Shown here piece after piece: positions 1-38,843 of a stretch of 38,843 bases of DNA. The notes under the pieces were generated by a model that was not told where the DNA came from, did no database searches, and saw only the letters and a program-made list of their open reading frames with translations. The first letter of the stretch is position 1; every line of letters starts with the position of its first letter. The stretch spans positions 18,441-57,283 of the forward strand of contig PKTM01000017.1 in the NCBI GenBank assembly GCA_002869145.1. Direction: 5' to 3'. This DNA is from Denitrovibrio sp. GTDB taxonomy: Bacteria; Chrysiogenota; Deferribacteres; Deferribacterales; Geovibrionaceae. The position numbers and the translations under genes are program-made.

Positions 1-117
1 TGAGGCGCATCCTGCGCCTTTACTGGGATATGATTACAGACCTTTGAACCTGCCGTCTGAGTAAATCAGTTTGCCATCAGCGTATACCTTACCGTCGTGC
101 ATTCCTTTGATCATATC
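1..117. repeat. Partial copy of the M29 aminopeptidase 3' end (direct repeat, copy 1)
   Basis: This stretch matches 210-326 at 115 of 117 positions (offset 209). Read on the minus strand, 117 down to 34 encodes the last 27 residues and the stop codon of the aminopeptidase gene at 243-1340, with no gene body in front of it. The two mismatches (positions 39 and 94) are both synonymous, Leu CTG/TTG and Asp GAC/GAT. The repeat includes the downstream hairpin AGGCGCA-TCC-TGCGCCT (3-19). It starts at the window edge, so it may extend further left. Confidence 0.9.
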
Positions 118-127
118 TGATGAACAG

Positions 128-157
128 AGATAATTTATCTGTCCTGATAAATTATCT
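128..157. repeat. Perfect 12-bp inverted repeat (hairpin)
   Basis: AGATAATTTATC (128-139) and GATAAATTATCT (146-157) are exact reverse complements around the hexamer TGTCCT. The hairpin lies in the 92-bp spacer (118-209) between the two copies of the aminopeptidase tail. It has no following T-run, so it is not an obvious intrinsic terminator. Whether it belongs to a small mobile or REP-like element cannot be told from one copy. Confidence 0.7.
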
Positions 158-209
158 AACGACAGCACCGGAATTCATCCCGGTCTGTCTTACACTGCGC
201 TGCGCTGCG

Positions 210-326
210 TGAGGCGCATCCTGCGCCTTTACTGGGATATGATTACAAACCTTTGAACCTGCCGTCTGAGTAAATCAGTTTGCCATCAGCGTATACCTTA
301 CCATCGTGCATTCCTTTGATCATATC
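210..326. repeat. Direct repeat, copy 2 (within the intact aminopeptidase gene and its 3' flank)
   Basis: Partner of 1-117. It covers the last 28 codons of the intact gene (243-326) and 33 bp downstream, including the hairpin AGGCGCA-TCC-TGCGCCT at 212-228. Homology stops abruptly at 326/117, inside the coding sequence. Confidence 0.9.
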
Positions 327-1340
327 CCAGTGGATACCGGATTTGTTTTTGCCGCCGGTTTCGGGATAGCTGGCACCAACCGCCATGTGAATAGTGCGGC
401 CTATCTTCTCGTCAAAGAGAATATTTTTAGTAGGTTTGTCTATATTTTCATTCAGACCAAAGGCTATCTCGCCAATAAGTCTTGAGCCCTCATCAGTATC
501 AAGAACGGACTGTAAAAAATCGTTCCCTTTTTCAGCGGACGCTTCCTTTATCTCGCCATTCTCTATTTTAAGAGTGATGCCGCCAGCCTCAACACCCATA
601 TATGATGTAGGCAGATCAAAATATATCTGACCATTAACGCCGTCTTCCACAGGGCTTGTGAAAACCTCTCCATCCGGCATGTTATGATGACCGTTGCAGT
701 TCACCCATTTCCTGTCTGTAACATTAAAAGTTATGTCAGTATTCTTGCCAACAATATGTATCTCTTTTGTTCCGGTAAGTATATCCACCACCTGCTTCTG
801 ATACATGTCCACTTCGTTCCATGCTGCCACTGGGTCAGCAGCGTTCAGCTTGCAAGCGTTGTAAACAAACTCCGAATACTCATCCAGCGACATCTCGGCG
901 TCCTGTGCCATAGCCTGTGTTGGGTAGGGGCAAAGTGACCAGCGAAACTCACCCTTCTGCTCTCTGTCCATAAGAATATCGCGCACTTTGCGCATAGACT
1001 TGGCATATGTTGATATCTTCTTTTTATCGCAATTAGTGAGCTGTTTTGTGTTGTCAGTACTGTCTATAAAGACCTGCGCAGTTATATTTTCTGCATCAGC
1101 CATAACAGAAGGCGCTATAAACTCCAGCTGTTTTTCACTGGCATATTTATAAAAAACTGACTGCTGTTCAGATATCATCACACGCAGTATAGGGTGTGCG
1201 CCCATCTCTAGTGAATGCCTCACAAACTCTTTAACCAGAGGCTCTGCAACTGTCTCTGCACGCACTAAAAAAATATCACCCTCTTTCAGACCTAGGGAAT
1301 ATTCGCATATCAGCTTTGCCATCTTCTTTTCTAAACTCAT
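243..1340 (-). CDS. M29-family metallo-aminopeptidase
   Basis: This 365-aa cytosolic protein resembles the M29 (thermophilic aminopeptidase, AmpS/PepS-like) family, which removes N-terminal residues from peptides using two metal ions. The C-terminal third holds candidate metal and active-site residues in family order: Glu in GVEAGGI, Glu in IGEIAFG, His in TIHMAVG, Tyr in ASYPETGG, and His and Asp in GIHWD. The length is at the short end of the family but both ends look complete. The ATG is supported by GAGGAG six bases upstream. It follows eno on the same strand but a terminator-like hairpin lies between them. The 3' end is duplicated at 1-117, which does not disturb this copy. Confidence 0.88.
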   Translation of the reverse strand: MSLEKKMAKLICEYSLGLKEGDIFLVRAETVAEPLVKEFVRHSLEMGAHPILRVMISEQQSVFYKYASEKQLEFIAPSVMADAENITAQVFIDSTDNTKQLTNCDKKKISTYAKSMRKVRDILMDREQKGEFRWSLCPYPTQAMAQDAEMSLDEYSEFVYNACKLNAADPVAAWNEVDMYQKQVVDILTGTKEIHIVGKNTDITFNVTDRKWVNCNGHHNMPDGEVFTSPVEDGVNGQIYFDLPTSYMGVEAGGITLKIENGEIKEASAEKGNDFLQSVLDTDEGSRLIGEIAFGLNENIDKPTKNILFDEKIGRTIHMAVGASYPETGGKNKSGIHWDMIKGMHDGKVYADGKLIYSDGRFKGL

Positions 1341-1360
1341 TTACATCTCCTCAATTGGAA

Positions 1361-1381
1361 AAGGGGGCACTAAGCCCCCTT
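1361..1381 (-). terminator. Terminator-like hairpin downstream of eno
   Basis: AAGGGGGC (1361-1368) pairs perfectly with GCCCCCTT (1374-1381) around a 5-nt loop. On the minus strand it is followed by TTTTCC, a short T tract, just before the aminopeptidase ribosome binding site. It probably reduces readthrough from eno into the aminopeptidase gene. Confidence 0.6.
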
Positions 1382-1482
1382 ATAAAATTATTACCATCAC
1401 GAACGAACATTAAACAATCTCTGCTTAAACCATTTGCCAGAGGTTGATTCATCAACCTTAAGCATTCCCGCAGTGACGTTTT

Positions 1483-2793
<1,311 letters not shown>

Positions 2794-2826
2794 TCATATA
2801 TTTTATTGTTTTAAACATCTTTTACA

Positions 2827-2840
2827 GAGGCTCACGCCTC
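2827..2840 (-). other. Small hairpin in the eno 5' leader
   Basis: GAGGC (2827-2831) and GCCTC (2836-2840) can form a 5-bp stem with a 4-nt loop in the predicted eno leader RNA, about 50 bases upstream of the start codon. No riboswitch class is recognised; it may simply be structure that stabilises the leader. Confidence 0.3.
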
Positions 2841-2853
2841 CATTAGCCATATC

Positions 2854-2883
2854 AGTATATAGTGAGAAAGAGCGAAAAAACAA
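2854..2883 (-). promoter_or_regulatory. Putative sigma-70 promoter of eno
   Basis: On the minus strand, TTGTTT (2883-2878) and TATACT (2859-2854) are separated by 18 bp. Transcription would start about 70 bases upstream of the eno ATG. The -10 is close to consensus; the -35 keeps only TTG. Confidence 0.45.
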
Positions 2884-2910
2884 CATTATTTCAGCCTGAA
2901 AACAGTTATT

Positions 2911-2939
2911 TTGTTACAAGTTTTGTTTTTATGTATTAT
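2911..2939 (+). promoter_or_regulatory. Putative sigma-70 promoter of the PAS-GGDEF gene
   Basis: TTGTTA (2911-2916) and TATTAT (2934-2939) have a 17-bp spacer. The predicted transcript start, near 2946, lies downstream of the GTG at 2862, which favours the TTG at 2994 as the real start codon. Confidence 0.45.
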
Positions 2940-2993
2940 TATTGGAAAAATACAGTTATTAACTTACCGATTATTAGAAAGGGGAATATTATA

Positions 2994-4874
2994 TTGAAGC
3001 TGAATAACTTTTCAAAAAATAAATATTACTTACAATTTGCAGGATATTTTTTAATATTCGGAATAATTGTAGCAATTTTTACCTCATTTATTAATTATAA
3101 ACTTAAATATTCAGACATCGCTAAAGAACTCAATACTAAAGCCAATGCCGAAGCAGATTTTAAAAAAAACTATCTGGATAACTATATAAAGCAGATTGAG
3201 CTTATGCTCTCGTCCATAGTAAGAAACGAAATAACCAAAGAGTATATTGACTCGAAAAGTGATTCAGACCTTGAAAACCTGTACAACCTCTTTTACTCTC
3301 TGATCTACTCCAACAGCGACCTGATGCAGCTTCGTTTAATCGATCAGGACGGCATAGAGGCTGTGAGAATAGACAGAGAAAAACAGTCGCCAGACCTTAA
3401 AATAATCCTTAATGAAAATTTGCAGGATAAAAGCAGTAGATATTACTTCAAAGAAGCATCGCAAATAAGAGGCGGAGATTTTTGGCATTCGCGCATAGAC
3501 CTGAATGTAGAGCACGGAAAGATTGAAGTACCTCTGAGACCAACTTTTAGAGTCGCAACACCCCTTATTCTGAACAACCAGTTTCAGGGGATTCTTATTG
3601 CAAATGTACTGATGGATAACCTGTTGGATGTTTTGACTAATTCAATAAATTTTAATGTTTACCTCATAGATAAAGATGGAGAGATTATAATCAGTCCTGA
3701 TCATGAAGAATCATGGAGCAGGTATCTGGAAAACAGGCCGACAATTTTTGAGTATTTTCCTCAGCTTGCAGATCACTTACAAATAAACGAAGACTACAGA
3801 GACAGCAAACTGTTTATGTTCTCTTACGCCAGTCTTTTCAGAAATAACGAAGAGCTGAAAATATTATTCACACCAAAAACAGAAGTTATAGGTGAGATGG
3901 AAAAGAACAACACTTCCACTGCTGCAATAATTGCATTAATAGTCCTTATAGTTTCCATTCCACTTTCGTGGGTAGCTTCCATAATCCCTTCAAGACTTCA
4001 GGCAGCGCTGCTCACAACCTATGATGAAATATCAAAATACACAAAAATAATTGATAGAAATATTCCGACATCAAGAACAGATACAGAAGGTGTTATCACT
4101 GATGTCAGCAGCAGATTTCTGGACATAACAGGTTATGCAAAAGAAGAAATAATAGGCAAAACCCACAACCTGCTCCGGCATCCGGAAACAGATGACAAGC
4201 ACTACGAAGAACTTTGGTTAACTATTTCTCAAGGTCTGGTGTGGTCTGGGGAGATGAAAGAGCTGCGTAAAGACGGAAGCAGTTTCTGGATCAAACAGAC
4301 TATCACTCCTGAGTTTGACAACAAAGGCGAAATCATCGCATACACATCCATAGCTCAGGACATAACAGAGAAAAAGATGGTAGAAGAGATGTCCATAACC
4401 GACAGCCTGACTCAGATATATAACAGACACAAACTCGACGATGCAATAAAGCACGAAGTGAACCGGTTCAACAGATACCGGACAAACTTCTGCGCTATAC
4501 TTATAGATATCGACCACTTCAAAATGGTGAATGATAATTATGGTCATCAGGCTGGTGATGATGTTTTGGTTAAACTCGCCTCTATGATGAAGGAAAACAC
4601 AAGAGAAACTGACGTATGCGGCAGGTGGGGCGGCGAAGAATTTCTTATTATCGCTGTAGAGGCTGAGCTTGCAAATGCCCATGCTATGGCTGAAAAGCTG
4701 CGTAAAAATGTCGAAGATGAAGAGTTCCCGCCTGTAAAAAATATCACCATAAGTATTGGTGTGGCGCAGTATCAGTATGGCGAAACGATTGCTCATTTCA
4801 TCAACCGTGCAGACGATGCTTTATATCAGGCCAAAGACGCAGGCCGAAACAAAGTTGTTATATCCGAAGTGTAA
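2994..4874 (+). CDS. Membrane-bound PAS-GGDEF diguanylate cyclase
   Basis: Predicted 626-aa inner-membrane sensor that makes cyclic di-GMP. In order: a short cytosolic start, a transmembrane helix (about residues 14-36), a periplasmic Cache-like sensor region (to about 305), a second transmembrane helix (near 310-335), a PAS domain (about 345-460) and a GGDEF domain. The active site reads GGEEF near residue 546. RETD five residues upstream matches the RxxD inhibitory site, so product inhibition is likely. The frame is open from a GTG at 2862, but the TTG at 2994 is chosen because it has AAAGGGG 9 bases upstream and lies downstream of a plausible promoter. The ligand cannot be deduced. It diverges from eno. 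Confidence 0.88.
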   Translation: MKLNNFSKNKYYLQFAGYFLIFGIIVAIFTSFINYKLKYSDIAKELNTKANAEADFKKNYLDNYIKQIELMLSSIVRNEITKEYIDSKSDSDLENLYNLFYSLIYSNSDLMQLRLIDQDGIEAVRIDREKQSPDLKIILNENLQDKSSRYYFKEASQIRGGDFWHSRIDLNVEHGKIEVPLRPTFRVATPLILNNQFQGILIANVLMDNLLDVLTNSINFNVYLIDKDGEIIISPDHEESWSRYLENRPTIFEYFPQLADHLQINEDYRDSKLFMFSYASLFRNNEELKILFTPKTEVIGEMEKNNTSTAAIIALIVLIVSIPLSWVASIIPSRLQAALLTTYDEISKYTKIIDRNIPTSRTDTEGVITDVSSRFLDITGYAKEEIIGKTHNLLRHPETDDKHYEELWLTISQGLVWSGEMKELRKDGSSFWIKQTITPEFDNKGEIIAYTSIAQDITEKKMVEEMSITDSLTQIYNRHKLDDAIKHEVNRFNRYRTNFCAILIDIDHFKMVNDNYGHQAGDDVLVKLASMMKENTRETDVCGRWGGEEFLIIAVEAELANAHAMAEKLRKNVEDEEFPPVKNITISIGVAQYQYGETIAHFINRADDALYQAKDAGRNKVVISEV

Positions 4875-4904
4875 ATATTATAACTCAATTTCGGGTATAT
4901 CACC

Positions 4905-4934
4905 TTGACTTGTAGAATTGCACTATACTATTAT
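4905..4934 (+). promoter_or_regulatory. Putative promoter of the radical SAM - OMP - nadB - mnmD run
   Basis: TTGACT (4905-4910) and TATTAT (4929-4934) are separated by 18 bp, 26 bases upstream of the radical SAM start codon. The preceding gene ends at 4874, so this is the only room for a promoter before the four closely packed plus-strand genes. Confidence 0.5.
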
Positions 4935-4960
4935 TCATCAAAAGCAAACTAAGGTAAAAA

Positions 4961-6256
4961 ATGTACGATATACCAAACCTGCTCTTTGCAGACAGGCAGG
5001 GCAACATATACGACCATCCGCACCTGAAAATGACCGTCAGGAGCGAAAATTACAACTTTGTCCCTTACGAAGTAGAGCTTATAGAGCTTCCGGAAAGCTC
5101 CAGACTCTTTTTCGTGCCGGAAACACACCCATATGCATACAATCCTGATAAGTCAGGGATGGAGGTATTCACTGGCGGATACGCTGTCAGCGCATTCCTC
5201 GACCCTGGATACCTGAGACTCTTTATGCCTGCATACCAGAAGCTGACTGACACTGTGCTTCCCATGTACGCATATACCGCAGTGGGCTGGCTGGACGGCA
5301 AATTTGTAGTTCCCGCCATAAAAGTTGACGATGACTCCAAGTGGAATCCAAAAAATTACGACTACTCAGACAATTTTCAGGGTGTTGTTAACCAGAGACT
5401 GGAACTTTCCCCGAAAAACAGAATATATAAACAGCTATCCAAGTGTGCTCTGGAATACCACTGCACAGCAGCTAAAAACGCTTTTCTAGGTCGTTGGGAA
5501 TGCCCATTGCCTACAGCGCCAACATGCAACAGCAGGTGTCTTGGGTGCATATCCAAACAAGAGGATAAACGTGTGGTTTCTCCGCAGGAAAGGCTGAAAT
5601 TTGTTCCGAGAGTTAACGAGATAGTAGAGGTTGCGCTAAACCATTACGAAGTGGCAGAAGAACCCATTGTCAGCTTCGGGCAGGGTTGCGAGGGTGACCC
5701 TATAATGACCGCTGATGTCATAGCAAAAGCCGTTAAAGTTATAAAAAAGAAAGCGCCCGAACTCACTGTAAACTTCAACTCAAACTGCAGTGACCCTGAA
5801 AAAATGAAGATGCTTTTTGATGCAGGCATAGACAGTATACGTGTTAGCGTGAACTCTGTGGTACACTCTACTTATGAAAGCTATTACAAACCTGTGGGAT
5901 ACAGTCTGGACGATGTTCTGAAAAGCATCGAACTGGCTAATAACTATAACGTTTATACAGCTTTAAACATGCTGACTATCCCAGGAGTAAACGACAGAGA
6001 GAGTGAAGCGGAGACAATGCTGGACTTTCTGAAAGCTTATGAGATAGACCTTATACAGCTTCGAAATCTGAACATAGACCCCGACCTGCTCTTTTCTACG
6101 CTGAAATTTAAAAAGGAAGAGATACTCGGCATAAAGAATCTCTTGAAACTTATAAGAAAGAAGAAAAAGAATATGAAATTCGGCTATTTCAACAGAACCA
6201 AAGCCAACTTTGACAAAGACTTTGGTCTGCCGGATTTGAAAAGGAGAAGCAAATGA
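4961..6256 (+). CDS. Radical SAM protein of unknown substrate
   Basis: This 431-aa protein has the radical SAM cluster motif CNSRCLGC (CxxxCxxC) at about residues 189-196, which would hold a 4Fe-4S cluster that cleaves S-adenosylmethionine. About 165 residues precede the motif and form a separate N-terminal domain containing ELPESSRLFFVPE and AFLDPGYLRLFMPA. After the motif, FGQGCEGDP and MLTIPGVNDRE are typical of the barrel strands. I recognise the general superfamily but not a characterised subfamily, so no substrate is proposed. The start has AAGGT 5 bases upstream. Its stop overlaps the next start (ATGA), so translation is probably coupled to the outer-membrane protein gene. Confidence 0.8.
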   Translation: MYDIPNLLFADRQGNIYDHPHLKMTVRSENYNFVPYEVELIELPESSRLFFVPETHPYAYNPDKSGMEVFTGGYAVSAFLDPGYLRLFMPAYQKLTDTVLPMYAYTAVGWLDGKFVVPAIKVDDDSKWNPKNYDYSDNFQGVVNQRLELSPKNRIYKQLSKCALEYHCTAAKNAFLGRWECPLPTAPTCNSRCLGCISKQEDKRVVSPQERLKFVPRVNEIVEVALNHYEVAEEPIVSFGQGCEGDPIMTADVIAKAVKVIKKKAPELTVNFNSNCSDPEKMKMLFDAGIDSIRVSVNSVVHSTYESYYKPVGYSLDDVLKSIELANNYNVYTALNMLTIPGVNDRESEAETMLDFLKAYEIDLIQLRNLNIDPDLLFSTLKFKKEEILGIKNLLKLIRKKKKNMKFGYFNRTKANFDKDFGLPDLKRRSK

Positions 6257-6969
6257 AAAAGGTATTAGTGCTTTCTTTGATGATGGTTTGCAGTGTGGCT
6301 TTTGCCGGAGATTTCGGTATTCAGTCAACCATGACACAGGATCAGTTTAAGTCTTTGGCTAAAGAGATAGGACTCATTGTAACCCCTACTCCAAACAGCC
6401 CGGCTGAGCCTCTGAAAACATTCGGCTTTGACGTTGCAGTAGAAGCAGCCGTAATAAACATCAACAGTGATGAAGACTACTGGGAAAATGCGTGTGACGG
6501 AAACGATCCATCAAGCCATATAGCAGCCTACAGAGTGCACGCTCAAAAAGGTTTTCCTTTCGGGCTTGATCTCGGCCTCAGTGTTACAAAAGGCGGAAAC
6601 CTTGGTTTCACAGCTATTACAGGCGAAGTAAAATACGCTATACTTAAAGGCACAGTGGTCACTCCTGCTATAAGTGTCAAAGGTTCTGTGACAAAAGTGA
6701 CCGGACTCGAAGACATGAGTGTAATGACAGGTTCTATTGGCGCATACATCAGCAAAGGCTTCCTCTTTCTTACACCATATGCAGGTATCGAATCCGTTGC
6801 TGTGAAAGCATCTGACGATTCCGGCAACGACTTTGACGATGAAACTGTTGCATCCGCAAGAGGCATCGTAGGACTTCAGATATCTCCTCTTCCGCTTATA
6901 TCAATAAATCTTGAAGCGGCTAAAGGGACTGTTATGCAGTATGGACTTAAGGCTGGCATTAGATTCTAG
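6253..6969 (+). CDS. Small outer-membrane beta-barrel-like protein
   Basis: The 238-aa product begins with a clear signal peptide (MKKVLVLSLMMVCSVAFA, cleavage before GDFG). The mature part is rich in alternating polar/hydrophobic, glycine-rich segments such as FGLDLGLSVTKGGNLGFTA, and the chain ends GIRF. A C-terminal phenylalanine is typical of BAM-inserted barrels. No family is recognised and the function is unknown. The start codon overlaps the radical SAM stop by four bases, with AAGGAG just upstream inside that gene. nadB follows after 13 bp, so the genes are likely cotranscribed. Confidence 0.7.
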   Translation: MKKVLVLSLMMVCSVAFAGDFGIQSTMTQDQFKSLAKEIGLIVTPTPNSPAEPLKTFGFDVAVEAAVININSDEDYWENACDGNDPSSHIAAYRVHAQKGFPFGLDLGLSVTKGGNLGFTAITGEVKYAILKGTVVTPAISVKGSVTKVTGLEDMSVMTGSIGAYISKGFLFLTPYAGIESVAVKASDDSGNDFDDETVASARGIVGLQISPLPLISINLEAAKGTVMQYGLKAGIRF

Positions 6970-6982
6970 CCGAAGGTAACTG

Positions 6983-8551
6983 ATGGAAACAAATTTTTAT
7001 GACTATATAGTCTTAGGCAGCGGCGTGGCCGGTCTCCGAGCTGCTATTGAGCTCGCCGGTCACGGCCGTGTTGCCGTTGTGACAAAGCACTTTCTGGGCG
7101 AAAGCTCTTCGGAGTATGCCCAAGGCGGGGTTGCTGTTGCTCTTTCTGATGACGACGACATCTCGCTGCATATAGAAGACACTATCCGGGCAGGTGACGG
7201 GCTATGCGACCTTAAAGCGGTTTCGACACTTGTTGAGGAAGGGCCTAAATATATCAAACAACTTATCTCCTGGGGTGCAAATTTTGACATGCACGGCAGC
7301 CTTTTAGAATTTACCAGAGAAGCTGCACACTCGGTCAAAAGAATAATTAACGCCAAAGGGGACGCCACAGGACACGAGATTGTCCGCACACTTAAAGAAT
7401 ATTCCGGCACTTTTAAAAACATTGAAAAGCTGGAATACACCTACGCGCTTGATTTCATAAAAGACAGCCCGAAAAGTGTCGCAGGTGTCATTGCGCTGAA
7501 TGAAAAGACAAGCGAGATAAGCCTTTACTATGCCAAAGCTGTTATAGTAGCAACCGGAGGCGCAGGCAGACTTTATACCCGCACAACAAACCCCGATGTT
7601 GTAACTGGCGACGGACTCGCAATGGCTTTCAGAGCAGATGCTGCCATGCGTGATATGGAGTTTTTTCAGTTTCACCCAACAGGGCTCACCATAGAGGGCG
7701 CTCCTGCGTTTCTTCTGTCTGAAGCTATGAGGGGCGAAGGCGGGGTTCTCAGGAACATCCACATGGAAAGATTCTGCACAAAGTACCACCCGGACGGAGA
7801 GCTTGCACCAAGAGATGTTGTGAGCCGCTCTATATTTTTCGAAATGCAGACTACCGATTCAAAACACGTTTTCCTCGACCTGACACACCTTGATAAAAAC
7901 TTTGTAAAAAACAGATTCCCTAAAATATATTCCACATGCCTGAAGTACGGTCTGAACATATGTAAAGACCCTATCCCTGTGAGCCCTGCCGCACACTACT
8001 TTATGGGCGGTATTTTTACAGATGACTGGGGGCGTTCCAGCCTGAAAGGACTTTATGCCTGTGGAGAAGCAGCCTGTAACGGCATTCACGGAGCAAACAG
8101 ACTGGCGAGCAATTCACTTCTGGAAGGCGTTGTATATGGCGGAAGAAGCGCCATAGCTGCTGTTAATGACAACAACGAAAGAGAAGTCAGACAACAGGAT
8201 ATTTCAATAGGCGAACCTATAAGCATCAGCGACTCTCAGGAAAAACTGGAAGTTATACAGAAGTGCATGTGGCTGAGCGCAAGCGTTTCCAGAAACGAAG
8301 AGAGGCTTGACAACGCTATAGAATTTCTCACACAATTCCTCGAACAGTTCGAAGGAAAAACACCAACAGACAGAAACACAGCAGAGCTTGAAAATCTGGC
8401 AACTGTGGGTCTGCTCATTGCAACAGCGGCAAAAGACCGGAAAGGAAGCCGAGGGGCACACTACAGAGAAGACTACCCCGACAGAATGAAGGATAACTGG
8501 CACATATATTTTGAAAATGCCCAATTTAGCTCTATTAAAAGACAAAAATAA
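6983..8551 (+). CDS. nadB: L-aspartate oxidase
   Basis: The 522-aa flavoprotein oxidises L-aspartate to iminoaspartate, the first step of de novo NAD synthesis. The N-terminal FAD dinucleotide motif is GSGVAGLRAA. Family landmarks follow: SSEYAQGGVAVAL, REAAHSVKRI, FQFHPTGL, SEAMRGEGG, and RDVVSRSI carrying the expected catalytic Arg. A helical succinate dehydrogenase-like C-terminal domain follows EGVVYGGRSA. The length is normal. AGG lies seven bases before the ATG. No nadA or nadC is in the window, so the partner enzymes are encoded elsewhere. The 3' end overlaps the next gene by 35 bp. Confidence 0.95.
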   Translation: METNFYDYIVLGSGVAGLRAAIELAGHGRVAVVTKHFLGESSSEYAQGGVAVALSDDDDISLHIEDTIRAGDGLCDLKAVSTLVEEGPKYIKQLISWGANFDMHGSLLEFTREAAHSVKRIINAKGDATGHEIVRTLKEYSGTFKNIEKLEYTYALDFIKDSPKSVAGVIALNEKTSEISLYYAKAVIVATGGAGRLYTRTTNPDVVTGDGLAMAFRADAAMRDMEFFQFHPTGLTIEGAPAFLLSEAMRGEGGVLRNIHMERFCTKYHPDGELAPRDVVSRSIFFEMQTTDSKHVFLDLTHLDKNFVKNRFPKIYSTCLKYGLNICKDPIPVSPAAHYFMGGIFTDDWGRSSLKGLYACGEAACNGIHGANRLASNSLLEGVVYGGRSAIAAVNDNNEREVRQQDISIGEPISISDSQEKLEVIQKCMWLSASVSRNEERLDNAIEFLTQFLEQFEGKTPTDRNTAELENLATVGLLIATAAKDRKGSRGAHYREDYPDRMKDNWHIYFENAQFSSIKRQK

Positions 8552-9206
8552 ACCACTGCCCACTGCGGACGGCTCCATATCTTTATACAGTATGGACTAC
8601 CACGAAGGTTACAGGGCGAAAAGTGTGGGTGCATTTACCGAATCACTGCATAAATTCTATCACGCATCAGGTATAGAAAAGATGCTGATGCATAAAGATG
8701 TGCGCCTGCTGGACATCTGCCTGGGGGGCGGGAGCAACCTCGCCGTAACACTGGACAAGGTAGCAGAGCTGGACACACCTTACAAACTGCACATTGTCAC
8801 CGTAGAGAAACAATCATCTCTTTTTGATACCATCCGCCACGCCAGATATCTTTGGCCGCAAAGGGGCTATAACACCCTCAGAAAGCTCATAGACGATGGC
8901 GACTGCGGGAACATCAGACTGGACATAGCAATAGGTGATGCAAGACCTATCTTAGAAAAGCTTCAGTGGCAGTTTGACGTTGTATATTTTGACCCTTTCG
9001 GTAAAAGAAAAAACCCTGAGATGTGGACCGTAGAAGTTTTCAGTACTGTTTATAAGCTTTTGGCACAAGGTGGAAAAGTGGCTACCTACTCATCCGGAAA
9101 AGTCATCAGGGAAGATTTTGTGAAAGCAGGATTCAGCTTTGTTTCCACTTCTAAACCGGGGGGAGCATTTCAGGAAGGAACTGTCTTTATAAAGGACTTA
9201 AAATAA
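8517..9206 (+). CDS. mnmD: MnmD-like tRNA 5-methylaminomethyl-2-thiouridine methyltransferase
   Basis: This 229-aa Rossmann methyltransferase resembles the stand-alone MnmD/MnmC1 (DUF752) enzymes that add the methyl group in mnm5s2U at the tRNA wobble position. Visible landmarks are the SAM-binding LLDICLGGGSNLAV, VVYFDPFGKRKNPEMWT (the family usually has DxF-P...NPEMWT) and GGKVATYSSGKVIREDFVKAGF. The frame is open from a TTG at 8511, but the ATG at 8517 gives a more natural N-terminus. It overlaps nadB by 35 bp and has no clear ribosome binding site, so coupled translation is likely. An MnmC oxidase domain is absent, as in other stand-alone forms. Confidence 0.8.
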   Translation: MPNLALLKDKNKPLPTADGSISLYSMDYHEGYRAKSVGAFTESLHKFYHASGIEKMLMHKDVRLLDICLGGGSNLAVTLDKVAELDTPYKLHIVTVEKQSSLFDTIRHARYLWPQRGYNTLRKLIDDGDCGNIRLDIAIGDARPILEKLQWQFDVVYFDPFGKRKNPEMWTVEVFSTVYKLLAQGGKVATYSSGKVIREDFVKAGFSFVSTSKPGGAFQEGTVFIKDLK

Positions 9207-9214
9207 GAGTTTCC

Positions 9215-9252
9215 TCCCCCTTTCGCAAAGGTGGACTGAGGGGGATTTTTTT
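9215..9252 (+). terminator. Intrinsic terminator after mnmD
   Basis: TCCCCC (9215-9220) pairs with GGGGGA (9240-9245), followed by a run of seven T (9246-9252). The loop contains a nested CCTTT-CGC-AAAGG hairpin. The sequence resembles repeats at 31868-31964. Confidence 0.7.
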
Positions 9253-9297
9253 GTTACCGCAGGCATAGATAAATTAAATTTTTTTTCAAATAATTTG

Positions 9298-9326
9298 TTG
9301 ACACAGATCATATAATACGATATAAA
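9298..9326 (+). promoter_or_regulatory. Strong sigma-70 promoter of the tRNA genes
   Basis: TTGACA (9298-9303) and TATAAA (9321-9326) are separated by exactly 17 bp and end 12 bases before tRNA-Gly. This is a near-consensus promoter, as expected for stable RNA genes. Confidence 0.85.
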
Positions 9327-9338
9327 ACATCTCGCTTT

Positions 9339-9411
9339 GCGGGTGTAGCTCAGCTGGTAGAGCGCGACCTTGCCAAGGTTGAGGTCGCCGGTTCGAGTCC
9401 GGTCACCCGCT
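9339..9411 (+). tRNA. tRNA-Gly (anticodon GCC)
   Basis: Acceptor GCGGGTG pairs with CACCCGC. The D arm is GCTC...GAGC, the anticodon stem CGACC/GGTTG encloses TTGCCAA (anticodon GCC), and the T arm GCCGG/CCGGT encloses TTCGAGT (last base pair G-T). It is 73 nt long with discriminator T, and CCA is not encoded. Confidence 0.97.
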
Positions 9412-9419
9412 TTTTAAAA

Positions 9420-9450
9420 AAGGCCGATCTTTTGGGTCGGTCTTTTCATT
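9420..9450 (+). terminator. Hairpin between the two tRNA genes
   Basis: A 10-bp stem with two G-U pairs (9420-9429 with 9435-9444) and loop TTTTG is followed by TTCATTTT. It may be a weak terminator or a processing structure. No separate promoter is evident before tRNA-Cys, so partial readthrough seems needed. Confidence 0.5.
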
Positions 9451-9469
9451 TTATCAGCGCAGTAATTAT

Positions 9470-9540
9470 GGCGACGTGGCCGAGTGGTTAGGCAGCGGCC
9501 TGCAAAGCCGTGTACCCGAGTTCGATTCTCGGCGTCGCCT
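9470..9540 (+). tRNA. tRNA-Cys (anticodon GCA)
   Basis: Acceptor GGCGACG pairs with CGTCGCC. The D arm is GCC...GGC, the anticodon stem GCGGC/GCCGT encloses CTGCAAA (anticodon GCA), and the T arm CCGAG/CTCGG encloses TTCGATT. It is 71 nt long with discriminator T, and CCA is not encoded. The AT-rich restriction block begins about 140 bp beyond it. Confidence 0.96.
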
Positions 9541-9563
9541 TTTTAAATCTATCAATAACTTAA

Positions 9564-9592
9564 AAAGCCTCAAGCACAAAACTTGAGGCTTT
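9564..9592. terminator. Terminator after tRNA-Cys
   Basis: AAAGCCTCAAG (9564-9574) and CTTGAGGCTTT (9582-9592) form a perfect 11-bp stem with a 7-nt loop, followed by CTTTG. Being symmetrical and flanked by AT-rich tracts, it may also stop the converging methyltransferase transcript. Confidence 0.75.
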
Positions 9593-9676
9593 CTTTGTAT
9601 CTTCCATGTTGAAAAAATGTTGTATCATTTAAAAAATTACGTATAGAGCAGTCTATGATAATCACAAACAAGCTCA

Positions 9677-11044
9677 CTATTGTACTAATACTTCTTCATT
9701 GTCAGCTATTAGCTTATGAGCTTTAGCTTTCATAATATAAGGCTTCATGAGCTTAGCAACTGAATCAATCACTGGAACACATACAGAATTACCAAACTGT
9801 CTGTAAGCCTGAGTATCTGATACTGGAATAATAAAATCTGATTTATCTGGTTTATCAAAGCCCATTAGCCTTGCACACTCTCTCGGTGTTAATCTTCTTG
9901 GACGATTAACCTGATTTTTTTTATCCCAAAAATCTCTTTCACCTAACTCAAAATCCCAACCCTTGTCTATAAGTATTTCAGAACCATCTTTATGATACCG
10001 TGCAGATAATGTTCTAGTTACAACGGCTTTATTACTTGGATCTACCAACCCATAGCCAAAACCATTACCTTTTGCTTGATGTTTCTTAGCATAGTTATAT
10101 AGGTATTCCCAGAGTCTTTCGGTAAGTACGTATTTAGGATCAATATTTGACTGAAGAATATCTGAAAGTGTCGGCTTTACAACTGGAAAATACTGCTTAA
10201 CATCTTTAAGAGTGAACCCTTTATGGATATTTAAATCCTTCCTAAAACCAACTAATATTATTCTTTCTCTATGCTGCGGAAGAAAATTCTGGGCATCTAT
10301 AATTTTAGGGTCGGTTGAGTCACTGATTTCAGTATCTGCTACAAAATAACCAAGTTCATCTAGGGTTTCTAGAATAACTTTAAATGTTTTACCTTTATCA
10401 TGCCCTTTAAGGTTTTTGACATTTTCTAGCATAAATGCCACAGGTTCCTTAACCTTCAGGATTCTGGCTATATCGAAAAATAATGTCCCTTGTGTCTGAC
10501 ATGCAAAACCGTGTGATCTGCCAAGTGCATTTTTCTTGGATACTCCTGCTAGTGAAAAAGGCTGACAAGGGAAACCAGCAAGTAACACATCATGATTTGG
10601 AATCAAACTATCTATACGTTCAAACGACTCATATTCTGAGATATTCTCTTTATTAGTTAAAGTTATATCCCTTATATCTTCATTGAAAGCATGCTCAGAG
10701 CAATTATTATAATTAGCCTTATAAGTCTTAATAGCAAACTTGTCCCACTCACTTGTGAAAACACATTTACCACCAACAGACTCAAAACCTTTTCTTATAC
10801 CGCCGATACCAGCGAATAAGTCTATAAATCTAAAGTCGTGAGAGTTTGCTTCTTGATTTGGAAGTAACTTTTGAAGTGCTTCATATTCTGAAAAAGAGAA
10901 TTTTGCTGTTGCCTTGCCATTAAGCCATCTGTTGATTTTCTCCCTGTTCCAGCAATCATCACCTATTTCATTTAAATACTCAGCAATGTATCTCTGTTCA
11001 TATATCTCAAGTAACCTATTTAATAAAACTAAGTCATTCTTCAT
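9677..11044 (-). CDS. DNA (cytosine-5) methyltransferase, EcoRII/Dcm-like
   Basis: This 455-aa enzyme methylates cytosine at C5 in DNA. Motifs appear in order: [16 protein letters not shown] (SAM site), [13 protein letters not shown] with the catalytic Cys, VI ENVKNL, VIII QHRERI and [13 protein letters not shown]. About 70 residues precede motif I (ELYEQRY-like start, [17 protein letters not shown]), recalling the N-terminal extension of Dcm and M.EcoRII that can act as a DNA-binding regulator. A GTG lies 18 bp upstream in frame, but the ATG at 11044 is preferred because it follows GGAGGGGAGGGG. It lies downstream of an MvaI/BcnI-like endonuclease gene, so the pair probably targets a CCNGG-type site (CCWGG or CCSGG, inferred). 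A palindrome overlaps its own promoter. Confidence 0.9.
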
Positions 11045-11077
11045 AGTACCCCTCCCCTCCACGAAAGTGTCAGTTTA

Positions 11078-11110
11078 GTGATATTATATCACAAGTTTGA
11101 CCCAGAGCAA
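11078..11110 (-). promoter_or_regulatory. Methyltransferase promoter with overlapping palindromic operator
   Basis: The perfect palindrome GTGATATTATATCAC (11078-11092) contains the minus-strand -10 TATAAT (11088-11083). A weak -35, TTGCTC (11110-11105), is 16 bp upstream. The start codon is about 35 bases downstream. The arrangement suits autorepression by the N-terminal extension of the methyltransferase, as described for M.SsoII/M.EcoRII-type enzymes. Confidence 0.5.
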
Positions 11111-11143
11111 TGATTAATATAACTATATTTTTAATAAATCAAT

Positions 11144-12508
11144 TTATTCTTTTTCTTTGTAAATATTGACTAAATCATTTGACTTTACTCTAAACTGACT
11201 TCTTCTCTTCGATACATATTTACCATCTTTTTTCACAAGCTTTATGCCTGGATCATAATAAATGCTCCCTTCATTAACAGCCCTGAGAAAAAGATAAAAA
11301 TCTGTATATTGAAATAGCCTAATAAAATTTCCATAATAATACTGCTTGATGTCATCTGACATTCTTGACAAAGAAGGTACATAAACAGCCTTAGCATGTT
11401 TACGCTTCCAGTGCTCTATCAGTTTTGCAAAACTCCAACTGCCAGCTATTTTATCATCGCCTGTTATTAAGCCTACAAACCCATCAGCCTCAGTTATAGA
11501 GTTAGATTCATAGTCATAACCTTGCAGTATTAGTGTTAAACCTGTTCGCACATGTCTTGAGCTACAATTATGTATTCCAGTAAAATCATATCTTTCTCCT
11601 TCGTTATTGGTGTAACCATATTCAAGAACAAAGCGTTCAACACCTTCATTGACATATACCCCTCCATTTGGCTCAGGTGTCATCAAGGTTAGTGCTTTAT
11701 TTCCAATGCTTACAAAATTATTTACAGCAAATTGTTTTACTTCCCAACCTAAATAATCAGGATTAGCATCACCGTTGGGTTTTATTCCCAATTCAGCTTC
11801 AAGTGTATAACCGCCTCCATTCTGTGCTAAGTATGACTGAGGATTTCCGTCAGAATTAAGCCTTTTACTATCTATCCATTCTAACAAGTGAATACGTTTC
11901 AATTATTCAAGTAGCAAAACCTTTGAGTAATGCCCCTTTCTGATATCAATTAAAATTTCCTTAAAAATACCCGTAAGATCAATATTATCGACATCAGTTG
12001 CTTCAATTTCTCTAGATAGATTTGAATCAGGAATGGCAAGAAAAGCAATTACCCCATCATTCTTAATACCAAAAAATAATACTCTCCCTTCGTCTCTACC
12101 ATGAACCATAGGATCCATCCAGCCACCTGAGCCAATAGAGCATCCCAGCAAGAAACCTGAAAGCCTGACTTCAGGATATTGAGGGTAATATATCAATTTA
12201 GTATTTGGAGCTTTAAAAAGCCGACCTTCACTATCCATCCAATTATATTCTAGATTAGCTAGATATTTAATTTTCCTTTTTGGATCTGATGTTTTCTTGG
12301 ATTCTGATCTAGTTTCCTGAATTTCACCAGTAGGAATGAAAGATAAATTTGTTAAATGACTCCCCATATATGGCTGGTTTTTACTATTATCATTTGGAGA
12401 TAATCTTTTATATATTATTCTATTGGCTCCATTTGATTTAAACAGAGTAACTAGCTTCTCCAATTTTATATCTTTAGATATTTGCGAATCAAAAATTGCA
12501 GGCTTCAT
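11144..12508 (-). pseudogene. MvaI/BcnI-family restriction endonuclease interrupted by an in-frame TAA
   Basis: Two abutting open frames lie in the same reading frame. The upstream part (12508-11903, 201 codons) holds a domain with RLSPNDNSKNQPY and YYPQYPEVRLSGFLLGC, which I recall as the N-terminal region of two-domain MvaI/BcnI proteins. A TAA at 11905-11903 follows. The downstream part (11902-11144, 252 aa from a TTG) matches the catalytic region, including GGGYTLEAELGIKPNGDANPDYLGWEVKQF-type sequence with candidate metal-binding Glu/Asp and the ExK of WEVK. No ribosome binding site precedes the TTG. It is either a nonsense-split 454-codon gene or, less likely, two subunits; the catalytic part alone is close to the length of MvaI and BcnI, so activity is not excluded. 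The region is AT-rich compared with its neighbours. Confidence 0.7.
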
Positions 12509-12692
12509 CTTTGCCTCACATAAACTTTATACTACTTATCTAATATACTTTATTACTCTCTATAACACATTAAAATTTTCTGCTTATTAATCACTATAAT
12601 CAAGTTAAGTAGAGTACTAGCGTGCCGTGAGCTACACGTAGTGGCTCCCGCAGCGGAAACAACATTTTTACATTTAATAAAATTACTCCAAA
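12509..12692. other. Intergenic region between fic and the restriction gene
   Basis: This AT-rich spacer probably carries the promoter of the restriction gene, though no convincing -35/-10 pair stands out. GAGG lies just before the ATG at 12508. At about 12629-12647, GAGCTAC-ACGTA-GTGGCTC can form a 7-bp stem with one G-U pair, lying between the convergently read end of fic and the next start. It is the only GC-rich patch here. Confidence 0.4.
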
Positions 12693-13769
12693 CTATTTCA
12701 GTGAGCCTAGGAACTTCCTGTTCACAAACAGGACTTCTCTGCCAGACTTGATTGATTCAAGAATCCCTGTGTCCTCAAGTTTTTTTAAGTATACCATTGC
12801 TGTCTGCCGTTTGGCGATGCCCGCATCGACAATATTCTTCACTCTGCAATATGGCTGGGTAAAAATTAAGTCGTTCATCTCTTTTGCCGGGACATTCGGT
12901 GCAAGTCGCTTTATATCCTCGTAAGTCTCTTTCATCAGAGCTGAAATGCTCTCTATTCGTTTAACAGTTCCCAAAGAAGCCTCTCGGATGCCGTGCAGTA
13001 TGTACAAAATCCAGTCCTGCCAGTTTTCACCCACTGTAACGCCTCTGATTAAACTGTAATAGTCAGACTTGTTTCTGATAATATATCCGCTGAGATACAG
13101 CACCGGATAGGAAAGAAGCCCCTCCTGAATCAGATAAAGCATATTCAATATTCTGCCTGTCCTGCCGTTACCGTCCAGAAAAGGGTGAATCGCCTCAAAT
13201 TGATAATGCAGAACCGCCATCTTAACCAACGGGTCAAAATCCGTATTCTCATTCAGAAATCTTTCCCAGTTAGACAACAAATCCCTGATTGCTTTTTCGC
13301 CTTCAGGCGGAGTGTATAAAGCCTCACCAGTAGCAACATTCTTAATCTGCGTTCCTGACACCTTGCGTATATTCATCTCAGTATTCTTGATGATAGAGCA
13401 TATTTCGCATATCATATTGTTTGTAATTGGCTTTGCCAAAAGCATCTCGCATCCAGCTTTTAACGCCTGCCGATACCTCAGAGTCTCCTTTGTGGCCGAA
13501 TCAACATCTGCATTATCTGTAAAAGACGCTCTAAAAAGCTCGTCCGAAGTGGTAACGATATTCTCAATCTCAGAGCTTGCCTGAGCTTCCTGCAAAGGTA
13601 TAGTGTTTATCAAAACTGTCGGGTCTGGCAACATCTTTGTTGCAAAGTTCAGCTCCGCAAGAGCCTTGTTCGCCTCAATAGCCAGTTTAAGCACAGCCTT
13701 GGTCTCTATCTGCGTTTTCGGCGGTAGCATAGGAATATCATTGTACGGTTTTTCAGGATGATTCGACAT
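12693..13769 (-). CDS. Fic-domain protein (probable AMPylator) with C-terminal winged helix
   Basis: This 358-aa protein carries the Fic active site HPFLDGNGRTGR near residues 190-201, where His is the catalytic base for transferring AMP (or a related group) to target hydroxyls. An N-terminal inhibitory motif SSEIEN (S/TxxxE(G/N)) near residue 60 makes it a class II Fic whose activity is self-restrained. The last ~75 residues look like a winged helix (CRVKNIVDAGIAKRQTAMVYLKKLEDTGIL), suggesting DNA binding. Box TTCGACATAT overlaps its start codon and further boxes cover its promoter, so autoregulation is plausible. It is adjacent to the restriction-modification genes, a common defence-island pairing. 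No ribosome binding site is obvious before the ATG. Confidence 0.9.
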   Translation of the reverse strand: MSNHPEKPYNDIPMLPPKTQIETKAVLKLAIEANKALAELNFATKMLPDPTVLINTIPLQEAQASSEIENIVTTSDELFRASFTDNADVDSATKETLRYRQALKAGCEMLLAKPITNNMICEICSIIKNTEMNIRKVSGTQIKNVATGEALYTPPEGEKAIRDLLSNWERFLNENTDFDPLVKMAVLHYQFEAIHPFLDGNGRTGRILNMLYLIQEGLLSYPVLYLSGYIIRNKSDYYSLIRGVTVGENWQDWILYILHGIREASLGTVKRIESISALMKETYEDIKRLAPNVPAKEMNDLIFTQPYCRVKNIVDAGIAKRQTAMVYLKKLEDTGILESIKSGREVLFVNRKFLGSLK

Positions 13770-13858
13770 ATAACACCAATATGTTTATTTCAGACTTATT
13801 TTTCGACATATTTAAAAGATATGTCGAATTGGTACATATGTCAATAAAACATGTCGAT
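13762..13858 (-). promoter_or_regulatory. fic promoter with array of TTCGACATAT operator-like boxes
   Basis: Five related boxes are visible. Exact TTCGACATAT lies at 13762-13771 (over the start codon) and 13802-13811. Its exact reverse complement ATATGTCGAA lies at 13819-13828. Degenerate copies lie at 13836-13845 (ATATGTCAAT) and 13849-13858 (ACATGTCGAT). Boxes two and three form a palindrome with a 7-bp centre. A minus-strand promoter, TTGACA (13844-13839) and TATCTT (13821-13816) with a 17-bp spacer, runs straight through them. Confidence 0.7.
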
Positions 13859-14034
13859 TATTAAGTCAATTTTATACATATTAACTAATCCCTAATCCGG
13901 GTACTCCGGAGACAAATCACTATTTAATTAAGGATTATGTCCCTGAAATCCAAATAACTTAAAAGAGTCTCAGCGTAAAATAAGTGATTTCAGTATCTCA
14001 GGCTGTTGATTGTATCAGGTTTTGAAACTGCGGC
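13859..14034. other. Non-coding spacer between fic and the liv terminator
   Basis: No open frame of useful length or RNA gene is recognised. The stretch is AT-rich at first and holds only a short imperfect CCGG-containing repeat near 13897-13908. Confidence 0.4.
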
Positions 14035-14062
14035 AAAAAAAGGGGAGCCTAAAAGCTCCCCC
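14035..14062 (-). terminator. Intrinsic terminator of the liv operon
   Basis: On the minus strand GGGGAGC (14061-14055) pairs with GCTCCCC (14048-14042) across a 6-nt loop and is followed by seven T (14041-14035). It lies about 30 bases past the livF stop codon. Confidence 0.9.
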
Positions 14063-14091
14063 ATTTGTAAAGCAAAGTTAATTTTTGAAAT

Positions 14092-14799
14092 TTAAATTCC
14101 GAGATATGCTTTTTTGACATCTTCATTCGCTAAGAGGTTCGCTGCACTGTCCACCATAGTAATCTTTCCATTCTCCATAACATAACCTCTGTTGGCTACT
14201 TTGAGCGCAAGGTTCGCGTTCTGCTCCACAAGAAAGATTGTTGTGCCCTGTTCTTTGTTGATGAACTGGATAATATCAAAAATCTGTTTAACAATAAGCG
14301 GAGCAAGCCCCAGTGAAGGTTCATCAAGAAGCAGTAGCTTTGGTCTTGCCATTAGAGCTCTGGATATGGCGAGCATCTGCTGCTCACCGCCGGAGAGTGT
14401 CCCCCCCTGCTGGTTTTTTCTCTCTTTGAGCCTCGGGAAAAGGTCAAAGACATAATCGATATCTTTTCTGATAGCGGCATTGTCCTTGCGCAGGAATGCT
14501 CCAAGGTCAAGGTTTTCCATAACCGTCAGATAAGGGAATATATGGCGGCCTTCCTGAACGTGAATAAGACCTGTTTTTACTATTTCATCAGGTTTTTTAT
14601 CGTTAATAGCCTCACCCATGAATGTTATCTCACCGGATTTTGGTGAAACCACATTACTGATGGACATCAAAGTAGTTGTCTTTCCAGCTCCGTTTGCACC
14701 GATAAGAGTGATTATTTCACCCTCTTCCACAGAGATGGATACATCATGCAGTGCCTGTATGTTGCCGTAATATGTATTAATATTCTTTATTTCAAGCAT
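14092..14799 (-). CDS. livF: Branched-chain amino acid ABC transporter, ATP-binding protein LivF
   Basis: This 235-aa cytosolic ATPase helps power branched-chain amino acid uptake. It shows Walker A GANGAGKTT, the ABC signature LSGGEQQMLAISRAL, Walker B LLLLDEP and the switch His replaced by the usual LivF-type VEQNAN. The reading frame is open for 28 more codons upstream, but the ATG at 14799 (MLEIKNINTYYGN) matches the family start, overlaps the livG stop by 8 bp and has GGAGAGG upstream. It is the last gene of livKHMGF, followed by a strong terminator. Substrates other than Leu/Ile/Val, such as amides or urea, are used by some relatives. Confidence 0.93.
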   Translation of the reverse strand: MLEIKNINTYYGNIQALHDVSISVEEGEIITLIGANGAGKTTTLMSISNVVSPKSGEITFMGEAINDKKPDEIVKTGLIHVQEGRHIFPYLTVMENLDLGAFLRKDNAAIRKDIDYVFDLFPRLKERKNQQGGTLSGGEQQMLAISRALMARPKLLLLDEPSLGLAPLIVKQIFDIIQFINKEQGTTIFLVEQNANLALKVANRGYVMENGKITMVDSAANLLANEDVKKAYLGI

Positions 14800-15580
14800 C
14801 AATATCCTCTCCAAGATAAGCTTTGATAACCTCTGGATTGTTCCTGATGTCAACAGGTGTACCTTCGGCGATCTTCTGACCATGATCCATAACGTAAATA
14901 CGTTCAGAAAGGTTCATAACCAGTTTCATGTCGTGTTCGATAAGAAGGATGGATATATCCTCATTGTCTCTTATCTGACGTATAAGGTCCGTAAGCTCTC
15001 TGGTCTCCTGAGGGTTCATCCCAGCAGCAGGTTCATCCAGAAGCAGAAGAGAAGGCTCTGTAGCCATAGCTCTTGCTATCTCCAGTTTTCGCTGTGCTCC
15101 ATATGGAAGGTTGGATGCAATCTCGTCAGAAAATTTTGCCAGACCTATCTTTTCAAGTATCTCATAACTCTCGTTAGCTGCTTTCAGCTCTTCGGCTCTT
15201 GTACGTCTGTCTCGCAGAAGCGCACCAAGCACCTTAGCCTTCATACGGCAGTGTTTCCCTATCATAACGTTCTCAAGGACTGTCATGTTTTGAAAAAGCC
15301 TGATGTTCTGAAAAGTTCTAGCCAGTCCGCGCTCTGTAACTCTGTTCGGTTTGAGACCGTTCAGTCTGGCAGCTGCACCTGAGTGTGTGATTGCTTTTAT
15401 ATCACCTTTTGAAGGGTTATATATCCCGGTGATGCAGTTGAAAAATGTTGTTTTACCAGCACCATTCGGACCGATAAGAGCCACTATCTCTTTTTTATCC
15501 ACATAAAGATCTACAGAATCAACAGCACGAAGTCCGCCAAAATCCATAGTAAGATCTTTTACATCTAATATATGTTCCAT
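14792..15580 (-). CDS. livG: Branched-chain amino acid ABC transporter, ATP-binding protein LivG
   Basis: This 262-aa ATPase is the second nucleotide-binding subunit of the transporter. It has Walker A GPNGAGKTTFFN, the signature region LPYGAQRKLEIARAMA, Walker B LLLLDEPAAGMNP and the switch region LIEHDMKLVM. AAGMNPQE after Walker B and the long insert with RTFQNIRLFQNMTVLENV are typical of LivG. Start choice: an upstream ATG at 15601 lies inside livM, while the ATG at 15580 sits one base after the livM stop and gives the usual N-terminus (MEHILDVKDL). No strong ribosome binding site separates the two. Tight packing indicates coupled translation. Confidence 0.92.
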   Translation of the reverse strand: MEHILDVKDLTMDFGGLRAVDSVDLYVDKKEIVALIGPNGAGKTTFFNCITGIYNPSKGDIKAITHSGAAARLNGLKPNRVTERGLARTFQNIRLFQNMTVLENVMIGKHCRMKAKVLGALLRDRRTRAEELKAANESYEILEKIGLAKFSDEIASNLPYGAQRKLEIARAMATEPSLLLLDEPAAGMNPQETRELTDLIRQIRDNEDISILLIEHDMKLVMNLSERIYVMDHGQKIAEGTPVDIRNNPEVIKAYLGEDIDA

Positions 15581-15581
15581 A

Positions 15582-16787
15582 CTACTTACCAAACCTTCCA
15601 TCCGCCGAATGGAATGAGTATTTTCGCCTATAGTTGCTTATAAGTCCCTGAGGACGGAAAACCATCATAACGACCATAGCCCCGCCAAATACTAACATTC
15701 TGTATTCGGAAAAAGCTCTGAGGTACTCAGGCAGAAGTATCATTATGAGCGCACCTATTATAACCCCTGGTATTGAGCCCATACCACCCAGAACCACAAC
15801 CGAAAGGATGATGGCTGATTCGAGGAAAGTAAAGCTGGCCGGGTTTATAAAAGTAGTTTTCGCTGCAAAAACAACACCCATCAGTCCGGCCCAGGTAGCA
15901 CCAAGGGCAAACGCCATAAGTTTTGTTCTGGTACGCCCAACACCCATAGCCTGACACGCTATCTCGTCCTCTCGCAGGGCAAGCCATGCACGTCCGATAC
16001 GGCTGTTTTGGAGTCTGTTTACAAAAAATACAGTAAAGACAGTAAACACAACCATAAGAAAATATATAAATATTGTTGCCTGTGTAAGTGTCATATCAAA
16101 ACCATAAATAGTTGGTCTGTCGATATTTGCAATACCAGACGGCCCCATTGAGAATTCGTTCCAGTTCTCAAGCACCAGCCTTATTATCTCTCCGAAACCG
16201 AGAGTAACAATAGCCAGATAGTCACCTCTGAGCCTGAGCACAGGGAAACCAAGCAATATACCGAAAATGGTAGCCATAAGAGCGCCAATAGGCAGTACTA
16301 CCCAGAAAGATAGACCAAAATGGTAATTCAAGAGGGCATAGGTGTAAGCACCCACAGCGTAGAACGCAACAAAACCAAGGTCTAGCAGACCTGCAAGACC
16401 CACAACTATGTTAAGCCCCAGACCAAGCACTATATACATCAGCGCTACGGTCATAATATTTATTTGGTATGAGTCTGTTACGAATGGGAATATACAAAGA
16501 ATGGTCAGCACAGATATTATAAGTGTGCGGAGAATCTTTGGGTTTTCCATTATCGTCTGGGTTATATTAATTCTTTCTGCCGCCGATTTTTTACCTACTC
16601 TATCTTTTCTTTCAAGAAAATATCTCCAGAGCATAGATACAAAAAATATACCAACACCCATATAGAACATATTGTGCCATCTCCAGATGACAATGTTCTC
16701 TATAGTGTTTACTTTGATAACGACAATAGGAAAGGTTAAAAACATGAACCATACTGCTACTTTGAGTGATTTGATCATATATTCCAT
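15582..16787 (-). CDS. livM: Branched-chain amino acid ABC transporter permease LivM
   Basis: This 401-aa inner-membrane permease has about ten hydrophobic segments. The first two (to about residue 60) precede a charged loop (LERKDRVGKKSAAERI), and the conserved permease core begins near residue 110 with LGLGLNIVVGLAGLLDLGFVAFYAVGAY. The loop VLRLRGDYLAIVTLGFGEI and ALREDEIACQAMGV are LivM landmarks for contacting the ATPases. The extra N-terminal membrane segments also occur in E. coli LivM. It starts 2 bp after the livH stop, with AAGGTG formed by the end of livH. Confidence 0.92.
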   Translation of the reverse strand: MEYMIKSLKVAVWFMFLTFPIVVIKVNTIENIVIWRWHNMFYMGVGIFFVSMLWRYFLERKDRVGKKSAAERINITQTIMENPKILRTLIISVLTILCIFPFVTDSYQINIMTVALMYIVLGLGLNIVVGLAGLLDLGFVAFYAVGAYTYALLNYHFGLSFWVVLPIGALMATIFGILLGFPVLRLRGDYLAIVTLGFGEIIRLVLENWNEFSMGPSGIANIDRPTIYGFDMTLTQATIFIYFLMVVFTVFTVFFVNRLQNSRIGRAWLALREDEIACQAMGVGRTRTKLMAFALGATWAGLMGVVFAAKTTFINPASFTFLESAIILSVVVLGGMGSIPGVIIGALIMILLPEYLRAFSEYRMLVFGGAMVVMMVFRPQGLISNYRRKYSFHSADGRFGK

Positions 16788-16788
16788 A

Positions 16789-17691
16789 TCACACCTTCTT
16801 TGTCTCTGAGCGGCCGAGAAGACCCGCTGGTCTGAAGATAAGTATCAGAACAAGCAGTGCAAAAGCAAAAACGTCTTCGTAGTCACTGGAGATATAGCCT
16901 GTAGCAAAACTCTCTGTCCAGCCGAGGATCAAAGCACCAAGTACTGCACCTGGAATACTTCCGATACCGCCAAGAACAGCTGCTGTGAAAGCCTTAATTC
17001 CTGCTATAAACCCTATGTAAAAATTAAGCTGACCTATGTGGTTCGCAATTAAAACACCACCTAAAGCTGCAAGAGCGGAACCTATAATAAAGGTCACAGA
17101 TATTACCATGTCCACATTGATACCTATAAGCAGAGCCATCTTCTTGTCCTGAGCTGTAGCACGCATCGCCTTGCCCATGTTTGTAAATTTGATAAAATAT
17201 GTGAGTAAAAGCATTACAATTACAGTTGTAAGAACTATCGCAAGTTCTGCCGTGCTGAATATATGAGAAATCGGCTCCATAAATTCGAAGTCGGGAATTA
17301 GCTGTGGAAAAGGCAAAAAGTCAGATGTCTGGGCAAGCAGAACATAGTTCTGCAAAAAGAGCGACATACCGATAGCTGATATAAGCGGGGAAAGCCTAGG
17401 GGCGTTCCGAAGAGGCTTGTAAGCTATCTTTTCTATGGTAAAGCCGTATGCAGATGAATATACAACTGCGGCTATGGTCGCTACGATAAATATTGCAATA
17501 GTCGGCCAACCCATAATGGTCAACACACTTGCAGCAATTAATGCAGTGAAAGCACCGATCATATATATTTCGCCGTGAGCAAAGTTAATTAGTTGGATGA
17601 TACCGTAAACCATGGTGTATCCAAGCGCAATGAGGGCATAGATACTCCCTCTAGTGAGCCCACTGAGAAAAAGTTCAAGGAAATATTCCAT
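16789..17691 (-). CDS. livH: Branched-chain amino acid ABC transporter permease LivH
   Basis: This 300-aa inner-membrane permease has about eight hydrophobic segments. It has the LivH hallmarks LGYTMVYGIIQLINFAHGEIYM near the N-terminus, AMRATAQDKKMALLIGINVD in the cytosolic coupling loop, and AAVLGGIGSIPGAVLGALILG near the C-terminus. Together with LivM it forms the membrane channel. It lies 74 bp downstream of livK, the gap containing a strong hairpin, and 1-2 bp upstream of livM. The ribosome binding site (GGGA) is weak. Confidence 0.92.
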   Translation of the reverse strand: MEYFLELFLSGLTRGSIYALIALGYTMVYGIIQLINFAHGEIYMIGAFTALIAASVLTIMGWPTIAIFIVATIAAVVYSSAYGFTIEKIAYKPLRNAPRLSPLISAIGMSLFLQNYVLLAQTSDFLPFPQLIPDFEFMEPISHIFSTAELAIVLTTVIVMLLLTYFIKFTNMGKAMRATAQDKKMALLIGINVDMVISVTFIIGSALAALGGVLIANHIGQLNFYIGFIAGIKAFTAAVLGGIGSIPGAVLGALILGWTESFATGYISSDYEDVFAFALLVLILIFRPAGLLGRSETKKV

Positions 17692-17714
17692 TTGATTTTA
17701 TCCCATAATAAACA

Positions 17715-17739
17715 GAGGGGTACAAAAAATGTACCCCTC
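17715..17739 (-). other. Intercistronic hairpin between livK and livH
   Basis: GAGGGGTACA (17715-17724) and TGTACCCCTC (17730-17739) form a perfect 10-bp stem with a 5-nt loop. On the minus strand it is followed by TGTTTATTATGG rather than a T-run. It is likely a partial terminator or a 3' stabiliser that lets livK mRNA exceed the downstream message, as periplasmic binding proteins are needed in excess. Confidence 0.65.
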
Positions 17740-17765
17740 ATACTGTTAATAAAGTCTGTTATAAA

Positions 17766-18875
17766 TTACTTAACTTCTACGTATTTACCATTTTGAACTT
17801 GATAAACAGAGAAGCCTGCACCGATAGCATCGCCCCTTTCGTCAAATTTAATCTTGCCGATAGGAGTTTCTACCCACTGATTTTTAAGAACAGCAGTTAC
17901 TTTATCGTAATCTGTAGTTCCAGCAGCTTTGATAGCTTCTGTAATAGCGATCATTGCTGAGTATGCTTCTGTGTAGAAGGCACCAGCTTTTTCGCTGTAA
18001 GCAGCTTCATGAGCAGCGTGTGCTTTTTTGTAAAGATCGTTTGAAGAGTTGTCTTTAGGACCTGTAGCATATCCGCCTTCTGAGTATTCGCCGGCAACTT
18101 TGATGAATGTATCATCTTTAACACCGTCGTCAGAAACGAAGAATGCATCAACCTTTTTCTTCTTCATAGCTGTGATGATTTTAGAAGCTTCTGGGTGGTA
18201 ACCACCGAAAATAACTGCATTAGCTTTGCTTCTTTTAACTTTCTGAACAACAGCTGTGTAGTCAACAGCGCCAGGTGTTACACCTTCGAAAAGTACAACT
18301 TCAGCTTTTCCGCCTTCTTCGATAAACATTTTAGCGAATTCTGCAAAACCTTTACCATAGTCGCCTTTATCGTGGATAACAGCGATTTTTTTAGCATTAA
18401 GTTTGTCAGTTGTAAAGTCTACAGCAAGCTTAGCCTGAGCATCGTCAGGAGCTATTGTTCTGAAGAAGTTAGGGTAGTCTCCGCTCTTAGTAAGAGCAGG
18501 GTTTGTAGCTGATGGAGACATAACAGCGATGCCAGCATCTTTGTATGTACCAAGAGCAGCTTTTGTAGCACCGGAACAGATGTGTCCGAGAACAAAAGCA
18601 ACTTTTTCAGAAACGAGTTTGTTAGCTGTGTTAACAGCGATTTCTTGCTTACAAACGTCATCAGATTTGATAATCTCTATCTGCATGCCGAGAAGTCCGC
18701 CATTTGCGTTGATCTCTTTTGCATAAAGATCAGCAGCTCTAGTTGCAGGAATACCATAGGAAGCAAGGTCACCTGAGTGAGGCCCAGCTACACCTATTTT
18801 AAGTGTTTCAGCAGTAGCGACTGATGCAACAGCCATGAGTGCTGAAAGTGCGATTGCGGAAAGAATTTTTCTCAT
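17766..18875 (-). CDS. livK: Branched-chain amino acid ABC transporter, periplasmic binding protein
   Basis: This 369-aa periplasmic protein starts with a signal peptide (MRKILSAIALSALMAVASVATA, cleavage before ETLKIG). It continues as a type I periplasmic binding fold: GVAGPHSGDLASYG, RAADLYAKEINANGG, GHICSGATKAAL, VMSPSATNPAL and VIHDKGDYGKGFAEF are typical of the Leu/Ile/Val-binding family. It captures the substrate for LivHMGF. It is first in the operon with its own promoter at 18916-18944. GGGGG lies 7 bases before the ATG. The exact ligand is not determined by these motifs. Confidence 0.93.
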   Translation of the reverse strand: MRKILSAIALSALMAVASVATAETLKIGVAGPHSGDLASYGIPATRAADLYAKEINANGGLLGMQIEIIKSDDVCKQEIAVNTANKLVSEKVAFVLGHICSGATKAALGTYKDAGIAVMSPSATNPALTKSGDYPNFFRTIAPDDAQAKLAVDFTTDKLNAKKIAVIHDKGDYGKGFAEFAKMFIEEGGKAEVVLFEGVTPGAVDYTAVVQKVKRSKANAVIFGGYHPEASKIITAMKKKKVDAFFVSDDGVKDDTFIKVAGEYSEGGYATGPKDNSSNDLYKKAHAAHEAAYSEKAGAFYTEAYSAMIAITEAIKAAGTTDYDKVTAVLKNQWVETPIGKIKFDERGDAIGAGFSVYQVQNGKYVEVK

Positions 18876-18915
18876 TCTTTTTCCCCCTGTATAGTTTTCT
18901 CAAACGTAAAAGATG

Positions 18916-18944
18916 ATAATAATCAAATTATACTGTGCAGTCAA
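18916..18944 (-). promoter_or_regulatory. Promoter of the liv operon
   Basis: Minus-strand TTGACT (18944-18939) and TATTAT (18921-18916) are separated by 17 bp, about 40 bases before the livK ATG. Confidence 0.6.
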
Positions 18945-18998
18945 GATTAACTTTAAATGCAAACATGCTTAAAACGCTTATGGGCAAAGGGTTTCATC

Positions 18999-20162
18999 TC
19001 ACTTTACCTTGTTCAGCACTGTCAGTGTCTCCATATGATATGACCCCGGAAACATATCGCATATATGGACTTTTTCGATTTTATAATTATCAGAAAAGCG
19101 CGAAATGTCTCTCGCCAGTGTATTCGGGTCACATGATATCATTATCAGTTTCGATGCTCCGCTCTCATTAATATATTTACAAACCTCTTTTTCCATACCT
19201 GTTCTGGGCGGGTCGGCAACTATCAAATCGACCTTCCTTTTACCCATGCTTGCAATACTCTCGCTGAGTGCTATATGCCATTTTACATTTTTGAGTTTTG
19301 TTCTCTCTGCTAAGCGGACTGCAGGAGCATAACTCTCTATAGCTTCTATTTTTTCACATTTTCTGGCCATAGGCAGCGTCAGATAACCTGAGCCGCTGTA
19401 AAGCTCCAGTCCAAGGCGTCCTTCGGCATTTTCAAATACAAAGTCCTGCAGCATATGTGAAATGTGCCTGTTCCCCTGTAAGAAAGAGTTGAACCCTACA
19501 TAAAAAGTACCATATCTTGTATCGTAGCCCAGATGTTTTCTGCCAATCGGCTTGTCACCAGTTTTTAGTCCGTCAAAGCTGTATTTTGAACTCAGTTCTA
19601 CATCAGTCCTTGCCAGAGATTCCCCTTTTTCGTTTTCGGTTACATATAAATATGCTCTCTCTTCAACATCGGCAGCAAGCTCTTTTGCTTTTTCAACTAT
19701 TGAGCTCTTTATTACCGGGCAATGTTCAATAGGGATAAACTCGTTCGATTTAAACTTGTAAAACCCTATCTTTTTGTCTCGAATACGAAATGTAGCCCTA
19801 TTTCGGAACTCATTGTAATAGCTGCCGGTTACTTCCATCTCAGGATATTCAAGCCTGTTTCTGTCAAAGGCAGACTTTACAAAGCCCTTTTTAATCTCAA
19901 GCTGCTCTTCATATTTTATATGTCCTAAAACACAGCCGCCGCATTCGCCAATATGCGGGCAATAGATTTCACCCCGAAGCTCAGAGGGCTCTACAACCTC
20001 TTCACAAGCCCCATATACTAACTTTGCTTTGTCTTCTGTTATGCGGTATCTAACCTTATCACCTGTCACAGTGTGAGGAATAAAGATAACCCTGCCGTCC
20101 GGTAATGTGCCGACACCATAGCCGCCGTAAGCGGTATCACGAATTTCTGTTAAATTATTCAA
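18999..20162 (-). CDS. RNA m5U methyltransferase, RlmD/TrmA (RumA) family
   Basis: This 387-aa protein methylates uridine at C5 in RNA, probably 23S rRNA. An N-terminal TRAM-like beta-barrel (to about residue 60, YGGYGVGTLPDGRVIFI) is followed by the iron-sulfur motif YCPHIGECGGCVLGH, whose cysteines match the RumA cluster. The C-terminal methyltransferase has LGLELYSGSGYLTLPM, VADPPRTGMEKEV and ISCDPNTLARDI, whose Cys is the nucleophile. It is slightly shorter than E. coli RlmD. The start is a TTG overlapping the preceding stop by 8 bp, so it forms a two-gene operon with the upstream methyltransferase. Target uridine is not resolved. Confidence 0.88.
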   Translation of the reverse strand: MNNLTEIRDTAYGGYGVGTLPDGRVIFIPHTVTGDKVRYRITEDKAKLVYGACEEVVEPSELRGEIYCPHIGECGGCVLGHIKYEEQLEIKKGFVKSAFDRNRLEYPEMEVTGSYYNEFRNRATFRIRDKKIGFYKFKSNEFIPIEHCPVIKSSIVEKAKELAADVEERAYLYVTENEKGESLARTDVELSSKYSFDGLKTGDKPIGRKHLGYDTRYGTFYVGFNSFLQGNRHISHMLQDFVFENAEGRLGLELYSGSGYLTLPMARKCEKIEAIESYAPAVRLAERTKLKNVKWHIALSESIASMGKRKVDLIVADPPRTGMEKEVCKYINESGASKLIMISCDPNTLARDISRFSDNYKIEKVHICDMFPGSYHMETLTVLNKVK

Positions 20163-20874
20163 ACCATTGTCCTGTCATTATTTTTTTGTCCATTTCAGAT
20201 TGTTTTCCGTTTATCTTCAGGTAAAGAGGTGCTTCAAACACCATCTCTCTTCCGACATTCTTACGGAATTCCATAAGTATTATCTTAGGCCTGAAACCTA
20301 TGTCCGGGCATATAGGCATAAGCCTTTTTGCCTCGAACCCGTGCTTCTTTGAGGCCTCGAACAAGTCAGGCATCATATCAGCATCGTAGGATAAGTAAAG
20401 ACTTCCTGAGTTTTTTAGAAAACTTTTACAAAAGCAAAACACATTTTCAACATTCATTGTGCTTGTAAATCTGGCGTTCAGTTCTGTTTCATCACAAGAG
20501 ATTCTCCCGGCAGATGGGTCTCTGTATGGTGGATTACACACAGCTATGTCATAAGTTTTTTCAGGCCGAAAGCTTTGAATGTCGCAGCACACAGGATTTA
20601 TCCTGTCTTTGAGTTCACAAGCCTCAACAGTGTTTTTTAAGCACTCGAACATAACAGGCTGATACTCGACAGCATCTATCGACTCAAAACCACGTACAAC
20701 AGCCAGCAGAGCAGATATAACACCACTGCCTGAGCCTATATCTATCAAATTAGATTTTTTTTTATACTTCACAAACCATGACAGGTAAACAGAATCTATG
20801 GAAAACCTGAATCCTTTTTCCGGCTGACAAACTATAATATTTTCTTTTACGATATCATCGTATGTATTTTTCAT
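20155..20874 (-). CDS. TrmN6-like N6-adenine methyltransferase (methyltransferase small domain)
   Basis: This 239-aa protein looks like the tRNA1(Val) A37 N6-methyltransferase family. It has QPEKGFRFSIDSVYLSWF at the N-terminus (the family's G-R-x-S-x-D-S pattern), the SAM loop LIDIGSGSGVISALLA, and the catalytic tetrapeptide NPPY in AVCNPPYRDPSAGR. The substrate could be another nucleic acid, so only the family is claimed. The frame is open 15 codons further upstream, but the ATG at 20874 (MKNTYDDIVKEN) fits the family start. No good ribosome binding site is seen. Its end overlaps the next gene by 8 bp. Confidence 0.8.
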   Translation of the reverse strand: MKNTYDDIVKENIIVCQPEKGFRFSIDSVYLSWFVKYKKKSNLIDIGSGSGVISALLAVVRGFESIDAVEYQPVMFECLKNTVEACELKDRINPVCCDIQSFRPEKTYDIAVCNPPYRDPSAGRISCDETELNARFTSTMNVENVFCFCKSFLKNSGSLYLSYDADMMPDLFEASKKHGFEAKRLMPICPDIGFRPKIILMEFRKNVGREMVFEAPLYLKINGKQSEMDKKIMTGQWFE

Positions 20875-20898
20875 ATCTAACCATTTTCTGTAGTTTTG

Positions 20899-20927
20899 TT
20901 GACATACTAAGTAATACATATCATAAT
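20899..20927 (+). promoter_or_regulatory. Possible promoter of the chemoreceptor gene
   Basis: TTGACA (20899-20904) and CATAAT (20922-20927) have a 17-bp spacer. A long leader of about 130 bases would follow. No sigma-28 flagellar promoter pattern is evident. Confidence 0.4.
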
Positions 20928-21063
20928 CTTACTAAGAGTGTAGCTTATTATTTGGGGTGGCAGCATTCTTTTATTTTTTATATACCTTTCATGAGGACGT
21001 TGTGTAGTCGTAAGATTTTGGTGTACATGAACATTTCAATAATATTGATATGGAGTCATTCAA

Positions 21064-23340
21064 ATGAATAAGAAAAAGTCATCTCTTAATGTCAGGTTAA
21101 TGGTAGTGATTCTTGCCGGCTTTATACTGTTGTCGACACTAGTAACACTAGCGGCTGTTATCCAGAGCAAAAAAGGTCTGCTTGGAGCCACAATGGGTCA
21201 GCTTAAAGCCATCCGCCAAACTCAGTCCATAGCTATTACAGACTATTTCAATAGCATAAGCAATACCCTCAAATCTATCGCAGTTCAGGAAAGCACAGCA
21301 TCAGCACTAGAAGAGTTCTCTTACGCTTTTATCAACATAAATGAATACTATGAAGCCGATGCTGATAAACTAGCACCAGAACTTATAAAAATGTATGAAA
21401 CAACATACCTGAACAGTGTTAACTACGAAATTCCGAGAACTCAGCCAAGAAGACCTTCCAAAGCGTATCTGCCTAAAGATCCTAACGGAATACTTCTTCA
21501 GAACCTATACATAAACACTAATCCTAACCCTGTTGGTGAGAAAGAAAAATTAGTGGAAACAGGTCAGGTCAGTCCATACAACACTGTTCATACGCTGTAT
21601 CACAAATCTTTCAGATCAGTTTTAACTAACTTCGGACTTTATGACATTTTCCTTATAGATTTGGAAGGCAACATTGTTTACACCGTTTTCAAAGAGAAGG
21701 ACTTTGTTACCAACCTGGATCACGGGGTATATGCATCGTCAGGACTTGGCGAAGTTTACAAAAAAGCTAGAAAGCTAAAAACAGGCGAAGTGGCATTCTC
21801 TGATTTCAAACCTTACGAACCAAGCTACAACACACCTGCGGCATTTATAGCCACTCCAGTTAGTCTCGATGGCGAGGTTATCGGATACATCTCATTTCAG
21901 CTTAACCCTACTGCGGTTAACACCACCACAAACTTCAATGGAGATTATGACTCTGTAGGCATGGGCGAAACTGGTCAGACTGTTCTTGTAGGCTCAGACA
22001 TGTATATGAGAAACGATACCCGTTTTATCGATGAGATAAAGAAGACAGATAAAAACGTGGACGCTGCCGGCACAACTATTGGTGTTTTTGAAGTTGCATC
22101 ACAGGCTGCAAGAAATGCTACATCCGGTCAGGACGGGACTATTATCACCGAAGGGATAATGAATAGTAAAGTGGTTGTCTCATATAGAGGGATAAAAGTT
22201 TTTGACACAATGTGGGGTATCATCGTTGAAAAAGAATACTCAGAGGCTTTAGAGGATGCGACAAAACTTCGTAACCTTATTATTGCAATATCGTTCGTAG
22301 TTACATTAATTGCGCTTATAGTAACAATATTCATTATCAGAAAGCTTGTTGTTAACAGGATAATTAAACTTACAAGCATAACAAAAAATATTGCAACTGG
22401 TGACGGCGACCTTACTCAAAGGATACCTATTGCCAGTAACGACGAGATAGGCGAACTAACACAGTACTTTAACCAGTTCATAGAAAATATTCACCATATA
22501 GTGCGTGACGTACAGCTTGCAGCAGATTCTGTAGCAAGCGGAACAACCGAGGTTTCAGCCACCACAGAAGAACTGAATATGACATTTACCGAACAATCAT
22601 CAAATGTTACCAGTGTGGCAAGCGCTATGGAAGAGCTTAACGCCACTACAATAGAGATATCAGAAAGCTCTATGGGTGCACTTGATAAAGCAAGAGAATC
22701 CGGCGAAGTGACTGAGCAGGGGAAGGTGAAGATCGTTGAATCTGTTGAAAAGATTCAGGACATCATGCTCCAGACACAACTTCTCGGAAGCACTATTGAG
22801 AGTCTGTCTAAGTCATCAGCTCAGATCGCAGATATTCTTAATGTTATAGATGATATCGCAGATCAGACCAATCTTCTGGCACTGAACGCCGCCATAGAGG
22901 CCGCCAGAGCAGGAGAGGCAGGAAGAGGATTTGCCGTGGTTGCTGATGAGGTCAGAAAACTCGCAGAACGCACACAAGGAGCCACTGGCGAGATATCCGG
23001 CATTATCGCAGAATTTAAGAGCGAAACAGAATCAGCCACAAAAAATATGGCTCAGGCAGAGGCATCTGTTAACGCAGGTGTTGATATCATGAACGAAACA
23101 AGTCAGGTTTTTGAAACCATCGTAGTTTCAGTTAATGAGATTGAAGCTGCAAACAGCTCTATTAACAATGCTATCTCTGAGCAGATGACAACCATAAGCT
23201 CGGTTACATCTGAGGTTCAGGGGCTCGCATCAAGTGTTGAGCAGAGCTCAAGAGCAATAAACGAAGTGAACCAGACACTATCTGATCAGGAACAGCAGGC
23301 AGACAGCCTTAAGGAGATGGTCAATAGATTTAAAGTGTGA
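21064..23340 (+). CDS. Methyl-accepting chemotaxis protein with Cache sensor
   Basis: The 758-aa inner-membrane chemoreceptor has a first transmembrane helix at about residues 10-32. A large periplasmic region (about 35-400) follows, with a double-Cache-like pattern ([20 protein letters not shown], then [20 protein letters not shown]). The second helix lies near 408-430, then a HAMP domain (to about 485) and a long signalling coiled coil. The conserved hairpin tip, [20 protein letters not shown] followed by [18 protein letters not shown], is at about 600-640 and contacts CheA/CheW. Ligand unknown. GGAG lies 8 bases before the ATG. It stands alone, with a terminator after it. No CheW-binding pentapeptide NWETF-type methylation tail is present. 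Confidence 0.95.
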
Positions 23341-23385
23341 GCGTATCAGCACCCGCTGGCTTATCACTAGACTGAGATCATATAG

Positions 23386-23427
23386 ACGCCGGTAGCTGCC
23401 ATAACAGTGCCGGCGTTTCTGTTTGAA
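23386..23427 (+). terminator. Terminator of the chemoreceptor gene
   Basis: ACGCCGG (23386-23392) pairs with CCGGCGT (23410-23416), extendable by T-G and A-T pairs. It is followed by TTCTGTTTG. The stem is perfect but the T tract is interrupted. Confidence 0.65.
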
Positions 23428-23448
23428 AGTTAGCCACAAATATTCAAA

Positions 23449-23832
23449 TTATGCAGCTGCCGATTTATAGTTTTTTATGTAAAATCTGCCGTTTACATCT
23501 ATTAAATCCATACGTACATCAGCTTTGTATAGAATTTTATTATTTTTGTCCATGTTACGGAATGCTGCTGTCCACACAATGTCAGCCTGCACAGCTACAA
23601 CATCGTCAAACTCTTTGTATTGTACATTTTTTACCATATGAACCGAATCTTCAAACCCGGCTTTCAGGCTGTCGTACCAAGCTTCCACACCGTCCAGATC
23701 TTTAAATATCTCGCCGAAGTGGCTGAGCTTAGCACCATCAGTGAAATAATCTGCAACAAACTGCTTAGAAAGCACCCGGCTGTCCATGTCTGCATAAAAA
23801 TCATTTATAAAATGGTCTATTCTTGATTGCAT
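23449..23832 (-). CDS. SnoaL/NTF2-like protein
   Basis: This 127-aa protein has the length and pattern of the NTF2-like cone fold: N-terminal helices (IDHFINDFYADMDSR), a small loop (FGEIFKDLDGVEAWYDSL) and four strands (VHMVKNVQYKEFDDVVAVQADIVW..., ILYKADVRMDLIDVNGRFYIKNY). Such proteins bind small hydrophobic ligands or act as enzymes or scaffolds; no catalytic role can be assigned. It faces the chemoreceptor tail-to-tail and is separated from the atp cluster by about 290 bp. Only a weak ribosome binding site is seen. Confidence 0.75.
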   Translation of the reverse strand: MQSRIDHFINDFYADMDSRVLSKQFVADYFTDGAKLSHFGEIFKDLDGVEAWYDSLKAGFEDSVHMVKNVQYKEFDDVVAVQADIVWTAAFRNMDKNNKILYKADVRMDLIDVNGRFYIKNYKSAAA

Positions 23833-24062
23833 TTCACACTCAAATAATCAATGATATCGTTAAAATGCTGAGATGTAAATCTACATAATAATGTGTAAGC
23901 GTTAGCCATGCTGAGGAAACTGAATGACCTTAAAAAATATTAGTGACATATCCCTCGGTACCTGTCCCCAGTTGGATCCAGTTGGATCTCAGGATGTAGA
24001 AGGTCTGAGATTCTTATGTCAAAGCGGTGCTTCCCCTCAGAATGACTGGATTATGATAGCTC
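23833..24062. other. Intergenic region with short tandem and possible interspersed repeat
   Basis: No gene of convincing length is seen. CAGTTGGATC is repeated twice in tandem at about 23969-23988. Sequences like CATGCTGAGGAAACTGAATGAC (near 23908, quoted in part) and CCCTCAGAATGAC resemble decayed interspersed repeats found in many bacterial intergenic regions. It should contain the promoter of the NTF2-like gene, but no clear one was found. Confidence 0.4.
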
Positions 24063-24092
24063 AAAAAAAAGGGCATACATTACTGTACGCCC
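24063..24092 (-). terminator. Intrinsic terminator of the atp cluster
   Basis: On the minus strand GGGCGTAC (24092-24085) pairs with GTATGCCC (24078-24071), with one G-U pair, across a 6-nt loop, and is followed by eight T (24070-24063). On the plus strand the same site has an A-C mismatch, so it favours minus-strand termination. It lies about 35 bases past atpC. Confidence 0.9.
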
Positions 24093-24125
24093 CTTTATAT
24101 TTATTTAGCTGTACTTAAACTAAAA

Positions 24126-24548
24126 TTATCTAGCTCTGTATTTCTCAGCGATCTGCACCCTTGTAAGCTCTTTCATAAGCATGATTTCTGCTTGGTTGAA
24201 AGTTTTTGCATCAGCTTTACGGTCTGATTCGAGATTCTGCTCAGCTTTAAGTTTGCGCTCAATAGCCTCGTCAAGATTTATCTCGCGTCCGAGTTCAGCG
24301 TCATCAGCAAGGATTATAACTTTGTTGTCGTTAACCTCTAAGAAGCCTCCGCCAACAATAGCTACATAGTCCATCTGCTTACCTGTTCTATATGCAAGCT
24401 CGCCTACTCTAAGCGCTGTAAGGAGTGATGCGTGGTCCGGCAATACGCCAAGGTCACCTTCTACTCCGGGTGCTATCACTTCTTCTACATCTTCAGAGAG
24501 GATCAGCCTCTCCGGTGTAACAAGCTCAAGCTTTATAGTATCAGCCAT
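24126..24548 (-). CDS. atpC: ATP synthase F1 epsilon subunit
   Basis: This 140-aa subunit of the F1 central stalk couples gamma rotation to the ring and restrains ATP hydrolysis. The N-terminal beta-sandwich has LELVTPERLILSEDVEEV, the canonical PGVEGDLGVLPDHASLLTALR and IVGGGFLEVNDNKVIILADDA. A helical C-terminal region (INLDEAIERKLKAEQNLES to the end) follows. The length is normal. It starts 2 bp after the atpD stop, is the last gene of the cluster, and is intact even though atpD and atpG upstream carry internal stops. Confidence 0.96.
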   Translation of the reverse strand: MADTIKLELVTPERLILSEDVEEVIAPGVEGDLGVLPDHASLLTALRVGELAYRTGKQMDYVAIVGGGFLEVNDNKVIILADDAELGREINLDEAIERKLKAEQNLESDRKADAKTFNQAEIMLMKELTRVQIAEKYRAR

Positions 24549-24550
24549 GT

Positions 24551-25969
<1,419 letters not shown>

Positions 25970-25987
25970 TTATTAAATTAGTTATTA

Positions 25988-26854
25988 TCAATTAAGTGCC
26001 TCTGCACCGTTTACAATGTCCAGAATCTCAGTAGTAATAGCAGCCTGACGAGCTTTGTTAAACTGAAGCTCGAGCTTCTTAACAAGGTCTCCAGCGTTTC
26101 TGGAGGCGTTGTCCATTGCGATCATTCTTGCGCCATGTTCACCCGCGATGGATTCGAGCATAGCGAAGAATACTGTGAAATTTATATATCTGGGCATTAT
26201 CTCTTTCAGCAGTGCATCTGCTTTCGGCTCATAGATATAATCTACTCCATCGTCAGCAGCTTTGTCCTCTTTTGCCTCAAAAGCAAGAGGAAGCACTTTT
26301 GTAACTTTACCAACTTGTACAGAAGTTGATTTGAACTCGTTGTGGATAGTGTAAATTTCATCCACATCTTCGTTCATGAAGTAGTCGACAAGCTTATCGC
26401 CTATCTCGCTAGCTTCATCAAATGTTATTCTTCCACCAAAGGTTATGTATTTTTCAAGCACTTCGTATCCGCGCTTTCCGAATGCATCATTACCTTTTTT
26501 ACCTATCATCACAAATTTTATATTTTTGCCTTCATGTTCTTTTATTAAAGCCATGGTCTTCTTCAGTACGTTTGAGTTGAAAGCACCGCAAAGACCCTTG
26601 TCGCTGGTAATAATGGCAAGACATACATTTTTAACTTCTGCTTTTTGAGCGAGAAAAGGGTGGCTGTCAGACTCAACCTTCTATGCCATATTGCAGCAAA
26701 GTTCATAAATTTTATTCGCATAAGCACGAGCATCATTCATAGCATCCTCTGCCTTTCTCATTCTGGCAGCGGAAACCATTTTCATGGCTTTCGTAATATT
26801 TTGCGTGTTCTGAACGGATCTTATTTTCCGTTTTATATCCATTACACCAGGCAT
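25988..26854 (-). pseudogene. atpG: ATP synthase F1 gamma subunit gene with an in-frame TAG at codon 58
   Basis: The frame 26854-25988 is 289 codons, a normal gamma length. It begins MPGVMDIKRKIRSVQNTQNI, continues TKAMKMVSAARMRKAE (the conserved N-terminal helix), and reaches ELCCNMA before TAG (26683-26681). It resumes in frame as KVESDSHPFLAQ, then VCLAIITSDKGLCGAFN, and ends in the conserved C-terminal helix (FNKARQAAITTEILDIVNGAEAL). A Gln codon CAG changed to TAG would explain it. The next in-frame ATG (26554) would give a 188-aa product lacking the N-terminal rotor helix. GGAG lies 6 bases before the proper ATG, 10 bp after atpA. Gamma is the rotating shaft, so a truncated form could not couple F1 to Fo. 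Confidence 0.93.
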
Positions 26855-26864
26855 CTAAAGCTCC

Positions 26865-28373
26865 TTACGCTGTGAACATCTTTTTAAATTCTTCTACTGC
26901 TGCCTTTAACTTGCCGAGGAGTTCATCAGAAAGTTTTCCTTCTGCAACAATCTCACTAAGAATTTCAGGTTTATTACTCCTAAGGTAAGCGAGATAATCT
27001 GTCTCGAATTTACCAAGAGCTGATGTTTCAATATCGTCAAGAAGTCCGTTAACACCTGCATGAATTATAGCAACCTGCTCTTCAACTTTGGCTGGGCTGT
27101 ATTGACCCTGCTTGAGGATCTCAACAAGCTTTGCACCACGTCTAAGCTGAGCCTGAGTAGCTGCGTCAAGGTCAGAACCGAACTGTGCGAATGCCGCAAC
27201 TTCACGGAACTGAGCAAGCTCAAGTTTAAGACGACCGGCAACCTGCTTCATAGCTTTGATCTGAGCAGCACCACCAACTCTGGAAACCGAAATACCAACG
27301 TTTACCGCTGGGCGGATACCGGAGAGGAAGAGGTCTGACTCAAGGAATATCTGACCGTCTGTAATAGAGATAACGTTTGTCGGAATGTATGCCGAAACGT
27401 CACTCGCCTGTGTTTCGATAATAGGAAGAGCTGTAAGTGAACCAGCGCCTTCTTTATCAGAGAGTTTCGCCGCACGCTCAAGAAGTCTTGAGTGAAGGTA
27501 GAAAACGTCACCAGGGTAAGCCTCACGTCCAGGAGGTCTTCTAAGAAGAAGAGACATCTGACGATAAGCAGTAGCCTGTTTTGAAAGGTCATCGTAAACC
27601 AGAAGCGCGTGCTGGCCTCTGTCTCTGAAGTACTCACCCATTGTGGTACCTGCAAGAGGAGCGATGAACTGCATTGGAGCCGGGTCAGAAGCTGAAGCGG
27701 AAACGATAATTGTGTATTCCATAGCTCCGTGCTTCTCAAGTGTATCTACGATACGTGCCACAGTAGATCTTCTCTGACCGATAGCAACGTAAACACAAAT
27801 CATATTCTGACCTTTCTGGTTGATGATAGCATCAATCGCAACAGCAGTTTTACCTGTCTGACGGTCACCAATGATAAGCTCTCTTTGTCCACGTCCAATA
27901 GGGATCATAGAGTCGATAGCTTTGATACCTGTTTGAACAGGCTCGTGTACTGGTTTTCTTTTAACGATACCGGGAGCAACTTTCTCGATAACATCAAATT
28001 CTTTTGTGTCGATAGGGCCTTTACCGTCAATAGGCTGACCAAGAGCGTTAACAACGCGTCCTACCATAGCCTCACCAACAGGAACAGAAGCAATTTTGCC
28101 TGTTCTTTTTACTGTATCCCCTTCTCGAATATGGGCATACTCACCCATAATAACGATACCTACGTTATCTTCTTCAAGGTTGAAAACGATTCCGTATACT
28201 CCGCCCGGGAGCTCCAGAAGCTCTCCAGCCATAGCCTTATCGAGACCATAAACTTTAGCAATACCGTCACCAGCAGTGAGGATAGTACCTACTTCGTCCA
28301 TTTCTACTTTTTGGTCGAAGTTCTTAATCTGATCGCGTATGATCTGGCTTATCTCTTCAGCTTTGATCTGCAT
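26865..28373 (-). CDS. atpA: ATP synthase F1 alpha subunit
   Basis: This 502-aa non-catalytic nucleotide-binding subunit is full length. It has the N-terminal helix that contacts delta ([16 protein letters not shown]), Walker [16 protein letters not shown], Walker [12 protein letters not shown], the alpha/beta signature [17 protein letters not shown], which includes the Arg finger region, and a normal C-terminal helical domain. GGAG lies 9 bases before the ATG. It follows atpH by 31 bp and precedes atpG by 10 bp. No disruption is seen. Confidence 0.98.
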
Positions 28374-28404
28374 ACAGCCAATCTCCTTAACTATTTAATA
28401 TTCT

Positions 28405-28941
28405 TTATATCAACTGTTCTTTAATCTTATTTAGCTGGCCTTTTACACTTGCGTCGTAAAGGCTGCTCTCAACCTGAGCTATAACACCGCCGATGATGGA
28501 AGGGTCTACAGTCTCTTTCACGGTTACTTTTTTGCCTGTTATTTTATTGAGAACTTCGTTAAGTCCTTTTTTGGAAGCTTCGTCCATGCTTGCAGCAACA
28601 GTTACTATCGCCTCTGCCTCGCCTCTGTCTCTCATGTCTAAAACAAGCACCTGCTCAGCAATAAATTTGAGAAGCGAAAGTCTGTTTTTTCTAACCAGAA
28701 GAGTGATGAACTGATAAATAAATTGATCAATGGCACCATTTTCTTTAAGGCTGTCTACAACAGCTTGCTTTTCCTGCTTTGTTATGAGCGGGTTTTTAAC
28801 TATAATTTTAAAATCCTCAGAAGCATCATAAAATGCACTGAGTGCTGCAATCTGGGATATTGCGTCTTTAGTTTTACCTTCTGCCTTTGCCTCTTCGAAA
28901 AGAGCATGAGCATAGCGGCCAGCTACTATATGATCCTTCAC
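28405..28941 (-). CDS. atpH: ATP synthase F1 delta subunit
   Basis: This 178-aa subunit links the top of F1 to the b/b' peripheral stalk. The N-terminal helical domain (IVAGRYAHALFEEAKAEGK, then LSAFYDASEDFKIIVKNPLI) and the C-terminal region with KKVTVKETVDPSIIGGVIAQVE fit the OSCP/delta family, as does the ending YDASVKGQLNKIKEQLI. It overlaps atpF by 4 bp (ATGA), which suggests coupled translation, and is intact. Confidence 0.96.
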   Translation of the reverse strand: MKDHIVAGRYAHALFEEAKAEGKTKDAISQIAALSAFYDASEDFKIIVKNPLITKQEKQAVVDSLKENGAIDQFIYQFITLLVRKNRLSLLKFIAEQVLVLDMRDRGEAEAIVTVAASMDEASKKGLNEVLNKITGKKVTVKETVDPSIIGGVIAQVESSLYDASVKGQLNKIKEQLI

Positions 28942-29510
28942 CCTGCCACCTCTATCTTGTTGATGTACTGGTCAAGTATCTTTTTCTGAGTCTTACTGTC
29001 GAGCTTAGCTCCGAGCTTGGACTCAGCAGCTTCAATAGCTGCAAGAACTGCCTCTTTCTTAAGCGTAACAACAGCTTTTTTTGTTTCAGACTCAATGAGG
29101 TTTTCCGCAAATGCTTTGAGCTTTTCAATCTGCTTGTCAGCATCTTCAAGAATCTGCTCTTTCTCTGCTTCTGCGGCTTTCAGGGATTTCTCCTTCATTG
29201 TCTCCAGATCTTTCTCAAAACCTTTCATCTTAATCTCGTAGTTTGTCAGTTCAGCTTTTGCATTCTCTGAGGCCTCATTAGCATCTGCTATGGCCTTTTC
29301 GATATCGGCTGTTCTTTTGTCCAGGAAATTAAGGAGAGGTTTTTTTGCTAGTTTCACGATAATGGCAACAAGCAGAACAAAGACTATCATTCTGTAACCG
29401 AAGTTTTTCCAGAGCTCTGCCATGTTCACGCCGTTTTCGCCGCCACCGGTTGCGGCAAATGCTGTCATAGACATCATTGCCAATGTAAGTGTTGCAAGAA
29501 CCTTTTTCAC
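28938..29510 (-). CDS. atpF: ATP synthase Fo b subunit with signal-peptide-like N-terminus
   Basis: This 190-aa peripheral stalk subunit begins with a signal-peptide-like stretch (MKKVLATLTLAMMSMTAFA, then ATGGGENG). A transmembrane helix follows at about residues 38-53 (MIVFVLLVAIIVKLAK), then a long charged coiled coil. The signal-like leader before the membrane anchor is unlike E. coli b but occurs in some deltaproteobacterial-type b subunits. It pairs with the b' protein encoded just upstream (17 bp gap) and overlaps atpH by 4 bp. Confidence 0.9.
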   Translation of the reverse strand: MKKVLATLTLAMMSMTAFAATGGGENGVNMAELWKNFGYRMIVFVLLVAIIVKLAKKPLLNFLDKRTADIEKAIADANEASENAKAELTNYEIKMKGFEKDLETMKEKSLKAAEAEKEQILEDADKQIEKLKAFAENLIESETKKAVVTLKKEAVLAAIEAAESKLGAKLDSKTQKKILDQYINKIEVAG

Positions 29511-29527
29511 TATCTGTCCCCCACGAT

Positions 29528-29950
29528 TTATGCGGAAAGCATTATTTTGTCAACTATCATGTCAGAGATATCAGCCACCATGCTGTCCATCTCTTTTTTA
29601 GCTGTTTCAGTTTGATTTGCTATTTCAGCTCTGGCCTCGGTCACTTTCTGATCAATCTCAGCCTTCACAGCCTGCACCTTTGCAGATGCATCTTTTGTGG
29701 CTTCATCTTTAATCTTTCTGTGATACTCAGCAAGCTCTACTCTCATTTCTGCCATTTTCTCTGCATATTCTGCCTGATACTGCTCTACCTTAGCCTTAAG
29801 GCTTTCGGCGTCTTCTTTCATGCCTTCTATCTTGGAATCCCTACCCTCTATTGTTTTCAAAACAGGGTCGAGAATCATCTTTTTACCTAAGAAGATAATG
29901 ACAAGAAACTGTACTATTTGAATAAGTAATGTGTAGTCTATGTACAGCAT
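29528..29950 (-). CDS. atpF': ATP synthase Fo b' subunit
   Basis: This 140-aa second stalk subunit has an N-terminal membrane helix (MLYIDYTLLIQIVQFLVIIFLGKK) and then a coiled coil rich in Glu, Lys and Ala to the C-terminus, ending DISDMIVDKIMLSA. The frame is open from an ATG at 29965, but the ATG at 29950 is chosen because GGAGGAG lies 6 bases upstream of it. It is first in the cluster b'-b-delta-alpha-gamma-beta-epsilon. The genes for a (atpB) and c (atpE) are not in the window, so they must lie elsewhere. Confidence 0.9.
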   Translation of the reverse strand: MLYIDYTLLIQIVQFLVIIFLGKKMILDPVLKTIEGRDSKIEGMKEDAESLKAKVEQYQAEYAEKMAEMRVELAEYHRKIKDEATKDASAKVQAVKAEIDQKVTEARAEIANQTETAKKEMDSMVADISDMIVDKIMLSA

Positions 29951-30019
29951 GCGGAGCTCCTCCATAAAAATTCTGAAATTTAAAACGGTATTCTGTATAC
30001 AGTGTACAAGTTAGATGGA

Positions 30020-30048
30020 TTTGTATCAAAACTAGGCTAATAAGTCAA
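30020..30048 (-). promoter_or_regulatory. Putative promoter of the atp cluster
   Basis: Minus-strand TTGACT (30048-30043) and TACAAA (30025-30020) have a 17-bp spacer, about 70 bases before the b' start. A palindrome TGTATACA lies between it and the gene near 29993-30000. Confidence 0.5.
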
Positions 30049-30130
30049 CATCAACTTTGCAAAAAACCTTTATTAAATCAGCTTTTACATGGTAACCTTG
30101 CACAGAAGATAACATAACATAATTTATAGC

Positions 30131-30159
30131 TTGCATCAGCAATGTTTTTATAAAATAAT
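30131..30159 (+). promoter_or_regulatory. Possible promoter of the soluble diguanylate cyclase gene
   Basis: TTGCAT (30131-30136) and AATAAT (30154-30159) with a 17-bp spacer, about 40 bases before the ATG at 30199. The region is very AT-rich, so the -10 assignment is uncertain. Confidence 0.35.
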
Positions 30160-30198
30160 AGATTTAGTATTATTTAATTTTTCATCAGGATTTTATCA

Positions 30199-31389
30199 AT
30201 GGCAAACAGAAATATCTATGTCGCATCTGAATTAGGGAAGATTTTCACACATACGTTAAAAAATATGGCTGCGTCAAAAATTAAGGTCACCTCGTCTAAT
30301 GTAAAAGAAGCACTTATGGACAATGACGAATTCTTAAACCTTATTAAGCACGCTTTGGCCGGAGGTGAAAAATCAGAACTCCTTCGTTACGTCACACCTC
30401 TGAAAGGTTTTGTTCCAGACGAAAGCCTAAAGGGTGTAGAAGACGCTGTCTTTGATATGGATAAAGATTTTTCCGATACGCTTGCCACCCTGCTGACAAC
30501 CCTGAGCGAACATATTATATCTATGGAAAGAAAGCAGCATAAAATGAGTAATTTTATAGAGGATGTTTTCACTAAGTTTGTAAACCTGCAGGCAGAACTA
30601 AGCAGCAGTTTCTCTAATAGTATAGACTTCGTAGAAAAAGACCTTGAGCTGGACAGACAGCTTCTTGGAGACGCAGAGGATATGCATAATGTTCTTAAAA
30701 GCGAAGAGTCCATAGACTATCTCAGGTCAAAAATGCTTGAATCTTTCTCGAACTTTGTGAACACATTCGGAACAAAGACAGACAGCAAGCAGGGGCAGCT
30801 TGACACTATATCGCAAGAATATACCACTGTTAACACTGAGCTTCAGGATTACAAAAAGCAAGTCTCAAAACTTCAAAGCGACATTAACAAATATAAGACA
30901 GAATCAATCACCGACCACCTCACCGGACTTTATAACCGTAAATACATGGACATAAAGCTGGAAGAAGAGATGGAAAGATATAAAAGAATGAACACCCCTT
31001 TCTGTATAATGCTTGTAGATATAGACGATTTTAAAAATATCAACGACTCATACGGTCACTTAATATGTGATCAGGTGCTTAAGCATCTGGCAAACCTTAT
31101 TAAAGAGAATATCCGTAAAACAGACTTTGCTTTTCGCTACGGCGGAGAAGAGTTTCTTGTTATCCTGTCTAACGTTGACGAAAGAAACGCCACCCATGTA
31201 GGCGAACAGATTCGTAAAAAACTGGAAGGTACTAATTTCAACATAAAAGATAAGTCTTTCAACTGTACCGCCAGCTTCGGCATTTCTTTAATAAGCAAGG
31301 GAGACACTGTGGAGGCTGTTATTAATAAAGCAGACGACAGACTTTATAAAGCGAAAAGTTCAGGCAAGAATAAAATAGTCGCAAGCTGA
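30199..31389 (+). CDS. Soluble GGDEF diguanylate cyclase
   Basis: This 396-aa protein lacks a signal peptide or membrane helix. The first ~200 residues are mostly helical and not assigned to a known domain. A coiled coil (QEYTTVNTELQDYKKQVSKL onward, about 210-235) leads into a GGDEF domain starting SITDHLTGLYNRKYMD. Substrate and metal residues are in DIDDFKNINDSYGH, and the active site is GGEEF near residue 315. RKTD five residues upstream matches the RxxD product-inhibition site. It should make cyclic di-GMP in the cytosol. AGGA lies 8 bases before the ATG. It diverges from the atp cluster. Confidence 0.9.
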   Translation: MANRNIYVASELGKIFTHTLKNMAASKIKVTSSNVKEALMDNDEFLNLIKHALAGGEKSELLRYVTPLKGFVPDESLKGVEDAVFDMDKDFSDTLATLLTTLSEHIISMERKQHKMSNFIEDVFTKFVNLQAELSSSFSNSIDFVEKDLELDRQLLGDAEDMHNVLKSEESIDYLRSKMLESFSNFVNTFGTKTDSKQGQLDTISQEYTTVNTELQDYKKQVSKLQSDINKYKTESITDHLTGLYNRKYMDIKLEEEMERYKRMNTPFCIMLVDIDDFKNINDSYGHLICDQVLKHLANLIKENIRKTDFAFRYGGEEFLVILSNVDERNATHVGEQIRKKLEGTNFNIKDKSFNCTASFGISLISKGDTVEAVINKADDRLYKAKSSGKNKIVAS

Positions 31390-31572
31390 AGCTTATATCT
31401 TTTACATACACCATTGTCATTCTAATCTTTCACATTCTTATATTATGTCTATGCAGAAATCTCCATCACCACCAATAAACCAACCACATCCTGAGATTTA
31501 CGTTTTTTATGTTGGGGCAGGCACTTTGGAAAATGTTCCAACATGCTTTAGCCAATTTTCATAATTAACTTA
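31390..31572. other. Non-coding spacer after the diguanylate cyclase
   Basis: No gene is seen. ATGTTGG (31509-31515) and CCAACAT (31538-31544) are perfect inverted arms around 22 nt that include a nested GGAA-AATG-TTCC. No known RNA family is recognised. Confidence 0.35.
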
Positions 31573-31600
31573 TTGACAAATCATATCCCTATTGTATACT
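31573..31600 (+). promoter_or_regulatory. Strong promoter of the DUF1508 gene
   Basis: TTGACA (31573-31578) and TATACT (31595-31600) with a 16-bp spacer, about 30 bases before the start codon. This is one of the best promoter matches in the window. Confidence 0.75.
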
Positions 31601-31630
31601 ATTATAGAATATTATTAAAGGAGTTCACCT

Positions 31631-31786
31631 ATGGCAGATACGTGGGAATTTTATCAAGACTCAAAAGAATTATGGAGATGGCGCAGAACAGCATCAAACG
31701 GTAAAATTGTTGGTGCTTCGTCGCAAGGATATGTGAACAAATCAGACTGCATTGACAATGCAAGACGTAATGGCTACTCTGGATAG
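31631..31786 (+). CDS. DUF1508 (YegP-like) small protein
   Basis: This 51-aa protein is a single DUF1508 repeat. It begins MADTWEFYQDSKELWRWRRT, then ASNGKIVGASSQGYVNKSD and CIDNARRNGYSG. The pattern of aromatic WEFY...WRWRR, NGKI.G.SS.GY.NK.DC and a final helix is diagnostic of the YegP family, which usually has one or two such repeats and whose function is not established. AAAGGAG lies 7 bases before the ATG and a strong promoter precedes it, so this short gene is very likely expressed. It stands alone. Confidence 0.88.
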   Translation: MADTWEFYQDSKELWRWRRTASNGKIVGASSQGYVNKSDCIDNARRNGYSG

Positions 31787-31812
31787 TTTTTCAGCTCATA
31801 ATTCTACATTGA

Positions 31813-31838
31813 GGGACACGTACCATGATACATGTCCC
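31813..31838 (+). terminator. Probable terminator of the DUF1508 gene
   Basis: GGGACA (31813-31818) pairs with TGTCCC (31833-31838) and GTA (31820-31822) with TAC (31829-31831), with one internal C-A mismatch and a 6-nt loop. It is followed by CCATATTTATTC, a weak T tract. Confidence 0.4.
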
Positions 31839-31867
31839 CATATTTATTCTCGTAATGTCTAACCTCA

Positions 31868-31964
31868 CCCTTTGGAAAAGGGGGATTTTCTTTTTTTCAA
31901 AGAAAGTCTTAGCTTAAAGAAATAACAAATACAAATCCGCCCTAGCCCTCCTTTCACAAAGGAG
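31868..31964. repeat. Two short CCTTT/AAAGG repeat-like hairpins
   Basis: CCCTTTGGAAAAGGGGGATTTT (31868-31889, quoted in part as CCCTTT-GGAA-AAGGG) and CTCCTTT-CAC-AAAGGAG (31948-31964) resemble the terminator-associated sequence at 9213-9245. Between them TTTCTTT/AAAGAAA (about 31891-31906) can form an AT-rich stem. They may be copies of an interspersed intergenic repeat and could terminate the DUF1508 transcript and the converging minus-strand genes. Confidence 0.4.
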
Positions 31965-31998
31965 AGAACAAAACTTCGATACATAAAATAAGGAAAAT

Positions 31999-32808
31999 TT
32001 AGATTTGCATGCCGTCGAAAGCGACAAAGGTATTTTTAAATTCGCGCCTAGCCAAAATGCCCATCTCATCCATCATGATGTCAGTGTAGTCAGGGTTATG
32101 GTGGAATAGAACCAGGTTTTTCACCCCGGCTTTTTTAACAAAATCTATACCGTAGCGAAAAGTTGAGTGCCCCCACCCGACTTTTGGCATACCGCCCCCT
32201 TCACCGGAATACTCCTCAGGGGTATAAGTAGTGTCAAAAATCATATAATCACAGTCTCTGGCGAATTCTATGAGGAAATCATCATTCTCTGAGCCGTGCT
32301 CATAATCTGAAGTAAAAAGTATGATTTTGTCTCTTAAAAACACCTTATGCATCAGAACTCCGTCAGGGTGGTTGCCGTCAGCCACATGTACTCCAACATC
32401 CCCAAACTTAAACTGATCTCCGCTGTCTATAAGGTTTATGCGGATATCCGCACGCAATTTACTTTTCGGAACAGGGAAGAAAGGTGGTTTGAAAAGCACA
32501 TAAAGAATGTCAGTTGATGCCATCTCAACCTTGTTTTCCAGATATATATTAATGTTCTTGGTTGGATTGTAAAACGCCTCAAAGATAGGCATTCCAACAA
32601 TGTGATCCCAGTGAAGATGGGATAGAAATATATGGTATTCTTTGAAGTTTTTATACTTATTAAGGCTGGTAAGTCCGGTTCCGCCATCGAAAATAACACA
32701 GCTCTCGTCACTGACAGTAGTCATAAGACATGTAGTATTTCCGCCGTATTTAACATAGTTCTGCCCAGACACAGGCAGTGTTCCCCTGGTTCCCAACAAG
32801 TTGAGCAT
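31999..32808 (-). CDS. Metallo-beta-lactamase-fold hydrolase
   Basis: This 269-aa protein has the HxHxDH metal site in LSHLHWDHIVGMP (about residues 62-74). Further ligands are plausible in VADGNHPDG, FTSDYEHG and LFHHNPDYTD, as in RNase Z/phosphodiesterase-type members of the superfamily. The substrate is unknown; phosphodiesters or cyclic nucleotides are possibilities by family. Its ATG shares one base with the stop of the upstream ATPase gene (TGATG), so translation is almost certainly coupled and the two proteins probably act in one pathway. Confidence 0.85.
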   Translation of the reverse strand: MLNLLGTRGTLPVSGQNYVKYGGNTTCLMTTVSDESCVIFDGGTGLTSLNKYKNFKEYHIFLSHLHWDHIVGMPIFEAFYNPTKNINIYLENKVEMASTDILYVLFKPPFFPVPKSKLRADIRINLIDSGDQFKFGDVGVHVADGNHPDGVLMHKVFLRDKIILFTSDYEHGSENDDFLIEFARDCDYMIFDTTYTPEEYSGEGGGMPKVGWGHSTFRYGIDFVKKAGVKNLVLFHHNPDYTDIMMDEMGILARREFKNTFVAFDGMQI

Positions 32809-33620
32809 CAGAACCTCTTAGAAAGTGTTACCTTGTTCCCTTTTTCGTTATAAGAAACATCGTCAAAGTACATTCTTGTGATAAGAATGCCTCTGCCGTG
32901 AAGCTTCAGAAGACTTTCGGGATCTGTAGGGTCAGGCAGTTCTTCAACATTAAACCCAGAACCTTCATCTTCTATGTCAATTATAATACCTTCTTTATCT
33001 ATTTTATAGGTAAATGTCACAAGTTTTGATATATATTGTTCGCTACTTAGTCTCTGGTTTACCAAATCGTAATAACTTCCGTCCTCAGTGGCGTGCAGTT
33101 TGTCGTCACCTGTGATGCCAAGATTTCCGTGCTCTATGGCGTTTGTCAGCATTTCGGAAAGCCCTACACGAACTTTTTCAAGGTCTGAAAAATTCAGAAA
33201 ATACACAAAGTCCTTTGTAAGGGCAAAAATTATCTTTTCTATGTTAAAAATATCGTTTTTGATTTTGTATATGCGGTTGGTTGAAACAGGCTCAACGGAT
33301 ATAGTTGCCTGCTCGAAACAACCGTTATGTGTGATAGCGTCCACAAGACAGCGCAGGTGAATATATTCGAAATCATTTCGTAGATAATGCAGCCCGGCGA
33401 CATCAGCTTTCCCCTCGCCAACTATACAGACAGGAGTATCCTTCAAAGCGGGAAATAGATTTTTCTGCGGTTCATCTGTAATATATATAACAGTAGCTGC
33501 ATCATAATCGAATTCATCAGGGCTTGAAATAGCATCAAGAATGAACTTTTCCTTTGTACAGAAAGACTCTACTTTCTCTAAAAGCTTGCTATCATTAATA
33601 AAACATGTTAGTTTTTTCAT
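32808..33620 (-). CDS. RsbW/SpoIIAB-like histidine-kinase-type ATPase with N-terminal receiver-like domain
   Basis: This 270-aa cytosolic protein has a C-terminal HATPase domain (about 140-270). It shows the N box VRVGLSEMLTNAIEHGNLG, the G1 box IDIEDEGSGFN and the G2-like LHGRGILITRMYFDDV, as in anti-sigma factor serine kinases. The N-terminal ~115 residues resemble a degenerate receiver domain (LTCFINDSKLLEKVESF, DAATVIYITDEP). The frame opens 12 codons earlier at a TTG, but that lies in the -35 of a good promoter. The ATG at 33620 is six bases after TATAAT, so the mRNA may be leaderless. The following gene is coupled to it. No partner sigma or anti-sigma antagonist gene is adjacent. Confidence 0.75.
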   Translation of the reverse strand: MKKLTCFINDSKLLEKVESFCTKEKFILDAISSPDEFDYDAATVIYITDEPQKNLFPALKDTPVCIVGEGKADVAGLHYLRNDFEYIHLRCLVDAITHNGCFEQATISVEPVSTNRIYKIKNDIFNIEKIIFALTKDFVYFLNFSDLEKVRVGLSEMLTNAIEHGNLGITGDDKLHATEDGSYYDLVNQRLSSEQYISKLVTFTYKIDKEGIIIDIEDEGSGFNVEELPDPTDPESLLKLHGRGILITRMYFDDVSYNEKGNKVTLSKRF

Positions 33621-33626
33621 GAACCG

Positions 33627-33656
33627 ATTATACCATAAAGTTTTATAACAGGTCAA
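33627..33656 (-). promoter_or_regulatory. Promoter giving a probably leaderless transcript
   Basis: Minus-strand TTGACC (33656-33651), an 18-bp spacer, and a perfect TATAAT (33632-33627). Six bases then separate the -10 from the ATG (33620-33618), so transcription would start at or next to the start codon. The region also holds the start of the divergent phosphohexomutase gene. Confidence 0.6.
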
Positions 33657-33658
33657 TA

Positions 33659-35095
33659 ATGTTGAACAATAAAGACATTTTTAGAAAATATGATATTCGT
33701 GGAATCTACGGCGATGCACTCACTGACGGTGTTGCTGAAAATGCTGCCAAGGCGTTTGCTGGTCAGGTAATCAGTGAAACAGGAAAGAGTACACCTGTCA
33801 TTTCTGTTGGAAGAGACGTAAGGTTCTCCTCGGAAACACTTTTTAAATCTGTTTGCAAAGGATTAACAGATTCCGGTGTGGATGTGGTTGATTTAGGTGT
33901 CTGTCCGTCTCCGCTCACATATTTCAGCATGTACACAGAAAACACTGATGGATATGTTATGGTTACAGGGAGCCACAACCCGCCCGAGTTCAACGGTATA
34001 AAAGTAGGCACAAAAAACACAATTTACCACTCAGAAAAAATCCAGCAGATATATCACGACATTATAGAGGGCGACTATTGCGAACCTGAAAAATCAGGTA
34101 TTGTAAAAAAAGTCGATATAATCCCTGCATACATCTCTTATATGAAAAGACATTTCAGCAAGCTTAAAGAAGAGATTGCAAAACTAAACAAGATCAAGAT
34201 AGTTTTGGATTCTGGAAGCGGTACAGCTTCTATGGTTGCTCCTGAAATATTCCGATGGCTTGGGGTGGAGCTTTACTCGCTTTACTGCACACCGGACGGA
34301 AGCTTCCCCGGGCATCACCCAGACCCCACTGTTGAAAAAAACATGCAGGACGCGAAAACTGTCCTGCTTGAAAACGGCGCTGCTCTGGCCATAGGATTCG
34401 ATGGTGATGCTGACAGACTTGGAGCGCTCAACTGCAAAGGTGAGATGCTTTGGGGTGACCAGCTATTAGGAATATTTGCAAGCGGAATATGCGAAAATCA
34501 CCCCGGTGAAAAGGTAGTCGCGGATGTTAAGGCCAGCAAAGGTCTTTACGAGTACATAGAAAATATTGGTATGAAATCTGTAATGTACCTGTCCGGTCAT
34601 TCTATGATAAAAGAGAAGATGAAACAGGAGGGAGCTGTGCTCGGTGGCGAAATGAGTGCACACTTCTTTTTCGCTGACAGATATTTCGGATATGATGACG
34701 GGATATATGCATCAGTCAGGCTCCTTGAAGTTTATGTGAACAAAATAAAAAATGGCGAGATAATAAACTCCGGTCAGCTAGACAAACTGCCAGTGTATTT
34801 CAATACACCAGAAATACGAATCCCCTGCCCTGATAATGCTAAGTTTGAGCTGATAAAAAGGCTCGAATATAAATTCGCAGGATACCTGAGCAAAGGGTTG
34901 TACGGCATAAAAGAGATTATAAGCATCGACGGAATCAGGATACACTTTGAAAAAGGGTGGGCTCTTGTCCGTGCCAGCAATACTGAACAACTTATTGTAA
35001 AAAGATACGAGGCTGAAACAGAGGATGCTTTCCTGATGATAATGGACTTTATGAACAGTAAGATTAAAGAGACGGAAGATGATTTACAGAAATAA
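33659..35095 (+). CDS. Phosphomannomutase/phosphoglucomutase (alpha-D-phosphohexomutase)
   Basis: This 478-aa cytosolic enzyme moves a phosphate between C1 and C6 of mannose or glucose phosphates, feeding envelope polysaccharide synthesis. All four family sites are visible: the phosphoserine loop MVTGSHNPPEFNGIKVG, the Mg site GFDGDADRLG, the sugar site GGEMSAHFFF and the phosphate site RASNTEQLIVKR. Specificity between mannose and glucose is not settled by these motifs. AACAGG lies six bases before the ATG. Its end overlaps ispG by 17 bp, so they are likely cotranscribed. It diverges from the RsbW-like gene with about 40 bp between starts. Confidence 0.92.
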   Translation: MLNNKDIFRKYDIRGIYGDALTDGVAENAAKAFAGQVISETGKSTPVISVGRDVRFSSETLFKSVCKGLTDSGVDVVDLGVCPSPLTYFSMYTENTDGYVMVTGSHNPPEFNGIKVGTKNTIYHSEKIQQIYHDIIEGDYCEPEKSGIVKKVDIIPAYISYMKRHFSKLKEEIAKLNKIKIVLDSGSGTASMVAPEIFRWLGVELYSLYCTPDGSFPGHHPDPTVEKNMQDAKTVLLENGAALAIGFDGDADRLGALNCKGEMLWGDQLLGIFASGICENHPGEKVVADVKASKGLYEYIENIGMKSVMYLSGHSMIKEKMKQEGAVLGGEMSAHFFFADRYFGYDDGIYASVRLLEVYVNKIKNGEIINSGQLDKLPVYFNTPEIRIPCPDNAKFELIKRLEYKFAGYLSKGLYGIKEIISIDGIRIHFEKGWALVRASNTEQLIVKRYEAETEDAFLMIMDFMNSKIKETEDDLQK

Positions 35096-36137
35096 GACCA
35101 GACAGATATCAGTGGGCAGTGTAAAAGTAGGCGGTGATGCACCCATCAGCATCCAGTCCATGACAAACACAGACACGAGAGATGTTGAAAAAACCTGTGC
35201 GCAGATCGATGCTCTGACGGACGCCGGATGCGAGATAGTCCGGTGCGCTGTAGTGGATGTGGATGCGGCAAAAGCGCTTAAGTCTATTACAGACAGGTCA
35301 AAACTGCCTGTGATAGCAGACATTCACTTTGACTATAAACTGGCTATAGCCGCTATGGAAAATGGGGCTGATGCCATACGTATAAACCCTGGAAATATCG
35401 GCTCCAAAGAGAAAGTAAAAGCTGTGGTGGACGCAGCAAAGGCAAACGGCAAGGTTATAAGGGTGGGTGTAAATGCCGGGTCGCTTGAAAAAGATATTCT
35501 CAGCAAACACGGAGTTACACCGGAATCATTGGTAAAATCAGCTCAAAAGCACATTGAACATATAGAATCTCTCGGATTTTACGATATTAAAGTATCGCTG
35601 AAAGCTAGCAGCGTACCACTCACTTTTCAGGCTTATAAAATGTTTGCAGAACATTCTGAATACCCACTCCACATTGGAGTCACCGAAGCAGGTACACTGT
35701 TTGCAGGGAGTATAAAATCCTCAGCGGGTATTGGCGCACTGCTTATTTCAGGTATAGGCGACACTCTTCGTGTTTCGTTAACAGGAGACCCTGTTGAAGA
35801 GATACGTGTTGGCTGGCAGCTTCTGAATGCTCTGGAGATAAGGCGCAGAGGGCCTGAGATTATTTCGTGTCCCACATGCGGAAGAACAGAGATAGAACTG
35901 GTTCGCCTTGCAGAAGAGGTAGAAAGACGGGTAGCTTCATTCACATCCACTGTGAGCATAGCTGTTATGGGCTGTCCGGTAAATGGTCCGGGGGAAGCAA
36001 GAGAGGCTGATTACGGTATAGCCGGAGGAAAAGGAAACGGGCTCATCTTTAAAAAAGGTGTTATTGTAAAAAAAGTACCGGAAGAGATGATTATTGATGA
36101 ACTTTTTGGTATCTTTAAAGAGGATGGGGTTAAATAG
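35079..36137 (+). CDS. ispG: 4-hydroxy-3-methylbut-2-enyl diphosphate synthase (IspG)
   Basis: This 352-aa iron-sulfur enzyme converts 2-C-methyl-erythritol 2,4-cyclodiphosphate to HMBPP in the MEP isoprenoid pathway. The N-terminal TIM barrel begins RQISVGSVKVGGDAPISIQS and MTNTDTRDVEKT, with RINPGNIGSKEK further on. The C-terminal domain supplies the cluster ligands in SCPTCGRTEIEL and MGCPVNGPGEA (three Cys and a Glu). It is the normal length. The gene starts inside the end of the phosphohexomutase gene and is followed 18 bp later by a Crp/Fnr regulator gene. Confidence 0.97.
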   Translation: MIYRNKTRQISVGSVKVGGDAPISIQSMTNTDTRDVEKTCAQIDALTDAGCEIVRCAVVDVDAAKALKSITDRSKLPVIADIHFDYKLAIAAMENGADAIRINPGNIGSKEKVKAVVDAAKANGKVIRVGVNAGSLEKDILSKHGVTPESLVKSAQKHIEHIESLGFYDIKVSLKASSVPLTFQAYKMFAEHSEYPLHIGVTEAGTLFAGSIKSSAGIGALLISGIGDTLRVSLTGDPVEEIRVGWQLLNALEIRRRGPEIISCPTCGRTEIELVRLAEEVERRVASFTSTVSIAVMGCPVNGPGEAREADYGIAGGKGNGLIFKKGVIVKKVPEEMIIDELFGIFKEDGVK

Positions 36138-36155
36138 CTTAAACAGGGGTGCATT

Positions 36156-36821
36156 GTGAATCTTGCTGAACGACTGGCTGATTTAATAATTTTTGAAACA
36201 ACCGAAGAGAAAGATATTGCGAGGCTTGCAAGCTTCTGCAAAGTGAAAAAATTTTTAAAAGACGAAGTAGTCTTTCATAAAGGTGATGTAGGGACAGATC
36301 TTTATGCAGTATTAAGCGGTGTTTTCCGTGTTGTTATTATAGACGACAAAGGGGACGAGATAATACTTGCATATGTTAAACCTGGCGAGATTGTCGGTGA
36401 AATGAGCATGATAGACGGCCTAGGCAGAACGGGGACGCTGATAAGTGACGGGGAATCAGAGATATCACTTATGCCAAGAAAAGCTTTCAACGAAATTATG
36501 CAGAAAGATTTCAATGTTTCTTTGTACCTGATGGAAACCCTTACAGAGCGACTCAGAAAAGCGGATGAGCTTATAGAATCTTTGGCTTTTCTAAATGTAA
36601 AAGAGCGTATCATAAAATATCTGCTGGAAAGTCTGGAAGCTGGGGCAGAACCTGTCGACAGTTATTACACAGCTAAGAAATATACACATCAGGAACTATC
36701 TAACCTTATAGGGGCTTCAAGGGAGTCAGTAACAAAATGCCTGAAGATACTCACACTGGAAGGTATTGTAAAACTGAAACAGGACTGTACACTTGTAAGG
36801 GCGCCCTCAATTATTTTTTAA
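36156..36821 (+). CDS. Crp/Fnr-family transcriptional regulator
   Basis: This 221-aa regulator has an N-terminal cyclic-nucleotide-binding-type barrel (about 20-130), with FHKGDVGTDLYAVLSGVFRV and PGEIVGEMSMIDGLGRTGTL. A long dimer helix follows, then a C-terminal winged helix (about 165-220) with TAKKYTHQELSNLIGASRES and VTKCLKILTLEGIVKL. The cluster of N-terminal cysteines of oxygen-sensing FNR is absent, so it is more Crp-like; the effector and regulon are unknown. It begins with GTG preceded by AGGGG six bases upstream. It follows ispG closely and may be cotranscribed. Confidence 0.9.
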   Translation: MNLAERLADLIIFETTEEKDIARLASFCKVKKFLKDEVVFHKGDVGTDLYAVLSGVFRVVIIDDKGDEIILAYVKPGEIVGEMSMIDGLGRTGTLISDGESEISLMPRKAFNEIMQKDFNVSLYLMETLTERLRKADELIESLAFLNVKERIIKYLLESLEAGAEPVDSYYTAKKYTHQELSNLIGASRESVTKCLKILTLEGIVKLKQDCTLVRAPSIIF

Positions 36822-37038
36822 AACTCTTTCTAGCAAAAAGCTGACAGGGTATGCCTGAGGTTCTAAACACCTTTATAGAAGGGAGTGTAGTCGTTTTGAA
36901 CTGATAGGCTTTACATCCGTAAGGGAAATTTTCATCCCATGTTACAAAGTAATGTATACAATTTCTGCAATTTACCCTTTTCAAACCAATTTACTCCTAA
37001 TATTATATCTCTATGTAATTTTATACTAGGAGACACAC
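36822..37038. other. Spacer between the Crp/Fnr gene and the M3 peptidase gene
   Basis: No gene or RNA is recognised. The second half is AT-rich and must hold the peptidase promoter, but no convincing -35/-10 pair was found. AGGAG lies six bases before the ATG at 37039. Confidence 0.4.
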
Positions 37039-38843
37039 ATGTTTGTAAACTACAGAAATGATATATTGGGTAATGCCGTTGAAAAACTGGAAGAGCTTCT
37101 CAGCTCTAACAAAAAGCAGATAAAGACGCTAGTAACACAAAAACACTCAAACTATAAAGGCTTTATTCGCCCCATAATGAGCATGAACTCAAGAATAAAT
37201 GAGTTCTTCACACCTATCAGTCACCTTAATTTTGTTAACAATACTGAGCAGACTCAGGAGGTGTATAATGCTTGCCTCCCTATGCTCACTGAATATTCAA
37301 CAGAGTTTGGACAAAACTCAGAGCTTTATGAAGCTGTAAAAACCGTTTATGAATCAGATAAAAACTCACTCACCCCTGCTCAGGATAAGCTGATGAAAGA
37401 TATGATAAAAAGCTTTGAGCTTTCCGGTGTACACCTCCCTGCTGGTCAGAAGAAAAGGTTAATGGAGATAAATCTGGAAATAAGCAAACTAAGCACAGAC
37501 TTTGCCCAGAATGTCCTGAAAGACTCAGACAGCTTCGAGCTGATAATAGACAAACCAGAGGATGTAGAAGGAATACCAGAGCCTGACCTAAAGGCGGCAA
37601 AATGCAGCGAAGGCTGGAAATTCACCCTGAAAATGCCAAGTTATCTTGCATATATGACCTACGGCAAAAATCGCGAAATTAGGGAAAAATTATATAAAGC
37701 ATATTGCACAAAAGCTCCGCAGAATGCTGAGATAATAGAAAAACTTCTGAAGCTAAAAAAGGAGAGCTCTTCCATTCTCGGTTTTGAGAGGTTTTCTGAC
37801 CTTTCTCTTGAAACAAAAAATGCACCAACTCCTGAAGCTGTAATAGATTTTTTAGAAGATCTGGCGTTAAAAGCTGAACATCAGGCCGAAACTGAGATAA
37901 ACGAACTGAAAGAGCTTTCAGGACTAAATGATATCCAGCCATATGATACAGGATTTTACTCTGAAAAATTAAGACAGATAAAGTGCGGATACGACGAGCA
38001 GAAATACAGACCATACTTTGAGCTAAATTCTGTGGTAAACGGTCTTTTCAGCTTCATAGAAAAACTGTTTGGTATAAGTTTCGTCAGGGCTGACGTGCCG
38101 GTGTGGCACGAAAGTGTAAGGGTTTATGACCTTCGCAGAAACGGTGAGAGCTTTGCCAGAATTTACACAGACCTGACCTTTCGCAAAGGGAAGAGAGACG
38201 GCGCATGGATGAACAACTGGCAGACCAGACATATGGATAAAGATGAAAAATTTCACCCGGCAACAGCCATAATTTGCGGTAATTTCCCCCAAGAGAGTAA
38301 AGACAGCCCGTCTTTGCTTCGCCACAGCGACGTTGTTACGCTGTTTCACGAGATGGGGCACGCTCTGCATCATCTGCTGAGTGATGTGGACGAAGCGGAA
38401 GTGAGCGGTGTGAACGGCGTAGAATGGGACGTAATAGAGTTTCCATCGCAGTTTCTGGAGCTGTTTGCATATAACAAAGATGTGCTGAAAATGTTCGCAA
38501 AACACCACGAAACCGGCAAAGTTCTGCCAGATGATATGATAGAAAAACTGGACGGTGTTCGGAAATTCATGTCAGCAACAGCGCTTCTTCGCCAGATAGA
38601 ATTTGGTCTGTTTTACATGAAGATACACGAAAAGCCATATACAGCTAACGAGGTTCAGATGATACTTGATGATGTGCTCAAAAAGACAGCACTCATCAAA
38701 CCACCAGAATACAACAAGTTTCAGAACGGTTTCAGCCATATATTTGCAGGATGATACTCTGCCGGATACTATAGCTACAAGTGGGCGGAAAGATTATCGT
38801 GCGACGCTTACAGCATATTTCTGGACAAGGGTGTTTTCGACAG
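37039..38843 (+). pseudogene. M3-family oligopeptidase with an in-frame TGA, running off the window
   Basis: The first open part (37039-38754) encodes 571 residues of an M3 zinc peptidase, which trims oligopeptides in the cytosol. The zinc site is HEMGHALHHLL near residue 436, and VIEFPSQFLE gives the third ligand. The part ends FSHIFAG followed by TGA (38752-38754). The same frame continues YSAGYYSYKWAERLSCDAYS to the window edge, matching the conserved FAGGYAAGYYSY segment, so a Gly codon GGA changed to TGA explains the stop. That segment carries the tyrosines that bind substrate and assist catalysis in thimet oligopeptidase relatives, so the truncated protein should be inactive. The rest of the gene lies beyond the window. 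Confidence 0.88.

Follow-up and report, generated by a model that had tools for sequence, protein, structure and literature searches.

The window, the whole stretch of DNA analysed here, covers 38,843 bp of a Denitrovibrio sp. genome (G000:C7:18441-57283) and opens on an aminopeptidase gene end that is present twice (Table 1). Window positions 1-117 and 210-326 form a direct repeat with a spacing of 209 bp and an identity of 98% (repeat search), a match that far exceeds chance within 326 bp. The two copies differ only at two positions (39 G / 248 A and 94 G / 303 A), and on the minus strand the 27 codons of each translate to DMIKGMHDGKVYADGKLIYSDGRFKGL followed by the stop codon; the 33-bp flank of the gene-side copy is window 210-242. 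The initial annotation was correct in reporting a 117-bp segment repeated 209 bp away and in describing both mismatches as silent. Between the two gene ends lies a structured element, hereafter E; the duplicated gene end is denoted T, the target junction J, and the inverted copy of that junction J'.

Table 1. Features at the left edge of the window. Positions are those of the window; the slash in the sequence of J marks the junction.
Feature	Position	Strand	Basis
M29 aminopeptidase gene, intact, 365 aa	243..1340	-	ORF; PF02073 Peptidase_M29, 295.6 bits
Duplicated segment T, the last 27 codons of the gene plus stop	243-326	-	repeat comparison
Target junction J, ACTGG/GATATGAT on the coding strand	319..331	-	inverted-repeat arm; junction analysis
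J', 13-nt inverted junction copy, distance 0 to E	231..243	-	inverted-repeat arm
Element E, 113 bp, four hairpins, in the orientation of the gene	118..230	-	R1 and R2 models; fold
Hairpin A of E, CAGGATG at the tip	212..228	-	fold and covariation
Hairpin D of E, 12-bp arms, loop AGGACA	128..157	-	inverted repeat, fold
Orphan copy of T (27 codons plus stop)	34..117	-	repeat comparison; match C7:18477-18560
Second J' copy, after the orphan stop codon	22..33	-	sequence
Further E, first 21 nt, ended by the assembly gap (N, C7:18440)	1..21	-	sequence

Immediately before the window, the contig has a single N (L005:8441, equal to contig position C7:18440). Beyond this N, window 210-306 recurs unchanged as one more partial copy (L005:8344-8440), and the identity spans 99 bp in all, matching window 208-306. 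Based on the N and this further copy, the window starts within an array that the assembly did not resolve. A plain tandem array on this side had been named in the initial annotation as an observation that would speak against its reading; it was found in part, as a partial copy beyond the N within a longer array. On the same contig, a 46-base run of N beside a tRNA gene (L005:2513-2558; Rfam match to the tRNA at L005:2376-2459) marks another assembly gap.

The element family and its predicted fold

E is too short to encode an ordinary protein. A BLAST search located its core also on contig C12, by the 3' end of a glyceraldehyde-3-phosphate dehydrogenase gene (Gp_dh_C, Gp_dh_N), and a pattern search added a copy on C18, where the end of an unrelated gene lies on both sides of E. 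The copies on C7, C12 and C18 are 113-114 nt long, with four hairpins each. In the window, a first covariance model, R1, matched at C7:18558-18670 (E-value 1.4e-23) and a second, R2, at 118-230 (75.5 bits, E-value 7.3e-14); these scores are not independent, because the window copy was in the seed of both models. The final 10 nt of E (window 118-127) follow hairpin D.

Across 92 distinct alignment rows, standard pairs occupied 91.1% of pair cells, as compared to 62.0% after shuffling, and 714 cells had changed on both sides, as compared to 196 (none of 500 shuffles was as high); these figures benefit from an alignment that had been fitted to the model. Shifting the pairing partners by 1-3 columns left 34-45% standard pairs. 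In an unfitted alignment of four sequences, changes on both sides were observed in 10 of 32 pairs. A strand test gave a weak signal (101 GT against 51 AC when all stems are combined, but 4 against 7 in hairpin A alone). The stems of hairpins A and D vary widely between loci yet stay complementary; conservation lies in the loops and in parts of the inner domain. The fold matched no known Rfam family by covariance model: over E, a search of L005, L006 and L010 returned just SPRY4-IT1_2 (18.2 bits, gathering threshold 40, E-value 3.9), which we regard as a chance match, and a search of L060, L105, L118, L142 and L214 (E-value ≤ 1) returned rRNA in L214 and nothing else.

R1 gave 20 matches in the genome of the window (E-value ≤ 1) and matches in 10 of 13 genomes (E-value ≤ 0.1). 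R2, built on 101 matches and applied at an E-value ≤ 1e-4, identified 24 carriers of E among 50 genomes of the phylum; the number of matches per carrier ranged from 1 to at least 78. Carriers were all 12 genomes of the window's own family and all 10 of genus g13 in family f6, along with one genome of genus g7 in family f4 and one, with a single match, of genus g9 in f6. Among the 50 genomes, E was absent from families f2, f3, f5 and f7-f10 and from the other genera of f4 and f6. In genus g3, each of the three genomes had at least 71 to at least 78 matches, at or close to the limit of 78 candidates scored per genome; G006, a genome assembled as a single contig, contains at least 78 copies. Small, structured and apparently mobile, the elements of this family occur in about half of the phylum genomes examined. 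One E copy searched against phages and plasmids gave no match; five matches to one core pattern on viral contigs did not conform to the model. In G008, 12 contigs of known length carry 39 listed copies, of which five were located no more than 250 bp from a contig end, the expected fraction being 0.0026; five more listed matches, on C10, C12, C23 and C24, were left out of this count. This abundance near contig ends shows that arrays of E break assemblies.

For the analysis of flanks, 247 matches (112 + 135) were collected, of which 24 (7 and 17) were dropped because they fell at the same place in two loci, lay near a locus end, or were partial or of odd length; one copy on C12 was added. The resulting 224 copies occupy 129 loci, 72 with a single copy and 57 in tandem with two or more; these loci are mainly the best-scoring matches and not a random sample, and two of the 129 were short of flank, leaving 127. 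A same-strand stop codon was present near the 5' end of E at 54 of 116 loci, and an opposite-strand stop near its 3' end at 42 of 116, so that no overall bias in the orientation of E was established (the count used open frames of at least 90 codons, some of them spurious).

Several loci depart from the arrangement in the window. On C12 (L006:3353-3600), E is repeated head to tail with a period of 113 bp (2.2 copies) and no gene-end copy between units. Four loci of G014 (L209, L211, L213 and L219) carry relatives of E preceded by a common sequence, TTTAGAATTGGA, and ending in AAAAATGGA; in L209, L211 and L219, TTTAGAATTGGA lies within a long hairpin that starts with TTCCAATTCTAAATTAA. Judged by these shared sequences, the G014 relatives are apparently a distinct subfamily with fixed ends. 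In G023 (L214, L216 and L226), E is located at a terminator-like hairpin, with rRNA genes just upstream in L214.

Target duplications, inverted junction copies and empty sites

A direct duplication of 15-128 bp of flanking DNA, with the downstream copy starting no more than 8 nt from the 3' end of E, was present at 31 of 127 loci, 22 of them with a single copy, as compared to 17 of 2522 mispaired flanks. When the starting position was left free, 25 of 71 single-copy loci showed a strong repeat between their flanks, as compared to 20 of 2098 mispaired flanks, and in 22 of the 25 the repeat started no more than 7 nt from E at its 3' end. A target site duplication, as expected of a mobile element, is thus found both ways. 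A same-strand gene end adjoins E at 20 of the 31 loci. In L122 (G006), E duplicates not a gene end but a gene start, with the upstream region and first codons. About three quarters of all loci, and about two thirds of those with a single copy, show no duplication. Some of the 31 are related. A single insertion is carried by L214, L216 and L226, and two species appear to share the one seen in L115 and L262; L218 and L224 are adjacent units, and the 128-bp match at L220 forms part of a larger repeated unit. Counting related loci once, about 28 independent events lie behind the 31. Copies of E are shown to lie dispersed at unrelated loci, often between duplicated stretches of local DNA.

In the window, the duplication starts at position 326, the junction falling between 327 and 326. 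J' extends 5 and 8 nt to either side of this junction and overlaps the last base of the stop codon. Inverted junction matches of at least 7 nt were found at 10 of the 31 loci (3.4% of 930 cross controls) and matches of at least 9 nt at six (0.43% of 930). All six of the latter cross the junction and are no more than 2 nt away from E; the longest, 13 nt, is that of the window, followed by L066 and L142 (12 nt), L062 (10 nt), and L214 and L216 (9 nt), the last two belonging to one insertion. At L133, L140 and L240, three of the 10 loci with 7 nt or more, the match does not extend across the junction. J' fell below 7 nt at the other 21 loci, and the genus g3 loci had no junction-spanning copy above 5 nt; J' is therefore either lost with age or not obligatory.

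At all three loci examined, sister species have an orthologous site free of E. At C10:360111, the flanks of E overlap by 53 bp on G001 and G002, leaving no space for E, and 53 bp is the length of T at that locus. At C18:76574, both species have one T and no E. At the window locus, the aminopeptidase end of G002 is followed by a similar kinase-like gene, with no E between them. Movement inside a species was not observed. These empty sites in relatives make insertion with duplication the likely direction of change there, and together with the doubled flanks they indicate that E inserts with a long, variable target duplication. The same sequence at unrelated loci with empty orthologous sites is what a mobile genetic element would produce. 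Most likely, then, E is a mobile element of many copies, and the repeated gene end is its footprint.

Proposed insertion mechanism and rival explanations

We consider it likely that E is a small mobile element that duplicates local DNA as it inserts, leaves the gene whole, and afterwards gives rise to arrays. J' and the long, variable duplication suggest a staggered opening followed by fold-back copying on the 5' side. The proposed order of events is as follows: the target would be opened in a staggered manner, the two breaks lying at J on one strand and tens of bases further downstream on the opposite one. E would be joined at J by its 3' end. Next, the single-stranded gene end T would fold back and copy a few bases across J, creating J', and T with its J' would then be joined to the 5' end of E. 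Gap filling would leave T on both sides of E. Landing in the last codons would be self-healing, which would explain the survival of E copies right after stop codons. Finally, once T-E-T was present, arrays could form by unequal exchange or by re-insertion at the same J; the window would then show the part of an array closest to the gene, collapsed where the assembly has its gap. The initial annotation had proposed a recombination or insertion junction at this place, and the insertion half survives in spirit, the orphan copy being one side of the element's target duplication; the other allele or paralogue that it preferred as the source is not supported. No island integrase or IS at the window site is required by the insertion mechanism.

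An alternative without any movement is that E is an old, fixed 3' UTR structure and that gene end and E were duplicated together by slippage or unequal exchange, as a variable-number tandem repeat. Locus-specific tandem periods are indeed common, 57 of the 129 loci holding two or more copies, and the C12 array amounts to 2.2 copies of 113 bp. We nevertheless think this unlikely: in the 25 of 71 single-copy loci described above, one E lies between copies of local DNA with no second E, in 22 of the 25 the downstream copy lies within 7 nt of the same boundary of E, and the absence of E from orthologous sites in the sister species largely contradicts a fixed structure. It is very unlikely that the extra gene ends were instead created by the assembler at a gap, as might be suspected from the single N at the left edge of the window, from the 99 identical base pairs beyond it, and from the position of G008 copies near contig ends where arrays disrupt assemblies. 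No gap interrupts the stretch that holds the two window copies, which differ from each other at two bases, and the same design recurs in the single-contig genome G006 and, at many loci, away from contig ends.

Any reading specific to the aminopeptidase has to contend with the same pattern at unrelated genes. Recombination with a second allele or paralogue, the source that the initial annotation had favoured on account of the two silent differences, is extremely improbable. Apart from the one full M29 gene, a search of the window's own genome yielded two further matches, both orphan end fragments, so that the second gene it had suggested looking for was not found and the donor would have to lie outside the assembly. 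M29 matches were present in 30 of 30 relatives searched (partial at 36% in G022, broken in G010). The silent differences are themselves weak evidence, because 29 of the 84 possible transitions in the T stretch are silent and two silent changes would arise by chance with P ~0.12. Many attachment sites of integrative islands are doubled gene 3' ends, and in this the window resembles the remnant of an island whose integrase used gene 3' ends. Such a remnant is highly improbable, however, since the same element of about 100-140 bp recurs at unrelated genes with a T that differs per locus, and since L122 duplicates a gene start.

Relation to known repeats and possible role

The insertion reading calls for an enzyme, and two candidate families were searched in 13 genomes. 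Reverse transcriptase (PF00078, RVT_1) matched in three and not in the other 10, with none in G006, G001, G002 or G008; Y1 transposase (PF01797, Y1_Tnp) matched in seven, including one match each in the window's own genome, G001 and G002, and none in G003-G008, which include the three genomes richest in E matches. Both families were rejected as the mover, G006 having at least 78 copies of E and a match to neither. The mover of E may have been lost or may belong to other families, among them reverse transcriptases outside PF00078. On C10, a Y1-type (RAYT-like) transposase gene encoding 217 aa (L202:1676-2329) and an E copy are separated by about 1.7 kb; the model detects no further E in this locus. 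An autonomous version of E was sought through recurrent neighbouring open reading frames, and the 25 largest shared groups were, by eye, derived from E, spurious, or orthologues.

An open-licence literature search yielded no description of the E family, and the excerpted text of the Denitrovibrio acetiphilus genome paper mentions no such repeats (PMC3035293). The ERIC/RU-1, RU-2 and RU-3 repeats are 103-168 bp long, stem-loop rich, dispersed, and also fused to gene 3' ends; their transfer mechanism has not been elucidated, and they have TA ends and TA target duplications (PMC2759123). As these and similar MITEs are described there, E is like them in being small, rich in stem-loops, dispersed, and located at gene 3' ends, and unlike them in duplicating 15-128 bp (31 loci) where a short, fixed TA duplication would be expected, and in its inverted junction copy at part of the loci. 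REP/BIME sequences are described as dispersed palindromic repeats, often in composite clusters (PMC2817692). E is likewise dispersed, palindromic and often clustered, but it is a 113-nt unit of four hairpins, and the RAYT-type Y1 transposase expected in the same genome had no PF01797 match in G003-G008.

The target duplication of E also sets it apart from IS200/IS605-derived elements, which are not known to create one on insertion. MIRU are small repeats beside stop codons, in tandem and variable in copy number; E is like them, by description and not by sequence, in its stop-codon position and tandem copies. We know of no long target duplication for MIRU, and a literature search found no paper on MIRU insertion. 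Target-primed retroelements have a fixed 3' end, a long and variable target duplication and a disturbed 5' junction. E shares all three features with them but differs in the enzyme: the reverse transcriptase that a group II intron or related element would need in the same genome was matched by PF00078 in 3 of the 13, leaving 10, G006 among them, without a match.

The loops of E point to a possible role. CsrB RNA carries the motif CAGGA(U/A/C)G repeatedly in hairpin loops, and GGA in the loop is the core of CsrA sites, according to PMC7652899. Among 99 alignment rows (two of 101 were dropped as partial, and rows of one array are not independent), GGA was present in the loop of hairpin A in 84 and of hairpin D in 86, the exact CAGGA(U/A/C)G in hairpin D in 68. 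By locus, the CsrB motif occurred on the E strand at 109 of 129 and on the opposite strand at 1 of 129. E therefore has both GGA in its hairpin loops and the CsrB motif, as a CsrB-like RNA would. Unlike CsrB RNAs, which gather many motif hairpins in one gene, E has two per copy and is dispersed and mobile. About one loop in seven lacks GGA; old copies may have lost a putative affinity for CsrA, or the insertion machinery may instead make use of the loop. Of the 31 genomes searched, csrA was present in all 16 with E and in 9 of 15 without, and since the latter also have the gene this agreement is weak and does not discriminate. If transcribed as the 3' end of the gene's mRNA, E would present two GGA-loop hairpins that could bind CsrA.

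Small dispersed repeats are common in bacteria, and we class E as a new variant of them. That E represents a new class of mobile RNA-like elements, of which it would be the first to be recognised, is a tentative and rather doubtful proposal: in such a class, a structured transcript with paired CsrB-type loops would enter gene ends by staggered, probably nucleic-acid-guided insertion, leave the gene intact and an inverted copy of the junction behind, and have seeded hundreds of putative CsrA-binding 3' UTRs across the phylum. What distinguishes E is its long, variable duplication, which would repair the gene it enters, and its inverted junction copy; together these suggest an insertion chemistry that we could not assign to any known family. 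Related genomes bear gene-specific footprints at dozens of loci, which makes it possible to trace the mechanism by comparison and to search for the missing enzyme. If the GGA loops do bind CsrA, E would be a route by which a regulatory RNA spreads over a genome.
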